Positions 1 to 64,000 of a DNA stretch of 64,000 nucleotides are shown piece after piece; positions within the stretch are counted from its first letter, which is position 1; each line of letters starts with the position of its first letter. Both the position numbers and the translations under genes were made by a program. The notes under the pieces are model-generated. The model was not told where the DNA came from. It saw nothing but the letters and a program-made list of their open reading frames with translations, and did no database searches. The stretch is from Pseudophaeobacter sp. EL27 (GTDB lineage: Bacteria; Pseudomonadota; Alphaproteobacteria; Rhodobacterales; Rhodobacteraceae): assembly GCF_900313025.1 (NCBI RefSeq), contig NZ_OMPQ01000011.1, positions 372,001 to 436,000 of the forward strand, given 5' to 3'.

Positions 1-2
1 TG

Positions 3-245
3 CCGCGGATGCGGGCGCAAATCGGCTTTGCCGCAGGGCTGGGGGCGGCTCTGTCGATGGGAGATCTTGGCGTCATTACCCTGTTTGCCGACCCGGAAGT
101 GGCGACTTTGCCCTTACAGGTCTACCGCCTGATGGGAGCCTACCAGATGGAGGCGGCAGCGGGGGCGGCGCTGTTGCTGTTGATCCTGTCGATGGGCGCA
201 TTTTGGATTCTGGATCGCGGAGGTCGTTGGCATGCTGAGGCTTGA
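3..245 (+). CDS. thiP: Thiamine ABC transporter permease ThiP, C-terminal fragment
   Basis: The frame is open from the left edge of the window to a TGA at 243-245, so only about the last 80 residues are seen. They form two hydrophobic segments, one around the first 25 residues and one near the end (AALLLLILSMGAFWIL), as expected for the last transmembrane helices of a binding-protein-dependent permease. The stop overlaps the start of the ATPase gene by 14 bp, so the two genes are translationally coupled. The ThiP assignment rests mainly on the ThiQ-like partner; on its own the fragment could belong to another ABC permease. Confidence 0.75.
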   Translation, partial: PRMRAQIGFAAGLGAALSMGDLGVITLFADPEVATLPLQVYRLMGAYQMEAAAGAALLLLILSMGAFWILDRGGRWHAEA

Positions 246-924
246 GAGCTGTGAAATAGAGAACGGCGGCTTCGTTTTGCGGGCTGATCTGGAGATTCCT
301 GCCGGGGCCAAGCTTGCCATTATTGGCCCTTCGGGGGCGGGGAAATCCACCCTGATTGAGGCGATTGCCGGGTTTTTGCCGCTGCGCCAGGGGCGCATTT
401 TTTGGCAGGGGGAGGATCTGACGGGTCTGGCACCGGGGCAGCGTCCGGTGGCGATGCTGTTTCAGGATGGCAACCTGTTCCCCCATCTTACCGTGGCGCA
501 GAACGCGGGACTGGGGCTGCGCGCCAATCTGCGTCTGTCGCAGGACGAGCAGGCACAGGTTCAGCAAGCACTGCTCCGAGTCGGGTTGGGGGATCTGGCG
601 GCGCGTAAACCGGCGGAACTGTCGGGGGGGCAGCAAAGCCGGGTCGCCCTGGCGCGGGTCCTGTTGCAGCGGCGCGATATCCTGCTGCTGGATGAGCCCT
701 TTGCGGCGCTTGGGCCGGCCCTGAAAGATGAGATGCTGGATCTGGTGGCGGAAATCGCTGCCGAGACGGGCGCGACGGTGCTGATGGTCAGCCATGATCC
801 ACAGGACGCGCGCCGCCTTGCAGATCAGGTGGTTCTGGTCGCCGAGGGCAAGGCGCATCCGCCTGTGGCGACGGCGGAACTGCTGGACAATCCGCCGCCG
901 GTGCTAAAGGCCTATCTGGGTTAG
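232..924 (+). CDS. thiQ: Thiamine ABC transporter ATP-binding protein ThiQ
   Basis: This is the 230-residue ATPase of an importer for thiamine or its phosphates, working on the inner face of the membrane with the overlapping permease. All ABC motifs are visible: Walker A GPSGAGKST at 32-40, Q-loop FQDGNLFPH at 77-85, signature LSGGQ at 130-134, Walker B LLLDEP at 151-156 and switch histidine H188. Its short length and single domain match ThiQ rather than longer MalK-like ATPases. It starts inside thiP and is the last gene of that transcript; the periplasmic binding protein must lie upstream of the window. A close alternative is another small-molecule importer ATPase. Confidence 0.85.
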   Translation: MLRLESCEIENGGFVLRADLEIPAGAKLAIIGPSGAGKSTLIEAIAGFLPLRQGRIFWQGEDLTGLAPGQRPVAMLFQDGNLFPHLTVAQNAGLGLRANLRLSQDEQAQVQQALLRVGLGDLAARKPAELSGGQQSRVALARVLLQRRDILLLDEPFAALGPALKDEMLDLVAEIAAETGATVLMVSHDPQDARRLADQVVLVAEGKAHPPVATAELLDNPPPVLKAYLG

Positions 925-960
925 GGCGGCGGGCGATCAGGCCCACCGCGATTTGCGCGT

Positions 961-1401
961 TTAAGCGACAGCTGCCAGTTTTTGACGCGATTTGGCGATC
1001 ATCAGTGCTGCCTGGGCGGCCTCGCGGCCCTTGTCGACAAAATGTGCCTGGTAGATGGCATTGTGATGATCGGTTTCCTGGTACTGATGCGGTGTCAGGG
1101 AAACAGAGAGCACAGGAACGCCGGTATCCAGGCCGACGCGCATCAGCCCATCCACCACGGACTGGGCGACAAAATCATGGCGGTAGATGCCGCCATCTAC
1201 CACAAAGGCAGCGCAGGCGATGGCGGTATATGCGCCGGTCTTTGCCAGATCCTGTGCCATCAACGGCATCTCAAAGGCACCGGGCACGTCAAAGACATCT
1301 ACCTGTTCGGCGGGGATAAGCTGGGTAAAACCAAGCAGCGCCTGGTCAACGATATCGGCATGCCATTGGGCCTTGATAAAGGCATAGCGGGTGTGTGTCA
1401 T
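961..1401 (-). CDS. ribH: 6,7-dimethyl-8-ribityllumazine synthase, type II (RibH2-like)
   Basis: Lumazine synthase condenses the ribityl-aminopyrimidine with dihydroxybutanone phosphate, the penultimate step of riboflavin synthesis. The 146 residues carry the family motif PGAFEMPL near residue 40. In place of the usual C-terminal helix signature they carry TPHQYQETDHH near residue 110, a change typical of type II enzymes such as Brucella RibH2. The gene stands alone, downstream of an FMN riboswitch on the same strand, and has an AGGAG ribosome site about 9 bases before the ATG. A separate ribA lies at 42203-43294. FMN feedback on this gene is therefore very likely. Confidence 0.92.
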   Translation of the reverse strand: MTHTRYAFIKAQWHADIVDQALLGFTQLIPAEQVDVFDVPGAFEMPLMAQDLAKTGAYTAIACAAFVVDGGIYRHDFVAQSVVDGLMRVGLDTGVPVLSVSLTPHQYQETDHHNAIYQAHFVDKGREAAQAALMIAKSRQKLAAVA

Positions 1402-1489
1402 TGGTATCTCCTATAGGTTTGACACGTCACCCAAGGCGATAACGAACGGCATGACTGCACCGGCCTCAGCCGAAAGCAATCCTGTCGCA

Positions 1490-1690
1490 CGTTCTCTTCC
1501 ATCCGGACTATGACCGTCGGCTCTGGAATCACACCAGATCTGCTAGACATCATCTGATGTGCGTTCACAGCCCGAAAAGTGGGAACCGGTTTTCGGTTCA
1601 AGCTGTGAAGCCAAAAAGATGACCGCTCGCGGGCTTACGGGGATGAGCCCGCATACCGCCGGTGGGGAATTTCACCCCGCCCTGAGAACA
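1490..1690 (-). promoter_or_regulatory. FMN riboswitch (RFN element) upstream of ribH
   Basis: Read on the minus strand, the P1 stem is GTTCTC (1684-1689) with GAGAAC (1491-1496). Between them lie the invariant RFN blocks: AGGGCGGGGTGAAATTCC, the CCCACCGGCGGT block, GCCCGCGAGCG, AGCAGATCTGGTG, and CCAGAGCCGACGGTCATAGT. One variable arm is enlarged by a long hairpin (1564-1609). No clear intrinsic terminator follows, so control is more likely at translation initiation of ribH, about 90 bases downstream. Confidence 0.95.
1564..1609 (-). repeat. Extended hairpin inside the FMN riboswitch variable arm
   Basis: Two nested perfect stems, 1564-1571 with 1602-1609 (TTCACAGC/GCTGTGAA) and 1572-1578 with 1590-1596 (CCGAAAA/TTTTCGG), enclose the motif AACCGGTTCCCACTTTTCGG (minus strand). 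From memory, this motif resembles a short intergenic repeat common in alphaproteobacteria. It appears to have been accommodated in a loop where it does not break the aptamer. Confidence 0.6.
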
Positions 1691-1843
1691 GCGCGACCCT
1701 GCCAAGAAGTGATGCTGAGCGCAAGATCCCAAGTATAGGGTGACGCCGCGCTATAAGAATTTGTTGTGGCAATGGGGCGTGGCTTGGGCTTTCCATTTGG
1801 GGCAGAGCCACTAGGCTGCCGCCAACTGATCAAGGAGAGCGCG

Positions 1844-2446
1844 ATGAAACTGCATTATGCCCCAACTTCCCCTTTTGTGCGCAAGGTGATGGTCCTGCTG
1901 CATGAGACCGAAACGCTGGACAGCGTGGAGCTACACAATGTCGCAACCACGCCCTATGACCCCAGCGCTGATGTGCAGGCCAGCAACCCCCTGGCCAAGA
2001 TCCCGGCGCTGGAACGCGGCGATGGTTCGGCCTTGTATGATAGCCGGGTGATCTGCGCCTACCTCAATGAACGCGCTGGAGCCGGGCTCTATGCCGGGGG
2101 CTGGGACAGCAAAGTGCTGGAGGCCACTGCCGATGGCATCATGGAGGCAGCGGTTCTCATGACCTATGAAATGCGTCTGCGCCCCGAAGAGAAACAGTCC
2201 CCGGAGTGGATCAAGGCGCAACTGGGTAAGGTTCTGGGGGCCTGTTCGGCGCTGAATGCGCGCTGGATGAGTCACCTGCAAGGTCCCCTGGACATGGGCC
2301 AGATCGCCGTGGGCTGCGCGCTGGCCTATGTGGATTTCAGGCATCCAGATGCGGGTTGGCGGACCGGTAACGAGGCTCTGGCGGATTGGTTCAAGACTTT
2401 CGAATCGCGCCCCGCGATGCAGGCGACTCGGCCGCCTGAGGGTTAA
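1844..2446 (+). CDS. Glutathione S-transferase family protein
   Basis: This is a 200-residue cytosolic GST. The N-terminal thioredoxin-like domain begins MKLHYAPTSPFVRKVM, where the SPF/VRKV region corresponds to the glutathione-site helix start. The NPLAKIPAL segment contains the conserved cis-proline, and the YDSRVICAYL segment gives the gamma-glutamyl-binding S of the SNAIL/TRAIL-like region. An all-helical C-terminal domain follows. ATG 1844 was chosen over an upstream in-frame start because AAGGAG lies 7 bases before it and the domain begins there. The substrate cannot be inferred. It stands alone between the riboswitch region and petABC. Confidence 0.85.
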   Translation: MKLHYAPTSPFVRKVMVLLHETETLDSVELHNVATTPYDPSADVQASNPLAKIPALERGDGSALYDSRVICAYLNERAGAGLYAGGWDSKVLEATADGIMEAAVLMTYEMRLRPEEKQSPEWIKAQLGKVLGACSALNARWMSHLQGPLDMGQIAVGCALAYVDFRHPDAGWRTGNEALADWFKTFESRPAMQATRPPEG

Positions 2447-2654
2447 GTTTTCCTTTAGAAATCTGGGGTGAGCCGCGCTGGGCTGTGGTTTTCAGAGCGC
2501 CCATTCAAAGAAACTTGAAACTGGAGTGCCATGTGCGCCTTTGACCGCTGGACGAAAGCGCCTCACCCGGCTATGACCCGCCATGAGTCACCGCGTTTAT
2601 CGTGGTGCATGCGCATGTTTGCCCTAAACGGGCGCTGGAAATGGAGAAAACCTC

Positions 2655-3215
2655 GTGTCCCACGCAGAAGACCACGAAGGAACCCGGAGAGATTTCCTCT
2701 ACTACGCCACTGCCGGCGCCGGGGCAGTGACCGCGGGAGCCGCCATATGGCCCCTGGTCAATCAGATGAACCCCTCGGCTGACGTCAAAGCTTTGTCCTC
2801 GATTCTCGTGGATATCAGCGGTGTAGAAGTTGGAACGCAGATTAGTGTGATGTTCTTGGGGAAACCCGTGTTCATCCGCCGTCGTACTCAGGCAGAGATC
2901 GACGAAGCCCGTGCAGTTGATGTTGCAGGCCTGATCGATACCACTTCGGAAAACCCCAACAAGCCTGGCACCGATGCCGCGGATGCGAACCGCGCCATGG
3001 ATGAGAATGGCGAATGGCTGGTGATGATGGGTGTCTGTACCCACCTCGGCTGTGTTCCGCTTGGCGATGGTGCCGGCGAATTCAACGGTTGGTTCTGCCC
3101 CTGTCACGGGTCGCACTACGACACCGCTGGCCGGATCCGTAAAGGCCCCGCGCCTGAGAACCTGCATGTGCCTGTCGCGTCCTTCACCGACGCCAACACC
3201 ATCAAACTGGGATAA
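2655..3215 (+). CDS. petA: Ubiquinol-cytochrome c reductase, Rieske iron-sulfur subunit
   Basis: This is the Rieske subunit of the cytochrome bc1 complex, which passes electrons from ubiquinol to cytochrome c1. The 186 residues begin with a twin-arginine signal-anchor (TRRDFLYYA at 10-18, then a hydrophobic helix). The 2Fe-2S binding loops are CTHLGC (C128, H130, C133) and CPCHGS (C148, C150, H151). The start is GTG at 2655, preceded by GGAGAAA. It is the first gene of petABC, with only 11 bp before petB. Both cluster loops are intact, so the protein should be functional. Confidence 0.97.
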
Positions 3216-3226
3216 GGAGGTACGCA

Positions 3227-4558
3227 ATGTCTGGCATTCCGCACGATCATTACGAACCAAAGACTGGCGCAGAGAAATGGCTGCATAGCCGCCTGCCCAT
3301 CGTCGGTCTGGTATATGACACCATCATGATCCCCACCCCCAAGAACCTGAACTGGTGGTGGATCTGGGGCATCGTTCTGGCTTTCTGCCTGGTGCTGCAA
3401 ATTGTCACCGGCATCGTCCTGGTGATGCACTACACCCCGCATGTTGACCTGGCCTTTGCCTCTGTTGAACACATCATGCGCGACGTGAATGGCGGCTATA
3501 TGCTGCGCTACATTCACGCAAACGGCGCTTCGCTGTTCTTTGTGGCCGTTTACATCCACATTTTCCGTGGTCTCTTCTACGGCTCCTACAAGGCCCCACG
3601 TGAGATCACCTGGATCATCGGCATGATCATCTACCTCTTGATGATGGCAACCGGTTTCATGGGCTACGTTCTGCCCTGGGGTCAGATGTCCTTCTGGGGT
3701 GCGACCGTGATCACCGGCCTGTTTGGCGCCATTCCCTTTGTTGGTGAAGCGCTGCAGACCTTCCTCTTGGGCGGACCTGCGGTGGATAACGCCACGCTGA
3801 ACCGTTTCTTCTCGCTGCACTATCTGCTGCCATTTGTCATCGCGGCGCTGGTTGTGGTCCATATCTGGGCTTTCCACACCACAGGCAACAACAACCCAAC
3901 CGGTGTTGATGTGCGCAAGGGCTCTAAAGAAGAAGCCGAAAAAGACACCCTGCCGTTCTGGCCCTACTTCGTGATCAAGGATTTCCTCGGCCTGGCCGTG
4001 GTTCTGGTGATCTTCTGGGCGATCGTTGGCTTTATGCCAAACTATCTGGGTCACCCCGATAACTATCTCGAAGCCAATCCGCTGGTGACCCCTGCGCATA
4101 TCGTTCCTGAATGGTACTTCCTGCCCTTCTACGCGATCCTGCGGGCCTTCACCTCCGAGGTCTGGGTTGTGCAGATTGCCTCCTTCGTGACCGGTGGCAT
4201 CATCGACGCCAAGTTCTTTGGTGTTCTGGCGATGTTTGGCGCGATTGCCGTCATGGCGCTGGTGCCCTGGCTCGACACCTCGCGGGTGCGTTCCGGTCGC
4301 TACCGTCCGATGTTCAAGTGGTGGTTCTACCTCCTGGTCTTTGACTTCTTTGCCCTGATGTGGCTGGGCGCGATGCCGGCGGAAGAGCCCTATGCATCGT
4401 TCTCGCTGATCGCATCGGCCTATTGGTTTGGCTACTTCCTGGTCATCCTGCCCATTCTGGGTGTCATCGAGAAGCCCCTGGCAGAGCCTGCTACAATCGA
4501 AGAAGATTTCGACGCTCACTACGGCGAGAAATCCGACGCAGCCACGCCTGCCGAGTAA
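3227..4558 (+). CDS. petB: Ubiquinol-cytochrome c reductase, cytochrome b
   Basis: Cytochrome b is the membrane core of the bc1 complex and holds the two b hemes and both quinone sites. The 443-residue length is normal for Rhodobacteraceae. The first heme-ligand helix reads [20 protein letters not shown] and the second [18 protein letters not shown], giving the four ligand histidines. The Qo motif PEWYFLPFY lies near residue 290. About eight hydrophobic helices are apparent. AAGGAGG precedes the ATG, and the gene is flanked by petA (11 bp gap) and petC (19 bp gap) in one transcript. Confidence 0.98.
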
Positions 4559-4577
4559 GAGAGAAGGACAGCTACCA

Positions 4578-5369
4578 ATGTTGAAGACACTCGCAATCGG
4601 TGCCGCCTTCGCTCTGGCCCTTATCCCTGCTGCATCCAATGCAGCAGGCGGTAGCGGCCACGTCGAGGACTTCCAGTTCTCGTTTGAGGGACCATTCGGC
4701 GCCTATGATCAAAACCAGCTGCAGCGCGGCCTGCAGATCTACACCGAAGTCTGCGCGGCCTGTCACGGGCTGAAGTTTGTACCTCTGCGCACCCTGGCTG
4801 ACGAGGGTGGCCCTGCGCTGCCCGCCGATCAGGTTCGGGCCTATGCGGCTGAGAACTTCACCGTCTATGACGCCGACCTGGACGAGGATGTTCCTGCCAA
4901 GCCGGTGGATCACTTCCCTGCCAACACGGCTGCTGGCGCACCCGACCTGAGCCTGATGGCAAAGGCGCGTGCCGGTTTCCACGGCCCCTATGGCTCTGGT
5001 ATGAACCAGCTGTTCAAGGGCATCGGTGGCGCGGAATACATCGCCTCTTTGCTGGACGGTTATACCGGTGAGGAAAAGGAAGAAGCAGGCACCCTGTTTT
5101 ATGAAAACACCGCCTTCCCAGGTGGTTGGATTTCGATGGCGCCCCCGCTGTCGGATGAGCAGGTTGAATTTGCCGATGGCCATGACAACAGCGTCAAGGC
5201 GATGTCGCAGGATGTTGCGGCCTTCCTGATGTGGACCGCTGAGCCCAAGATGATGGACCGCAAGAAAGTTGGTTTTGTCGGAGTTCTGATCCTGACTGTT
5301 TTGTCGGTTCTGCTTTATCTGACCAACAAACAGCTCTGGGCCCCGCATAAGGGTCGCAAATCCGCCTGA
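4578..5369 (+). CDS. petC: Ubiquinol-cytochrome c reductase, cytochrome c1
   Basis: Cytochrome c1 takes electrons from the Rieske protein and reduces soluble cytochrome c in the periplasm. The 263 residues start with a Sec signal peptide cleaved near AASNA/AGG (about 22). The single heme site is CAACH at 59-63. A C-terminal anchor helix ([15 protein letters not shown]) ends in basic residues. ATG 4578, preceded by GAGAAGGA, was preferred to upstream in-frame starts because it places the signal peptide at the N-terminus. It is the last gene of the operon and is followed by a strong intrinsic terminator. Confidence 0.97.
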
Positions 5370-5389
5370 TAGGCTGATTTAGCAGATAG

Positions 5390-5428
5390 AAAATGGCCCC
5401 TGCGAGGAGACTTGCGGGGGCCATTTTT
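5390..5428 (+). terminator. Intrinsic terminator of petABC
   Basis: AAAATGGCCCCTGC (5390-5403) pairs with GCGGGGGCCATTTT (5414-5427) with one G-U pair, and the downstream arm ends in a T run. It lies 21 bp after the petC stop. Confidence 0.9.
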
Positions 5429-5446
5429 CGGAGGAGTTCGGACAGT

Positions 5447-5510
5447 GGGGCGCTGCCCCTCTGCGCGCCAGGCGCGCATTCACCCCGGGATATTTTTGGC
5501 CAAATGAAGA
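5447..5510 (+). repeat. Family B 3'-end repeat, copy 1
   Basis: The element has three parts: hairpin GGGGCGCTGCCCC, a second hairpin TGCGCGC/GCGCGCA with a 3-base loop, and the tail CACCCCGGGATATTTTTGG followed by CCAAATGAAGA. The tail contains the 10-bp palindrome TTTGGCCAAA. It lies in sense orientation after the petABC terminator and 10 bp before the 3' end of the convergent mtaB. A second copy is at 13626-13690 on the minus strand. Confidence 0.8.
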
Positions 5511-5520
5511 GAGCTGGCTG

Positions 5521-6777
5521 TCAGGCGGTGAGTTGACTGCCGTCCTGGCCGAGGATCATCGCGGTGACGATCTGGCCTTCCTGTTGTGGCGTGGCAAAAC
5601 GCACTTCGGTGAACTGTTCGGTTCGGCCCATATGCGGGTTTTCCATCAGCACCTGATGGGTCTTGCCGATCTGTACTGCCAGATGGGACTGCACCCGGGC
5701 TTCACCCGCTGCGCGCAGACGGGCGGCGCGGGCTTTGATCACATTGCCATTGACCTGTTTGGGGATTTTAGCCGCCGGGGTGCCGGTCCGTTTGGAATAG
5801 GGGAAGACATGAAGCCAGGTGAGCTGGCACTCGTTCACCAGTTTCAGCGAGTTTTCAAAATGCGCCTCGGTTTCAGTGGGGAAGCCGGCGATGATATCGG
5901 CGCCAAAGGTCATTTCGGGGCGCAGTTTGAGCGCCTCTTCGCAGAAGCGGATGGCATCATCGCGCAGGTGGCGCCGGGCCATGCGTTTGAGGATCATATC
6001 GTCGCCATGTTGCAACGACAGATGCAGATGCGGCATCAGGCGGGGTTCGGTGGCGATGGCCTGCATCAGGTTCTCATCCACCTCGATCGAATCGATTGAG
6101 GAAATTCGCAGGCGCGGCAGGTCCGGCACCAATTTGAGGATCCGCATCACCAGATCGCCAAGTTTGGGCGTGGCTGGCAGATCGGCGCCCCAGGAAGTGA
6201 GATCAACGCCCGTGAGCACCACCTCGTTGTAGCCCTTGTCGACCAGCCGCTTGATCTGATCGACCACCACGCCGGCCGGCACAGAGCGGGAATTGCCGCG
6301 GCCATAGGGGATGATGCAAAAGGTGCAGCGGTGATCGCAGCCGTTTTGTACCTGTACATAGGCGCGGCTACGGGTGCCAAAACCGTCGATCAGATGGCCG
6401 GCGGTCTCGGTCACTGACATGATGTCGTCGACCTGCACCTTTTCGGTCTCACCGATGAAATTGGCCGCCATGCCGTTCCAGGTTTCTGGCTGCATCTTTT
6501 CGGTATTGCCAATGACGGTATCAACCTCTGCCATCTGGGCAAAGGTTTCCGGTTCGGTCTGGGCGGCGCAGCCGGTGACCACAATGCGGGCCTGCGGATT
6601 ATCGCGGCGCAACCGGCGGATTTCCTGACGGGATTTGCGCACCGCCTCCGCGGTGACCGCACAGGTGTTCACCACCACCAGATCCTCCAGACCAGCAGCC
6701 TGCGAGAGCTCTTTCATCGCCTCGGTCTCATAGGCGTTGAGACGGCAACCGAGGGTGGTGAATTTGGGCGCGGACAT
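5521..6777 (-). CDS. mtaB: tRNA (t6A37) methylthiotransferase MtaB
   Basis: This radical-SAM enzyme adds a methylthio group to t6A37 of ANN-decoding tRNAs. The 418 residues start with an MTTase domain carrying three cluster cysteines (C11, C39, C70). The radical-SAM motif C147-x3-C151-x2-C154 (CDHRCTFC) follows, then a C-terminal TRAM-like tail. The N-terminus TLGCRLN and overall length fit MtaB rather than MiaB or RimO. It lies 3 bp downstream of dapF on the same strand and is probably co-transcribed with it. The 3' end faces the family B repeat after petC. Confidence 0.92.
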   Translation of the reverse strand: MSAPKFTTLGCRLNAYETEAMKELSQAAGLEDLVVVNTCAVTAEAVRKSRQEIRRLRRDNPQARIVVTGCAAQTEPETFAQMAEVDTVIGNTEKMQPETWNGMAANFIGETEKVQVDDIMSVTETAGHLIDGFGTRSRAYVQVQNGCDHRCTFCIIPYGRGNSRSVPAGVVVDQIKRLVDKGYNEVVLTGVDLTSWGADLPATPKLGDLVMRILKLVPDLPRLRISSIDSIEVDENLMQAIATEPRLMPHLHLSLQHGDDMILKRMARRHLRDDAIRFCEEALKLRPEMTFGADIIAGFPTETEAHFENSLKLVNECQLTWLHVFPYSKRTGTPAAKIPKQVNGNVIKARAARLRAAGEARVQSHLAVQIGKTHQVLMENPHMGRTEQFTEVRFATPQQEGQIVTAMILGQDGSQLTA

Positions 6778-6780
6778 GGC

Positions 6781-7611
6781 TCAGAGACTTTCGAGAAAGG
6801 CGGCGGTAAACGTGCCGGAGAAGACATGCATTGTGGGGCCAGTCATCCAGACGCCATCCTCACGCCAGTCGATCCACAGGGTGCCGCCATCCAGATCGAT
6901 CTGCACCTGACGCCCTGTGAGCCCCCGGCGGGCGGCAGCGACGGCTGTGGCGCAGGAGGAGGAGCCAGAGGCCAAGGTGATGCCAACACCGCGCTCCCAG
7001 ACTCGCATGCGGATGTGATCGGGGCCAACCAGATGGGCCACTTGTACATTGGTACGCTCGGGATAGAGCGGGTGATGCTCATAGCGGGGGCCAAATTCGT
7101 CCAGCGGGATTTGTTCGGCGTCTTCGACAAAGAAGGTGCAATGGGGATTACCCATGCCGGTGGCTGTAGGAGCGTCTTTGATCGGCAGTTCCAGCGTGTC
7201 CATGTCTTCTGCCAGGGGGATTTCATCCCAGTGGAGCTGCGGCTGACCCAAATTGACCGAGGTGAGGCCATCCCCGGCGTCACGGGCAAAGAGGTCACCA
7301 CGATCAGTGGTGAGATGCAGCTCCGTCTTGCCGCCTTCCTCCATCAGATGGCGGGCAATGCAACGGGTGGCATTGCCACAGGCCGCCGAGGTGGAGCCAT
7401 CGGCATTGTAAAAGGTCAGATGCGCATCCCCAGCGCCCTGTTCAATCAAGGCAAGCTGATCAAAGCCCACGCCAAACTGACGATGGGCGATTCCCTTGGC
7501 CAGGGCCGGGGTGATCTCCAGTTTTTGCCTACGCGCATCGACAACAACAAAGTCATTGCCAAGCCCATGCATCTTCATGAAGGGGAAATGGGGTTCTGAA
7601 AGCTTGCTCAT
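6781..7611 (-). CDS. dapF: Diaminopimelate epimerase
   Basis: DapF interconverts LL- and meso-diaminopimelate for lysine and peptidoglycan synthesis. The sequence shows MKMHGLGNDFVVVD at the fold start, the first catalytic cysteine in SAACGNATRC, and the second in ASGSSSCATA. The length is about 276 residues from ATG 7611. An ATG three codons upstream (7620) has a weak AGGT site and cannot be excluded; longer extensions seem unlikely because the domain begins about 12 residues after 7611. It precedes mtaB with a 3 bp gap. No promoter is obvious. Confidence 0.93.
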   Translation of the reverse strand: MSKLSEPHFPFMKMHGLGNDFVVVDARRQKLEITPALAKGIAHRQFGVGFDQLALIEQGAGDAHLTFYNADGSTSAACGNATRCIARHLMEEGGKTELHLTTDRGDLFARDAGDGLTSVNLGQPQLHWDEIPLAEDMDTLELPIKDAPTATGMGNPHCTFFVEDAEQIPLDEFGPRYEHHPLYPERTNVQVAHLVGPDHIRMRVWERGVGITLASGSSSCATAVAAARRGLTGRQVQIDLDGGTLWIDWREDGVWMTGPTMHVFSGTFTAAFLESL

Positions 7612-7806
7612 ATTGGCCATATAGACCTGCGGTGAAAATGAATCCAGCCTGTGACGCATAAAGTTCAAAAAAGGGCTTGACCCTTTCCCGTCCTAACCGT
7701 AGACAGCCGCCAATCGAGACGGCAAGGACGATACGGACGAGCCAATCGATAGCAAATTAAGTGCTTGATCTTCTTGGGAAAATCACTTAGACCGCGCAAA
7801 TAAAGT

Positions 7807-7882
7807 GGGCCGTTAGCTCAGCTGGTAGAGCAACTGACTTTTAATCAGTAGGTCGATGGTTCGAACCCATCACGGCTCACCA
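7807..7882 (+). tRNA. trnK: tRNA-Lys (anticodon TTT)
   Basis: This is a 76-nt cloverleaf. Acceptor GGGCCGT pairs with ACGGCTC (one G-U). The D-arm contains TAGCTCAGCTGGTAGAGCA, the anticodon stem ACTGA/TCAGT holds loop CTTTTAA with TTT at 34-36, and the T-loop is TTCGAAC. The 3' CCA is encoded. Confidence 0.97.
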
Positions 7883-7889
7883 CTTTATC

Positions 7890-7927
7890 AAAGCCTTAGG
7901 CGGAAACGCCTGAGGCTTTCTCTTTTT
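7890..7927 (+). terminator. Intrinsic terminator after tRNA-Lys
   Basis: AAAGCCTTAGGCG and CGCCTGAGGCTTT pair around a GAAA tetraloop with one G-U pair. A T-rich run follows (TTTCTCTTTTT). It begins 8 bases after the tRNA 3' end. Confidence 0.9.
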
Positions 7928-8079
7928 CAGCACCGGATTTTGTAGGGTTTGGGCTTTGTTGAGCGAATCTCCATTGGGCATAGCCACGCAGATTCACTGT
8001 GTTGCCCGCAAGCGCGGGCGTAAAATCTCCATTGGGTTTTTGGCACTTTGCTTGGGAAGGTAATGGCTCCCGATGAGGC
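7928..8079. repeat. Non-coding stretch with a 13-bp direct repeat
   Basis: AATCTCCATTGGG occurs exactly at 7966-7978 and 8024-8036, 58 bp apart. A small hairpin (GCCCGC/GCGGGC) lies between them. An open frame covers the stretch on the minus strand, but it has no ribosome site and no recognisable domain. The region may be a degraded element; nothing else is evident. Confidence 0.5.
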
Positions 8080-8688
8080 CTAGGTCCTATCAAGTGGCAG
8101 GCTGAACTGTGACTTTCGAGTGGTGCCGCTGATCAGGTCAAAACTCTGTCCCAGCCTGGTTTCAGCCATCAAGACCACCTGGGCCGCGGCGCGGGCATCC
8201 TCGCCGGCGTCGTGGTGGTGAAAGGATAGCCCCAGTTCCTGCTTCAGATTGGCCAATCCATGACCGCCATTGCCCTTGAACTCCGGCCAGGCCTTGCGGG
8301 CAATTTTGACGCTGTCGCTCCAGCTCAGATCGGCATTGGGCATGCGGTAGGCGCGGCAGGCGGCGGTGAGGGCCCTGCTGTCAAAGCTGCTGTGCTGGAC
8401 CAGATGGTGCAGTTGCAACAGGGGTTTCAACAGCGCCCAGGCTTCGGGAAAGCTTGGAGCGTCGGCAACGGTTTCTGCGTCGATGCCGTGCAGTTCGGTA
8501 TTGAAGGAGGCAAAGCTCTGTTCGGGGTTCACATAGGTGGTGAAGGTTTGGATATGGTTGTCGCTTTGTACGCAGGCAATGCCGATCTGACAGATGCTGG
8601 CACTGTCGCGGCTGGCGGTTTCAACATCCAATGCGATAAAGCGAAACGGGCCGTTGGGCAGGGTTGAGACCATGGAGTGTTCAGTCAT
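8080..8688 (-). CDS. DnaQ-like 3'-5' exonuclease (DEDDh family)
   Basis: The 202-residue protein has the DEDDh exonuclease signatures in order: FIALDVETAS near the N-terminus (Exo I: D and E), QHSSFDSRAL (Exo II: D) and the terminal HHHDAGEDA (Exo III: H and D). It is a stand-alone domain, like proofreading or RNase T-type nucleases, without polymerase or BRCT parts. Its substrate is not evident. ATG 8688 lies inside the end of the TetR gene (ATGACTGA, 8 bp overlap), so it is probably translated with that regulator. Homology to DNA polymerase III epsilon is only at fold level. Confidence 0.85.
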   Translation of the reverse strand: MTEHSMVSTLPNGPFRFIALDVETASRDSASICQIGIACVQSDNHIQTFTTYVNPEQSFASFNTELHGIDAETVADAPSFPEAWALLKPLLQLHHLVQHSSFDSRALTAACRAYRMPNADLSWSDSVKIARKAWPEFKGNGGHGLANLKQELGLSFHHHDAGEDARAAAQVVLMAETRLGQSFDLISGTTRKSQFSLPLDRT

Positions 8689-9301
8689 GGATGCCGGCCT
8701 CATCAACGCCCAGGCGATTGGCAAGCAGCGCCAGCAAAGTTTCGCAATACTGGCGCAGCGGCGCGCTGTCCTTGCTGCCGCGTGATTGTGCCCAAAGCCC
8801 CTGGACAGAGATCAGGGTGAACCGGGCCAGCGCATCAATTTGGGCCTCATCCAGGCGTTGGTGCTTTTGATTCTCATGCGACAGCGCCTGATACAGGCCT
8901 TTGTGCAGGCGTTTGCCATGGGCCTTGAGCCGTTCCAGCGTTTCACCCTCTTGTGGCGTGATCTGGGCCAGGGTGTTGAGCACCAGACAGCCCGCATAGG
9001 GGGCGGTTGAGGTCTCTGCGCGGCCCAACAGGTTTTCCAGGTAGGTCCGGATTTCAGCCAGCCCGGCGCCCTCCTGTTCGACCGGGCCAAAAGCCGGGGT
9101 TACGACCTTTTCCTGATATCGGTCGAGGCAGGCGTGAAACAAGGCCTCCTTGCTGGGGAAATCACTATAGAGACTGCTGCGGCTTACCCCTGTTTCACGC
9201 ACCAGGTCTCCCATGGAAACCACGTGAAACCCCTTTTTCCAAAAGGTGTTAAGAGCGCTATCAACAAGCTCAGTGCGGGAGGAAGACTTGGGGCGGGGCA
9301 T
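8681..9301 (-). CDS. TetR/AcrR family transcriptional regulator
   Basis: This is a 206-residue repressor. The N-terminal helix-turn-helix contains GVSRSSLYSDFPSKEALF, with the YxxFxSKE signature at about residues 38-46. The rest is a helical ligand-binding and dimerisation domain. It is divergent from the haloalkane dehalogenase gene; the 73 bp between them contains a near-perfect 16-bp palindrome (9316-9331). It probably controls itself and the dehalogenase in response to an unknown ligand. The exonuclease gene overlaps its 3' end. Confidence 0.9.
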   Translation of the reverse strand: MPRPKSSSRTELVDSALNTFWKKGFHVVSMGDLVRETGVSRSSLYSDFPSKEALFHACLDRYQEKVVTPAFGPVEQEGAGLAEIRTYLENLLGRAETSTAPYAGCLVLNTLAQITPQEGETLERLKAHGKRLHKGLYQALSHENQKHQRLDEAQIDALARFTLISVQGLWAQSRGSKDSAPLRQYCETLLALLANRLGVDEAGIHD

Positions 9302-9315
9302 TTTGGTCCTTGTTT

Positions 9316-9331
9316 TGGAATGATCGTTCCA
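9316..9331. promoter_or_regulatory. Probable TetR operator
   Basis: TGGAATGATCGTTCCA is an inverted repeat with 14 of 16 positions symmetric. It starts 14 bp from the TetR start codon and lies 43 bp before the dehalogenase ATG. Size and position fit an autoregulatory TetR-family operator acting on both divergent promoters. Confidence 0.75.
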
Positions 9332-9374
9332 CTATCGTTTTCTCAACCGGATCTCAAGATCGAGAGGATGAGAC

Positions 9375-10253
9375 ATGACTACGCGCTTTCGGGACAAAAA
9401 GAAATTCGCCACCGTGCATGGCAAACAGATGGCCTATATTGAGGAGGGCGAAGGCGACCCCATAGTGTTTTTGCATGGCAATCCGACCTCCTCCTATCTG
9501 TGGCGTAACATCATGCCCTATCTGGCAGGACGGGGCCGCCTGATTGCGCCGGATCTGATTGGCATGGGGGATTCGGAGAAGCTCAGCGAGAGTGGCCCGG
9601 ATCGCTACACCTATGTTGAGCACCGCAAATATCTCTTTGCCCTGCTGGAACAGCTGGGGGTCACCAGCAATGTAACACTGGTCCTTCATGATTGGGGATC
9701 TGGTTTGGGCTTTCACTGGGCGCATATGAATCCCGATGCGGTGCGTGGCATCGCCTTTATGGAGGGAATCGTGGCGCCGGTACCGGGCTGGGAGAGCTTC
9801 CCCGAGGCACCACGGGCCATGTTCCAGGGTCTTCGGTCCGAGGCCGGTGAGGAGATGGTGCTGCAAAAGAACCTCTTTGTGGAGGCAATCCTGCCGGGCT
9901 CTATCCTGCGGGATCTGAGCGAGGAAGAGATGGCCGAGTATCGTCGCCCCTTTGCCAATGCAGGCGAAGACCGCCGCCCCACCCTGACCTGGCCACGGCA
10001 AATCCCGATTGGCGGCGATCCGGCTGATGTGGTCGAAATTGTCAGCGCCTATTCTGCCTGGCTGCGCGAAACTCCGGTGCCCAAGCTGTTTGTCAACGCA
10101 GAGCCCGGCGCGCTGATCGTCGGGCCTGTGCGGGACTATGTGCGCAGCTTTCCCAATCTCGATGAGGTCACAGTCAAAGGCGCGCATTTCATTCAGGAGG
10201 ATTCCCCGGATGACATCGGCCAAGCGATCCAAGACTGGCACGCCAAGATTTAG
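9375..10253 (+). CDS. Haloalkane dehalogenase (HLD-II-like alpha/beta hydrolase)
   Basis: The enzyme should hydrolyse carbon-halogen bonds of haloalkanes to alcohol and halide. The 292 residues contain the complete machinery of DhaA/LinB-type enzymes. N36 in HGNPTSS and W107 next to the nucleophile hold the halide. D106 in HDWGSG is the nucleophile, E130 in FMEGIV the catalytic acid and H271 in [10 protein letters not shown] the base. The acid on the strand after the nucleophile places it in subfamily II. It is divergent from a TetR regulator and is probably inducible. Its natural substrate is unknown; marine halocarbons are plausible. Confidence 0.9.
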
Positions 10254-10263
10254 GGGAGTTTTG

Positions 10264-10296
10264 GCCCGACTCATGTCAAAACCGCATGAGTCGGGC
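10264..10296. repeat. Perfect 12-bp inverted repeat after the dehalogenase gene
   Basis: GCCCGACTCATG (10264-10275) pairs exactly with CATGAGTCGGGC (10285-10296) over a 9-base loop. No T run follows on either strand. Each arm carries a GANTC site for CcrM. It could be a weak terminator or a protein-binding site. Confidence 0.6.
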
Positions 10297-10365
10297 TGCT
10301 AAACTCATTGGAATTCATGGCTGTTCTGCCCGATAACGGAGGTCACAACAGCAAAGGGATTGCCA

Positions 10366-12555
10366 ATGGACCGCGCTCAGATCGTGCATCAGAACTTCCT
10401 GGATCGGGTTGCCAGCGGGGCGTTGCCGCAGGGGATGCCACCGCAGGCGGGGCTGTCGCCAGAGCAGGCGGTGGGCATCTACCGGGCCCAGGTGCTGAGC
10501 CGGGCGTTGGATATCACCAGCCGGGCCATGCAGAAGGCCGGGCAGGGGTTCTATACCATTGGGTCATCCGGGCATGAGGGCATGGCGGCGGTGGCCCGGG
10601 CCCTGCGCCCCGATGATATGGCCTTTTTGCATTACCGCGATGCGGCTTTTCAGATTTCGCGCGCCGATCAGGTGCCGGGCCAACGCATCGCCTGGGATAT
10701 GCTCTTGTCCTTTGCCTGCTCCAGCGAAGATCCAACCTCCGGTGGGCGGCATAAGGTGCTGGGCTCCAGGGCACTGATGATCCCGCCGCAGACCTCGACC
10801 ATCGCCAGCCACCTGCCCAAGGCAGTGGGTGCCGCCTATTCCATCGGTGCCGCCAGGCGCCATGCGCCCGAGCATCAGGTGATGCGAGACGACAGCATCG
10901 TGATGTGCTCCTTTGGCGACGCCTCGGCCAATCATTCCACCGCGCAGGGGGCCATCAACACCGCGGGTTGGACCTCGGTGCAGTCGACACCGCTGCCGCT
11001 GCTCTTTGTCTGCGAAGACAATGGCATCGGCATCTCAACCAAAACCCCGCAGGGCTGGATTGAGACCTCGATGCGGGCGCGCCCCGGTATCAAGTATTTC
11101 AAAGCCGATGGGCTGGATATCTTTGCCGCCCATGCGGTGGCGCAAGAGGCGGCAGACTATGTGCGCCTTCGCAAGAAACCCGCCTTCCTGCATCTGCGTA
11201 CCGTGCGCCTTTACGGCCATGCCGGAGCGGATGTGCCCACCACCTATCTGCCAAAATCCGAGGTTGAAGCGGACGAGGCCAATGATCCGCTGCTGCATTC
11301 GGTGCGCTTGTTGGAACAGGCCGGGGCGTTGTCACGCGATGACGCGCTGAAGATCTATAACGAGACCTGCGCCCGCGTTGAACGTATCCGCGCCGAGGTG
11401 GTGACACGCCCGCATCTGAAATCCGGTGCGGATGTTGCCGCCAGCCTAGTCCCCCCAGTGCGCGCCTGTGCTGCCAGCAATGGTCCCAGCGAGGCGGCGC
11501 GGGCCGAGGTCTTTGGCAGTGATATGCGCGCCATGACGGACCCACAGCCGATGTCGCGCCTGGTCAACTGGGCGCTGACCGACCTGATGCTGGAGCATGG
11601 CGAGATCGTCATGATGGGCGAGGATGTGGGCCGCAAAGGCGGGGTCTACGGCGTCACCCAAAAGCTGCATCAGCGCTTTGGTCCCGACCGGATGATCGAC
11701 ACCCTGCTGGATGAGCAATCGATCCTGGGGTTGGCCATCGGCATGGGCCATAACGGATTTGTGCCGATGCCGGAAATCCAGTTCCTCGCCTATCTGCACA
11801 ATGCCGAGGATCAGCTGCGTGGTGAGGCGGCAACCCTGCCGTTCTTCTCCAACGGGCAATTCAGCAACCCAATGGTGCTGCGCATCGCAGGGCTGGGCTA
11901 TCAAAAGGGCTTTGGCGGTCATTTCCACAATGACAACTCGTTAGCGGTGCTGCGCGATATTCCCGGGATCATTATCGCCTGTCCCTCGGATGGGGCAGAG
12001 GCCGCGATGATGATGCGCGAAGCGGTCCGCCTGGCACGCGAAGAGCAACGTGTGGTGGTCTTTGTCGAACCCATCGCGCTCTATCCGATGCGGGATCTGC
12101 ATGCGGCCAAGGATGGCGGTTGGATGCGTCACTATCCCACCCCGGACCAGAGCATCGCTTTGGGAGAGGTTGGTCAGCACGGGACCGGCACGGATCTGGC
12201 CATCGTCACCTATGGCAATGGGCGGTATCTGTCGTCTCAGGCGCAGGCAGATCTGGAGGCAAAAGGCATCAAGACCCGCATCATTGACCTGCGCTGGTTG
12301 GCACCACTGCCGGCCGAGGCGTTGATTGCCGCCACCAAGGGCTGCAAACATGTGCTCATCGTGGATGAATGCCGCACCACCGGCAGCCAGTCTGAGGGGC
12401 TGATGGCGCTCTTTGCAGAGGCCAGTGATATCCCCACAGCACGCATTGCAGCCGGGGACTGCTTTATTGCAACCGGCCCAGCCTATGCGGCAACCCTGCC
12501 CTCCAAGGAGAGCATCCTGGCCGCAGCCCTTGACCTGGTAGGAGAGCGCGCATGA
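10366..12555 (+). CDS. Fused alpha-beta E1 component of a 2-oxoacid dehydrogenase-like enzyme
   Basis: The 729 residues join the two halves of a thiamine-diphosphate E1 enzyme. The alpha-like part (about 1-350) has the ThDP motif from GDASANHST to LFVCEDN. The beta-like part (about 388-729, from MSRLVNWALTDLM) has IVMMGEDVG, DEQSILGLAIGM and a transketolase C-terminal region. Such E1s decarboxylate 2-oxoacids and acylate a lipoyl E2, but no E2 or E3 is adjacent. ATG 10366 is preceded by AAAGGG; a TTG two codons earlier is less likely. It overlaps the acyltransferase-like gene by 4 bp. The substrate is unknown; branched-chain oxoacids are one possibility. Confidence 0.8.
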   Translation: MDRAQIVHQNFLDRVASGALPQGMPPQAGLSPEQAVGIYRAQVLSRALDITSRAMQKAGQGFYTIGSSGHEGMAAVARALRPDDMAFLHYRDAAFQISRADQVPGQRIAWDMLLSFACSSEDPTSGGRHKVLGSRALMIPPQTSTIASHLPKAVGAAYSIGAARRHAPEHQVMRDDSIVMCSFGDASANHSTAQGAINTAGWTSVQSTPLPLLFVCEDNGIGISTKTPQGWIETSMRARPGIKYFKADGLDIFAAHAVAQEAADYVRLRKKPAFLHLRTVRLYGHAGADVPTTYLPKSEVEADEANDPLLHSVRLLEQAGALSRDDALKIYNETCARVERIRAEVVTRPHLKSGADVAASLVPPVRACAASNGPSEAARAEVFGSDMRAMTDPQPMSRLVNWALTDLMLEHGEIVMMGEDVGRKGGVYGVTQKLHQRFGPDRMIDTLLDEQSILGLAIGMGHNGFVPMPEIQFLAYLHNAEDQLRGEAATLPFFSNGQFSNPMVLRIAGLGYQKGFGGHFHNDNSLAVLRDIPGIIIACPSDGAEAAMMMREAVRLAREEQRVVVFVEPIALYPMRDLHAAKDGGWMRHYPTPDQSIALGEVGQHGTGTDLAIVTYGNGRYLSSQAQADLEAKGIKTRIIDLRWLAPLPAEALIAATKGCKHVLIVDECRTTGSQSEGLMALFAEASDIPTARIAAGDCFIATGPAYAATLPSKESILAAALDLVGERA

Positions 12556-13595
12556 CCCGCACCGCCGTTTTGATCTGTCCCGGTCGGGGCACCTATAACA
12601 AGCCTGAGCTGGGCTATCTGCACCGCCACCACGCTGACAAGGCCAGCCTGTTTGCGGGTTTTGATGCAGCGCGGGTGGCCCAGGGACAGGAAGAAGTCAC
12701 CGCCCTGGATGGGGCTACCCGATTCTCGGTCGCAAAATACTCGCGCGGTGATATTGCCTCTCCGCTGATCTATGCCAGCGCTCTGGCGGATGCGCAGTCG
12801 CTGGCAGATGACATCGAGGTGGTCGCGGTTACCGGCAATTCCATGGGCTGGTACATCGCGCTGGCTGCAGCCGGGGCGCTGTCGCCGCAACATGGGTTTG
12901 ATCTGGTCAATACCATGGGCAGCCTGATGCAGCAGCATCTGATTGGTGGGCAGCTGGTCTATCCCTTTACCGGAGATGACTGGCGGCCGGATCCGGCGCG
13001 TAAAGCCGCCCTGCTGGCGCTGGTAGATCAGATCAATGCCCGCGCAGGCCATGTGCTGGCCCTGTCGATTGATCTTGGCGGCATGTTGGTTCTGGCCGGG
13101 GATGAGCCAGGGCTGGCTGCCTTTGAGGAGGCCGTGCCGCAGATCGACGGGCGGTTCCCGATGCGGCTGGCCAACCACGCGGGGTTCCATACCGCCCTGC
13201 AGGCACCGGTGGCTGCTGAGGGGCGCAAGCACCTGAATGGCGCAATGCCGAGACAGCCTGCAGTGCCGCTGGTGGATGGGCGCGGCGCTATCTGGCAGCC
13301 GGGATCAACCGATCTGATGGCGCTCTGGGACTACACCCTCGGCCATCAGGTGGTGGAGCCCTATGACTTCACCCGTGCGGTGCAGGTGGCGGCGCAGGAG
13401 TTTGCCCCGGATCTGTTCATCGTCACCGGACCGGGCACCACGCTGGGCGGCGCCGTGGCGCAATCCCTGGTGCATCAGGACTGGCGGGGCATGGCAGACA
13501 AGGCGGCATTTAAGGCGCGCCAATCCGAGGCACCACTGCTGATCTCCATGGGCGATGCGGCACAGCGTGATCTGGCCACCAGGGCTCCTTCATAG
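12552..13595 (+). CDS. FabD-like acyltransferase (ACP S-malonyltransferase family)
   Basis: The 347-residue protein has the fold of malonyl-CoA:ACP transacylases. The usual FPGQGSQ is replaced by CPGRGTY at 10-16. The nucleophile elbow GHSLGE appears as GNSMGWY with Ser at 97. A histidine lies in NHAGFHTALQ near residue 213. The altered elbow suggests a different acyl group or acceptor from housekeeping FabD. It starts within the stop of the fused E1 gene (ATGA overlap), so the two products probably act in one pathway: oxidative decarboxylation followed by acyl transfer. That pathway is an inference. Confidence 0.7.
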   Translation: MTRTAVLICPGRGTYNKPELGYLHRHHADKASLFAGFDAARVAQGQEEVTALDGATRFSVAKYSRGDIASPLIYASALADAQSLADDIEVVAVTGNSMGWYIALAAAGALSPQHGFDLVNTMGSLMQQHLIGGQLVYPFTGDDWRPDPARKAALLALVDQINARAGHVLALSIDLGGMLVLAGDEPGLAAFEEAVPQIDGRFPMRLANHAGFHTALQAPVAAEGRKHLNGAMPRQPAVPLVDGRGAIWQPGSTDLMALWDYTLGHQVVEPYDFTRAVQVAAQEFAPDLFIVTGPGTTLGGAVAQSLVHQDWRGMADKAAFKARQSEAPLLISMGDAAQRDLATRAPS

Positions 13596-13625
13596 ACCAA
13601 AGGGCTAAATAGCACCGGCCATCCC

Positions 13626-13690
13626 CTTCATTTGGCCAAAAATATCCTGGGGGTGAGCGTCCCTGGACGCGAGGGGGCAAGGCCCCCTAT
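13626..13690 (-). repeat. Family B 3'-end repeat, copy 2
   Basis: On the minus strand the order is hairpin GGGGGCCTTGCCCCC, hairpin GCGTCC/GGACGC, then the tail CACCCCCAGGATATTTTTGG followed by CCAAATGAAG. The middle stem differs in sequence from copy 1 but still pairs. It lies in sense orientation 26 bp after the cyclase gene that ends at 13717. Confidence 0.8.
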
Positions 13691-13716
13691 TGCCTGGCCT
13701 TCCTCCTGGACGCGGT

Positions 13717-15390
13717 TTACTTTGAAACAGGCTCCGGTGCGGGTGGCGGTCCCTTTGGGGTCTCCAGCGGCTTCTTTTCAAGGGCAACAGTCAAGGGGCT
13801 GACAGCAAAGGCCTCTACCGGCTGGCTGACATTATGCAGGCTGAGCGCCCCCAGAGGTGTCGCACTCTTGCAGCTGCCGGGCAGCGAGTTCCGGCTGACC
13901 ACGATCTGATGGCCCAGGGTCTTGCCATAGTCGCCCAGACGGGCGGCGATATTGGCGGCCTGGCCAATGACGGTGAAATCCAACCGTTCGCGTGAGCCGA
14001 CATTGCCATAAGTGACGGTGCCATAGGCAATGCCACTGGCGCATTCGAGCTGGGGCAGATCGTGGTCAGCAGCGACCTCAGCCAGGGCCGGAACAATGCT
14101 GCGGGCGGATTTCAGTGCCTGTGCACGGGCTTGATTGGCATCTTCCCCCGCTCCATCCCCAACGGGGAACACCGCCAAAACCGCATCCCCGATGAACTTC
14201 AACACCTCGCCGCCGTTATCATGCACGATGGTCGAGGCGGTATCGAAAAACGCGTTCAGCAGCTTGATATAGTCGCGCCGTCCCAGCTGCTCTTCCAGCA
14301 GGGTAGAGCCACGCAGGTCGCAGAACATGATGGCAGCGTCGATCTCATCGCCTTCGCCGCGACGGATCTTGCCGCCCAATACCCGTTCACCGGTGCGCTT
14401 GCCCACATAGGTTTCCAACAGCGACTGAGCATTCTCGCGCTGCATGAAGACCTCATAATAGCGAGCCACAACGGCAGAGCATTCAAAGATCAGCCCCAGA
14501 TTGGCGGTGGAAAACCCGTCCGGGTGGTCCGAGGCCACGGTGAGCACATTGATCCGCCCATCCGAGAAGGGCAGCGGCATGGCGACATAGTCGGTTGAAC
14601 CAGCAGCGCGCAGATCGCTGAGGATCGGGAAGGCATCAGCGCTGTCTTCACTGTCGATGCGGTGGCGCACACCGCCCAGTCCCTTGGAAACATGGCGCAG
14701 CGGACTGGCATTATAGGCAGGGTGTTCGTAGATTTCATAGCTGGGCGCGTAGGTGGTTACCTCATTTGTGGCCTTTTGCCAGATGAAGTTCTTGCCTGCG
14801 ATTTGCGGATGCAGGGACCAGGCCAGGACCGAGAGCCGTGAAAGATAGACGCCCTGTTCCAGCAGCTTTTCCGAAAAAGCCTTGGTGAACTCTGCCGGGG
14901 TCGGCAGAAAGGCGGCCTCGCGAAGGAGCCAGTCAATCAGAGGGCCGGAGATATTGCCATATTCGGGCGGTGCAATCTGATTGGTGCCAAGGTCAATTTC
15001 AGTGCAGGGGTCAGCGACAAACCCCACATGGTCTTCGATCTGAGAGGCCTCGGGCAGGGTATTTTCATAGATCCAGACCGCATTGTCGACCCGGCCCTCT
15101 GCCAGTTTGAGATCGTGATACTGGGCGGTGCCCTTGAAGGGGCAGAAGGTCTGCATCCCAACTTTGTTGGACAAATCTACCACCAGATCTTCGCGCGGAA
15201 TGTAAATGGTTGGTTGCAGGCGGGTTTCATACATCACCCGCGCGCGGGTGGTTTTGGCTAGGAGACAGCCGCCGCGTCGCACCTGAACCTCACCGCGCAG
15301 GGGTTCAACCAGAATACCATAGCCACGATTTTGCGGACCACCGCTGTGTGGGCCGGCACTGTTGGGGGGGACGGAAACATGTGCGTTCAT
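13717..15390 (-). CDS. DUF427-linked class III adenylate/guanylate cyclase
   Basis: The 557-residue protein would make cyclic nucleotide. A DUF427 domain covers about residues 27-115 (from GEVQVRRGG to WIYENTLPEA). A middle region of about 200 residues, possibly a GAF-like sensor, follows. The class III catalytic domain spans about 345-510: metal aspartates in FCDLRGST (D358) and KFIGDAVLAVFP (D402), the base-recognition stretch RLDFTVIGQ, and the N/R pair in NIAARL (484-488). The C-terminus is proline-rich. No membrane helix is apparent, so it is likely cytosolic. It has its own leader and is followed by a family B repeat. Confidence 0.85.
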   Translation of the reverse strand: MNAHVSVPPNSAGPHSGGPQNRGYGILVEPLRGEVQVRRGGCLLAKTTRARVMYETRLQPTIYIPREDLVVDLSNKVGMQTFCPFKGTAQYHDLKLAEGRVDNAVWIYENTLPEASQIEDHVGFVADPCTEIDLGTNQIAPPEYGNISGPLIDWLLREAAFLPTPAEFTKAFSEKLLEQGVYLSRLSVLAWSLHPQIAGKNFIWQKATNEVTTYAPSYEIYEHPAYNASPLRHVSKGLGGVRHRIDSEDSADAFPILSDLRAAGSTDYVAMPLPFSDGRINVLTVASDHPDGFSTANLGLIFECSAVVARYYEVFMQRENAQSLLETYVGKRTGERVLGGKIRRGEGDEIDAAIMFCDLRGSTLLEEQLGRRDYIKLLNAFFDTASTIVHDNGGEVLKFIGDAVLAVFPVGDGAGEDANQARAQALKSARSIVPALAEVAADHDLPQLECASGIAYGTVTYGNVGSRERLDFTVIGQAANIAARLGDYGKTLGHQIVVSRNSLPGSCKSATPLGALSLHNVSQPVEAFAVSPLTVALEKKPLETPKGPPPAPEPVSK

Positions 15391-15604
15391 CGGGGCTATC
15401 CTCTTGTCCCCCGCTGTTCGAGGGGCGTGCTGGGACCTAAGGATCGCAAGAGACTCCCCAGGGCACCTCCCCTTGGGAGGCAGCCCTATATGTGGGGTTG
15501 CAGGGGCAAATATCCAGTGGCTGGAAGGATCATCTGTGCACAGGGAATGTGTTTTGCTGCCGGATTCGCCCCTTCTCGCACAGAAGTGACCAGATTCTGT
15601 GGGG

Positions 15605-15629
15605 TCTGACAGGCGGACCGCCTGTCAGA
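15605..15629 (-). terminator. Perfect palindrome over the winged-helix gene stop codon
   Basis: TCTGACAGGCGG (15605-15616) and CCGCCTGTCAGA (15618-15629) form a 12-bp inverted repeat with one central base. It includes the TGA stop of the minus-strand gene. There is no T run, so termination is only one reading; a 3'-end stability hairpin is another. Confidence 0.45.
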
Positions 15630-16326
15630 TCATGCGGATGACGTCCTTGCTGATCGCTAGCACATAGCCCCGTTTGGCGATGTTTTTGACCAATAGCTCG
15701 CTTACCATCTGGTTGCCCAGCGTGTCGCGCAGCCGTTTGATGCGGGTGGCACCGGCGGCCTCTTCACAATCGCTGCTGTGTTTACCGGAAATCACCGCTT
15801 CGATTTCAGCGCCAGACAGCACATCATCATCCATCCGCGCCTCGGCTAGAGCTGAGAGTGTCTCCATCGCGGCGGGGGTGAGTTTGAAGCCCATGTTGTT
15901 GAGATAGACGGTGTGTTCTTCGCGGCTGATCAACAGCTCGGTCACCTGAATGCCGGCACGTTCAATCTGCGCCATTCGGCGATTGAGCAGCAAGAGCATG
16001 GCCAGAACCACCAGGGCAACAATCATCATCGCGGTGGCAAAGATCAGCAGCACAAAGATCACCACCCGGTAACTGGCCAGGGTATCGGCAAAGGCAGTGC
16101 CGGATTGGGCCAGGATTTCCAGCAGTTTGATTTCAGCCTGGGTGGTCAGGTCGTTTTCAACAAAGAGCTGCTCGACCCGCGCGTTAAAGGCATTGGCATC
16201 TGGCAGCGCCAGCAAGAGCACCGTCCCGGCGATGGCCAACAGGGCGGCGATCAGGGCGATGCCAATAGCGATGATACGGCTGCCAGCGGTGCGGGCCTCA
16301 GAAACGGAGATAGTAGGGTCCGGCAT
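15625..16326 (-). CDS. Membrane-bound regulator with C-terminal winged-helix domain
   Basis: The 233-residue protein is not a recognised named family. Residues 18-41 and 88-114 are strongly hydrophobic and enclose about 45 residues predicted to face the periplasm. After a short linker, residues about 140-230 match the OmpR/PhoB winged-helix pattern: VYLNNMGFKLTPAAMETL, then TRIKRLRDTLG and VKNIAKRGYVLAI. This suggests a one-component sensor that binds DNA from the membrane, with the DNA-binding domain at the C-terminus (the reverse of CadC/ToxR). ATG 16326 is preceded by AAGGAAGG. Its start overlaps the end of the small secreted-protein gene by 29 bp. Confidence 0.65.
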   Translation of the reverse strand: MPDPTISVSEARTAGSRIIAIGIALIAALLAIAGTVLLLALPDANAFNARVEQLFVENDLTTQAEIKLLEILAQSGTAFADTLASYRVVIFVLLIFATAMMIVALVVLAMLLLLNRRMAQIERAGIQVTELLISREEHTVYLNNMGFKLTPAAMETLSALAEARMDDDVLSGAEIEAVISGKHSSDCEEAAGATRIKRLRDTLGNQMVSELLVKNIAKRGYVLAISKDVIRMI

Positions 16327-16591
16327 TGGCCTTCCTTTGTTGCAGGCCTTCGGGACCAAAGACGGACATCACATTGAGCAGGGTCCAGCCGGAAGAGGCG
16401 ATTCGGGACTGAATTTCCCCCTGCGCGGCGGCCTTGTTGCAGGCGCCCCGGATCTGGATCACCCCGTAATGCAATTTCAGCGGGTTGTTCTGCTTGGCCT
16501 TGTAATCAGCATAGCAATCGGCGGCCTGTGCAGGCGCCGTGGCGGCCAGCAGGGCGGCGCATATCAGCGGTATGGCAAGGATGTGTTTCAT
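16298..16591 (-). CDS. Small secreted protein of unknown function
   Basis: The 97 residues start with a clear Sec signal peptide (MKHILAIPLICAALLAATAP, cleavage near AQAA/DCY). The mature part of about 75 residues has two cysteines (in ADCYADY and RGACNKA), which could form a periplasmic disulphide. No family is recognised. ATG 16591 was chosen because it places the signal peptide at the N-terminus. The 3' end overlaps the membrane-regulator gene by 29 bp in a different frame, so the two are translationally linked. The protein may be a periplasmic partner of that regulator; this is inference only. Confidence 0.6.
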   Translation of the reverse strand: MKHILAIPLICAALLAATAPAQAADCYADYKAKQNNPLKLHYGVIQIRGACNKAAAQGEIQSRIASSGWTLLNVMSVFGPEGLQQRKANAGPYYLRF

Positions 16592-16807
16592 AACTTCACC
16601 CTGCGCTGAAACCCGGGTGAAATTCAATAACAACAGCCATTTGGGCCGATGGTTATTCGATATCAATGCGCTGTTATTGCCTGTCTGAGCGCTGTTGGCG
16701 GATTGTGAGGGCACAGATTTTGAGCCCGCCTATATCACTGAACAAGCGCGGGTCTGCTGCCTCTCCAGGCGGCGTCACCAGACAGAACATGAAGAGGAAA
16801 CGATCCG

Positions 16808-17290
16808 ATGACCCAGAGCACCCAACCCAAACAGCACCGTAAATTCATTGCTATCATTCTGGCCGCAGCACTGGCCATCACAGGTGCCTCCTCTGGGCCC
16901 GCACAAGCCGGGGAGGACTTTGGCAAGGTGGTGGCAGGACTGGCCGTTCTGGGGATCCTTGGCGCGGCGCTGCATAACCATAACACCCGGGATCGCCGCC
17001 ACTCGCGGGAGGTGGTGACCCGGCCACATCGTCCAACCCCAGGCCCGCAGCCGCGTCCGCTGCCGCCGCGCTTTGGTCGCTATGATCTGCCCGCACAATG
17101 CGTGAAGTACTTCCCCAACTTCCGAAATGGTCGAAATCTGGTGGCGCGTGGCTGCTTGAAACGCAATTACAACCACACACGCTCGCTGCCGCAGGCCTGC
17201 AAAGTCACATTTTGGAATGGCCATAAAAACCGCACGGCTTACAAGCCACGCTGCCTGAACAATCATGGCTATCGCATGGTCAATCGCTAA
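16808..17290 (+). CDS. Secreted hypothetical protein, basic and proline-rich
   Basis: The 160-residue protein begins with a basic n-region and hydrophobic core (FIAIILAAALAITGASS) ending near AQA/GED, so it is exported. A second hydrophobic stretch (VVAGLAVLGILGAAL) follows and may anchor it. After a basic, proline-rich linker, the C-terminal half has four cysteines (QCVKY, RGCLK, QACKV, PRCLN) and many basic and aromatic residues. No enzyme motif is visible. GAGGAAACG lies ahead of the ATG. It is divergent from the secreted-protein/regulator pair and is followed by a terminator. Confidence 0.6.
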   Translation: MTQSTQPKQHRKFIAIILAAALAITGASSGPAQAGEDFGKVVAGLAVLGILGAALHNHNTRDRRHSREVVTRPHRPTPGPQPRPLPPRFGRYDLPAQCVKYFPNFRNGRNLVARGCLKRNYNHTRSLPQACKVTFWNGHKNRTAYKPRCLNNHGYRMVNR

Positions 17291-17338
17291 GGGGCTCTGC
17301 TCAATACGTGACCCAAGCGCAACATATCGAGCAGACTT

Positions 17339-17366
17339 GAGGGGGCCCTGGCCCCCTTCTTTTTGT
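17339..17366 (+). terminator. Intrinsic terminator before rnhB
   Basis: GGGGGC and GCCCCC pair around CCTG, followed by TTCTTTTT. It lies about 50 bp after the secreted-protein gene. Confidence 0.8.
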
Positions 17367-17432
17367 GCCTGACACAGGTCGAATTGTATCTGGGCGCTTG
17401 CAAGTTCGGCAGGATTTGGGTCTGACAGAGCC

Positions 17433-18050
17433 ATGGAACAGCCAGATAACAGCCTAGAGATCGCCGCCCATGCCAAGGGCTATTTGAGGATTGCCGGAGT
17501 CGATGAGGTGGGGCGCGGCCCCCTGGCCGGACCAGTGACGGCGGCAGCCGTTGTACTGGACATGGCAGACCTGCCTGAGGGGCTGAATGACTCCAAAAAG
17601 CTGAGCCCCAAGAAACGCGCTGCCCTGGCCACAGAGATTTGGGATCGGGCCGAGGTTTCCTTGGCAGAGGCAAGCGTCGAAGAGATTGATTCCATTAATA
17701 TACTCCGTGCCTCACATCTGGCGATGGAGCGCGCGGTGGCGGCGCTGAACCCACCCCCGGACTACCTGCTGATCGACGGCAACCTGATCCCCCGGGACCT
17801 CACGATCAAAGCCGAAGCGGTGGTCAAAGGAGACGGCAAATCAGTCTCGATTGCAGCGGCCTCGATCGTGGCAAAAGAGGCGCGCGATAATCTCATGGTG
17901 GATTTGGCGCAACAGTTTCCAGGATATGGATGGGAGAAGAACGCCGGATATCCCTCAAAGCAACACCGTGAGGCGCTTGTCGAATTGGGGGTGACACCAC
18001 ATCATCGGCGCTCATTTAAGCCGGTACACAAGATATTGTATCAAGAGTGA
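17433..18050 (+). CDS. rnhB: Ribonuclease HII
   Basis: RNase HII cuts the RNA strand of RNA-DNA hybrids and single ribonucleotides in DNA. The 205 residues carry the family signature GVDEVGRGPLAGPV, with metal ligands D24 and E25. The substrate-recognition stretch DSKKLSPKKR and the later aspartate in YLLIDGN complete the active site, and the sequence ends with the conserved HHRRSFKPV segment. The length is normal. It lies just upstream of ccrM on the same strand with a 111-bp gap that seems to hold the ccrM promoter. Confidence 0.96.
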   Translation: MEQPDNSLEIAAHAKGYLRIAGVDEVGRGPLAGPVTAAAVVLDMADLPEGLNDSKKLSPKKRAALATEIWDRAEVSLAEASVEEIDSINILRASHLAMERAVAALNPPPDYLLIDGNLIPRDLTIKAEAVVKGDGKSVSIAAASIVAKEARDNLMVDLAQQFPGYGWEKNAGYPSKQHREALVELGVTPHHRRSFKPVHKILYQE

Positions 18051-18065
18051 ACCGCAGGGCTCTGA

Positions 18066-19265
<1,200 letters not shown>

Positions 19266-19359
19266 GCGCTGCTGTTCTCAAAACCACCAAAGTTAACTGA
19301 CGGTCCCCGTGCCTGTGTCACTGACGTGACGCAGCTCGAAACACGGAGACCGCACCTTG

Positions 19360-19384
19360 CCCCGCCAATATGGCGGGGTTTTTT
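19360..19384 (+). terminator. Intrinsic terminator of ccrM
   Basis: CCCCGCCA and TGGCGGGG pair around ATA and are followed directly by six T residues. Confidence 0.95.
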
Positions 19385-19459
19385 CGTATTTTGGCAGGCT
19401 TGGGGGATGTATGCTGCAGAGAGACTGCCTATCTAGGGCGCAGCAATAGGGACTGCTTG

Positions 19460-20848
19460 ATGACTGACACCGCTTTGATTTCGTCCAAGCCCAAACTCGA
19501 CAGATATTTCCCGGACCCGGCAGAGGCTCAGGCTGCTGAATCGCAATATGTTCTGGATGCGCTGGAAATTCACAAACGTCAGGGGCTGGAATTGGCAGTC
19601 AAGGCGCGCTGGATTGCCATGTCAATCTTTGCGGTCTTTTTGTTGATCGTGCACCCTCAGTTTGAGGTCGCATATTACATCGGCATCATGGCCCTCATCT
19701 GCCTGAATGGCTGGTTCATTCAGCGCGTTGGGCGGGTTGGCCGGTCCCGCATGGAGCTACTGCTGATATTCATCGATTTGTTTTTGATGACGCTGGGCAT
19801 GGTTGGCCCCAATCCCTTGAGCCTCGATGCCATGCCAATGGCGATGCAGTATCGGTTCGACAACTTCATTTACTTCTTTGTGATTCTGGCGGCCGGCACC
19901 ATGGCCTATTCCTGGCGCACAGTGATTGCTATCGGTGTCTGGACGCTGGGGATGTGGATGGTGGGGCTTGGGCTCTCCATGTGGTTCTCAACCCCGATGG
20001 TGGGGGTCTCCGAGGCTGCAGCGGCTGCTTTTGGAGCTGATTCCGATCTATTCAAGTTCCTGGATCCCAATGACTTCATGCTGTCGCTCAGGGTGCAGGA
20101 GGTCATCGTCTTCTTGATCGTGGCGATCACCCTGGGGGTCTCGGTGCGCCGGACCAATACACTGCTGCTGAACAATGCCGGGCTGGAGCGGGAACGCGCC
20201 AACCTGTCTCGGTATTTCTCGCCCAATGTTGTTGACCAGCTATCGCAGAACGATGAACCGCTGAAACAGGTGAAGATCCAGAATGTTGCGGTTCTGTTTA
20301 TCGATATCATCGGCTTTACCCGACTCGCGGCGGGTCATGACCCGCACCATGTCATTACCCTGCTGCGCGGTTTTCATGGCCGGATGGAGCGCGAGGTCTT
20401 TCGTCATAACGGCACGCTCGACAAATATCTTGGCGACGGGCTGATGGCGACTTTTGGCACCCCTTCGGCCGGAGAGCGTGACGCCAGCAATGCGCTGGAA
20501 TGTGCCCTGGCGATGCAGGACTCCCTGGCGATCTGGAATCGGGAGCGCCGTCGCTTGGGAGAGCCGGAAATCCTGGCCGGGATCGGCATTCATTACGGTG
20601 AGACCCTGTTGGGAGACATCGGTGCCAACCGCTTGGAATACGCGGTGATTGGCACAGCGGTGAATGTAGCCGCGCGGTTGGAAGAGATGACCCGGCGGCT
20701 CAAGACACCCATTGTGATGAGCGATGATCTGCGCCTGCAAGCTGAGCTGGAGCAACCCGGCTCTGATTTGGGCAAAGGGTTTGAGAGCCACCCGGAGCAA
20801 GAAGTGCGCGGGTTGGATGACCCGATGGCGGTCTGGGCAAAGCGGTGA
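19460..20848 (+). CDS. Membrane class III adenylate cyclase
   Basis: The 462-residue protein has about six hydrophobic helices between residues 45 and 235, then a class III cyclase domain. Its metal aspartates are D282 in LFIDIIGFT and D326 in KYLGDGLMATF. The sequence RLEYAVIGTAVNVAARLEE supplies the base-binding and N/R transition-state residues. The architecture is that of an integral-membrane cyclase with a cytosolic catalytic domain that must dimerise. ATG 19460 was chosen at the natural N-terminus. It is monocistronic, with the ccrM terminator before it and a bidirectional terminator after it. It is the second cyclase within 6 kb. Confidence 0.9.
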   Translation: MTDTALISSKPKLDRYFPDPAEAQAAESQYVLDALEIHKRQGLELAVKARWIAMSIFAVFLLIVHPQFEVAYYIGIMALICLNGWFIQRVGRVGRSRMELLLIFIDLFLMTLGMVGPNPLSLDAMPMAMQYRFDNFIYFFVILAAGTMAYSWRTVIAIGVWTLGMWMVGLGLSMWFSTPMVGVSEAAAAAFGADSDLFKFLDPNDFMLSLRVQEVIVFLIVAITLGVSVRRTNTLLLNNAGLERERANLSRYFSPNVVDQLSQNDEPLKQVKIQNVAVLFIDIIGFTRLAAGHDPHHVITLLRGFHGRMEREVFRHNGTLDKYLGDGLMATFGTPSAGERDASNALECALAMQDSLAIWNRERRRLGEPEILAGIGIHYGETLLGDIGANRLEYAVIGTAVNVAARLEEMTRRLKTPIVMSDDLRLQAELEQPGSDLGKGFESHPEQEVRGLDDPMAVWAKR

Positions 20849-21084
20849 TTCGCTTACAGCTTTAGCGGTTGTTTTATATGATGGTGTTCCTGAAGCGGTG
20901 TTGGACAGATTTTTACTGTTTGATTTCAGCTTCTTAAAAGCACATCTCTGGGTTGCGAATTTTACGTTAGAATTTTGGAAAGTCTGTACTGACAGGATGC
21001 CCCTGTTGCCGTGCAGCAAAGGAGTTTTCCGCCTCAGTGTACTCCTGAACTGCGCCTCCTTGAGGCCCTCGCCAAGGGTCTTCT

Positions 21085-21124
21085 AAAGAACACTGACCCT
21101 TGGGCCGGTCAGTGTTCTTTTTCA
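21085..21124. terminator. Bidirectional terminator between cyclase and alkB
   Basis: A perfect 14-bp stem, AAAGAACACTGACC (21085-21098) with GGTCAGTGTTCTTT (21107-21120), is flanked by A-rich and T-rich ends, so it can serve both convergent genes. The rest of the 300-bp gap shows nothing recognisable. Confidence 0.9.
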
Positions 21125-21148
21125 CTTCAGGGCAACCGACATTAAGCT

Positions 21149-22285
21149 CTAGGAGCGGGGCATCGGGGTCTTGACCTTGTTGTAGCTGCTCCAGTCGGTG
21201 ATCTCCGGGTAATACATCTGCCGCCAGCGGCGCACCTTTGGGTTCATCACCCGGCGCCACAGCGGTGGGAACATTGCCGCCACCGTCATCACCGGATAGC
21301 CATAGGGCAGCTGTGGCGCATCCGAGGTGGTATAGTTCTGCAGCAATGGAAATCGCCTATCCGGGCGGTAGTGATGGTCCGAATGCCGCTGCAGATTGAT
21401 CAGCAACCAGTTTGAGGCCTTATGGGCGGCATTCCAGGAGTGATGCGGGCGCACATGCTCGTATTTGCCCTCCCCCAGGTGCTTACGGGTCAACCCGTAG
21501 TGTTCCACATAGTTGACCAGTTCCAGCTGCCAGATGGCAACGCCCGCCTGCACCAGGAACAGCACAAATCCGGTGAAGCCCCCCAGTAAAATAGCCAGCA
21601 GAATCATACCGCCCTGCAACCCCCAGTAGCGAAAGAAGGGATTCTTCGCATGGGTCCAGGGTAGGTTTTTCTTCGCGAGCCTCTCTCGTTCGGCGCGGAA
21701 AGCAGACAGCCAGCATTGCCGCAATACACGGGGATAAAAGCGGTGAAATCCCTCGTTGTAGCGGGCGGTAACTGGATCGCGCGGGGTGCCAACGTAGCGA
21801 TGATGCACCAGCAGGTGTTCTGAGCGGAAATGCGAATAGAGCACCATGGCCAGCAAGATGTCAGCCAGATTGCGCTCTAGTCGGTTGCGCTGGTGCATCA
21901 GCTCGTGACTGTAGTTGATACCGATGGTGCCGGTGACCACACCGGTGCCAAAAAACACCCCGAATTTTTCCAGCCCCGAAAGGTGGCTGGCATCGCTGAC
22001 ATACCAGATCAGGCCAAACAGGCTGAGAAACTGGAGTGGCACCCAGGCTGTTGTCAACCAGCGATACCAGTCGAGATCTTCTTCAGGAGTTGCCGGGTCG
22101 GCGTTTTTGAGGTTGAGGCCGAGAAGGCCATCCAGCACCGCAAACAGATACCAGGTCACCAGCGGCGGCAGCAGGATGGTCCAACCGCCGAATATGGCGG
22201 CGCTCCAGATCAGTGGCAGCAACAGAAAGGAGAGCCAGAAGGGCAGGGCAGATTGCCAACGCGGCAGAATATCAGCGGCGATCAT
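21149..22285 (-). CDS. alkB: Alkane 1-monooxygenase AlkB
   Basis: AlkB hydroxylates the terminal carbon of n-alkanes in the inner membrane, using electrons from rubredoxin. The 378 residues contain the histidine motifs for the di-iron site: HELMHQR, EHLLVHHRYVGTP and LQRHSDHHYRPDR. They also contain the AlkB-specific NYVEHYGL box. Six or so hydrophobic helices are visible. ATG 22285 has GGAG 9 bases upstream; an ATG 13 codons earlier is less likely. No rubredoxin, reductase or alkane regulator is adjacent, so the electron donors must come from elsewhere. Confidence 0.93.
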   Translation of the reverse strand: MIAADILPRWQSALPFWLSFLLLPLIWSAAIFGGWTILLPPLVTWYLFAVLDGLLGLNLKNADPATPEEDLDWYRWLTTAWVPLQFLSLFGLIWYVSDASHLSGLEKFGVFFGTGVVTGTIGINYSHELMHQRNRLERNLADILLAMVLYSHFRSEHLLVHHRYVGTPRDPVTARYNEGFHRFYPRVLRQCWLSAFRAERERLAKKNLPWTHAKNPFFRYWGLQGGMILLAILLGGFTGFVLFLVQAGVAIWQLELVNYVEHYGLTRKHLGEGKYEHVRPHHSWNAAHKASNWLLINLQRHSDHHYRPDRRFPLLQNYTTSDAPQLPYGYPVMTVAAMFPPLWRRVMNPKVRRWRQMYYPEITDWSSYNKVKTPMPRS

Positions 22286-22418
22286 CGGTCGGTCTCCAAA
22301 ATCAGTGGCCCGCATCAGGGCCAATGGGATAGGGGGAGACTAGGCCTGTTCTTCCTGAAACCCAAGGGGCTGCGTGGCGATCAAAGGTGGCTGCTCTCAG
22401 CGCTCAGCCCCTAGGGTT

Positions 22419-23534
22419 TCAGTCTTGGCCCGGGTTGAAATCTGAGCCCGCCCAGAGATCAAATGCCTTGCGCATCACGGTTGGCAGATCCTGTGGTCGA
22501 AACGCATGCCGTGACAGCAGTTCCTGTCCCGGGGTGAGGTTATATCCGGCGGGTAGCTCTGCCAGTTTTACCTGCAAGATCAGGTGAAAATGGGTGAAGG
22601 TATGACGGACCTCCCCACCTAGGTCTTGCCAGTCGGCCTCAAAGGGCGCGCGCGGCACTGGGGCCTCGTTCCACTCCGATCCGGGCCAGCCCAGCATGCC
22701 GCCCAACAGGCCTTTATCGGGGCGGCGCTCCAGCAGCCAGGCGCCGTCAGCACTGCGGGCCAGATAGGTCAGACCAAGCCGGGTGGGTTTGGGCTGTTTT
22801 GGGGTCTTCTTTGGCAGCTCTGGTGCGGTTCCCGCGACGCGGGCCAGACAGGGGGCGCGCCAGGGGCAGATGCCGCAGGCGGGGTTCTTGGGGGTGCAGA
22901 TGGTTGCGCCCAGATCCATCACCGCCTGGGCATAATCCCCGGGGCGCAGTTCTGGTGTCAGGAGCCCGGCGTGATCTTTCAGCAGGGGTTTCACCGCCGG
23001 CAGCGGATCATGGATGTCATGCAGCCGCGACATGACCCGCTCCACATTGCCGTCGAGCACCGTCTCGCGCCGGTCAAAGGCGATGGAAGCCACAGCGGCC
23101 GCCGTATAGGGGCCAATGCCGGGCAGCTTCAGCAGGGCGTCGTAACTGTCGGGAAAGTCACCCTCCAGATCCTGTGCGACTACACGGGCGCATTTCAGCA
23201 GATTGCGGGCGCGGGCGTAATAGCCCAACCCGGCCCATTCGGCCATCACCTGGGCATCCTCGGCAGCGGCCAGATCCAACACGCTTGGCCAGCGCTGGGT
23301 GAAGCGTTGGAAATAGTCCGTCACGGCGGCAACCGTGGTCTGTTGCAGCATGACCTCGCTGAGCCAGACCCGATAGGGGTCGGGGCGCTGTCCGCGGGCG
23401 CGATCCGCCGGAGAGACTCGCCAGGGCATGGTGCGGGCATTGCGGTCGTACCAGCTGAGCAGCTGCTGGTTCAGTGCCGTCTCATCCGCTGCGGTTTTTG
23501 AACCGGGGTTCGAGGATCTGTCCAAATCACGCAT
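22419..23534 (-). CDS. mutY: A/G-specific adenine glycosylase MutY
   Basis: MutY removes adenine mispaired with 8-oxoguanine. The 371 residues include the catalytic glutamate E60 in SEVMLQQTTV, the helix-hairpin-helix LPGIGPYTAAAV, and the catalytic aspartate in VLDGNVERVMSR. The 4Fe-4S cysteines run from ICTPKNPACGICPWRAPC. A C-terminal NUDIX-like domain, which reads 8-oxoG, occupies about residues 235-360. It is divergent from the DUF721 gene, with a 84-bp promoter region between them. Confidence 0.96.
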   Translation of the reverse strand: MRDLDRSSNPGSKTAADETALNQQLLSWYDRNARTMPWRVSPADRARGQRPDPYRVWLSEVMLQQTTVAAVTDYFQRFTQRWPSVLDLAAAEDAQVMAEWAGLGYYARARNLLKCARVVAQDLEGDFPDSYDALLKLPGIGPYTAAAVASIAFDRRETVLDGNVERVMSRLHDIHDPLPAVKPLLKDHAGLLTPELRPGDYAQAVMDLGATICTPKNPACGICPWRAPCLARVAGTAPELPKKTPKQPKPTRLGLTYLARSADGAWLLERRPDKGLLGGMLGWPGSEWNEAPVPRAPFEADWQDLGGEVRHTFTHFHLILQVKLAELPAGYNLTPGQELLSRHAFRPQDLPTVMRKAFDLWAGSDFNPGQD

Positions 23535-23618
23535 TCTTTACCCCTTGGTGTCGTTGTTTTGATGACCACGCTACGTGCCCCCTTTACAATAGGGGGAGCA
23601 GTCAAGCAAAACCAGATT

Positions 23619-24146
23619 ATGGCATTCAGGCGCAGCACCACACGCGGGTTCTCCCGCACTTCCCGGCTCCTGTCGGATCAGATCCGCAAGGCGGGCGAAA
23701 GCCGTGGCTTTGCGGTGTCGCGGCTGCTCACCCATTGGGAAGAGATCGCCGGCTCTGACATTGCGGCGATCGCACGTCCGGTCAAGGTTGGCTATGGCCG
23801 CAGTTCCTTTGGTGCCACGCTGACGGTGCTGACCAATGGCGCCAATGCGCCAATGCTGGAGATGCAAAAGGAACGGCTGCGGGAAAAGGTGAACGCCGTC
23901 TACGGCTACAATGCCATTTCCAAGGTTTGGATCACCCAGACTGCTCCCACCGGGTTTTCCGATGGCCAGGTAGAATTCAAACACGCCCCCAAGGTGCAAA
24001 AGCTCGCCCCGGTTGATCCGCAGGATCAGGCAGAGGCGGCTCAGGCTGCCGAAGGGGTCGAAAACGAAGATCTGCGCGCCGCGCTTGAACGGCTGGGGCG
24101 CAATGTGCTGACAAAGAAGAAAACGCAAAGAAAGAGGTATAAATGA
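23619..24146 (+). CDS. DUF721 (DciA-like) protein
   Basis: The 175-residue protein carries a DUF721 domain in about residues 10-115, with the conserved WEEIAG segment near residue 44 and a KH-like core ending in LREKVNAVYGYNAI. Related DciA proteins help load the replicative helicase in bacteria lacking DnaC. Whether this alphaproteobacterial member does so is not shown by the sequence. The C-terminal 60 residues are acidic and then strongly basic (KKKTQRKRYK). It overlaps the downstream DsbA-like gene by 4 bp. Confidence 0.8.
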   Translation: MAFRRSTTRGFSRTSRLLSDQIRKAGESRGFAVSRLLTHWEEIAGSDIAAIARPVKVGYGRSSFGATLTVLTNGANAPMLEMQKERLREKVNAVYGYNAISKVWITQTAPTGFSDGQVEFKHAPKVQKLAPVDPQDQAEAAQAAEGVENEDLRAALERLGRNVLTKKKTQRKRYK

Positions 24147-24814
24147 CCCGTCTTATGTCTGGTGTTTTTGCTGCGGTGGCGCTTGCTGCCGGGGCCTATG
24201 CGGTCAGTGGCTACAACAGCCAAACCCGCCTGCCCGATCTGTCCCTGGTTGGGGCCGCCTCTGCGCAGGAGGCCGAGGTGGACACCTCGACCATCGCGGA
24301 GATGGTGATCGGAGCCGAAGACGCGCCTGTCACCCTGATCGAATACGCCTCCTATACCTGTGTGCACTGCGCCAATTTCCACAAAGGCGTCTATCCGCAG
24401 CTCAAGGAAAACTACATCGACACTGGCAAGGTCAAACTGATCTACCGCGAGGTCTATTTTGATCGCTACGGTCTCTGGGCCTCGATGATTGCGCGCTGCG
24501 GCGGGTCCGAGAAGTTCTTTGGCATCAGCGATCTGATCTACAAAGGCCAGTCTGACTGGACCCGTGCTGGTGGCGCATCCGAGGTCATTGACGCGCTGCG
24601 CAAAATTGGCGGTATTGCCGGTTTGGATAAAGACACGGTTGAGGCCTGCCTGCAGGATGGCACCAAGGCGCAGACCCTGGTCTCCTGGTATCAGGAAAAC
24701 GCGACAGCGGATGGCGTTGAATCAACCCCCTCCTTTGTCCTGAATGGAACCAAGGTCGCCAATCAGTCCTATGAGCAATTCAAGGCCCTGATCGACGCTG
24801 AGCTGGACGGCTAA
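24143..24814 (+). CDS. DsbA-family thiol:disulphide oxidoreductase
   Basis: This 223-residue exported protein has an N-terminal hydrophobic signal and a thioredoxin fold with an alpha-helical insertion. The active site is C73-V-H-C76, and the cis-proline loop reads STPSFVLNG. It resembles the DsbA/ScsC-like group that forms or repairs disulphides in periplasmic proteins. Its start overlaps the DUF721 stop (ATGA), so the two are co-translated, although no functional link is obvious. A strong terminator follows. Confidence 0.9.
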   Translation: MTRLMSGVFAAVALAAGAYAVSGYNSQTRLPDLSLVGAASAQEAEVDTSTIAEMVIGAEDAPVTLIEYASYTCVHCANFHKGVYPQLKENYIDTGKVKLIYREVYFDRYGLWASMIARCGGSEKFFGISDLIYKGQSDWTRAGGASEVIDALRKIGGIAGLDKDTVEACLQDGTKAQTLVSWYQENATADGVESTPSFVLNGTKVANQSYEQFKALIDAELDG

Positions 24815-24840
24815 ATCGCCCCAGCCAGAGTGACTATGCC

Positions 24841-24872
24841 AAAGCCCGGGGGAAACCTCGGGCTTTGTTTTT
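24841..24872 (+). terminator. Intrinsic terminator after the DsbA-like gene
   Basis: AAAGCCCGGGG pairs with CCTCGGGCTTT with one G-U, followed by GTTTTTT. Confidence 0.9.
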
Positions 24873-24904
24873 TGGCGATCCATGCAACCGCGCTGGGCAG
24901 TTGG

Positions 24905-25903
24905 TTAGGGCGCCGGGGCACGTGCCTTGAGCAGGTCGGTTAGCGCCTGATCTTCGGGGATCTGCAAACGCACGGGCAGGGTGATCACCTTGTGACGGAA
25001 ACTCGCAGGCAGGCGCACGGCGTCCTTTTCGGTGGTGACCAGCTGCGCGCCCCGCATCTTGGAATCCGCCTCCAGCCGGGTCATTAGCGCGGTGGAGAGC
25101 GGCTGGTGATCGTCCAGAGCCTCGGCGTGCAGGATCCTGGCCCCCAGGCCGCGCAGGGTATCAAAGAATTTTTGCGGATGGCCTATGCCGGCAAAGGCCA
25201 GCACTGGCGTGTCTTTCCAGGGCATTCCCGTTTGCAGCGGTTCCAGCGCGGCCTGAACATGCGGCAGGCCCTGCAGGTCGCGGCCCCATTGTTTGGCAAA
25301 GCCGTCCTGTGCCGCCTTACCCCCAATGGACAGCACCAGATCCGCACGGCGCAGACCTGGCGCCACGGGTTCACGCAGGGGGCCGGCCGGCAGGCAGCTG
25401 CCATTGCCAAACCCACGGGCGGCATCCACCACCACAAGCGACAGATCCTTGGTCACGCTGGGGTTTTGAAACCCGTCATCCAGCACAATGACGGTGGCGC
25501 CTGCCGCTTCGGCGGCCTTGGTGCCAGCGGCGCGGTCACGGGAGACCCAGACCCCGCCAAAGGCGGCCAGCAACAGCGGCTCGTCACCACAATCCTGAGC
25601 GCGGTGTTTGCCGGGGTTCACGGCCACTGGTCCCTGCAATGTGCCACCATAACCGCGCGTGACAACATGGGGGTCATGGCCCATGGCGCGTAGTGTTTCG
25701 AGCAACCAGATCACGGTTGGGGTTTTGCCGGTGCCCCCGGCATTGAGGTTGCCAACACAAATCACCGGCACCTTGGCCTGATACCCGGCGGCGCGCAGCC
25801 GTCTGGCGGTGGCAGCGGCATAGATCCAGCCCAAAGGTGCAAGCACCAGGCGGCGCAGATCAAAGCGCTGCGGCGGTTTGTTCCAAAACTCAGGAGGTCG
25901 CAT
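24905..25903 (-). CDS. lpxK: Tetraacyldisaccharide 4'-kinase
   Basis: LpxK phosphorylates the lipid A disaccharide at the 4' position on the inner membrane. The 332 residues show the family start (an N-terminal hydrophobic helix), the ATP-binding loop [13 protein letters not shown], the VTRGYGG segment, and the catalytic region [12 protein letters not shown]. The length is normal. The gene overlaps the 3' end of the Kdo-transferase-like gene by 14 bp and is the last gene of a run pmbA-cysQ-waaA-like-lpxK with overlaps or small gaps. It fits an outer-membrane biogenesis cluster. Confidence 0.95.
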
Positions 25904-27071
25904 CTTGGTCCTCGCGCAGGTCCAGAATGTCCTGAACTCTGTCTATCAGTTGATCGGTCATTTCCGCGCCTTCGGTGACAGCTGTCCAGCCGGCCAATGC
26001 CCGCTTTGCCGCCATGTCCGGCGCCGACAGATGGATCACCATCTCGGCCAGCTCCTGCGCGGAATTCACCTGTTTTGTTGCCTTGAGCGCGGCGAGTTGA
26101 CTATAGATTGCCCGGTGATGGCCACTACCCGGTCCGTGCAGCACAACAGATCCCAGCGCCAGCGCGTCCAGCGGGTTTTGTCCCGGCATATCCTGCATCA
26201 GGCTCGAGGCCAGCAGGGTAATGGGGGCCAACCGGTACCACAGCCCAAGGTTGGCGCTGTCGGTGATCAGAATCTGGGTGTAGTCACTCAGCTCGTCCCC
26301 GGCGTCCCAATCGGCGCATTGCAAGCCGCTGGCCTGCACCAGATTACGGGCGCGGGCACGGCATTCGGGATTGTCCAGCGCGATAACCAGGAGCATCCGG
26401 TGCAATAGTCTGAGCGCGGTGCGATGGGCCTCCAGCAGGGTGGGCAGTTCTTCCAGCTGAGCCCGAGCCGCCAGCCAGGCGGGGCGACTGCCGAGGCTTT
26501 GCTGCAGGTCGGCAAGATCATCGTGATTGCAGCCGGGGGGCACAGTGGAAAGCCGCAGGCGGCTGGTTAGCAGCACATGTTCAGCAGAGAACGGTCCGCG
26601 CAGGAGCTGGCTGCGGACGAGTTTTGACGGGGTGTAAATTGCATCAAAGCCACTAAAGATCCGATGGCGTTGGTCCGGCAGCCAGCGCAGTTTGCGGGTT
26701 GGCATTTCGCTGTCCAGGATATCCACCAGCAAAGCAGAGACCCCCTGTTCCCGCATCTGGCGCAACATCCCCCGGCGCAGCTGCCCGCCGGCCCAGAGGC
26801 ACAGATCCGGCCGCCACTGGTTGAGAAAGGCCCTGGACTCGCTGGTTTGATCGCCGGGCAGGGGGCCCAGAATGTAATCGCAGCCATCGACCTCAGGAAC
26901 CTCGCCCATGTCGGTCTCCCAGGTGGCCAGCACCACCAGATCTGGCCGCATCGCCTTGAGCCGATGACCAATGTCACAAAGCGCCATGAAGCGCTCGATA
27001 CTGGTGGCATGCACCCAGAGCACTTCGCCCGCAGGACGGGCCGGGGAAGAGAGTGTATGTGGCTCAGCCAT
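25890..27071 (-). CDS. Kdo-transferase (WaaA)-like glycosyltransferase
   Basis: The 393-residue protein has the GT-B layout of Kdo transferases. The C-terminal donor half retains the order [34 protein letters not shown] seen in WaaA (GGHNPLEAAA in E. coli). The N-terminal half is unusual. The membrane anchor is missing, and the segment equivalent to HSVSVGET reads HATSIERF, so an ungapped alignment puts Arg where the catalytic Glu should be. ATG 27071 was preferred to an upstream TTG. Position next to lpxK supports a lipopolysaccharide role, but it may not be the main Kdo transferase. Confidence 0.7.
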
Positions 27072-27084
27072 AGTTGCCGGTCCA

Positions 27085-27888
27085 CTACCCTGCAATGCCC
27101 GGACCTATTGGGTCCAGGGCCTGAAACAGCTCCAGGTGGGTTTGGGGCGTTGCCGCCACAACCCCATCCAACAGCGGCACCCGGTTGTTGAACAGCAAGG
27201 GTTTGTTGAGCCGATCACTGATCAGCCCGCCGGCCTCGCGCAGCAGCAGATCACCAGCGGCAATATCCCATTCCCAGCTGCGCCGCAGCGTCAGCATGGC
27301 GCTATATCCGCCATCCGCGACACGGGCCAGCCGATAGGCCAGCGAGGGGCGATAACTGCGGTGAAAGACAGGTGGCGTGCCACCCAGCCAGTGCTGTGTA
27401 TCCAGGTTGGGCTTGGCCGTCAGTATCTTTGCGGCGCTCAGTGCCCCGGGGGATGTCACCGAAATCGGGGTCCCGTTACAAAAGGCGCCGCCTCCTTTGG
27501 AGGCCGAATAGAGCAAGTCGCGTTGTGGCAGGTAGATCACTGCAGCGGTGACCACGCCTCGTTCCGCCACGGCCAGCGAATGCGCCCAGGTGGCTGACCC
27601 TTCGGCAAAGCTGCGGGTGCCATCAATAGGGTCAATGATAAACACCCGGTCTTTGCCGAGCCGGGCCTCATTGTCTTCGCTTTCTTCCGACAGCCAGCCA
27701 TAATCTGGCCGCGCCCTTGGCAGCATGGCCTCCAGCATGGCATTGACCGCCAGATCGGCCTCGGTCACCGGGCCCTGGCCATCGGGCTTGTCCCAGCGCT
27801 GCGCGGTGGGGCCAGAGTATTTAAGTGCGATATCGCCTGCCGCCTTGGCCGCCTGGATCAGGAGAGTGAGGTCTTCAGCTGCCGGCAA
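27085..27888 (-). CDS. cysQ: 3'(2'),5'-bisphosphate nucleotidase / inositol monophosphatase family (CysQ-like)
   Basis: The family removes the 3' phosphate from PAP or a phosphate from inositol monophosphate, using Mg2+. The 267 residues carry the metal-binding motifs WLSEES, DPIDGTRSF and WEWDIAAGDLLLREAGG in the expected order. The start must be TTG at 27888. A stop lies two codons upstream, the next Met is well inside the fold, and AAGGA sits 7 bases before the TTG. It overlaps pmbA by 14 bp. CysQ is the more likely identity because of its companions, but inositol phosphatase activity cannot be excluded. Confidence 0.85.
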   Translation of the reverse strand: MPAAEDLTLLIQAAKAAGDIALKYSGPTAQRWDKPDGQGPVTEADLAVNAMLEAMLPRARPDYGWLSEESEDNEARLGKDRVFIIDPIDGTRSFAEGSATWAHSLAVAERGVVTAAVIYLPQRDLLYSASKGGGAFCNGTPISVTSPGALSAAKILTAKPNLDTQHWLGGTPPVFHRSYRPSLAYRLARVADGGYSAMLTLRRSWEWDIAAGDLLLREAGGLISDRLNKPLLFNNRVPLLDGVVAATPQTHLELFQALDPIGPGIAG

Positions 27889-29221
27889 GGGTCATTCCTT
27901 CGACCAGAAGCGAGGGTACAACTCGTGACAGGTAGCTGCGGGCGTCATTGGCCGGGACCAGGTTTTTCAACATGTCGCGCAGATTGCCCGCAATGGTGCA
28001 TTCATTCACCGGATAGGCGATCTCACCGTTTTCCACCCAATAGCCCGAGGCCCCGCGGGAATAATCCCCGGTATTGGGGTTGATGGTCGAGCCGATAAGG
28101 GAGGTGACCAACAGGCCGGTGCCCATATTTGCGATCAGCTCTTCGCGGCTATGGCTGCCAGGGGTCAGGGCAATGTTCCAGTTCGAGGGCATGGGGACCG
28201 ATCCCACGCCACGTACTGCATTACCGGTGCTTTGCAGTCCCAGTTTGCGGGCCGAGGCCAGATCCAGGGTCCAACCTGTGAGGGTGCCGTTTTCAATAAT
28301 GGCGCGCCGCTGGGTGGGCAGGCCTTCCCCGTCAAAAGGGCGGGAGCCGGATATGCGGGCGCGGTGCGGGTCTTCGATGACCGACAGGGCCTCGGGCAGG
28401 ATCTGCTCCCCCACCATGCCCTGCAACCAGGACGACCCACGGGCGATGGCTGCGCCATTGGAAGCCGACAACAGGTGACCGATCAGCGAAGAAGAGATCC
28501 GCTCGTCAAACAAGACCGGGTAGCTGCCGGTTTGTGGGCGGCGGGCATTGAGCCGCGCCACGGCGCGTTCGCCTGCGATGCGGCCAATTTCCGCGGCGCT
28601 GCGCAGATCGCTTTGAAAGGTGCGGGAATCGCCATCATAGTCGCGTTCCATCCCGGCGCCGGTTCCGGCAATGCCGGTACAAGACAGCGAACGGCCGGTG
28701 CGCTGGTAGCCACCGGCAAAACCGTTGGAGGTGGCCAGATAGACCGAATGATGACCATAGCTGGCCCCGGCAGCCTGCACCTGGCTGATCCCATCAATGG
28801 CGGCACAGGCGGCCTCGGCGGCAAGCGCGTCTTGTTGCAGGGCCTCTGGTGCGGGTTCGGCACTTGGGTCACACAGCTGCAGCGCCTCGATTTCCCAGTT
28901 CTGCGCCAGCTGATCGGCGCTGGCCAGGCCAGCATAGGGATCTTCGGGGGCCTCGCGGGCCATGGCCACAGCGCGCTCCGCCATGGCCAACAGGGTTTCG
29001 GGGCGACTGTCCGAAGAAGAGACCTGCGCCTGACGCTGGCCAATAAAGACCCGCAGCCCCAGATCGGTGCCTTCGGAACGTTCGGCATGTTCCAGTTTGC
29101 CTTCGCGCACCTCGATGCTGAGAGAGCTGCCTTCGGTGGCCATGGCATCTACGGCATCGGCACCGGCGGATTTGGCGGCGTCAATCAGGGCGTGGCAAAG
29201 CGCTTGCGGGGACTGGGTCAT
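27875..29221 (-). CDS. pmbA: TldD/PmbA family metalloprotease subunit (PmbA/TldE)
   Basis: PmbA is the non-metal subunit that with TldD forms a protease complex which processes unfolded peptides and some microcins. The 448 residues match the family across their length: an N-terminal domain with the REGKLEHAERSEGTDLGLRV-type segment, then the conserved C-terminal barrel with LTPGSHSREELIANMGTG and GDYSRGASGYWVENG. No HExxxH zinc motif is present, as expected for PmbA rather than TldD. ATG 29221 was chosen; a GTG two codons earlier is possible. It heads the run that continues into cysQ. Confidence 0.92.
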   Translation of the reverse strand: MTQSPQALCHALIDAAKSAGADAVDAMATEGSSLSIEVREGKLEHAERSEGTDLGLRVFIGQRQAQVSSSDSRPETLLAMAERAVAMAREAPEDPYAGLASADQLAQNWEIEALQLCDPSAEPAPEALQQDALAAEAACAAIDGISQVQAAGASYGHHSVYLATSNGFAGGYQRTGRSLSCTGIAGTGAGMERDYDGDSRTFQSDLRSAAEIGRIAGERAVARLNARRPQTGSYPVLFDERISSSLIGHLLSASNGAAIARGSSWLQGMVGEQILPEALSVIEDPHRARISGSRPFDGEGLPTQRRAIIENGTLTGWTLDLASARKLGLQSTGNAVRGVGSVPMPSNWNIALTPGSHSREELIANMGTGLLVTSLIGSTINPNTGDYSRGASGYWVENGEIAYPVNECTIAGNLRDMLKNLVPANDARSYLSRVVPSLLVEGMTLAGS

Positions 29222-29290
29222 GGGCACCTACTGAATTTGGATTGCAACAAGAGCTAGCCAGACCCGCGCGCTGCCGCAAGGGTGTGGCAC

Positions 29291-29315
29291 AAAAAAGGGC
29301 CGCGCATGGCGGCCC
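29291..29315 (-). terminator. Intrinsic terminator of the DUF2125 gene
   Basis: On the minus strand GGGCCGC and GCGGCCC pair around CATGC and are followed by six T residues. It lies 28 bp after the stop of the gene starting at 30863. Confidence 0.92.
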
Positions 29316-29342
29316 TGATTGCGTATTTTTGAGAGGCAGCGC

Positions 29343-30863
29343 CTATTTGATGCGCTGGCCATTGGCGTGGATCTGGCCATCTTCGGTGACCTTGATTTCC
29401 GAGGTCAGGGTGTCCTCGCCCTCACCGGGGACACCAAACATGCCCATCATCATCCGCGCGCCCATGGCGTCGCTGTCGCTGACCAGGCCCATCTTGATCA
29501 GATTGTCGATCAGACCATTGGCGCCAACCAGTTCGATATTGGCGGTGCCATCGGGGGCGGGCATGCCGTCAAAGGTCACCAGGTCTTCGTTGTTGAAGGT
29601 GAAATCGCCGGTTCCGGTCAGCTTGGCCCCTGCGGCGGTGACCAGCAGTTGCTTGATGCTGAGAGCATTGAACTCACCAGGTTTCTGCGTGCCGCGTTCC
29701 ATGGCTTTCATGGCTTCCGGGTCAAACATATCAAACAGCAGTTTGCCCTTGCCGGCGAGGTCCAGAACGATCGTTGCTGGGTCATGTGGCAGGGCACCGG
29801 TGGGATCCACCATCCCCCAGAGCATCTCAGGAACGGCAAAATCACGCAGGGTGATGCCAAGACCAAAGTCCTGCTCTTCGTCGGACTGGCTGACAGGCAT
29901 CATCAGCTTAAAGCCGGTTTCCGCCATCGAGAGTGCCAGTGGGAAAGGAATTTCCGACCCGGACACATTGACCGAGATATCCTGTTGGCCGACATCATAG
30001 GACAACCCGTCCTTGCTCATGGTGACGCCAAAGTTGCCACCAGCGGAGGAGCTTTGCATGTCAAAACTGTCAGAGCCAGTCACAGAGATGGCGCTGTTGC
30101 CAGCGGTGTAGTTGACCATGGCATCCACGCTCATGCCGGCTTTGATCAAATCCGAAATCTGCGGGGCATCCAGACCGGCCGGAATGCTGCTCACACCGGT
30201 GGCAGTGATGTTCTGAATGCTGCCTTTGATGGTGCCGGCATCCGACGAATCAGGGTCCTGAAAGGCGATGTCATAGCTGACTTCTGCCATCGAGGACTTC
30301 TGCGTGTAGTTGCGCTGATCGGCAATCTGCATGACCGTATTGGCGGTGAAATCGCTGATCATCACCGAAGCCTTCAGTGCCCCCTCCGGCATTTCCTCAC
30401 CGTCGCCCATGACCTTGCCCAGTGTCAGGCTGGCCTGGCCAGTGGCGTAGTCATAGGTCATGGCAGAGGTATCACCAGAGACAACCATTGGGCTGCCATC
30501 ATGGGAATAGAGGATCTCTGCCGAGAACTTCTCACCGTCGCCTTCGCCGGCAAAGGTCATCGGGAAATCCTTGGGCAGCATCACGTTGACGGTACCATCG
30601 CCATTCTCGATGAACTGGATTTCGGGCATGGTCAGCCCGCCGGTGCCATCCTGATCTGGCAGGGGCATTGTCATCGAAATATCGCTGACGGTGAGCACAT
30701 TGCCGGATTGGCTTTCGGTGCCGGTCACGGTGTAACCAGTGCCGGTCATATAGGCTTTCCAGTCCGACCAGACATCCTGAGCGCTGACGTCAGCAAATGC
30801 GCCTTGGGCGGAGATAATAAGTACCGCAGCAGCGCCCGTGCCGCGCGCGAGGGAAACTGTCAT
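29343..30863 (-). CDS. DUF2125 family secreted protein
   Basis: The 506-residue protein has a signal peptide (MTVSLARGTGAAAVLIISAQ, cleavage near AFA/DVS) and a long beta-rich, acidic mature part without cysteines. The overall pattern, with repeated sheets and the C-terminal LVTFDGMPAPDGTANIEL segment, matches the DUF2125 proteins common in alphaproteobacteria. Their function is unknown, with a periplasmic or envelope location inferred. ATG 30863 is preceded by AAAGG; the ATG at 30881 would place that site inside the gene. It is divergent from the SDR gene and has its own terminator. Confidence 0.8.
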   Translation of the reverse strand: MTVSLARGTGAAAVLIISAQGAFADVSAQDVWSDWKAYMTGTGYTVTGTESQSGNVLTVSDISMTMPLPDQDGTGGLTMPEIQFIENGDGTVNVMLPKDFPMTFAGEGDGEKFSAEILYSHDGSPMVVSGDTSAMTYDYATGQASLTLGKVMGDGEEMPEGALKASVMISDFTANTVMQIADQRNYTQKSSMAEVSYDIAFQDPDSSDAGTIKGSIQNITATGVSSIPAGLDAPQISDLIKAGMSVDAMVNYTAGNSAISVTGSDSFDMQSSSAGGNFGVTMSKDGLSYDVGQQDISVNVSGSEIPFPLALSMAETGFKLMMPVSQSDEEQDFGLGITLRDFAVPEMLWGMVDPTGALPHDPATIVLDLAGKGKLLFDMFDPEAMKAMERGTQKPGEFNALSIKQLLVTAAGAKLTGTGDFTFNNEDLVTFDGMPAPDGTANIELVGANGLIDNLIKMGLVSDSDAMGARMMMGMFGVPGEGEDTLTSEIKVTEDGQIHANGQRIK

Positions 30864-31005
30864 AGGATAACCTTTCTGCATATGGTCAAATACAATGGCT
30901 TATATGGTCAACCGCAAAGGGTGTAGCGTCAAGGGGCCAAGCACTGGACCGTTCCCCCTAAGCAGTTTAACACATTTGGAATTAGAGGATTTGGAGATTT
31001 AGCTG

Positions 31006-31755
31006 ATGGATATCAAGGGCAAAACAGTTGTCATTACCGGTGCCAGCCGTGGCATCGGCGCGGATGCGGCACGGGTTTTTGCCGCCGCAGGTGCCAATCT
31101 GGCCTTGCTGGCAAGGAGCTCTGACAGTCTGGCGGCCCTCTGCGAAGAGCTCGGCGGAAACACGCTGGCCTTTGCCTGTGATGTCTCGGAACCCGCAGCG
31201 GTGGCCGCTGCCCTGCAACAAACGCAGCTGGCTTTTGGCAGTCTGGATGTTCTGATCAACAATGCCGGGGTCATTGACCCGATTGCCCGGATCGAAGACG
31301 CCGATGCGGCCTCCTGGGGTCAGCTGATGGATATCAACATCAAGGGGGTGTTCAACGGCATCCACGCGGCCCTGCCTCTGATGAAATCTGGCGCAGGCGG
31401 CACGATCATCAATATCGGATCCGGCGCGGCCTATAATGCGCTCGAAGGCTGGAGCGCCTATTGCACGTCAAAGGCGGCTGTCTTGATGCTGACCAAGGCG
31501 CTGCATCTGGAAGAGGCGGACAATGGCATTCGTGTTCTCAGCCTGTCGCCGGGCACCGTGGCCACCGAAATGCAACGCAAGATCAAGTCCAGCGGCATCA
31601 ATCCGGTCAGTCAGATTGATTGGAAGGACCATGTGCCCGCAGAATGGCCAGCCAAAACCCTGTTGTGGATGTGCAGCCCGGATGCCGATGAATTCCTGGG
31701 CGACGAGGTCTCTCTGCGTCTTGACCTGATCCGCCGCCGGGTGGGCCTGGTATGA
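31006..31755 (+). CDS. SDR family oxidoreductase
   Basis: This is a 249-residue classical short-chain dehydrogenase. TGASRGIG at 11-18 binds the dinucleotide, CDV at 58-60 contacts adenine, NNAG lies at 85-88, and the catalytic set is S139, Y152 and K156 (YCTSK). The C-terminal region is less typical, with a tryptophan-containing DWKDHVPAEW stretch. It overlaps the crotonase-like gene by 4 bp, suggesting a shared acyl-CoA or degradation pathway. The substrate cannot be told from sequence. It has a promoter region shared with the divergent DUF2125 gene. Confidence 0.9.
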   Translation: MDIKGKTVVITGASRGIGADAARVFAAAGANLALLARSSDSLAALCEELGGNTLAFACDVSEPAAVAAALQQTQLAFGSLDVLINNAGVIDPIARIEDADAASWGQLMDINIKGVFNGIHAALPLMKSGAGGTIINIGSGAAYNALEGWSAYCTSKAAVLMLTKALHLEEADNGIRVLSLSPGTVATEMQRKIKSSGINPVSQIDWKDHVPAEWPAKTLLWMCSPDADEFLGDEVSLRLDLIRRRVGLV

Positions 31756-32366
31756 TCACGCTCGATATTGCTGACACAGGCCTTTGGACCGTCACCATCA
31801 ATCGGCCCGAAAAGGCGAACTCGCTCACTGCGGATATGCTGGAAGAGCTGGTCGAGATCGCAACCCGTGCGCAAGAGGCGCGGGGGCTGATCCTCACGGG
31901 TACAGGCAAGGTGTTTAGTGCCGGTGCTGATCTGGATGAAGCCCGCGCGGGTCTGGCGACCTCCACCGTTTGGGAGCGGTTGTCGACAGCCCTGGCAGCG
32001 GTACCCTGTCTCAAGATTGCGGCACTGAACGGCACATTGGCGGGGGGCGCAAATGGTATGGCACTGGCCTGCGATATCCGCCTGGCGGTGCCGGGGGCCA
32101 AGTTCTTTTACCCGGTGATGAAGCTCGGCTATCTGCCGCAGCCCTCGGATGCGGGGCGGATGCGGGCGCTGATCGGCCCTGCGCGCACCAAAATGATCCT
32201 GGCGGGCGGCCAAAAGATTGAAGCCGCAGAGGCCTGTGCCTGGGGATTGGTGGACCGATTGGTTGAACCGGAAGAGTTGCTGCCACAGGCGCAGGGACTG
32301 CTGGCAGATTCCCTGGCAGCCAAGCCTGAGATCGCCAAGGGCATCCTGGAGATGTGCCAAGGCTGA
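31752..32366 (+). CDS. Crotonase (enoyl-CoA hydratase/isomerase) family protein, atypical
   Basis: The 204-residue protein is short for the family (about 260). It keeps the CoA-binding and oxyanion features: NRPEKANSL, FSAGADLDE and LAGGANGMALACDIRLA. The segment that normally reads PEVKLGIIPG with a catalytic Glu is YPVMKLGYLPQPSD here, so the first catalytic Glu is Val and the glycine-rich turn is lost. It is therefore unlikely to be an ordinary hydratase; isomerase, hydrolase or decarboxylase-type activity is possible. It begins inside the SDR stop codon and is followed by a weak terminator. Confidence 0.8.
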   Translation: MITLDIADTGLWTVTINRPEKANSLTADMLEELVEIATRAQEARGLILTGTGKVFSAGADLDEARAGLATSTVWERLSTALAAVPCLKIAALNGTLAGGANGMALACDIRLAVPGAKFFYPVMKLGYLPQPSDAGRMRALIGPARTKMILAGGQKIEAAEACAWGLVDRLVEPEELLPQAQGLLADSLAAKPEIAKGILEMCQG

Positions 32367-32398
32367 GGCTCAGAGATTGAAGCCTCGTCTTTCGTCTT
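32365..32398 (+). terminator. Weak intrinsic terminator after the crotonase gene
   Basis: GAGGCT (32365-32370) pairs with AGCCTC (32381-32386) over a 10-base loop, then GTCTTTCGTCTT. The short stem and interrupted T run make it uncertain. Confidence 0.4.
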
Positions 32399-32457
32399 CA
32401 TCTGTCATAGATGCGCCGGTAAAGGCGAACCAGACAGCAGTCAGGAAAGAGAGACGG

Positions 32458-33654
32458 ATGGATCAGCAAAAGGTATGGGACGCGGTGGTGATTGGTGGCG
32501 GGCCTGCGGGGCTGATGGCCGCTGGTGAGCTGGCCGCTGCAGGCCATAGCGTGTTGCTGGTTGAGGCCAAGCCCTCATTGGGGCGCAAGTTCCTGATGGC
32601 GGGGAAATCCGGCCTGAACCTGACCAAGGATGAGCCTCTGGCGCAGTTGCTCACGCATTATGGTGATGCGTCAGACACCCTGACGCCAATGATCTCTGCC
32701 TTTGATGCCCCTGCCATTCAGAACTGGGCGCAGGGCCTGGGACAGGCGCTGTTCACCGGCTCTACCGGGCGGGTCTTTCCGGAGAAGATGAAGGCCTCGC
32801 CGCTGTTGCGCGCCTGGCTGGCCCAGCTACAAACCCTGGGTGTGACCCAGCGGACCCGCTGGCGCTGGACGGGCTGGCAGGGGGAAGATCTGCGTTTTGA
32901 CACCCCCGAAGGGGCGCAGCAGATCAAGACCCGCAGCACCGTGTTGGCGCTGGGCGGCGCAAGCTGGTCCCGGCTCGGCTCGGATGGGGCCTGGAGCGAT
33001 ATTCTAGGGGCGCCGGGTGTCTCGCTGGCGCCCTTCAAACCTGCAAATGCGGGTCTGATGGTTGCATGGTCCTCCCATATGCAGGTGCAGTTCGGCCAGC
33101 CGGTGAAGGGCGTGCAATGGCAGGCGGGGGAGGTTTCTTCCCGTGGGGAAGCGGTGATTTCGGCGCGAGGTCTGGAAGGTGGTGGCATTTACACCATCAG
33201 TGCGGCTGTCCGCGATGGGGCGGAACTGCATGTCGATCTGTTGCCGGACCTTACCGAGGCGGAGGTCACACACCGTCTGGCGCGCCCTCGTGGCAAGGCC
33301 AGCCTGGCCAATCACCTGCGCCGTGCTTTGAAGCTGGGGGCGGGGCGGACCGCCCTGTTGCAGGAGTTTGGCCGTCCGCTGCCGCAGGACCCACCCGCTT
33401 TGGCGGCACTGATCAAGGCGCTGCCGGTGACACATGCGGGCCTGCGCCCCATGGATGAGGCGATCTCAACCGCTGGCGGCATCAGCTGGGCAGAACTGAA
33501 CGCGGATCTGATGTTGGCAAAACGCCCCGGCACCTTCTGCGCCGGGGAAATGCTGGATTGGGAAGCCCCCACTGGCGGCTATCTCCTGACGGGGTGTTTC
33601 GCCACTGGGCGATGGGCCGGACAAGGGGCCGCGCGCTACCTCGCGACCCAGTGA
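32458..33654 (+). CDS. HI0933-like NAD(P)/FAD-dependent oxidoreductase
   Basis: The 398-residue flavoprotein starts with an FAD-binding Rossmann motif (VIGGGPAGLMAAGELA) and continues with KFLMAGKSGLNLTKDEP, which is characteristic of the HI0933/YhiN group. It ends with MDEAISTAGGISW and a second FAD contact, CAGEMLDWEAPTGGYLL. The physiological reaction of this group is mostly unknown. ATG 32458 begins exactly at the Rossmann fold and has AGGAAAGAGA upstream; longer frames upstream overlap the crotonase gene and are rejected. It is probably a single-gene unit. Confidence 0.88.
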   Translation: MDQQKVWDAVVIGGGPAGLMAAGELAAAGHSVLLVEAKPSLGRKFLMAGKSGLNLTKDEPLAQLLTHYGDASDTLTPMISAFDAPAIQNWAQGLGQALFTGSTGRVFPEKMKASPLLRAWLAQLQTLGVTQRTRWRWTGWQGEDLRFDTPEGAQQIKTRSTVLALGGASWSRLGSDGAWSDILGAPGVSLAPFKPANAGLMVAWSSHMQVQFGQPVKGVQWQAGEVSSRGEAVISARGLEGGGIYTISAAVRDGAELHVDLLPDLTEAEVTHRLARPRGKASLANHLRRALKLGAGRTALLQEFGRPLPQDPPALAALIKALPVTHAGLRPMDEAISTAGGISWAELNADLMLAKRPGTFCAGEMLDWEAPTGGYLLTGCFATGRWAGQGAARYLATQ

Positions 33655-33673
33655 TTGGCCCTGACCGACAGGT

Positions 33674-34267
33674 CTATTTCTTCATGAGCGCGGCCACGCG
33701 CTGATGCGCCGGACGGGAGCGCATTGCCTTGCCGTAGTCCAGCATGGCCTGATTTTCGACTGGGAATTTGGCGCCGTAAGCCCAGTTCAGGCAATGGGTC
33801 AGCACGATATCTGCGAGGGTGAATTCCTCTCCCATGACAAAGGGGCCTTTGATCTGGGTCTCGATTCTGTCGAGGTTGCGGTTGAATTCCCATTTCAGGC
33901 TGGGCTTCACTTCGGGAACCCGCTGGTCCTTTGGCAGGGCAAAGCTGTGTCGCGCCGCCGTCCACAAGATGGCATCCAGCTCATCCAGAAAGCGCTGGGT
34001 CATGGCGTCTTGCTGTGCCCGCGCCAGCGTGCCGGCCGGCGCTGTGAGGCCGCCGTGTTTATCCGCAAGATAGGTGATGATGGCAGTCGAATCAGTAAGC
34101 ACCGCCTCGCCTTCCATCAAGGCCGGCACCTTGCCCGAGGCATTCACCGCCAGGATATCCGGGCTTTGTGGTGGCGCCGGATTCAGCTCATAGGGCTGGC
34201 CCAGTTCTTCCAGAGCCCAAAGCACCCGGAAACTGCGCGACAGAGGTGTGCCGATGACTTTATACAT
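33674..34267 (-). CDS. Glutathione S-transferase family protein
   Basis: This is a 197-residue GST unlike the one at 1844. The N-terminal domain begins MYKVIGTPLSRSFRVLWALE, with a serine near residue 10-12 as probable glutathione-activating residue. The cis-Pro segment is ASGKVPAL and the binding loop TDSTAIITYL. The helical C-terminal domain includes FTLADIVLTHCLNW, containing the N-capping box. ATG 34267 is preceded by GGGAGTG. It faces the flavoprotein gene tail-to-tail with a 19-bp gap. The substrate is unknown. Confidence 0.88.
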   Translation of the reverse strand: MYKVIGTPLSRSFRVLWALEELGQPYELNPAPPQSPDILAVNASGKVPALMEGEAVLTDSTAIITYLADKHGGLTAPAGTLARAQQDAMTQRFLDELDAILWTAARHSFALPKDQRVPEVKPSLKWEFNRNLDRIETQIKGPFVMGEEFTLADIVLTHCLNWAYGAKFPVENQAMLDYGKAMRSRPAHQRVAALMKK

Positions 34268-34357
34268 GATGATCACTCCCGTTTTTCCTTGTCGCCAAGA
34301 TGAAGCCTGGGCGCCATAGGTCAAGACCGGAAGAGAGATAGAACCGCAGCGTAGATC

Positions 34358-35386
34358 TTAGCGGGCACGGCCCAGCATCGACAGTCGGATCAAAGCGCGC
34401 TCCATCAGCGCCAGGGCAGGGGCGGTTTGCCCGGCCGAGCGCAGCTGCAGATCGGTATCTGTTAGAAGTGTCAGCGCCCGTTGCAAACGATCCGCCCCCC
34501 AGCTCTGCGCCTGACGCAGCACCCTGTCGCGGCGCTTGCCATAAAGTGGCGGACGCAATCTACCAATGCCCTGTGCCGGACCACCTGGATCGGCGGCAAC
34601 ATTGTACAGTGTGCGAAAATGCCGGGTGGCACCAATACAGAGCGTCACCGCATTGGTGCCCTGCGACTGTAACCTGCTGATCAAGGGACCAATTTCGGGC
34701 GTGCGCCCCTCGGCCACCACGTTGAGCACATCATCCAGAGCCGCCTCGGTGGATTGCGGTGCCACTGCCTGAATATCCTCAAGCGAGAGGGCAGCACTGT
34801 CGGCATGTTTATAGATCGACAGCTTTTCGATCATCCGGGAAAAGTCCCCGGGGCCGATGTCATTGGCAATATCCGTCAGCGCCGACATGCTGTCACTTGG
34901 TACATCGCGGATCTGCGCGGCGCCCAGAATGCGTTCGATCTCAGACCGCGAAGGCGGGTCGTCATAGATGCCGGTGGCATAGGCGTTGGAATGCCCCTCA
35001 AAGCCTTTGCGCAGTTTTGATGTGGCCTTGAGCTGCCCGGCGGTGACAATGATCTGCGCATCGCCCGGCTGCCATTCCTCAAGGGCGGCAAGAATTGCCG
35101 GGGCGGCGGTGTCATTTGCCTCTTCCACAAAGACAGCACGGGCACCGGGGAAAAACCCCACCGCCTTGACCGCGTCCAACAACTGGGCCGGATCCTTGCG
35201 CAGATCAGAGCCGGGCATCCGCGTGAGGCGCATTTCTTCATCCGCGCCGGGCCCCAGCAGGGCTGCCAGCATCTGCTGCCGCTTCAGCGCCACCCGCATG
35301 GCATCGGCGCCATAGATCAACAGCCCGGTCTTAGAGGCATCCGGGCGCTGGCAATAGGCATCAGTATCGCGTGGCGAAAGCTTCAT
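34358..35386 (-). CDS. holA: DNA polymerase III subunit delta
   Basis: HolA is the wrench of the clamp loader that opens the beta ring. The 342 residues match the family: an N-terminal AAA-like domain with LLIYGADAMRV in place of a working P-loop, the AVFVEEAND strand, a middle helical domain, and the C-terminal collar with the RPPLYGKRRD and LQLRSAG segments. It overlaps lptE by 4 bp and is the last gene of leuS-lptE-holA. That order is widely conserved and supports the assignment. Confidence 0.92.
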   Translation of the reverse strand: MKLSPRDTDAYCQRPDASKTGLLIYGADAMRVALKRQQMLAALLGPGADEEMRLTRMPGSDLRKDPAQLLDAVKAVGFFPGARAVFVEEANDTAAPAILAALEEWQPGDAQIIVTAGQLKATSKLRKGFEGHSNAYATGIYDDPPSRSEIERILGAAQIRDVPSDSMSALTDIANDIGPGDFSRMIEKLSIYKHADSAALSLEDIQAVAPQSTEAALDDVLNVVAEGRTPEIGPLISRLQSQGTNAVTLCIGATRHFRTLYNVAADPGGPAQGIGRLRPPLYGKRRDRVLRQAQSWGADRLQRALTLLTDTDLQLRSAGQTAPALALMERALIRLSMLGRAR

Positions 35387-35910
35387 TCGGCAGCTGTTGT
35401 CACAGTTAGATCCGCTGTGCTCAGCAGGCGGGCAGAGATCTGATCCGCCAGGATGCGCATCAAGCGTTCATAGGCATCGCGTTCGCCTGCCAGGGTTTCA
35501 ACAGTGGATCCGGTGGCGGAATAACCGGTGAAATTGGTCTCGCTGCCACTGGCCAGCACCACACCATCCGATTGTCGGACCAGGCTATAGCCCGCAGCGC
35601 CAATGATCGAATAACGGGTGATCGAGTTATCCGCAGTGATGGCCTGACCCTCTTGGCGGGTCGACAGGGTCAAATTCAACTTGTAGGGGCCATCGCTACT
35701 GCGTCCCAGACGCTGTTCCAGATCCCGCACGAGGAAATAGGCATTTCTGTCGCCGGTCGAATTGGGCAGATCCGGGAAGGCGATGACCACCTCGCCATAA
35801 AGTGCATCGCCAGTGCCGCCTGGCGCGTTCACTGGCGTAAAGCCGCAGGCGCTGACCACCATAGAGGTGGCCAGCATAAGGATCAGCAAAGGCTGTTTAA
35901 GCAACGACAT
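35383..35910 (-). CDS. lptE: LPS-assembly lipoprotein LptE
   Basis: LptE plugs the LptD barrel that inserts lipopolysaccharide in the outer membrane. The 175-residue protein has a lipoprotein signal ([17 protein letters not shown], lipobox VSAC with the lipid-bearing cysteine about residue 22). The mature part is about 150 residues and includes the conserved YxL(V/N) strand features. ATG 35910 lies 14 bp inside the end of leuS, so translation is coupled, and the 3' end overlaps holA. The position between leuS and holA is the usual LptE location. Confidence 0.9.
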
Positions 35911-38464
35911 TGACGATACGACCCGGCACCACGATGACCTTTTTCGGGGCGCTGCCATTCAGCGCCTTTTGCACAGCTTCGTGGCTCAGCGCGATTTTTT
36001 CAACCTCTGCTTTGTCGAGATCGGCAGCCACGGTGATTTCGCCGCGACGTTTGCCATTGATCTGAATCGGCAGGGTGACGCTGTCCTCGACCAGCATCGC
36101 TTCATCGGCCACGGGCCAGGGCGCGGTGGTGATCAGGCCGGTGCCGCCCTGATGGGCCCAGATGTCTTCGGCAAGATGCGGCACCATCGGCGACATCAGC
36201 TGTGCCAGGGTCATGATCGCCTGCTTTTGCGCTGCCTGTCCGGCCTTGGATTTCGCCAGGGTGTTGGTGAAGCCATAAAGCCGCGCGATGGAGGCGTTAA
36301 AGCCAAAGCTTTCAACGCCGAGGGTCACATCGCGGATACATTTATGCATCTCGCGCAGCAGATCCTCGTCGCCCTGACCGGTGGCGCCGGGCTCCATCTC
36401 ACCGATCTTGTCACACAAGTTCCAGACCCGGTTGAGGTGCTTATAGGCGGCCTCAGCCCCGGAGGCGGTCCATTCCACGTCCCGTTCGGGGGGCGAATCA
36501 GACAGCACAAACCAGCGCGCCGTATCCGCGCCATAGGAGGAGATGATCGAGAGCGGGTTGACCACATTGTTTTTGGACTTCGACATCTTGGCCGAAGGAA
36601 TCACCGCGACCTCGGCACCACCTTCCTTGAGGAAGGCCTTACCGTCGCGCAGCTCGATCTCTTCTGGGTAGTGATAGACCGGACGACCGTTGTCATCTTC
36701 GCTTTTGTAGATCGCATGGGTCACCATGCCCTGGGTGAACAGCGCGTCAAAGGGTTCTTCGCAGCCATCCGGCAGATGGCCGCAGATCTTCATCGCCCGT
36801 GAAAAGAAGCGGGCATAGAGCAGGTGCAGAATCGCATGTTCCACGCCGCCAATATACTGGTCCACATTCATCCAGTATTCGGCCTCGGGCAGAATCGTCG
36901 GTGTTTTGGCCTGTGGCGCGGTAAAGCGGCTGAAATACCACGACGAATCCACAAAGGTATCCATGGTGTCGGTTTCGCGCAGGGCAGGTTTGCCACAGCT
37001 CGGGCAGGCGCAGTTGCGCCAGCTGGGATGGCGGTCCAGCGGATTACCCGGCACCGAGAAATCAATCGCCTTGCCGTCTTCATCATAGGGCAGGGCGATG
37101 GGCAGGTTCTCTTTCTTTTCCGGCACCACGCCGCAGTCTTCGCAGTGCACAACCGGAATCGGACAACCCCAATACCGCTGGCGGGACAGGCCCCAGTCGC
37201 GCAGACGGAACTTGGTGACGCCCTCGCCCCAACCTGCCTTTTCCGCAAAATCGACGGTGGTGTTGATCGCTTCTTCGCCTGTGGCCTCGGTAAGACCGGC
37301 AAAATGGTCGACCCAGCGGACCTTTTCCGATTTGGCAGGAACCAGGGCCTCATTCGCCACAGGAGCCGCGTCATCCAGCGCATAAAAGGCGTTCAGTACC
37401 GGCAGGTCATACTTGCGGCAGAAATCCAGGTCACGCTGGTCATGCGCCGGGCAGGCAAAAATGGCGCCAGTGCCGTAATCCATCAGGATAAAGTTGGCGA
37501 TCCAGACGGGCAGCTCCCAGTCCGGGTTCAGCGGGTGTTTCACCCGAATGCCAGTGTCATAGCCCAGCTTTTCAGCCGTCTCGATGGCCTCTTCGGTGGT
37601 GCCACCTTTGCGGCATTCCGCAACAAATTCAGCCACTTCAGGAGAGTGGGCTTCGAGTTCTTTGGCAATGGGGTGGTCGGGCGAGATGCCCACAAAAGAG
37701 GCGCCATTCAGCGTGTCGGGGCGGGTGGTATAGACCTCAATCGCCGCGCCGCCATCGGTGCGTTCAAAGCCAAACTGAAGCCCGCGGGATTTGCCGATCC
37801 AGTTTTCCTGCATCAAGCGCACCTTGGCGGGCCAGTCGTGCAGCCCGTCCAGCGCCGACAGCAGCTCTTCGGAATAGTCGGAGATCTTGAAGAACCACTG
37901 CGTCAGCTCACGCCGTTCCACCAGCGCGCCAGAACGCCAGCCGCGGCCGCCTTCGACCTGTTCGTTGGCCAGAACGGTCATGTCAACCGGATCCCAGTTC
38001 ACCACGGCGTTTTTGCGATAGACCAGCCCCTTGTCGAGGAAGTCCAGGAACAGCGCCTGCTGCTGGCCGTAGTAGTCTTCATCGCAGGTGGCAAATTCAC
38101 GCGACCAGTCGAGCGAGAGGCCAAGCGGCTTCATCTGCTCTTTCATTGCGTCGATATTGGCGTAGGTCCAGTCCTTGGGGTGACCACCGCTGGCCATGGC
38201 GGCGTTCTCCGCAGGCATGCCAAAGGCATCCCAGCCCATGGGGTGCAGCACGTTATGGCCGGTGGACATCTTGTAGCGTGCTACCACGTCGCCCATGGTG
38301 TAGTTGCGCACATGGCCCATGTGCAGCTTGCCCGATGGGTAGGGGAACATCTCCAGCACGTAGTACTTCTCTTTGCCAGGCGTGCGCTTGGCTTCAAAAA
38401 TGCCGGCCTCATCCCAGGCCTTTTGCCATTTTTCTTCGATTTTGGTGGCAGCGTAGCGCGACAT
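35897..38464 (-). CDS. leuS: Leucyl-tRNA synthetase
   Basis: LeuS charges tRNA-Leu. The 855 residues contain the class I motifs [15 protein letters not shown] (HIGH equivalent) near residue 40 and AKMSKSKNN (KMSKS) near residue 620. The large CP1 editing domain lies between them, including [12 protein letters not shown] and [13 protein letters not shown]. Four zinc-type cysteines (in CEDCG and CPSCG) are present in the insert. ATG 38464 was chosen; the preceding GTG is possible because AAAGGA is 6 bases ahead of it. It starts the operon with lptE and holA. Confidence 0.97.
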
Positions 38465-38486
38465 CACGACTGGTCCTTTAAGAATG

Positions 38487-38510
38487 AAAACGCCGGGTGG
38501 TGACCCGGCG
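38487..38510 (-). terminator. Intrinsic terminator between the DUF3576 gene and leuS
   Basis: On the minus strand CGCCGGGT and ACCCGGCG pair around CACC, followed by TTTT. It separates the DUF3576 transcript from leuS. Confidence 0.85.
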
Positions 38511-38560
38511 CATGTAATACTGATGTTTTGTTCTCTGTTCCAGAGCTTCGTGGCTGGGCG

Positions 38561-39049
38561 TCAGAGGTTCTTGTCAGCGATGCGCAACTGGCGGGCACGC
38601 GATAGGATGGCATCCTCAACGGCGCGGGTGGTTGAGGCGCTGACGGGGCGTCCGCCCTTTGTCTGCAGCGAGACATTCAACGAACGCGCATCCAATGCCG
38701 GATCCTTGATATGGACCGTAGCGCGATAGGAACGGCCACTTCCGGGTGGGTTGCCGTAGCCAGTGACGATGACGCCGGTAAAAGGATCAACAGACTGCAC
38801 CGGCAGGAACTCCAGAACATCCAAGGACGCATTCCACAGGTAACGGTTCACCTGTACTTTCTGGTCAGGGGTGCCGCCAAACAGATCCCAGATGGAAGAG
38901 CGGTTGCTGCTTGCGCTGTCGACGTCATTGTTGAACTCCTGGGGCGCTGTCCCGCGAGGGGCCCCATTGTCAGAGCGCCCGCCACAGGCCGCTAAACCAA
39001 AGCACAAAACCCCAACAAGGGTCGTTCTAATTATCTTATGCTGTGTCAT
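38561..39049 (-). CDS. DUF3576 family lipoprotein
   Basis: The 162-residue protein has a lipoprotein signal (LVGVLCFGLAACGG, lipobox LAAC, cysteine near residue 22). A low-complexity linker rich in N/S/G follows, then a conserved domain from NRYLWNASLDVLEFLPVQSV to the C-terminal basic helix. The GVIVTGYGNPPGSGRSYR segment is characteristic of DUF3576. The function is unknown; an outer-membrane-anchored periplasmic location is inferred. AGGAG precedes the ATG. It lies upstream of leuS but is separated by a terminator. Confidence 0.85.
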   Translation of the reverse strand: MTQHKIIRTTLVGVLCFGLAACGGRSDNGAPRGTAPQEFNNDVDSASSNRSSIWDLFGGTPDQKVQVNRYLWNASLDVLEFLPVQSVDPFTGVIVTGYGNPPGSGRSYRATVHIKDPALDARSLNVSLQTKGGRPVSASTTRAVEDAILSRARQLRIADKNL

Positions 39050-39440
39050 CGTCGCTCCTGGCGCCAGTATCTTGCGGAACTCCTATCGTATCGGTGGGTT
39101 GCGGAGCAAGGGCTTTAGCTCTCGCTGGCAGCTTCCTGCGAATCGTGTGGTTGGACAGTTATATATGGGCCACAACCAATTGCGGGAAAAACGGGGGTGG
39201 CAGTTCTGCTTGGACTTTGGCTGCAAAGAAGCGCGCCTGTTAATGAAATGGCGTGATTCAGACCGTGAAGCACCGGGCGGGACTAAAGACTGTGGCAAAG
39301 CTGCACCATCCCCGAGTGCAATGCTGGCTGACGGATGGGGCGCTCTTGCCAAAACGGGGGTGAAAAAGCGAAACCCCTTGTCATACCCACACCGGATTCC
39401 CCGGTTTGGGCATCAGAATTGAAAACCGAGGGAAAAATCG
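39050..39440. other. 391-bp intergenic region between DUF3576 and porin genes
   Basis: This region must contain the divergent promoters of the DUF3576 lipoprotein and the porin. A weak hairpin (GGGGT/ACCCC) lies near 39357-39380 in the probable porin leader. No convincing -35/-10 pair, tRNA or coding frame with a ribosome site is visible. Confidence 0.4.
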
Positions 39441-40481
39441 ATGAAAAAGGTTCTCTTCGCGACTACCGCGCTGATCGCCACTGCCGGCATGGCAGCTGCT
39501 GACGTCCGTCTGTCCGGTTACGGCCGTTTTGGTCTGGACTATAACTCCGCTAACGAGCGTACTGCTGGTGTTTCCGAAACCAACATCACCAGCCGTCTGC
39601 GTCTGCAGGTCGACATGTCCACCGAAACCGATGGCGGCATCGGCTTCAACGCACGCGTTCGTATGCAGTCCGAAAGCCGTGACGGCAATCCTGCTGGTTC
39701 CGCTGGTACCGCAGGTGATTCCGACGGCCCAGCCCTGAACGGCGCAGATGAGCTGGCTGACGACAACGGCTTCAACGGTGCACGTTTTGGCGTGACCTAT
39801 GGCGGCCTGGCTGTCAACGTTGGCAACATCATCGGTGCTGTTGAAAACGCACCTGGCCTGTTCACCACCGGAACACGTTCTGCTGGCACAGGCATCGACG
39901 GCATGGGTTTCCACTCAGTTGTGATCAAATCCCGCACCGGTACTGCCTTTAACTGGGATGCGTATTCCTCCGACGGCATGGGCGCAAACGGTATCGAAGC
40001 TCTGTACTCCATGGGCGGCTTCACTGGTCACATCTCCTACAGCCAGCAGAACGGCGGTACCGTTCTGGGTAAAGCTGGTGGCGAAGACCGCACCGGTATC
40101 ATGCTGACATACTCCTTCTCCGACTACTATGTGACAGCTGCTGCTCAGTCCTCTTCGGTTGCAGCAAACGACGTCACATTCGTCGCAGCTGGCGGTGACT
40201 TCGGCGCATTTGGCGCACGTCTGGCCTATGGTTCGACTGACGCGGCTGACTCGGTTACTCTCGAAGGTAACATGGACATCGGCGCGGCTTCCAACATCCT
40301 GGTTTGGGTTAACTCCACCGACGTTTCCGGTGTTGTTACCGCAGCTGACACAGCTGACGGCACCTCCTTCGGCATCAACTACCAGTACGACCTGGGTGGC
40401 GGCGCTACCTTCGTTGCTGGTTATGTTGACGAAGCAGACGATGACAACCAGTTCCAGGCTGGTGTATACTTCAGCTTCTAA
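39441..40481 (+). CDS. Outer-membrane porin (Rhodobacter-type)
   Basis: This is a 346-residue general porin that should form trimeric 16-strand barrels for small solutes. The signal peptide MKKVLFATTALIATAGMAAA is cleaved before DVRLSGYGRFG, the typical first strand. Strand-turn patterns with GG and ND-rich turns run to the C-terminal AGVYFSF, which ends in aromatic Phe as required for barrel assembly. Codon use is strongly biased toward a few codons (GCT, GTT, GGT), suggesting high expression. A terminator follows. Confidence 0.92.
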   Translation: MKKVLFATTALIATAGMAAADVRLSGYGRFGLDYNSANERTAGVSETNITSRLRLQVDMSTETDGGIGFNARVRMQSESRDGNPAGSAGTAGDSDGPALNGADELADDNGFNGARFGVTYGGLAVNVGNIIGAVENAPGLFTTGTRSAGTGIDGMGFHSVVIKSRTGTAFNWDAYSSDGMGANGIEALYSMGGFTGHISYSQQNGGTVLGKAGGEDRTGIMLTYSFSDYYVTAAAQSSSVAANDVTFVAAGGDFGAFGARLAYGSTDAADSVTLEGNMDIGAASNILVWVNSTDVSGVVTAADTADGTSFGINYQYDLGGGATFVAGYVDEADDDNQFQAGVYFSF

Positions 40482-40507
40482 GCTGAACTACGCTTAGCGT
40501 GAATTGG

Positions 40508-40537
40508 GGGCGGGCTCTTAACAGAGCTCGCCCTTTT
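40508..40537 (+). terminator. Intrinsic terminator of the porin gene
   Basis: GGGCGGGCTCT pairs with AGAGCTCGCCC (one G-U) around TAAC, followed by TTTT. Confidence 0.92.
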
Positions 40538-40601
40538 CGTTTGGCTCTTAACATTTGCTGCCAAACAGTGTTGTTTTGGCGTCAAAACCGGAGGACGCTA
40601 A

Positions 40602-41264
40602 ATGTCGCTGCAAGAAATCAAAACTCGTATCACAGCGGCAGAGGCTGCTGCTGGCCGTCCCGAAGGATCGGTGACCCTGATCGCGGTGTCCAAAGTTCAG
40701 CCAAACGCGCGGGTGGCGACGGTTCTGGGCGAAGGACAGCGCTGTTTTGGTGAAAACCGCGTGCAGGAGGCCATGGGGAAATGGCCCGATTTTGCCGAGG
40801 CTTACACGGGGCTGGATCTGCATCTGATTGGCCCTTTGCAAACCAACAAGGCGCGTCAGGCGATGGAGCTGTTCAGCTCTATCCACACATTGGACCGTCC
40901 CAAGTTGGCCAAAGCCCTGGTGCGACTGGCGCAGGAGCTGGGCAAGTGTCCGGATCTTTTTATTCAGGTCAATACCGGGGCCGAGCCGCAAAAGGCCGGT
41001 ATTCTGCCTGCCGAGGCCGACGGGTTTGTTGCTGAGTGCCGCGCCTTGGATCTGCCAATCAAGGGGCTGATGTGTATCCCGCCGGTTTCAGAGGTGGCCA
41101 CCGATCATTTTACACAACTGTCAGAGATGGCCGCACGCAATGGGTTGCAGGGTCTCTCCATGGGGATGAGTGGTGACTTTGAAACTGCAATCGCCCATGG
41201 TGCTACCCATGTCCGGGTTGGTTCCGCCATTTTTGGGGCCAGGGCCTATAGGCAAGTGAGCTAG
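40602..41264 (+). CDS. YggS family pyridoxal-phosphate-binding protein
   Basis: PLPBP proteins maintain vitamin B6 and amino-acid balance and have no known catalytic reaction. The 220 residues form a single alanine-racemase-like barrel. The PLP lysine is in IAVSKVQPN near residue 30 (the usual AVSKxxP). GENRVQEAMGKWP and HLIGPLQTNKA follow, and the C-terminal phosphate loop reads LSMGMSGDFETAI. The length is normal. AGGACG precedes the ATG. It lies between the porin terminator and a small exported-protein gene. Confidence 0.95.
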   Translation: MSLQEIKTRITAAEAAAGRPEGSVTLIAVSKVQPNARVATVLGEGQRCFGENRVQEAMGKWPDFAEAYTGLDLHLIGPLQTNKARQAMELFSSIHTLDRPKLAKALVRLAQELGKCPDLFIQVNTGAEPQKAGILPAEADGFVAECRALDLPIKGLMCIPPVSEVATDHFTQLSEMAARNGLQGLSMGMSGDFETAIAHGATHVRVGSAIFGARAYRQVS

Positions 41265-41291
41265 ACCTTAACAATTGCGAGATGCGTAACG

Positions 41292-41687
41292 ATGAAGAAA
41301 GCCATTCTGATACTGACTCTCCTGATGGGCGCAACGGGCGTTCAGGCCGGGGAGCTTTCGTTGAAATTTTCCTCTTGGGGCAATATTCCAAGCTGCACCA
41401 CCGGAAGCCCGAACAAGGTGGGAAACCCTGCTTTTGTGCTCAGGGGCCTGCCTGAGGGGACCACTTCGGTGCAATTCCGCCTCAAGGATCTGGATGTGCC
41501 CAGTTACAACCATGGCGGCAGCAAGCGGATCGCAATGTCTGGCGATGGGACCGTTCCTGAAGGCAGCTTCACTTACAAGAGCCCCTGCCCTCCGAGTGGG
41601 GTGCATACCTATGAATGGACCGTGACAGCGCGCAAGGGCGGCAAGGTTCTGGCGCGGGCCACGGCGCAGCGCCGCTATCCTGAATAA
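41292..41687 (+). CDS. Exported YbhB/PEBP-like protein
   Basis: The 131-residue protein has a signal peptide (ILILTLLMGATGVQA/GEL) and a short domain resembling phosphatidylethanolamine-binding proteins. The LDVPSYNHGG stretch parallels the DPDAP loop, and SPCPPSGVHTYEWTV parallels the GPCPPxGxHxY motif. It is shorter than usual (about 150-180), so assignment to the family is probable rather than certain. Its stop codon abuts the stop of the convergent L,D-transpeptidase gene with no base between. No terminator can fit between the two. Confidence 0.7.
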   Translation: MKKAILILTLLMGATGVQAGELSLKFSSWGNIPSCTTGSPNKVGNPAFVLRGLPEGTTSVQFRLKDLDVPSYNHGGSKRIAMSGDGTVPEGSFTYKSPCPPSGVHTYEWTVTARKGGKVLARATAQRRYPE

Positions 41688-42206
41688 CTATACCAGATTG
41701 GGGACAATCACCCGGCTGCCCGGCACCACGCGGGCGGTCAGCCAATGCAGATCGCTGCGGTCAAAGGCGATGCAGCCTTCGGTCGGGTATCCCGGGCGGC
41801 GCCATTGATGGATAAAGATGGCAGAACCCTTGCCGGGGGTAGCATTGGGCCAGTTCCAATCCAGTATCAGCACCAGATCATAAAGCGGGTCGGCACGGCG
41901 CAGGTGCTCGTGGCTATAGCCATAGGGCGCTGTAACCCGGCTGTTGTAATGGGTATCGCGTCCATCGTCAGACCATAGGTCACGCGGGCCTATTTGCTGT
42001 GCCCAGGCATTGGGGCGCGCCATGCGGTCCGGACGGTAAAGCATTCCGACAATGTGATGCACCCCGGTGGGGGTGGCCCCGTCGCCTTCGCGCTTATCAG
42101 TGGAGATCCCACCCTTGCCGATGCTGCAGGGCAGTAAGCGGCCGGCAAAGCGCAGACCCTGCCGGGTCAGTACCAGATCAGCGGCAGAAAAGGGCAGGTT
42201 GCTCAC
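41688..42206 (-). CDS. L,D-transpeptidase family protein (YkuD-like)
   Basis: The 172-residue protein has the YkuD active-site pattern with H133 in IFIHQWRR and C145 in PTEGCIAFD (HxxxxxxxxxxxGC). Related enzymes make 3-3 peptidoglycan cross-links or attach proteins to the wall. No clear signal peptide is present, so it may be a cytosolic-side relative or may need another route for export. The start overlaps the ribA stop by 4 bp, so the two are co-translated despite unrelated roles. It converges with the PEBP-like gene without a gap. Confidence 0.85.
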   Translation of the reverse strand: MSNLPFSAADLVLTRQGLRFAGRLLPCSIGKGGISTDKREGDGATPTGVHHIVGMLYRPDRMARPNAWAQQIGPRDLWSDDGRDTHYNSRVTAPYGYSHEHLRRADPLYDLVLILDWNWPNATPGKGSAIFIHQWRRPGYPTEGCIAFDRSDLHWLTARVVPGSRVIVPNLV

Positions 42207-43294
42207 AACATATGCCCGGATTTGGCCGCCTTGGTGGCCAGGTACTGCGCGTTGAAAGCGTTTTCTCCAACCTTCAACTCGACACGTTCCGCAACCTTGA
42301 TCCCGGTTTTCTCCATCATCGCAATCTTGTTGGGGTTATTGGTCAGCAACCGCACCTGCGAGAACCCCAGCGCTTTCAGGATGGCAGAGCCAAGCCGGAA
42401 ATCCCGTTCATCATCCTCAAAACCGAGGCGGTGATTGGCCTCAACTGTGTCAAACCCCTGATCCTGAAGGGAATAGGCGCGCATCTTATTGGCGAGACCA
42501 ATACCGCGACCCTCTTGATTGAGGTAGAGCAAGACACCACTGCCCTGCGTCCCCATCTGCGCGAGAGCAGCATTGAGCTGCGGGCCGCAGTCACATTTGA
42601 GCGAACCCAGCACATCGCCGGTGAAGCAGGCCGAATGCAGTCGCGCCAGCACCGGCTTGCTGCGATCAGGACGGCCAATCTCGATAGCATAGTGTTCTTC
42701 GGCGCCATCTTCGGGGCGGAAGATATGAAGCCGCCCGGCTTCGGCAGCCTGTATCGGCAGACGGGCAGCGGCAACCGCATGTAGCGGCGAGCTTTGGCTC
42801 ATCAGCGGTTCTGCTGCGGCCTGTGGCAGCAAAGTCAGCCCGTGATCGGTGGCAAATTGCGCGCCTGTGCCTTTCAGTGGCACCAAAAGGGCCGCAGGTA
42901 GCAGTCGGGCGGATTTGACCAGAGCAATGGCAAGACGGTGCAGCGCGGCGCTGCCTTCGCGGGCACTGATCAGCGGGCCCTTCATGGGGGCATTCAGATC
43001 ATCCGCAGGATCAGCAATCGCTTGAATCCAGTCCAGGGTTGCCACCTCTGGCAGACGGATGCGGGCGGTATCCCCATCATAGGCGCGGGCCTTGAGTGTT
43101 TCGGCCCGCCGCGCGGTCAGGGCCAGAGTGACCTCCCCCAGCGCCTGCATGTCCTTCAGCCGTTCCTGGGACAGGCTTTCAGCCGCGATGGCGAGGGCAG
43201 CCTGACCCTCCTCAATGAGGACAACGGGCAGCCCCATGCGCAGATCCACGCGCGCGCGGGCCAGCAGTTCGATCATGGAGGGCATCAGGCTCAT
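42203..43294 (-). CDS. ribA: GTP cyclohydrolase II (RibA) with N-terminal extension
   Basis: RibA opens GTP to start riboflavin synthesis. The C-terminal 200 residues carry the zinc site CFTGDVLGSLKCDCG, the nucleotide-binding LNQEGRGIGLANKMRAY, and the catalytic R and D residues around it. About 150 residues precede this domain; they may be a degenerate DHBP-synthase-like part, but the metal-binding DD(E)NRExE motif is absent. ATG 43294 is chosen; an ATG three codons later and longer upstream frames are possible. No FMN riboswitch precedes it, unlike ribH at 961-1401. Confidence 0.9.
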   Translation of the reverse strand: MSLMPSMIELLARARVDLRMGLPVVLIEEGQAALAIAAESLSQERLKDMQALGEVTLALTARRAETLKARAYDGDTARIRLPEVATLDWIQAIADPADDLNAPMKGPLISAREGSAALHRLAIALVKSARLLPAALLVPLKGTGAQFATDHGLTLLPQAAAEPLMSQSSPLHAVAAARLPIQAAEAGRLHIFRPEDGAEEHYAIEIGRPDRSKPVLARLHSACFTGDVLGSLKCDCGPQLNAALAQMGTQGSGVLLYLNQEGRGIGLANKMRAYSLQDQGFDTVEANHRLGFEDDERDFRLGSAILKALGFSQVRLLTNNPNKIAMMEKTGIKVAERVELKVGENAFNAQYLATKAAKSGHML

Positions 43295-43451
43295 GCAGCA
43301 GATCCAGCGGTTGGTACACAATAACGGGCCTTTCCTAGGCCCAATTTCGACAGAAGTGAAACAAATCCTTTGCTGTGGACACGACGGCGTGAGTGTTTTG
43401 CAGCATATCTTGTCCTTTGCATGATGGAAGCGCATCTGTCAGTCATGGAAA

Positions 43452-43478
43452 CAGGAGAGTAGAGGCAGGAGAGTAGAG
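43452..43478 (+). repeat. Tandem 14-bp duplication over the ribosome site
   Basis: CAGGAGAGTAGAG occurs at 43452-43464 and 43466-43478. Each copy contains AGGAG; the second is about 10 bases before the response-regulator ATG. The copies are identical, so the duplication is probably recent. Confidence 0.85.
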
Positions 43479-43480
43479 AC

Positions 43481-44167
43481 ATGGCGCAATTGAAAAAAAT
43501 TCTACTGGTGGACGACGACGAGGACCTGCGCGAGGCCCTGAGCGAACAGCTGATCATGACCGAAGACTTTGATGTCTTTGAGGCCGAGAATGGCCAGGGC
43601 GCCATGGAGCGTGTCAAAGAAGCGCTGTATGATCTGGTGATCCTGGACGTTGGTCTGCCCGATACCGATGGACGTGAGCTGTGCCGCCTGATGCGCAAAC
43701 AGGGCGTCAAGGCGCCGATTCTGATGCTGACAGGCCATGACAGCGATTCCGATACCATCCTGGGCCTGGATGCCGGCGCCAACGACTATGTCTCGAAACC
43801 CTTTAAATTTCCGGTGCTTCTGGCGCGGATCCGCGCCCAGCTGCGCCAGCATGAGCAATCCGAAGACGCGGTCTTTGTCCTTGGGCCCTATACGTTCAAA
43901 CCTGCGATGAAGATGCTGATGACCGAGGATGACCGCAAGATCCGCCTCACCGAGAAAGAGACCAATATCCTGAAGTTCCTCTATCGCTCCACCGATGGTG
44001 TGGTGGCGCGCGATGTGCTGCTGCATGAGGTCTGGGGCTATAACGCCGGGGTCACAACCCACACTCTGGAAACCCATATCTACCGTCTGCGCCAGAAGAT
44101 CGAGCCCGATCCCTCAAATGCGCGTATCCTGGTGACGGAGTCCGGCGGATATCGTCTGATCAGCTAA
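43481..44167 (+). CDS. OmpR/PhoB family response regulator
   Basis: The 228-residue regulator has a receiver domain (about 5-120) with the acidic pocket D11-D13, phosphoacceptor D56 in VILDVGLP, the switch T in MLTGHD and the K in YVSKPF. A winged-helix effector domain follows (about 130-225) with LTEKETNILKFL, the recognition helix in THTLETHIYRLRQKI and the C-terminal ESGGYRLI. No histidine kinase is adjacent, so the partner lies elsewhere. The ribosome site is duplicated in tandem just upstream. Confidence 0.92.
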   Translation: MAQLKKILLVDDDEDLREALSEQLIMTEDFDVFEAENGQGAMERVKEALYDLVILDVGLPDTDGRELCRLMRKQGVKAPILMLTGHDSDSDTILGLDAGANDYVSKPFKFPVLLARIRAQLRQHEQSEDAVFVLGPYTFKPAMKMLMTEDDRKIRLTEKETNILKFLYRSTDGVVARDVLLHEVWGYNAGVTTHTLETHIYRLRQKIEPDPSNARILVTESGGYRLIS

Positions 44168-44272
44168 GGTGTTTTTATTGACATAGGTCAAAGACACATT
44201 CTTAGCGCATCTTTAACCATGTTCGTATCCCGCGCATGTCCGGGTCATGACATGCACCTCCCTGTTGGACTA

Positions 44273-44300
44273 GGCCGGGCATCGCGCCCGGCCCTTTTTT
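44273..44300 (+). terminator. Intrinsic terminator of the response-regulator gene
   Basis: GGCCGGGC (44273-44280) pairs with GCCCGGCC (44286-44293) over ATCGC, followed by CTTTTTT. Confidence 0.92.
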
Positions 44301-44304
44301 CGCC

Positions 44305-45414
44305 CTAGCGTTGCAACAGGCGCAGGCGGCTTTCAAATTCACCGCGATCGACGTAGCAGCCATGCAGGTGCCGGAACCCGGTCTGCGGGTCAAAAGCATC
44401 ACGGCCATGAAGAACCCGGCGGTTGTCAAACACCACCATCTCGCCGCCTTTGAGTTTCAGCGTGACCAGATAATCGGCGCTGCGGGTCATGATCATGAAC
44501 TGACGATAGGCGCGGTAGTAACGGGTCATCAGATCGGGTGCGAGGTCGAGGATATCGGCCAGATGCGCATTAAAGCAGATCTCGATGATCTGCCCGTCTT
44601 CATCCAGATTGATGACCTTCTTCCGGTTTCTGATATCGGTAACCTGATCGTGGAACCGGAACGGGATCGAGACCGTGGACAGCAGGGCAAAGGCCTCTGG
44701 GTCTGTCTTGCGCAGATCTTCTGCAATGGCGTAGCCGTCGCAGAACAGCGAGCCGCCGCCCGTGGCCTCATTTGCCAGACAATGCAGGAATTGAAAGCCG
44801 GGAGGCAGTTCCTGGTTGGTCAGATCGGTGTGCAGGGGCAGGGCTATGGGGGTATAGGCCAGATTGTTCGGATTTGGCTTGGACTGGACTTCGAAGGTCA
44901 GGCCAAAGTTGGTTTCCCGCAGGAAACCGATGCGGCGGGCGACATCCATGCCGGCCTCGGTGCTGTCGGCCAACCCTTCCACAATGGAGAGCCCGTATTT
45001 CTGGGTCTGGATCAACCAATCCTGCAGGGCCTGATCCGAGGTCTGGACCTCATCGGCCCTGGCGCGGGGAATACCCTGAGCGCCGAGATCTTTGCGCCAG
45101 TGGTGGAAGCCGGTGCGCGCCGGATCGGCGGCATATTGGCCAGGGCGCCGCGCGCTCAACCAGGACAGATCAAAGGTGGAGATGGTCTCGTCCCCCTGCC
45201 ACCAGATGCTGAGGCTCTGGCCATCAGTCTCGATTTTGCTGGGGGTCACATCCAGGGGAATGGCGGTCAGATCGGTGATCCGTTCCTGGGTCTGCGGGTG
45301 GAAACCGGCGGGATCATTGTCGCGCAGCCAGATGTAGGGGAAATCGGCACTGCTGCCATCGGCAAAGGTGAGGTGAACAAGGGCATCGTCGGAACGAAGG
45401 GTGGCATTGGCCAT
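44305..45414 (-). CDS. Gamma-butyrobetaine hydroxylase-like Fe(II)/2-oxoglutarate dioxygenase
   Basis: The 369-residue protein has the two-domain layout of gamma-butyrobetaine and trimethyllysine hydroxylases. An N-terminal DUF971-like domain (about 14-100) precedes a TauD/TfdA-type dioxygenase domain. The iron ligands are H195 and D197 (LPLHTDLTN) and H336 (RVLHGRDAF), with R348 probably binding 2-oxoglutarate. The N-terminal domain lacks the cysteines that hold zinc in animal enzymes. It probably hydroxylates a betaine-type quaternary amine. ATG 45414 is preceded by GGAGG at an 8-base gap. Confidence 0.85.
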   Translation of the reverse strand: MANATLRSDDALVHLTFADGSSADFPYIWLRDNDPAGFHPQTQERITDLTAIPLDVTPSKIETDGQSLSIWWQGDETISTFDLSWLSARRPGQYAADPARTGFHHWRKDLGAQGIPRARADEVQTSDQALQDWLIQTQKYGLSIVEGLADSTEAGMDVARRIGFLRETNFGLTFEVQSKPNPNNLAYTPIALPLHTDLTNQELPPGFQFLHCLANEATGGGSLFCDGYAIAEDLRKTDPEAFALLSTVSIPFRFHDQVTDIRNRKKVINLDEDGQIIEICFNAHLADILDLAPDLMTRYYRAYRQFMIMTRSADYLVTLKLKGGEMVVFDNRRVLHGRDAFDPQTGFRHLHGCYVDRGEFESRLRLLQR

Positions 45415-45767
45415 GGATAGGCCTCCATAAAAAAGCATGCGCGCGGGCATGTTGGACAGGTCATATGAGGGGAATGGCTGAACAGTCAGCTCAGGTAGCA
45501 CCACCCGGGGGCGGCCACCAGTCATAGGCTTTTTTATAGGGGTGCCCTGGGCGTTGCCCGAGGACGGAGGAGCGTGGCACGGCGCAGGGCCTCTGTGTGA
45601 AGAGCAGTTTGGGCAGCTTTGGAAAAACAAATGAAAAATGGCAAGCAAATTTCACCAAAATCCGACCTCATGCTCAGAAAAAGATGCATCTTTGATTTTC
45701 CAGTCTAGAGGTTCCCCTTCTGTTCATGCATGTTCAGGGGCAACTCATCTAGGAAGAGAGACGCAGC
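45415..45767. other. 353-bp intergenic region between dioxygenase and xthA
   Basis: This is the divergent promoter region. An A/T-rich stretch around 45620-45700 probably contains one or both promoters, but no convincing -35/-10 pair is seen. No RNA gene, hairpin terminator or supported coding frame is visible. Confidence 0.4.
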
Positions 45768-46556
45768 ATGGCCTTTACCCTTGCCACTTGGAACATCAAC
45801 TCTGTCCGCCTGCGCGAAGGGCTGGTGCAGAAACTCATGCGCGAGGAAGGCCCGGATGTGCTGTGCCTGCAGGAGTGCAAAAGCCCGGTGGATCTGATCC
45901 CGACCGAGGGTTTTGCCGAGTTGGGCTATCCCCACATGGTGGCACGCGGCCAGAAGGGCTATAACGGCGTCGCCATTCTGTCGCGCCTGCCCATCGAGGA
46001 GGCCGGGGCTGAGGATTTTGCCAATCTTGGTCACGCCCGTCATATCGCTGGGCGCTTGGAGAACGGTGTAACCGTGCATAATTTCTATGTGCCTGCAGGC
46101 GGGGATAAGCCCGACCGCGCGGTGAATGAGAAATTTGGTCAGAAGCTGGATTACCTCAGTGAGATGCGGGATTGGTTCAAGGCTGAGCGGCCCGAGAAGT
46201 CCATTCTGGTAGGGGATCTGAATATCGCGCCCCGCGAGGATGATGTCTGGGATCACAAGAAGATGCTGAAAATTGTCAGCCACACGCCAGTGGAGGTGGA
46301 TCTGTTGGCAGAGGTGCAGGAGGCTGGCAGTTGGGCGGATGTAACCCGGGCGGATATCCCCGAAGGGTTGCTGTATAGCTGGTGGAGCTATCGCGCCAAA
46401 GATTGGGATGCAGCGGACAAGGGGCGACGGTTAGACCATGTCTGGGCCACCGAAGACATCAAGCAGGCGGCGCATTCCAGCCGGGTTCTGCGCGCCGCGC
46501 GTGGTTGGGAAAAGCCCAGCGACCATGCGCCAGTCTTTGCGACTTTTGATCTGTAA
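45768..46556 (+). CDS. xthA: Exodeoxyribonuclease III
   Basis: Exonuclease III is the main AP endonuclease and 3'-repair exonuclease. The 262 residues carry the motifs of the family: WNINSVRLR, the metal glutamate in LCLQECK, the active-site GYNGVAILSR and VGDLNIAP, and the terminal SDHAPVFATFD histidine. The length is normal. The ATG is preceded by AGGAAGAGA. A family A repeat begins 13 bp after its stop, in the same orientation, and takes the place of an ordinary terminator. Confidence 0.96.
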   Translation: MAFTLATWNINSVRLREGLVQKLMREEGPDVLCLQECKSPVDLIPTEGFAELGYPHMVARGQKGYNGVAILSRLPIEEAGAEDFANLGHARHIAGRLENGVTVHNFYVPAGGDKPDRAVNEKFGQKLDYLSEMRDWFKAERPEKSILVGDLNIAPREDDVWDHKKMLKIVSHTPVEVDLLAEVQEAGSWADVTRADIPEGLLYSWWSYRAKDWDAADKGRRLDHVWATEDIKQAAHSSRVLRAARGWEKPSDHAPVFATFDL

Positions 46557-46569
46557 GCGTTAAAGGGCA

Positions 46570-46657
46570 GGGGCGGCTCCCGCCCGTCGTTTGGGCATCA
46601 CAGATGCCCGCCTCCCGTTGGGCCGAGCGCCGCGCTGACGCGCGGCGCGGTTGCGCC
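46570..46657 (+). repeat. Family A structured 3'-end repeat, copy 1 (after xthA)
   Basis: The element runs: GGGGCGGCTCCCGCCC, hairpin GGGCATC/GATGCCC (46593-46609), linker GTTGGGCCGA, hairpin GCGCCGCGC/GCGCGGCGC (46627-46648), then GGTTGCGCC. Other copies are at 48656, 48842 (minus) and 63591; they share linkers but have different, still-pairing stems. Confidence 0.8.
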
Positions 46658-46793
46658 TCTTTGCGGTCTGGTCTGATGGGCCTCAGGCGGTGAGAAATGC
46701 GGAGAGAGGAGGGCTGTGGCGAACTCCTCTCTTGGTTTCTGTGCTTCAGGGCTCCATATAGGGGCCAAGCTTCAAACGGAGAAGATTGAGACA

Positions 46794-47726
46794 ATGGACA
46801 TTATTGGCGGAGCGGGCACAGCAGCCCCCGCAGGTGATTTGATCAAGGACGTCGGTGAGGCGACCTTTATGCAGGATGTGGTCGAGGCCTCGATGCAGGC
46901 ACCGGTGATTGTTGATTTCTGGGCGCCGTGGTGTGGCCCATGTAAGACGCTTGGCCCTGCTTTGGAAGCGGTCGTGACCAAAGCCAAGGGCGCGGTCACC
47001 ATGGCCAAGGTCAATGTGGATGAGAACCAGCGTCTGGTGCAGGCGTTGTCACAGCAGGGCTTGCCTCTGCAATCCATCCCAACTGTTGTTGCCTTTGTTG
47101 AGGGGCGCCCGCTCGATATGTTCCAGGGGAATGTCCCGCCGAGTGAGATCGAAGCCTTTGTGAACAAGGCGATCGAGGCTGGCGGTGGCAGCGCGGATGG
47201 CGGCCTGGCCGAGGCGCTGGAAGTGGCGGAACAGATGCTGACAGAGGGCGAGGTTGCCGACGCGGCGCAGACCTTTGCGGCAATCATTGGCGAAGATGAC
47301 AAGAGCGCCGCGGCCTATGGCGGCCTGGCGCGGGCGCATATTGCGCTGGGAGATCTGGACCAGGCCGAGGCGGCTCTGAATGGTGCTCCGGCAGAGATCG
47401 CCGATGCTGCTGAGATTGAGGCGGCGCGGGCGCAGATCGAACTGGCGCGACAGGCGGAAAATGCCGGCCCGGTTGCGGAACTGGCTTCCAAGGTCGAGGC
47501 CAACCCAGAGGATCTGGAGGCGCGGTTTGAACTGGCGCAGGCGCTGCATGCCGCCGGAGATGCCGAGGCTGCTGTCACAGAGTTGCTGGAGCTGTTCCGT
47601 CGCGATCGGGAATGGAATGAGGGCGCTGCCAAGGCACAGCTTTTCACCATCTTTGATGCGCTTCAGCCAAATGACCCGGTGGTTTTGAATGGGCGACGCA
47701 AGCTGAGCTCATTAATTTTTGCCTAA
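46794..47726 (+). CDS. Thioredoxin domain protein with TPR tail (CnoX/YbbN-like)
   Basis: The 310-residue protein has an N-terminal thioredoxin fold (about 15-125) with the redox site WCGPC (C47, C50) and the cis-proline in SIPTVV. A helical tail of about 150 residues with TPR-like repeats follows. This layout matches CnoX (YbbN), a chaperone and redox-linked holdase that cooperates with GroEL in some bacteria. Here the CGPC site is complete, so redox activity is expected. ATG 46794 has GGAGAAG upstream; the earlier in-frame start lies in non-coding sequence. Confidence 0.9.
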   Translation: MDIIGGAGTAAPAGDLIKDVGEATFMQDVVEASMQAPVIVDFWAPWCGPCKTLGPALEAVVTKAKGAVTMAKVNVDENQRLVQALSQQGLPLQSIPTVVAFVEGRPLDMFQGNVPPSEIEAFVNKAIEAGGGSADGGLAEALEVAEQMLTEGEVADAAQTFAAIIGEDDKSAAAYGGLARAHIALGDLDQAEAALNGAPAEIADAAEIEAARAQIELARQAENAGPVAELASKVEANPEDLEARFELAQALHAAGDAEAAVTELLELFRRDREWNEGAAKAQLFTIFDALQPNDPVVLNGRRKLSSLIFA

Positions 47727-47753
47727 TCGCGTCTCTGCCCTACAGTAATAGCC

Positions 47754-48398
47754 ATGATGCATATCGCGGATCTGCCGGACACTATTGCTGTCTTCCCATT
47801 GCCTCGGGCGATTTTATTGCCCCGGGCGCGCCTGCCGCTGCATATTTTTGAACCCCGCTACCTGCAGATGTTTGAGGATGCGCTGAAAACTCCGGAACGT
47901 CTGATTGGCATGATCCAACCCTGTGCTCGACCAGGGGATGCCGAGGCGCTGCACGCCATAGGCTGCGCCGGCCGGGTGACACAGTTTTCCGAGACTGAGG
48001 ACGGTCGCTATATGGTCACCCTGTCCGGCCTGTCCCGGTTTCGCGTTCTGGGAGAGGTCACCGGCTTTAGCCCCTATCGCCGCTGTGACGTGAGCTGGAG
48101 CGGTTTTGATCGTGATCTTGGCAGTTCTGGTGAGCTGGACCCGGAGTTTGATCGCACTGGTTTCCTGTCCCTGTTGGAGCGGTTCTTTGTGGCGCAGGGC
48201 CTGTCTACGGATTGGGGCTCGTTGAGCGAGGCTGAAGATGAGCTGCTTATCAACTCTCTGTCGATGTTGTTGGAGTTTGAGCCCGAGGACAAACAGGCCT
48301 TGCTAGAGTCGCCCTGTCTTGCCACAAGGCGGAAAACGCTGGTGACATTGATCGAGTTTGCCCTTCGGGGCGGCGCACATGAGGATATCTTGCAATGA
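47754..48398 (+). CDS. Lon substrate-binding (LAN) domain protein
   Basis: The 214-residue protein consists of a Lon N-terminal-like domain without the ATPase or protease. The N-terminal [26 protein letters not shown] stretch is the hallmark, followed by LIGMIQP, the GCAGRVTQF strand and a helical end with KQALLESP. Stand-alone LAN proteins are common in alphaproteobacteria and their role is unclear. Two adjacent ATG codons are possible starts. The gene lies 27 bp after the thioredoxin-TPR gene and overlaps the Trm112-like gene by 4 bp, suggesting one transcript. Confidence 0.88.
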
Positions 48399-48583
48399 GT
48401 GATACAAAACCGGTGACCTTTGATCGCCGCATGCTGGAGGCCCTGGTCTGTCCAAAAACCCAAGGCACGCTTGAGTATGACGCCGAGGCACAGGAGCTGC
48501 GGTCCAAGGCCGCAAACCTGGCCTTTCCTATCCGTAACGGTATTCCGGTCATGTTGGTGGATGAAGCCCGCGTAATTGACTAG
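48395..48583 (+). CDS. Trm112 family protein
   Basis: The 62-residue protein is a single Trm112-like domain. The core is [19 protein letters not shown] followed by [16 protein letters not shown], the usual C-terminal signature. In other organisms Trm112 activates methyltransferases; bacterial homologues are small, often with one or no paired cysteine, as here (only CPKT). It overlaps the Lon-domain gene (ATGA) and is the last gene of that run. A family A repeat lies 72 bp downstream. Confidence 0.9.
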
Positions 48584-48655
48584 GCCGATGGGGTAAGGCG
48601 GACATCTAGGCTTTGGATTGTGGCCAAAACTCCTGATAGTTTGACTTGACAAGGG

Positions 48656-48740
48656 AGGGGCTCCCGCCCCCGCAGCTGCCCCGTTGGGGCAACTTGGCGG
48701 CGTTGGGCCCGGCGCTGAGCTGACGCACAGCGGGCGCGCT
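48656..48740 (+). repeat. Family A structured 3'-end repeat, copy 2 (after trm112-like gene)
   Basis: GGGGCTCCCGCCC, hairpin GCCCC/GGGGC (48678-48690), linker GTTGGGCCC, and a weaker second hairpin around GCGCTG and CAGCGGGCGC. It is the least complete copy at its 3' end. Confidence 0.7.
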
Positions 48741-48841
48741 ATTTGATATGTGGTGGATTTGGCAGTGCCTGGAAAATGGCGCTATGTGGCAAGAGGGCTG
48801 GCCGCGTGGGTCGGTATTCGCGACAGCTGCGAAACCAGCGG

Positions 48842-48926
48842 TGCCGCGCCTTGCCGGTGGGCAAGGCGCTTGGCCCAACTGGATCGCAACACCAGAGGTG
48901 TTGACGGAATGGGCGGGAGCGCCCCC
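48842..48926 (-). repeat. Family A structured 3'-end repeat, copy 3 (after ubi hydroxylase gene)
   Basis: On the minus strand: GGGGGCGCTCCCGCCC, hairpin CAACACC/GGTGTTG (48887-48903), linker GTTGGGCCAA, hairpin GCGCCTTGCC/GGCAAGGCGC (48846-48869), then GG. It starts 17 bp after the hydroxylase stop, in the sense of that gene. Confidence 0.8.
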
Positions 48927-48943
48927 TTGCGGATGGCGAGAGG

Positions 48944-50170
48944 TCAAATGGCTTCGCCTTTGAGCAGACGCGGCAAATCGCCGGTCAGCCCGGCGGCCTC
49001 GCGCATGAAACCACGCCTGAGGCCCGGCAGGCTGTTCACCAGTCCCATCCCTAGATCACGGCCAAACCGCAGCAGCGGGTTGTCGTTGGAAAACAATTTG
49101 TTGACCATGTCTGTGCTGGCCACAAGCGTGGCCGTATCAAAGCGGCGCCACTGTTGATAACGCTCCAGAACCAGCGAAGAACCTGCGTCTTCACCGCGGC
49201 GTTTGGCCTCGGTCAGCACCTCAGCCAGGGCGCCAACATCGCGCAACCCGGCGTTCAGCCCCTGTCCGGCGATGGGGTGCATGCCATGGGCCGCATCCCC
49301 AATCAGCGCCATCCGGGTACCAATGAAACTATTGGCGATGGTCAGGTTCAGCGGATAGGTAAAGCGCTTGCCTGCCAGAGAGATCTCACCAAGAAAGTCA
49401 CCAAAGCGCGGTTTCAGGGCAGTGATGTAATCGGCATCCTCCAGACCGTGGATTGCCTGAGCCATCTCGGTCTTTTCGCTCCAGACAATCGAGGAACGAT
49501 TGCCGGGCAGCGGCAGGATCGCCAGCGGGCCGGGCTCCATGAAGAACTGGTGGGCAATGCCGTGGTGTGGTTTTTCGTGATCAATGGCGCAGACCAGCGC
49601 GGTCTGGCCATAGTCCCAGCCGCTGCGCGTGATCCCGGCGCGGGCTGCGGTGCCGCTCTTGCGCCCGTCTGCGCCGACCAGAATACCGCCCCGCAGAGTC
49701 TCGCCACTCTCTAGCGTCAGAGTGACGCCGGTCTGATCCGCCTCCTGGGCGACAACGCGGGCCTCATTGATCTGGGTGATGCTTGGTTCATCTTCCATCG
49801 CCTGCAGCAAGGCGCGACGCAGATAGCGATCCTCCAGCATATAGCCCATCGGGCCTTCTTCGATTTCGCGGTGGTCAAAATGCAGGAAAAACGGCGATGC
49901 CCCTTCCCCGGCATGACCATCGCTGGCCTTGATTTCCAGCATGGGCTGCGCCTGCTCTGCCACCAAGGGCCAGATGCCGATCTGATGCAGCAACCGCTGC
50001 GAGGCCAAGGCCAAGGCATAGCCGCGCCCATCAAAATCCTCTTCCTTAAATCCGCCCCTTGGCAGGGCGTCGATCACAGTGACGCTATGACCCGTCTGAG
50101 CCAGTGCCAAAGCCAGAGCAGGGCCATTCAGACCACCACCTACGATCAGAATATCGGATGTGTTTTTCAT
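48944..50170 (-). CDS. UbiH/COQ6 family FAD monooxygenase (ubiquinone hydroxylase)
   Basis: The 408-residue protein hydroxylates the ubiquinone ring during biosynthesis. It has the FAD-binding Rossmann start LIVGGGLNGPALALALA, the GADGRKS segment and the second FAD motif IGDAAHGMHPIAGQGLNAGLRD, all typical of UbiH/UbiF/UbiL enzymes. Which ring position it modifies cannot be told. ATG 50170 begins at the Rossmann fold with GAGGT close upstream. It diverges from the amidase gene and converges on the trm112-like gene, with a family A repeat at each 3' end. Confidence 0.9.
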   Translation of the reverse strand: MKNTSDILIVGGGLNGPALALALAQTGHSVTVIDALPRGGFKEEDFDGRGYALALASQRLLHQIGIWPLVAEQAQPMLEIKASDGHAGEGASPFFLHFDHREIEEGPMGYMLEDRYLRRALLQAMEDEPSITQINEARVVAQEADQTGVTLTLESGETLRGGILVGADGRKSGTAARAGITRSGWDYGQTALVCAIDHEKPHHGIAHQFFMEPGPLAILPLPGNRSSIVWSEKTEMAQAIHGLEDADYITALKPRFGDFLGEISLAGKRFTYPLNLTIANSFIGTRMALIGDAAHGMHPIAGQGLNAGLRDVGALAEVLTEAKRRGEDAGSSLVLERYQQWRRFDTATLVASTDMVNKLFSNDNPLLRFGRDLGMGLVNSLPGLRRGFMREAAGLTGDLPRLLKGEAI

Positions 50171-50324
50171 ACCTCGCAATATGCGCTGATTGGTGGAATT
50201 GTCCATGCCACCGGAGGGCAATTCGGCAGATCTAAGCCGCTGGCCCGCGCTGACTTTGGTCTTCGGGATTGTACGAGGTTCAGCAGGAGGCTACCGTCCT
50301 GGAAAATCCATGGGAGAGATGGCA

Positions 50325-51659
50325 ATGCAGGACTGGTTGAAGATGAGTGCCGCAGATTTGGGGCGGGGAATTGCGGCACGGGAGATTGACCCGGTTGCTT
50401 TGACCGAATGCTATCTGGCGGCTATCGACGCACATCCGCACCGGGATCGTATCTACAGCGAAGTCACCCACGAACGCGCCTTGGCGGAAGCCACTGCGGC
50501 CGCGGAACGCGCCCGAATGGGGCTGCGGCGCTCGCCCCTCGATGGGGTGCCGATCAGCTGGAAAGACCTGTTTGATTCCGCAGGGGCCAAGACCGAGGCG
50601 GGGTCTGATTTGTTGAAAGATCGGGTGCCGGATCAGGACGCATTGGTATTGGAGGTAGCAACCTCCATGGGCAGTGTCTGTCTTGGCAAAACCCATATGA
50701 GCGAGCTGGCCTTTTCCGGGCTGGGCCTCAACCCGGTGAAGGCAACGCCCCCCTGCGTGAACGATGAAGGGGCGGTGCCGGGCGGCTCATCCTCCGGTGC
50801 AGCCGCCTCGGTCGCTTTTGATATGGCGGCGGGCGCTATTGGCTCTGATACAGGGGGATCGGTGCGTATTCCCTCTGCCTGGAACGATCTGGTTGGGCTA
50901 AAAACCACTGCCGGGCGGATCAGCCTCGAAGGGGTGGTGCCTCTCTGTCTCAAGTTCGATACTGTCGGCCCGCTGGTACGCTCGGTTGAGGACGCTGGTC
51001 TTTTCCTGGGATTGCTGGAGGGGACCGAGGGGCCGGATCTGCGCGGTGCGGGCGACCTCAAGGGGCGGCGTTTTGCCGATCTGCAGACCATGGCGCAGGA
51101 GGAACTCGACCCGGTTGTCGCCCAAAGCTACGCTGATGCCCTGCAAAAGCTACAAGAGGCAGGCGCTGAGATCGTGCCGTTGGAGGTGCCTGAGTTGGCT
51201 GAGGCCATGGGGTTTAGCGCAATTCTGTTCACCACTGAGGCCTATGGATTGTGGAAAGACGTGATTGAGGCCAGCCCTGAGGTGATGTTTGACAAGATAC
51301 TGGAACGGTTCCGCTCCGGCGCGGGTTTCTCAGGTCCGGACTATGTCGCAGCCTGGGCCAAGCTGGAGCAAGCCCGCATGGCCTGGGATCAGGCAGTGGC
51401 TGGTTTTGATGGTGTCTTGACCCCCAGCTGCCCGATCCTGCCGCCCAATCTGGCGCGGCTGGAACAGGAAGAGGATTACTATGTGCAGGCCAATCTGCTG
51501 ACACTGCGCAACACCCGTATTGGCAACCTGATGGGCACATGCGGGCTGAGCCTGCCAACGGGCACCCCCAGCTGCGGTTTGCAAATCCTTGGTCAGCCCG
51601 ATTGCGAAGAGGCTCTGCTGCGGGTTGGCATGGGGGTTGAGGCGGCTTTGGCTGTCTAA
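50325..51659 (+). CDS. Amidase signature family enzyme
   Basis: The 444-residue hydrolase has the Ser-cisSer-Lys triad of the family: K80 in ISWKDLF, S155 in PGGSSSGAA and S179 in GSDTGGSVRIPS. The glycine-rich signature spans about 150-183. It resembles GatA and allophanate or malonamide hydrolases, but no GatB or GatC is adjacent, so a small-molecule amide is the likely substrate. ATG 50325 has GGGAGAG 6 bases upstream; ATGs at 50310 and 50319 are alternative starts. It probably stands alone. Confidence 0.88.
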   Translation: MQDWLKMSAADLGRGIAAREIDPVALTECYLAAIDAHPHRDRIYSEVTHERALAEATAAAERARMGLRRSPLDGVPISWKDLFDSAGAKTEAGSDLLKDRVPDQDALVLEVATSMGSVCLGKTHMSELAFSGLGLNPVKATPPCVNDEGAVPGGSSSGAAASVAFDMAAGAIGSDTGGSVRIPSAWNDLVGLKTTAGRISLEGVVPLCLKFDTVGPLVRSVEDAGLFLGLLEGTEGPDLRGAGDLKGRRFADLQTMAQEELDPVVAQSYADALQKLQEAGAEIVPLEVPELAEAMGFSAILFTTEAYGLWKDVIEASPEVMFDKILERFRSGAGFSGPDYVAAWAKLEQARMAWDQAVAGFDGVLTPSCPILPPNLARLEQEEDYYVQANLLTLRNTRIGNLMGTCGLSLPTGTPSCGLQILGQPDCEEALLRVGMGVEAALAV

Positions 51660-51800
51660 AGTCGCGCCGGTGAGACGCAAAGTCTGGCGGGAATGCCACA
51701 AATTTGGCCAAGGCCGCATCCTGCGGCTGGACGCATGGGCTCTTGCTCTGTAATTTGATTGCAAACGGGGCGTGAATGATCCCGAACTTGAGGCACAGCT

Positions 51801-52985
51801 ATGAATTTCCCTGAGCGGTTTGCGAACCTGCCAGCCTATGCGTTTCCGCGCCTGCGGGCGCTTTTGGACCATCACACGCCCGGCGGCGATGTGGTGCATA
51901 TGACCATTGGCGAGCCAAAACACCAATTCCCCCAGTGGGTGACGGATGTCATCGTTGAGAATGCGGCGGGCTTTAACAGCTATCCGCCCAATGATGGTTC
52001 TGATGATCTGCGCGGCGCGATGGCAGGTTGGATTTCCAACCGCTACGGTGTCACTATGGATCCGGCAACGCAGATCATGGCGCTGAATGGCACCCGTGAG
52101 GGATTGTATAACGCCGCCATGGCGCTCTGCCCTGAAACCAAGAATGGCGCAAAACCAGCGATCCTGATCCCGAACCCCTTCTATCAGGTCTATATGGTGG
52201 CCAGCCTGTCTGTTGCGGCAGAGCCCGTGTTCCTGCCGGCAACCGCAGCCTCCGGTCATCTACCCGATTATGAAAACCTGCCCGAAGAGCTGCTGGAACG
52301 CACGGCCATTGCCTATATCTGCTCGCCTGCCAATCCGCAGGGGGCCGTAGCCGATCGCGCCTATTGGCAGCGGCTGATCGCCTTGGCCGAGAAGCATGAT
52401 TTCTGCATCTTTGCCGATGAATGCTACAGCGAGATCTATCGCGACGAGGCCCCCATTGGTGCCCTCACCGTGGCGCAGGAGATGGGGGCGGATCCGGAAC
52501 GGCTGGTGCTGTTCAATTCGCTCTCCAAACGGTCAAACCTGCCGGGGCTGCGCTCTGGGGTGATTGCCTCTGGCCCGGAAAATATCAAACGGATCAAACA
52601 GCTGCGCGCCTATTCCGGCGCGCCCTTGCCGGGGCCTTTGCAGGCCGCCGCGGCAGCGGTCTGGGCGGATGAAACCCATGTGGTGGAAAACCGGGCGCTT
52701 TATGTTGAGAAATACAAAATCGCGGATGAAGTTTTCGCTGGGCTCGACGGCTATGTATCACCCGAGGCGGGCTTTTTCCTCTGGCTTCCGGTGCCAGATG
52801 GCGAGGAAGCGGCGCTGAAGCTGTGGAGGCAGACCGGTGTGCGGGTTTTGCCTGGTGCCTATCTGGCGCAGGGCAGCGGCGAGGGGAACCCTGGTGCTGG
52901 CTATATCCGGGTGGCACTGGTGGCCGCGCCCGAGGTGACGCGAGAAGCGCTGACCAAACTGCGACGCTGTCTTTACGACGCTTGA
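51801..52985 (+). CDS. Class I/II aminotransferase (DapC-like)
   Basis: The 394-residue PLP enzyme has the fold type I order: an NGTREGLYNA loop, the YICSPANPQGAV segment, the PLP-contact FADECYSEIY, and the Schiff-base lysine in NSLSKRSNLPGLRSG near residue 240. A terminal arginine in GYIRVALVA should bind the substrate carboxylate. Related alphaproteobacterial enzymes are annotated as N-succinyldiaminopimelate aminotransferase in lysine synthesis. That is the best guess, but broad aspartate-type aminotransferases look similar. It precedes ftsK with a 113-bp gap. Confidence 0.85.
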   Translation: MNFPERFANLPAYAFPRLRALLDHHTPGGDVVHMTIGEPKHQFPQWVTDVIVENAAGFNSYPPNDGSDDLRGAMAGWISNRYGVTMDPATQIMALNGTREGLYNAAMALCPETKNGAKPAILIPNPFYQVYMVASLSVAAEPVFLPATAASGHLPDYENLPEELLERTAIAYICSPANPQGAVADRAYWQRLIALAEKHDFCIFADECYSEIYRDEAPIGALTVAQEMGADPERLVLFNSLSKRSNLPGLRSGVIASGPENIKRIKQLRAYSGAPLPGPLQAAAAAVWADETHVVENRALYVEKYKIADEVFAGLDGYVSPEAGFFLWLPVPDGEEAALKLWRQTGVRVLPGAYLAQGSGEGNPGAGYIRVALVAAPEVTREALTKLRRCLYDA

Positions 52986-53098
52986 ATGACTGCGATGGCC
53001 CCGGGGCTCTTGGGGACATGGCCAATACTTAAGAACGACCGGTAATTAGATCCTGTGATACAATCAGGACAGATCGGCAACAATGAACCGAGGTAGGC

Positions 53099-56000
53099 AT
53101 GGCATTTCAAACCCGCAGCAGGGACCCCCTGCTTGACAGTTCGATGCAGGCGGCGATCGAAAAGCGTGGCAAGGAACTGATTGGGATTTTCCTGATTGGC
53201 CTCGGCGTTTTTGTGGCTGCGATGGTTGGCTCCTATACGCCGGATGACCCCAATTGGATGGTCTCTACCGATGCGCCGGTGCAGAATTGGCTTGGCCGCC
53301 CTGGGGCCTCGATCGCGGCACCCTTGTTCATGATTGTGGGCTGGGCGGCCTGGAGCCTTGCGCTGACGCCATTGGCCTGGGGCCTGCGGTTCCTACTGCA
53401 CAGTGGTGAAGACCGCGTGCTTGGTCGGATGATTTTTGCGCCTGTTCTATTGGCTGTGGCCTCTATCTATGCGGCGACCCTGGTACCGGGTGTCGAATGG
53501 AAAGCGACCCATAGCTTCGGCTTGGGTGGATTGTTCGGTGATACCGTCATGGGAGCTTTGCTGACGCTCTTGCCAGTCAGTTCGCATTTTGCCGTCAAAT
53601 TGATGTCGTTGTTGATGGCCTTTGGCATGCTGGCGCTTGGGGCTTTTGTGGCTGGGTTCAGCCGTGGTGAAATGTCCCGTGCTGGGCGCTATCTGACCCT
53701 GGGCTTTGTGATCATCTATGGCGGCATTGCCAGTCTGCTGGGGCGGGGTGCCACCAGCGGCTTTAAAGCCGCTATGGCGCTGCGTGAACAGCGTCGCGCG
53801 GCCAAATTACAGGCCGAAGAGGACGCCTGGATTGCAGAAGACGATGGCGCGCAGATGTTTGAAAGCTATCCGCAGAGCGGCACTGGTGCAGAGGCCGCTG
53901 AAGATGACTTTGTTGAGGACAGGCCTGAAAAGGTTGGGCTGTTTGCTCGCGTGCCAGGCTTGATGCGTCGCTCTGACCCCGAAGAGATCCCAGATCAAAT
54001 GCCGGAACCAGAGCTGGTGGAAACGGCGCAATCTGGTGAATCCTTGCTGTCAGGCGATGCGCGGATATCAGAAAAGATTGCCAGCGCTGTGCGCATTCGT
54101 CGTGCAGCGAGCCAAGCGCCGGACCATGACCCGGATCTCCCCCTGACCAAGGGACGTGGCAAGCGGGCGGAACCTTTGTTGTTTAATCCAAACGCAGCCC
54201 AAGCCAATTTGCCACCTGAGCCACCGCTGACTGCAACACAGAGCATTCCTGCCGCGCCTGCAGTGGCTGCATTTGCGCCTTCTGCTCCAGAGTTACATCA
54301 GGTTCCGGACCTTGAGGCCGCTTCGATGGAAGCAGAGCCCGCCCAGCAGAGATCTGCCCCTGAACCCACAGCTATGGATGTGTCCTCAGAGCTTGCGCCA
54401 GATCGGGTTGCCTCAGAAGATCTGCCTGCAGGTCGCGTGATCAACCGCGAATTTGGTGCAGCGCCAAAGACGGTTTCTGCTCAAAAAGCTGCGGATCCGG
54501 TTGAATATGAACTGCCCGTCGCCACGCCGCGTAAGGCCGTTGTGGAGCAACCCCAGCGTAAGCCAGTGCAGCCCTCGACGCGGGCCAAGGCCGAAGCCCA
54601 GCCTGCGCTGGCCTTTGAGGATAATGCCGCCGATTTTGAACTGCCGCCGCTCTCGCTGCTTGGCCACCCCAATGGGGTCGAACGCCACCACCTGAGTGAC
54701 GAAGCTTTGGAAGAAAATGCGCGCATGCTGGAAGTGGTGCTGGATGACTATGGCGTGAAGGGCGAGATCGTCTCGGTGCGTCCTGGGCCTGTTGTCACCA
54801 TGTATGAACTGGAACCAGCTCCTGGTCTCAAGGCCAGCCGTGTGATTGGCCTGTCTGATGATATTGCGCGCTCGATGTCGGCCTTGTCAGCGCGGGTCTC
54901 CACCGTGCCGGGTCGGACGGTCATTGGCATTGAACTGCCTAATGAAAAGCGCGAGATGGTGAACTTCCGTGAAATCCTGTCGTCGCGCGACTATGGAGAT
55001 GGCATTCAGAGCCTGCCTTTGGCGCTGGGCAAGGATATCGGTGGGTCCTCCATGGTGGCCGATCTGGCTAAGATGCCGCATTTGCTGATTGCTGGGACCA
55101 CGGGCTCGGGTAAATCGGTTGCGATCAATACCATGATCCTGTCGCTGCTTTACAAACTGTCACCAGAGGAATGCCGCTTGATCATGATCGACCCCAAGAT
55201 GTTGGAGCTTTCCGTCTATGACGGTATCCCGCATCTGTTGTCGCCTGTTGTGACCGACCCCAAAAAGGCAGTCGTGGCGCTGAAATGGGTCGTCGGCGAA
55301 ATGGAAGATCGCTACCGCAAGATGTCCAAGATGGGTGTGCGCAACATCGCCGGCTACAATGGTCGGGTGAAGGAAGCCCTGGCCAAGGGCGAGATGTTCA
55401 GCCGCACGGTGCAGACCGGATTTGATGATGACACTGGCGAGCCAGTGTTCGAGACGGATGAATTCGCCCCCGAGGCGCTGCCCTATATCGTGGTGATCGT
55501 CGATGAGATGGCTGATCTGATGATGGTAGCGGGCAAGGAGATCGAGGCCTGTATTCAGCGTCTTGCGCAGATGGCGCGGGCCTCTGGTATTCACCTGATC
55601 ATGGCCACACAGCGGCCCTCGGTGGATGTGATCACCGGTACCATCAAGGCCAACTTCCCTACCCGGATTTCGTTCCAGGTGACGTCGAAAATCGACAGCC
55701 GGACTATTCTTGGCGAAATGGGGGCAGAACAGCTCCTGGGGATGGGCGATATGCTCTATATGGCGGGCGGCGCCAAGATCACCCGCTGCCATGGGCCATT
55801 TGTGTCGGATGAAGAGGTTGAAGAGGTGGTGAACCACCTGAAGCAGTTTGGTCCGCCTGCCTATATGAACGGGGTTGTTGATGGTCCGGATGATGACAAG
55901 GCCGACAATATCGACGCGGTTCTGGGCCTGAACACCGGTGGCAATACCAATGGCGAAGACGCGCTATACGACTCGGCGGTGCAGATCGTGATCAAGGATC

Positions 56001-56146
56001 GCAAGTGCTCTACCTCCTATATTCAGCGCAAACTGGCCATCGGCTATAACAAGGCCGCGCGACTGGTTGAGCAGATGGAGGACGAAGGTCTCGTCTCACC
56101 TGCAAATCACGTGGGCAAACGCGAAATCCTGGTGCCAGAGCAATAA
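53099..56146 (+). CDS. ftsK: DNA translocase FtsK
   Basis: FtsK moves DNA at the division septum and activates dif recombination. The 1015 residues have an N-terminal domain with four hydrophobic helices (about 30-215). A long acidic, Pro/Ala-rich linker (about 230-530) follows, then a RecA-type motor with Walker A GTTGSGKS at 666-673, Walker B in [14 protein letters not shown], and a C-terminal winged-helix gamma domain ([22 protein letters not shown] part). The length is typical of alphaproteobacteria. It is followed by lolA after 79 bp, a common arrangement. Confidence 0.97.
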
Positions 56147-56225
56147 ATCGCGCATGACACTGCGAGGCTGGGTCAGAACTGATCCGGCCTCTTTTCATTT
56201 GTCCGGCAAGGCTTATCTAGATCTC

Positions 56226-56828
56226 ATGAAACATATTCTGTCTGCTATCGCGCTGAGCTGTTGCGCCCTTGTGTTTTCCTCTGCTGCCTGGGCCGGGGAT
56301 AAGCTGAGCCTGAAAGAGATCTCGGGCTATCTGAACGGAATGAAGACGGCGACGGCGACCTTCACCCAGATCAATGATGACGGTACGCTGACCACAGGTA
56401 AGCTTTACCTGCATCGTCCGGGCCGGATGCGGTTTGAATATGAGGGCACAGGCGGCGGCACCGTGGTGGCCGGGGCCGGGGCCGTGCGCATTCATGACCC
56501 CAAATCAAATCAACCGCCCGAAACCTTCCCGCTGCGGCGCACGCCGCTGTCGATCATCCTGGCCAAGCGGGTCAATCTGGATCAGGCGAATATGGTGGTC
56601 GGCCACGGATTTGACGGTACCTCGACCGTGGTGCGCGCGCAGGACCCCGAAAACCCGGATTACGGCAGTCTGGAGCTAATGTTCACGGATGAGCCAGTGG
56701 AGCTGCGCAAATGGGTGGTGCACGACGGTGGCGGTGGCAAAACCACAGTGATCCTTGGCGCGCTGGAAACCGGCATGCGCCTGCCGTCGACGCTGTTTAG
56801 TTCGGGTGGCGGTGGCAGTTCGCCCTAG
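56226..56828 (+). CDS. lolA: Outer-membrane lipoprotein carrier protein LolA
   Basis: LolA carries lipoproteins across the periplasm from LolCDE to the outer membrane. The 200-residue protein has a signal peptide (LSAIALSCCALVFSSAAWA/GDK) and a beta-rich domain with the family features TATFTQINDDGTLTTGKLYL, RPGRMRFEYEG and the later LSIILAK. ATG 56226 was chosen over upstream in-frame starts because it gives the signal peptide. It follows ftsK on the same strand. The first IS element begins 23 bp after its stop, so its native 3' end may be displaced. Confidence 0.93.
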   Translation: MKHILSAIALSCCALVFSSAAWAGDKLSLKEISGYLNGMKTATATFTQINDDGTLTTGKLYLHRPGRMRFEYEGTGGGTVVAGAGAVRIHDPKSNQPPETFPLRRTPLSIILAKRVNLDQANMVVGHGFDGTSTVVRAQDPENPDYGSLELMFTDEPVELRKWVVHDGGGGKTTVILGALETGMRLPSTLFSSGGGGSSP

Positions 56829-56850
56829 CGGCAAGGTCTGCTTTGCGGAT

Positions 56851-58255
56851 ATTTTGTTGAAAAACTCTTCCTTGATTGCGGCCTGAACTGCTGATTCAAT
56901 TCCCGTATTGTTGGAGGGATTTGGCGATGTTGGGACCGAGACAAGAAGCGCAGGCGGGGTTGTTCTACGAGTTCTCGCTGGAGGATCACGTTCCACAAGA
57001 CCACTTTCTGCGATCCATCGACCGGTTCATCGACCTGAGCAGCATCCGTGCCCACCTTGCAGATTTTTACAGTCACACGGGCCGCCGGTCGGTCGACCCC
57101 GAGCTGTTGATCCGGATGCTTCTGGTCGGATACTGTTTCGGCATCCGGTCTGAGCAGCTGCTCTGCGATGAGGTGCATCTGAACCTCGCGTATCGCTGGT
57201 TCTGCCGCCTCGATCTGAGTGACCGGGTGCCGGATCATTCGACGTTCTCCAAAAACTGCCTCGGCCGTTTCCGCGAAAGTGAGCTGCTGCGCCATCGGTT
57301 TGAGACGACCGTTGCGTGCTGCATCGCGGAAGGTCTGGTCAGTGGCCAGCGCATGGCCATCGGCGCCAGCCTGATCGAAGCGGATGCCAACAAGCAGAAC
57401 TTCACGCCGAAAGAAGACTGGGATGCGGCAAGCATCGACCCAGCGGATGCATCCCGCGCAGTTCGCGAGTATCTCGACACGCTGGACGAGGCCGCGTTCG
57501 GTGCCGGCAGCGAGGTGCAGCCCAAGTTCACCTCGCATTGCGACCCGGCCAGTCAGTGGACAGCCGCCCGCAAAGTCCCTGCATTCTTCAGTTATTCCGA
57601 CAACTACCTGATCGCGGACACGGCCTATGGCACCGGGCCGATGCTGGGTTGGCTGGTTGAACGCAAGATTGCCCCGCACATTCCCGTCTTCGACAAATCT
57701 GGCCGCAGCGATGGCACCTGGACCCGGGCGGATTTCGAATGGGACGCAGAGAACGACCAATACATCTGCCCCGAGGGCCAAGAGCTGAAGCAGTTCCGGC
57801 GGAACTATTCGGACCCGAACCGGGGGCCGACCGGACAGGGCAGAACCAAATACCGTGCCCTGCAACTGACTTGCCAGGCATGCCCGTCCAAGGCAAAATG
57901 CTGCCCGAACGCAGATGTCAGATCGATCACCCGCGAAGAACACGAAGACGCTCGCCAGGTCGCCCGATACATCGCAAAGACCAAGCAATACGACATATCC
58001 ATGAAGCTCCGGAAGAAGGTCGAGATGCTCTTCGCGCACCTCAAGCGCATCCTCGGCCTCTGAAGGCTCCGACTACGTGGCCCATGCGGTGCAAATGACG
58101 AATTCCTCCTCGCCGCAACCGCCCAAAACCTCCGCAAACTGGCCAAGATCTTTCCTGCGCTGCAGCAAACGCGCAAGGCCTGACAGGAAAGGCGTTCGCG
58201 CGTCGCCAAAGCGTTCTCTTTCTGCGATCGCGAACGGGTGTTTTCCCACAGAATT
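56851..58255 (+). mobile_element. IS1182-like element, copy 1 (decayed)
   Basis: The ends form an imperfect inverted repeat: ATTTTGTTGAAAAAC at the left (56851) and, reverse-complemented, ATTCTGTGGGAAAAC at the right (58254). The pentamer CGGAT lies next to both ends (56846-56850 and 58256-58260) and may be a target duplication. Inside is a broken transposase gene. The element is in direct orientation to copy 2 at 60209 but clearly diverged from it. Confidence 0.8.
56927..58183 (+). pseudogene. IS1182-like transposase, inactivated (copy 1)
   Basis: The reading frame starts MLGPRQEAQAGLFYEFS and follows the IS1182 transposase pattern, but it carries three lesions when compared with copy 2 and the family. 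In the ASLIEAD region the expected Asp (DASLIEAD in copy 2) is Gly. About 43 codons are lost in frame after SDNYLI, removing the segment with a second catalytic Asp; the junction is near 57612. A G-to-T change makes a TGA at 58061-58063 about 40 codons before the natural stop at 58181. The gene is therefore unlikely to make an active enzyme. Confidence 0.85.
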
Positions 58256-58379
58256 CGGATTTTTCAGCCGTTCGCTGCAGGCGCACGATCCTTGGCTTCT
58301 CCAATGCAGAAACTGGGAGGGTGGGCGGATTGCAGACTTTCTCTGCGGAATGCGCCAATGTCCGATAAGGGTGGATAAG

Positions 58380-58408
58380 TTGACAGGATTCCCATGATCA
58401 TCTTTAAG
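58380..58408 (+). promoter_or_regulatory. Probable promoter of the dioxygenase-methyltransferase unit
   Basis: TTGACA (58380-58385), a 17-bp spacer and TTTAAG (58403-58408) form a good sigma70-type promoter about 50 bp before the first start codon. It lies outside the IS, so the unit need not depend on IS transcription. Confidence 0.55.
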
Positions 58409-58458
58409 TTCCAAACATGATCGAGTAAAGAAAGCTGAAATTAGTGAATGAGGCACCG

Positions 58459-59154
58459 ATGAACAGTGAATATTCCGCACAAGGATGTGTCCTTTCCCGC
58501 TCGCTTCTAACCATCCAAGACATTGCGCCGATTGGCTCTGCTATTCTGAGTGTGATCAAAGAGCATTTGCCAGAGGCGACCTCCATCCAAGATCCTAAAT
58601 GGGTTCAGTTTGCCAGCGAGAACCCTGAAATTGTGAGTGCAGTATATGACAAGCTGCAAGGCCATCCTGCGCTGTTAGCGCTTGGCCAAACCCCAAACAT
58701 CACCAACGTTATAAAGTCTTTGATTGACGCGCCTGTGATCTATCATAAAATCCCACTTCGCATAGATGTTCCATTTGAAAACAAAGAGTTAGCTTTCTGG
58801 CATCAAGATGATTTCTATGTGCAAGGAAACCAAAGTGAAGTCACAGTATGGATTCCACTACAGGATACTTTTGCCCACACTGGAGCGTTGTCAGTCATGA
58901 AGGGTAGCCACGTGAACGGCGCTATTCCGCATTCTTACAAGGTCGGAAAAAAGTCTCTACCTGTGGGGGTGTTCGATGCCCCCATAAACATCGTCGAAAT
59001 GAACAAGAGCGATGTTCTGTTCTTTAGCTCATACCTCATTCATTCTTCTAATCTGAACATTTCTGAGCAAATACGCTATTCGATCCAACTGCGCTATTCT
59101 GCGGCTTCCGCGGGTGTACAATCGAGTCTAATGAAGGGTTTCACCCATGTCTAA
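58459..59154 (+). CDS. Phytanoyl-CoA dioxygenase (PhyH)-like protein
   Basis: The 231-residue protein has the Fe(II)/2-oxoglutarate oxygenase facial triad: H115 and D117 in WHQDDFY and H195 in SYLIHSSN. An arginine follows in IRYSIQLRY, probably binding 2-oxoglutarate. The spacing is typical of PhyH enzymes, which hydroxylate varied small molecules. Codons and base composition are much more AT-rich than the surroundings (for example 21 G/C in 60 at 58741-58800), a sign of recent transfer. The stop overlaps the start of the methyltransferase by 8 bp (ATGTCTAA). A promoter lies 50 bp upstream. The substrate is unknown; a sugar or peptide is possible. Confidence 0.85.
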   Translation: MNSEYSAQGCVLSRSLLTIQDIAPIGSAILSVIKEHLPEATSIQDPKWVQFASENPEIVSAVYDKLQGHPALLALGQTPNITNVIKSLIDAPVIYHKIPLRIDVPFENKELAFWHQDDFYVQGNQSEVTVWIPLQDTFAHTGALSVMKGSHVNGAIPHSYKVGKKSLPVGVFDAPINIVEMNKSDVLFFSSYLIHSSNLNISEQIRYSIQLRYSAASAGVQSSLMKGFTHV

Positions 59155-59917
59155 TTCTGATGTCAAACACAGTCGCGAACCGCTTAACCAATCCAAAGGC
59201 GATCTCGATCAGTTTTCCGCTATGGAAACTTTGTTCCAATCCGAAACGGACAGTCTGGTGAACCGTTTGGATGCCTTCCCCAAATACGCTTCGCGCCAAT
59301 CAATCGCCAAATTTCTGACAAAGTATGAGATTTTTCAGAAAATTCTGCATGTGAACGGATCAATTGTTGAAGGGGGCGTTTTGCACGGTGGCGGAACTTT
59401 GGGTTGGGCAAAACTGTCGTCCATTCTTGAACCCACAAATCATACTCGCAAAATTATCGGCTTTGACACGTTTGATGGATTTCCATCGGTGGACGAGAAA
59501 GATCTCGTTGGAAATGATGGAACATTAACAAAAGTTGGTGAACTCAAGGGATCCGCGCGCGGCAGTGTTGACGAAGCCGTCCGAGTTTATGACCTGAATC
59601 GCCCATTAAGTCACATACCCAAGGTAGAATTGGTACAAGGTGACATCGCCCAAACAGCACCGGTCTATCTAGAGGAAAATCCACATTTGGTGGTCAGTCT
59701 TTTGTACCTTGATGTGGATTTGTATGAGCCGACCAAGGTTCTTTTGGAAACTTTTTTACCGCGTATGCCCAAAGGGGCCATTGTCGTTTTTGACGAACTG
59801 AATGCAAAAATGTTCCCAGGTGAGACCGTTGCTGTGGACGAAGTCTTGGGGTTACGAGACATCAACATCCAGAGGTTTCCGTTTGATTCATATGTTTCTT
59901 ATGCGGTCTTGGAATGA
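59147..59917 (+). CDS. TylF/MycF-like O-methyltransferase
   Basis: The 256-residue protein fits the TylF family of sugar O-methyltransferases (macrocin and mycinamicin). VEGGVLHGGGTLGWA (74-88) forms the AdoMet loop. FDTFDGFP (106-113), YLDVDLYEPT (187-196) and VVFDELNA (213-220) supply acidic residues for Mg2+ and substrate. Many family members act on polysaccharide or O-antigen sugars rather than macrolides. It overlaps the PhyH-like gene and shares its AT-rich composition, so the two were probably acquired together and act in sequence (hydroxylate, then methylate). No glycosyltransferase accompanies them. Confidence 0.85.
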   Translation: MSNSDVKHSREPLNQSKGDLDQFSAMETLFQSETDSLVNRLDAFPKYASRQSIAKFLTKYEIFQKILHVNGSIVEGGVLHGGGTLGWAKLSSILEPTNHTRKIIGFDTFDGFPSVDEKDLVGNDGTLTKVGELKGSARGSVDEAVRVYDLNRPLSHIPKVELVQGDIAQTAPVYLEENPHLVVSLLYLDVDLYEPTKVLLETFLPRMPKGAIVVFDELNAKMFPGETVAVDEVLGLRDINIQRFPFDSYVSYAVLE

Positions 59918-60208
59918 TGACGCGAACGAATTGCACTGCAGTAGGTGTCTTGGAAGACCAATAATTATTTTATGCTGCCTAGCATTTTGTCCCCTGAATC
60001 AACGGCGTACATCTATGTACCTGCCAGCAAAGAACAGCGGCTTGCTCCGGTTTTCGGTTTAAACTGCAGCCACAGTCACAATGCATACTAAACTCGAAAC
60101 TGCTCTCGCTGCAGCATGAACGAATGTCAGCTATTGGCGGATCTTTCCGGTCCCTGTAGGCCGCACCTGCAAAATACTGCGGCTGCGCTCTGGGTCTGAA
60201 GTGAGCGA
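59918..60208. other. Non-coding tail of the foreign unit
   Basis: These 291 bp after the methyltransferase have no supported coding frame, hairpin terminator or RNA gene. Composition rises toward the level of the chromosome near the second IS element. It may be remnant sequence from the donor. Confidence 0.4.
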
Positions 60209-61505
60209 ATTCTGTTGAAAAACTCTTGTTGATTTGAGGAGCTATGGCTGATTCAATTTACCTGTAAATGCAGGGGATTGACGATGTTAGGACCGAAGCA
60301 AGAAGCCCAGGGCGCACTGTTTTACGAGTTCTCGATATCCGATCCTGTGCCACAAGATCTTCTGCTACGGTCAATTGACCGGTTCGTCGATTTGGACGAC
60401 ATCCGTCAGTATCCCGCAGATTTTGCAGCCAATCAGGCCTCCCATCCACTGCCCGGCAATGCGTTGTAAATGCATGACTGGGGATCGATCCTGAACTGCT
60501 GATCCGAATGTTGCTGGTGGACTATTGTTTGGGCATTCGGTCGGAACGCCGCCTTTGTGAGGAAGTGCATCTGAACCTCGCATATCGTTGGTTCTGTCGT
60601 CTCGATCTTTCTGACCCCATACCCAATCATTCGACATTTTCCAAAAATCGGCACCGGCGCTTTCGGGAGGGCAAACTGCTGCGCCACCTGTTTGAGAAGG
60701 CCGTCGCACGTTGCATTGCAGATGGTTTGGTGACCGGACAACGCCTTGCGGAAGATGCCAGCTTGATCGAGGCCGACGCGACCAATCAGAACTCCACGCC
60801 AAAGGAAGATTGGGATCGCAGTACCATTGATCCAAACGATGCGCCGCGTGCTGTGAGGGAGGATTTAGATGTCTTGGAGGACGCGGCTTTTGGTGCTGCG
60901 TCCACCGTGGAACCCAAATTTACGTCCCATTCCGATCCATCCAGCCAGTGGACAGCGGCTCGTAAAGGACCAGCGTTCTTTGGCTATACCACCAATTACC
61001 TGATTGATACTGATCACAGCGTGATCGTCGATGTGGAAGGCACAAGATCCATCCGACAAGCAGAAGTTGGGTCCGTGCGCGCCATGTTGGATCGGATCAA
61101 GGAACAGCATAATATTGACCCAGAACGGCTTATTGCAGACAGCGCTTATGGATCAGGGCCAATGCTGGGATGGCTCGTTGACCGCGAGGAACACGAGGAT
61201 GCTCGACAGGTCGCCCGCGACATTGCAAAGACCAAGCAATATGCCATGTCAATGCGTCTGCGAAAGAAGGTCGAAATGTTGTTTGCGCACCTCAAACGTA
61301 TCCGTGGTCTCGGACGGCTGAGATTACGTGGTCCATGCGGCGCAAATGACGAATTCCTCCTCGCCGCAACCGCCCAGAACCCCCGCAAATTGGCCAAGAT
61401 CTTTTCTGCACCGCAACAAATGCGCAAAGCCTGATAAGAAAGGTGCTCGCACTCTGTTTGAACCGCTACTTTCTGTGGTCGCAACACGTTGTTTTTCCAC
61501 AGAAT
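60209..61505 (+). mobile_element. IS1182-like element, copy 2 (decayed)
   Basis: The ends are ATTCTGTTGAAAAAC (left, 60209) and, reverse-complemented, ATTCTGTGGAAAAAC (right, 61505), a better match than in copy 1. The two copies differ at many third positions, so they are separate lineages rather than a recent duplicate. No matching direct repeat longer than 3 bp (CGA) flanks it. The transposase gene inside is broken. Confidence 0.8.
60284..61434 (+). pseudogene. IS1182-like transposase, inactivated (copy 2)
   Basis: The N-terminal frame (MLGPKQEAQGALFYEFS) runs to about 60420. There a 35-bp excess relative to copy 1 shifts the frame and brings a stop at 60467-60469. The downstream frame resumes at about 60490 (DPELLIRMLLVDYC) and continues to the natural stop at 61432-61434. 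A second lesion is an in-frame loss of about 90 codons (270 bp) near 61181, from GWLVDR directly to EEHEDARQ. The catalytic DASLIEAD and the DTDH region are kept, and the C-terminus is complete, the reverse of copy 1. Confidence 0.85.
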
Positions 61506-61565
61506 CGACGGAGAGCTGCCGTTAGCTGCGCTGCGGAGAACGACAGCTGTGTTGAGGTTTTCTGA

Positions 61566-62156
61566 TCAGCGGGCGCGGCGGCAGGTGGCGAGCTGGGCCT
61601 GATACATCTGCGCGCGAGCTTCGACCTTGCTGGCGACGCGCAAGAGCCAGGTTTTGGCTTTGTAGGTGCCGCGGGCATAGCCGGTGTGGCCATCGTGATA
61701 GGCCAGATACTGGTTGCGCGCGTCATACAATTGGATGCCATTCTTCTCGAGGCTTTTGTTCATATACCAGCCCATGAAATCGGTGGCGTCCTCGATCCGG
61801 TCGCGTTTGGCGCGGCGGCGTCCGGTGTCGCGTTTGTAGTCCTCCCAGGTGCCATCCAGGGCCTGACCATAGCCATAGGCGCTGGATTGCCGCCCCATAG
61901 GAATCACCCCCAGCAGGTATTTATGCGGGGTGCGGGCATTGCCGCGGAATTTGCTTTCCTGATGGATGGTGGCCATCTGCACATGGATGGGCACGCCCCA
62001 ACGGCGCTCAGTCGCGCGAAAGGCGTTCAGGTATTTGGGCCGCTCCTTGATGATACTACACGCATTGTCCAGATTGCGGGGCGGGGTATTGGGACCACCA
62101 CCACCGCAGGATGCGACGACCAGAAGAAGGGCGAGTGCGACGATGATTCTGCTCAT
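61566..62156 (-). CDS. Lytic transglycosylase-like lipoprotein (SLT domain)
   Basis: The 196-residue protein has a lipoprotein signal (IIVALALLLVVASCGGGG, lipobox VASC). The domain resembles lysozyme-like transglycosylases, with the catalytic glutamate in MATIHQESKFRGNA near residue 60 and the SAYGYGQALDGTWEDY block that normally follows. Such enzymes cleave peptidoglycan glycan strands. ATG 62156 begins at the signal peptide and has GAGGCA upstream. Its 3' end faces copy 2 of the IS. It was probably adjacent to lolA before the insertion. Confidence 0.88.
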   Translation of the reverse strand: MSRIIVALALLLVVASCGGGGPNTPPRNLDNACSIIKERPKYLNAFRATERRWGVPIHVQMATIHQESKFRGNARTPHKYLLGVIPMGRQSSAYGYGQALDGTWEDYKRDTGRRRAKRDRIEDATDFMGWYMNKSLEKNGIQLYDARNQYLAYHDGHTGYARGTYKAKTWLLRVASKVEARAQMYQAQLATCRRAR

Positions 62157-62217
62157 TGCCTCTGCCTCATTTGATTTATTTTTTTGCCATCCTAGCGAAT
62201 TTTGACAAAAGAGAAAA

Positions 62218-63105
62218 TCACAAATCGAGCAAAAGCGAGAGCACCAGGGGCAGGGCAGCAATCGCCATCAGGGTGGAGACCACCACAAGCCCGGCAACAG
62301 CCTCTGCTTCGGCGCCAAATTTTTCGGCCAGCAGATAGGAGGTGACGGCAACCGGGGTAGCCAGTTGCAGAACTAACACGCCAAAGGCGATCTCATCCAG
62401 GCCAAAGGCAAGCCCCAGCCCCCAGCCAATGGCAACGCTGGCGCAGAGTTTGGCCAGGGAGAGCAAAATCGCCAGACCGGTTTTCCCCGGAGTGAGCCGG
62501 GCGATGGCCACGCCCAGGGTGATCAACATCATTGGAATGGCCATCTGGCCAATGAGGTCCAGCGCATTTGTCAGAAACTTGGGCGTCTGCCAGTCCTGCC
62601 ACAGGAACAGCGCGCCCAGTAGCGTGGTCCAGACCATCGGTTCCCGCAGAGCCTTGGCGCCGCCGCCTTTGCCTGCCACCAAAGACAGGCCCAGGGTGAA
62701 GGACAGTATGGCTGAGACCGCCAGCATGGCCACCGCATAGCCCAGTCCCGCCTCGCCAAAAGCAAAGAGCGCCAGAGGGATGCCGAGATTGCCGGTATTG
62801 CCAAAAATGAAAGGCGCCAGATAGGTTTGCCGGTTCAGGCGCCCGGTCTTGATCAGCAGGGTTCCCACCAGTGCAAGCAGCAAATGCCCCAGAATGGCGG
62901 CGATGACAAAAACCCCGAGGGCAGATTTATCCAGCTCGGTTTTCATCAGCGCGGTGAAGATCAGGGCGGGCACCGCGAGGGTCATGGCCAGGCGGGTGAC
63001 AAACTGAATTCGGTATTCAAATCCGAGTTTCACCCAGGTAAAGCCAACCCCTGCAAGCAGGAAAACAGGGGCCGTTATTTCGAGCACTGTCAAAGCCAGG
63101 TTCAC
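62218..63105 (-). CDS. AEC family transporter
   Basis: The 295-residue protein has about ten hydrophobic helices and the layout of the auxin efflux carrier family, with the AxPALIFTALM segment in the N-terminal half and GNTGNLGIPLALFAFGE in the central half. Bacterial members export carboxylates such as malate or malonate; the substrate here is unknown. The start is GTG at 63105 with GAGGA 8 bases upstream. It lies between the transglycosylase-like gene and the divergent hspQ. Confidence 0.9.
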   Translation of the reverse strand: MNLALTVLEITAPVFLLAGVGFTWVKLGFEYRIQFVTRLAMTLAVPALIFTALMKTELDKSALGVFVIAAILGHLLLALVGTLLIKTGRLNRQTYLAPFIFGNTGNLGIPLALFAFGEAGLGYAVAMLAVSAILSFTLGLSLVAGKGGGAKALREPMVWTTLLGALFLWQDWQTPKFLTNALDLIGQMAIPMMLITLGVAIARLTPGKTGLAILLSLAKLCASVAIGWGLGLAFGLDEIAFGVLVLQLATPVAVTSYLLAEKFGAEAEAVAGLVVVSTLMAIAALPLVLSLLLDL

Positions 63106-63190
63106 AGACTGTTTCCTCTAAATTTTGCTTCAAGAGTTGGACATCTGCCAGCGTTTTGCGCTAGTAACAAGTCACGGAGACAGTCTGCCA

Positions 63191-63517
63191 ATGCTAAGAA
63201 CACGCGCCAAATATAATCTGGGACAGGTTGTCCGGCACCGGAAACACCCGTTTCGCGGCGTGGTTTTTGATGTGGATCCAGAGTTCGAGAACACGGAAGA
63301 GTGGTATGAATCCATTCCCGAGGACAGTCGCCCGGTGAAAGATCAGCCGTTCTATCACCTGCTGGCAGAGAATGATCAGACCTACTATGTGGCCTATGTC
63401 TCGGAACAGAATCTGGTTGCGGATTATTCCGGTGAACCGATCAGCCACCCGGACCTGCCGGAGATGTTTGATCAGTTTGATGGCGCCGCCTATGCGCTGC
63501 AGTATCAGCTCAACTGA
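63191..63517 (+). CDS. hspQ: Heat shock protein HspQ
   Basis: HspQ is a small protein that in E. coli binds hemimethylated DNA and modulates Lon. The 108 residues match the family from KYNLGQVVRHRKHPFRGVVF to the DQTYYVAYVSEQNLV and SGEPISHPDL segments. ATG 63191 was chosen because the domain begins there; an upstream in-frame start would add residues in the promoter region. It is divergent from the AEC transporter. A family A repeat follows about 74 bp downstream. Confidence 0.93.
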   Translation: MLRTRAKYNLGQVVRHRKHPFRGVVFDVDPEFENTEEWYESIPEDSRPVKDQPFYHLLAENDQTYYVAYVSEQNLVADYSGEPISHPDLPEMFDQFDGAAYALQYQLN

Positions 63518-63590
63518 GCCGCAGCACCGCTTTATCACCCCTTTTTGAAATCACCTGAAATTGCTGCTCCCTTGGCAGATCTTGCCAGGG

Positions 63591-63682
63591 TGGGGCTCCC
63601 GCCCCCTGTTTCAGAACTGGCTGCGCCAGCCTGACAGGCGTTGGGCCGGGCGCCGTTCCTTCGGCCCGGCGCGGTTGTGCCC
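63591..63682 (+). repeat. Family A structured 3'-end repeat, copy 4 (after hspQ)
   Basis: GGGGCTCCCGCCCC, hairpin CTGGC/GCCAG (63617-63629), linker GTTGGGCCGG, hairpin of GCGCCG-type stem with bulges, then GCGCGGTTGTGCCC. A further short hairpin (TTGGCA/TGCCAA-like) lies just upstream at 63571-63590. Confidence 0.8.
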
Positions 63683-63712
63683 TGCAGTGAGATTGGGGCT
63701 GAACTGAAGGGG

Positions 63713-64000
63713 TCAATAGCCGAGGGCGCACCCGTCTTTGCGTGGATCGCTGGCCCCTTCGAGCACCCCATTTGAATGGATCTTGATGGCCTGAGCGCCG
63801 CCAATCGCCGTGGCCGGGATCTGGACCCTGTGCCCAAGGTCGCTCAGCTCCTGGCGGACCTGATCACTGTAGCCGCGTTCGACGTTGAGAATGCCGCCAT
63901 CCGAAAAACTGCGCGGGCTATCGATGGAGGCCTGGGGCTCCATGTCAAAATCCTGCAGGTTGGACACAAATCGGGCATGTCCATTGGGCTGATAGGCACC
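63713..64000 (-). CDS. ggt: Gamma-glutamyltranspeptidase, C-terminal fragment
   Basis: The frame enters from the right edge and ends at 63713, giving about 95 residues of the C-terminal small-subunit region. Visible GGT features are GAYQPNGHARF at the window edge, the PQASIDSPRSF segment, and the ending AIKIHSNGVLEGASDPRKDG, which is the usual C-terminal signature. The enzyme cleaves glutathione and other gamma-glutamyl compounds in the periplasm. The catalytic Thr and the signal peptide lie outside the window. Confidence 0.9.
   Translation of the reverse strand, partial: GAYQPNGHARFVSNLQDFDMEPQASIDSPRSFSDGGILNVERGYSDQVRQELSDLGHRVQIPATAIGGAQAIKIHSNGVLEGASDPRKDGCALGY

Follow-up and report, generated by a model that had tools for sequence, protein, structure and literature searches.

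Two-hairpin repeats at gene ends of Pseudophaeobacter and related roseobacters: a REP-like family whose strand follows replication

REPs and REPINs are dispersed, extragenic, palindromic repeats of 20–40 bp that form inverted doublets, carry a GTAG tag and are associated with RAYT transposases (excerpts of PMC3116915 and PMC6006769). Arrival as single-stranded DNA at the replication fork has been suggested for REPINs (excerpts of PMC3116915), and the related IS608 and ISDra2 are documented to transpose from and into the lagging-strand template (excerpts of PMC6006769). REPs lie mostly in convergent and unidirectional ORF gaps, and CGTC-tagged REPs, which predominate in alphaproteobacteria, occur in such gaps as inverted dimers and have no known dedicated transposase (excerpts of PMC3733652). 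BIMEs are mosaics of modules (excerpts of PMC6006769), and ncS54 (RF02871) has two successive hairpins (excerpts of PMC5688073).

The repeat described here, designated family A, shares dispersal, extragenic location, palindromic structure and inverted doublets with REPs and REPINs, and the gap preference, inverted pairing, alphaproteobacterial hosts and want of a known dedicated transposase with CGTC-tagged REPs. Unlike REPs and REPINs, as portrayed in those excerpts, it measures about 85–90 nt with two hairpins, has no GTAG foot, is unaccompanied by a Y1 transposase in 11 of the 12 genomes of the genus and has mostly copy-specific stems. GT[AG]G stands near the foot of the second hairpin in 18 of 150 copies, so that this hairpin does not bear the REP/REPIN tag. 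Family A is also larger than the CGTC-tagged REPs of PMC3733652 (in part) and has the second hairpin; CGTC follows the linker in 42 of 150 copies, where it does not directly foot an 8–9 bp stem, the stem not being adjacent in aligned copies. Family A is filed as a REP-like element and not as a REP, because its location and doublets are REP-like but its tag, size, transposase and stem variability differ.

The window is a stretch of 64,000 nt (C4:372001–436000) from a genome of 4.55 Mb, and gene calls throughout are codon-usage ORFs made in this analysis. Four copies of family A had been located in it by a sequence-only reading, and all four are found there. Copy 1 (46568..46657, + strand, 72.7 bits) is single and lies in a gap of tandem + strand genes, 11 nt (model bounds) beyond the end of a 262-aa ORF (45768..46556, +); its parts on the + strand are the 5' linker GGCTCCCGCCC (46575–46585), the first hairpin, HP1 (46593–46599/46603–46609), GTTGGGCC (46617–46624) and the second hairpin, HP2 (46627–46635/46640–46648). 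Copies 2 and 3, both model matches, form a tail-to-tail pair in a convergent gap. The left member, copy 2 (48652..48742, +), starts 68 nt beyond a 62-aa ORF (48395..48583, +) and comprises on the + strand HP1 (48677–48682/48686–48691), GTTGGGCC (48702–48709) and an imperfect HP2 at about 48711–48733. A spacer (48743..48836) separates it from the right member, copy 3 (48837..48928, −), which has, in + strand positions, HP1 at 48887–48893/48897–48903, GGCCCAAC at 48872–48879, HP2 at 48846–48855/48860–48869 and the linker at 48911–48920, and which lies 15 nt from the end of a 425-aa ORF (48944..50221, −) convergent with the 62-aa ORF. Copy 4 (63587..63681, +, model match) is single, lies 69 nt beyond a 130-aa ORF (63125..63517, +) and has convergent ORFs on either side, the downstream one truncated by the window end; its + strand parts are HP1 (63617–63621/63625–63629), GTTGGGCC (63640–63647) and an imperfect HP2 at about 63650–63671.

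The first hairpins of the four copies pair as had been claimed (GGGCATC/GATGCCC, GCCCC/GGGGC, CAACACC/GGTGTTG, CTGGC/GCCAG), and the two copies with a perfect second hairpin are copies 1 and 3. The linkers said to be common are near-fixed, but the 13-base 5' linker is exact only in copies 2 and 4, with one mismatch each in copies 1 and 3. The placement 13–74 bp past a stop codon, with copy and gene on one strand, holds for 4/4 copies by the ORF calls made here; it is uninformative for 3/4, because in a convergent gap either strand is the sense of one neighbour. Elsewhere in the window a SorX sRNA match (95 bits, 44227–44299, +) and an FMN riboswitch match (108 bits, 1487–1693, −) were noted.

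Family A consists of a near-fixed linker CTCCCGC, a variable HP1, a linker TTGGG and a GC-rich HP2. Of 152 model hits in the own genome (G000) and the same-genus G008, 151 carry CTCCCG and were chosen by it, so that the motif itself is the selection criterion; in these, information climbs from about 12 nt before the motif, first with A-rich sequence and then with a G run. The C that follows is fixed in 150/151 and a second C is present in 117/151. With a Watson-Crick pair scored as 1 and G.T as 0.5, the best contiguous HP1 stem scores 6.4 on average in 150 of the 152 copies (two dropped, orthologues included), whereas chimeras joining two copies average 4.2 and shuffles 4.0; scores of at least 6 are reached by 58% of the real hairpins, 11% of the chimeras and 6% of the shuffles. 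HP2 scores 9.0 vs 6.3 in chimeras; its commonest arm is GCGCCGCGC (30/135) and its commonest loop TGAC (21). Among 128 HP1 stems, orthologues included, 97 have distinct arms. These values, together with compensation seen between orthologues, bear out the view that near-fixed linkers flank stems with compensating changes. RNAalifold on the raw alignment predicts 11 pairs, 5 of them with a double change, and it understates HP1 covariation because the position of HP1 shifts between copies.

Sites of the attC type have an R box GTTRRRY and a partner box RYYYAAC. That family A represents attC-like sites of a tyrosine recombinase would fit a repeat in which the fold outweighs stem sequence and stems are free to vary, and GTTGGGC does fit the R box, GTTRRRY being present in 88/150 copies. 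This reading is very improbable and largely refuted: RYYYAAC stands at the expected end in 0/150 copies, and the search of the own genome for integron integrase gave 8 matches with none over cut-off, on which grounds attC membership was rejected.

In Rfam, no curated family reaches its threshold over family A. The best sub-threshold match over the element is ncS54 (29.6 bits, E 0.004, gathering 43), obtained at one of 13 loci scanned permissively; membership was rejected at 29.6 vs 43 bits. SorY touches one element with 19.4 bits vs a threshold of 111. No description of family A or of a replication strand bias in REP-like repeats was recognised among the open-access papers listed, and PMC12306157 holds no mention of Rhodobacter, Ruegeria, leading strand, lagging, convergent or tail-to-tail.

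The exact pattern GCTCCCGCCC-N(10–40)-GTTGGGCC has 21 matches in the genome vs 0 for a reversed control pattern. A covariance model built on 36 copies of G000, which therefore match by construction, finds at least 74 copies there (E < 0.03); copies recur genome-wide far above chance. Since the own-genome and same-genus model searches went no further than 150 or 107 candidates per genome, all copy numbers are lower bounds. Family A is present in 15 of 40 genomes, namely the own genome, 11/11 other members of the genus and 3 of 28 others, and 25 are without it. The same-genus relatives have from at least 37 to at least 89 copies per genome, and the three other genera, with one genome each, have 4, 42 and 33. 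Nine plasmid records match copy 1 in blastn (Leisingera 3, Tritonibacter 2, Parasedimentitalea 2, Ruegeria 1, Paracoccus 1); only about one third of the query is covered in Paracoccus and in one of the Leisingera records.

A resident RAYT was rejected as mobiliser: of the 12 genomes of the genus, 11 lack PF01797 (Y1, RAYT-type transposase), namely G000 and 10 of its 11 relatives, and the remaining relative, G005, has one short match over cut-off (profile 84–121, open frame 76 aa). No autonomous parent copy was found in five widely spaced stretches between copies, of which one contains an IS3-like fragment (by eye), three contain apparent host genes and one contains nothing. At L073 (G000 C8:84.6–85.1 kb) a fragment resembling an IS3-type transposase, so named by eye, lies in the 1 kb that separates a copy of A from an inverted one.

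In G000, 54 copies lie in convergent gaps, 10 in tandem gaps in sense, 8 in tandem gaps in antisense and 2 in divergent gaps (n=74), the gaps of at least 60 nt in the window being 8 convergent, 19 tandem and 6 divergent; divergent gaps hold 3/78 copies in G008. Family A is thus extragenic, with 72/74 G000 copies non-divergent and 2/74 inside an ORF called here. A sense gene lies upstream of 64/74 G000 copies, at a median distance of 37 nt from the stop codon, and the location at gene 3' ends that had been read from the window holds across the genome.

This location, the strong hairpins with compensating changes, and, at one locus, a conservation greater than that of synonymous sites all favour the sequence-only reading of a 3' UTR RNA element transcribed with the upstream gene and serving termination, stability or sRNA release. 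The orientation of copies can be judged in tandem gaps only, because convergent genes provide a sense neighbour for a copy on either strand. Single copies in tandem gaps are sense:antisense 7:5 in G000 (49 singles, one copy at a locus edge excluded), 7:8 in G008 (46 singles) and 2:2 in G003 (20 of 37 singles examined), which gives 16 sense vs 15 antisense. When orthologous sites are merged, 58 clusters result: 41 in convergent gaps, 4 in sense and 6 in antisense at tandem sites, 1 in a divergent gap and 6 mixed; five of the mixed clusters join a tandem sense or antisense call with convergent, and one has sense 3 and antisense 2. Calls at one locus (L059) rest on a weak ORF, and a Pfam check of six antisense sites found a family match for 10/10 neighbouring ORFs. 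No sense bias is to be seen at tandem sites, with power limited by the few independent sites, so that a modest sense bias would still be compatible with the merged counts (4 sense-only vs 6 antisense-only). A tie to the reading direction of the upstream gene, on which the RNA argument had leaned, is not supported.

Nor is ordinary intrinsic termination indicated: a T tract (at least 5 T in the next 8 nt) follows HP2 in only 8/132 copies, and by a simple rule intrinsic terminators occur equally often whether a convergent gap contains the element (19/82) or not (3/13). HP1 shows no G.U preference, with G.T 12 vs A.C 44 in 150 copies, and HP2 has 14 vs 8; shuffled HP1 (256 vs 365) leans as real HP1 does and HP2 the opposite way, so wobbles decide nothing on the acting strand. 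The 44 A.C/C.A oppositions in HP1 often occur once per stem, in either order, and separate its upper and lower part. With strand tracking replication as described below, the RNA reading is unlikely as a whole; covarying hairpins and gene-end location are supported, sense coupling is not, ordinary termination is not indicated, and an RNA role after insertion would be possible.

The strand of family A follows replication, without visible tie to transcription. In alphaproteobacteria rsmG is usually close to the origin, and it was used as origin proxy in G008 (C6:3.738 Mb), G003 (C1:2.291 Mb) and G006 (C1:0.174 Mb), where 36/46, 30/37 and 37/45 singles, respectively, are co-oriented with replication. 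An origin scan by element strand alone gives a peak interval that contains rsmG on 3/3 chromosomes, within about 100 kb; with randomised strands in G008, 5/2000 sets reach the observed maximum (coarser origin set). The two arms of G008 are unequal in this bias, with 18/19 singles running with replication in one arm and 18/27 in the other. GC skew matches the mapped direction at 56/59 G008 loci and in 61/66 element-oriented flanks. Because G000 is fragmented, its replication direction was judged by GC skew, with which 38/49 singles agree when the element is excluded and 37/49 when it is included.

Merged site clusters (G000, G008 and the G003 sample) run 47 with replication and 11 against (n=58; p = 2e-6), and those with a mapped member 40 with and 9 against. 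By context, with:against replication is 32:9 in convergent-only, 4:0 in tandem sense and 4:2 in tandem antisense clusters; before merging, 25/31 tandem singles run with replication (sense 13/16, antisense 12/15). Gene orientation does not explain the bias, because genes at the same loci have none (100:105 for neighbours of G008 loci and 32:41 for the G003 sample). On the template of the lagging strand, 5' to 3' is the direction of fork movement. Family A thus has, in 47/58 clusters, the orientation bias of IS200/IS605-type elements towards this template, and lacks their Y1 transposase. Copies 1 and 4 of the window are on the + strand, at least 177 kb downstream of rsmG, with which they share a contig, and by the arrangement of G008 they would run with replication.

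An origin-to-terminus polarity on three chromosomes, together with the uneven chromosomal distribution and conservation at one locus, is also what a host-encoded polar DNA signal would show, one read by a replication, segregation or nucleoid protein during passage of the fork or of a translocase and placed at gene ends for lack of space elsewhere. Density, however, drops toward the terminus: the terminus-nearest fifth holds 2/49 copies in G003, 6/71 in G006 and 0/78 in G008 (8/198 overall). In G008, the 1 Mb opposite rsmG (C6:1.08–2.06 Mb) has 0/78 copies. About one fifth of single sites are on the opposite strand, similar sequence occurs on plasmids, and at least 37 to at least 89 copies per same-genus genome are few for guidance. 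Pairs, moreover, point both ways. Inverted pairs closer than 400 nt, to which the pair counts apply (head-to-tail pairs left out), are all tail to tail and involve 24/74 copies in G000, 32/78 in G008, 12/49 in G003 and 26/71 in G006; the reverse arrangement was found in none of the four genomes. A polar DNA signal is unlikely on this evidence. Under the preferred reading, that of a REPIN-like element deposited on the template of the lagging strand, terminus depletion needs an extra reason.

Most examined sites are shared within the genus, with 40/58 site clusters (G000, G008, G003 sample) spanning more than one genome. At the site of copy 1, the element is present in the same gap in 9/11 same-genus relatives; G001 is without it, and G005 has one about 600 nt further upstream. 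Six relatives have a GGGCATC-type HP1 at this site, degenerate in the case of G007; G002 and G010 have an altered HP1, and that of G009 is unrelated. Copies 2 and 3 are missing as a pair in G003, G009 and G010, where the gaps are short (109, 37 and 71 nt); G005 is not alignable there, though it has an overlapping pair in the stretch examined. Eight genomes have the pair; across them, with a gap opposite a base scored as a mismatch, column identity averaged over genome pairs reaches 0.80 and 0.75 in the elements vs 0.38 in the spacer, and fourfold sites of the adjacent thioredoxin-like gene give 0.60 (2641/4387 comparisons). At this one locus, where it was measured, the elements are conserved above fourfold sites and spacer. 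In G001 the copy 2 HP1 has a compensatory change from GTGCCCC/GGGGCGC to ATGTCCC/GGGACAC. No clean empty site or target duplication was found, element-less sites being also without much of the spacer, and recent transposition does not explain the HP1 differences among some orthologues.

Some copies of family A are followed on the same strand by module B, which consists of GCTGAGA, a hairpin and a stem TCAAGG...CCTTGA around two hairpins, all within a freely varying outer stem. The predicted fold is multibranched over 128 positions, with a double change in at least 1 of 18 sequences at 20/37 predicted pairs; breaks or gaps affect the outer pairs in as many as 6/18 sequences. G000 has 17 copies (E < 1e-7), including C8:80030, C10:47579 and C7:274410, of which 11 have family A just upstream on the same strand, and some units are ordered A-B-inverted A. 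In three of the other six, A is replaced by a related GCTTCCGCGC or GCTACCGCGC module (by eye); at L227, L230 and L231 this variant 5' module, following an A/G-rich run, lies upstream of B (by eye). At L228 a hairpin and T tract stand immediately 5' of an A-less B copy (by eye). Sequence resembling B is found in 8 plasmid records (7 of Leisingera, 1 of Phaeobacter), one A-plus-B stretch had no match in phage records, and an Rfam scan of four B-bearing loci (L003, L008, L026, L030) gave no match to module B. BOX repeats are modular mosaics; their likeness to the units described here, and that of BIMEs, is in module composition, and B differs in being a multibranched fold.

Mosaic structure, inverted doublets, rare divergent placement and predominantly genus-shared sites thus characterise family A. 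The best explanation, to which a probability of about 0.47 is given, is a REPIN-like non-autonomous element laid down on the lagging-strand template and later retained at gene ends of roseobacters. The active form would be a folded single strand of linker, variable HP1, second linker and GC-rich HP2, often doubled tail to tail and sometimes carrying module B. Copies may have inserted into the lagging-strand template while it was single-stranded, by means of a still missing enzyme, and such entry would have set their strand relative to the fork. They would then have been retained because they were put to use, as the conservation of orthologous copies above synonymous sites suggests at the one locus measured and as may be the case elsewhere; the use may lie in hairpins that work on either strand and, at the 3' ends of genes, delimit or protect transcripts. 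A possible, though doubtful, further reading is that family A represents an undescribed class of single-stranded DNA elements defined by structure, which would do without a Y1 transposase in targeting the lagging-strand template and then be selected as strand-indifferent boundaries of chromosome or transcript, with stems turning over freely and linkers fixed.

REP-like gene-end repeats are often read as RNA signals from their downstream location, and family A shows this location without visible sense bias. Arrival, which would be as single-stranded DNA, is separated in it from retention, which would be by selection at gene ends. Comparing strand at tandem sites with the replichore is a simple test for any such repeat family, and the missing mobilising enzyme in a copy-rich genus is a concrete target.
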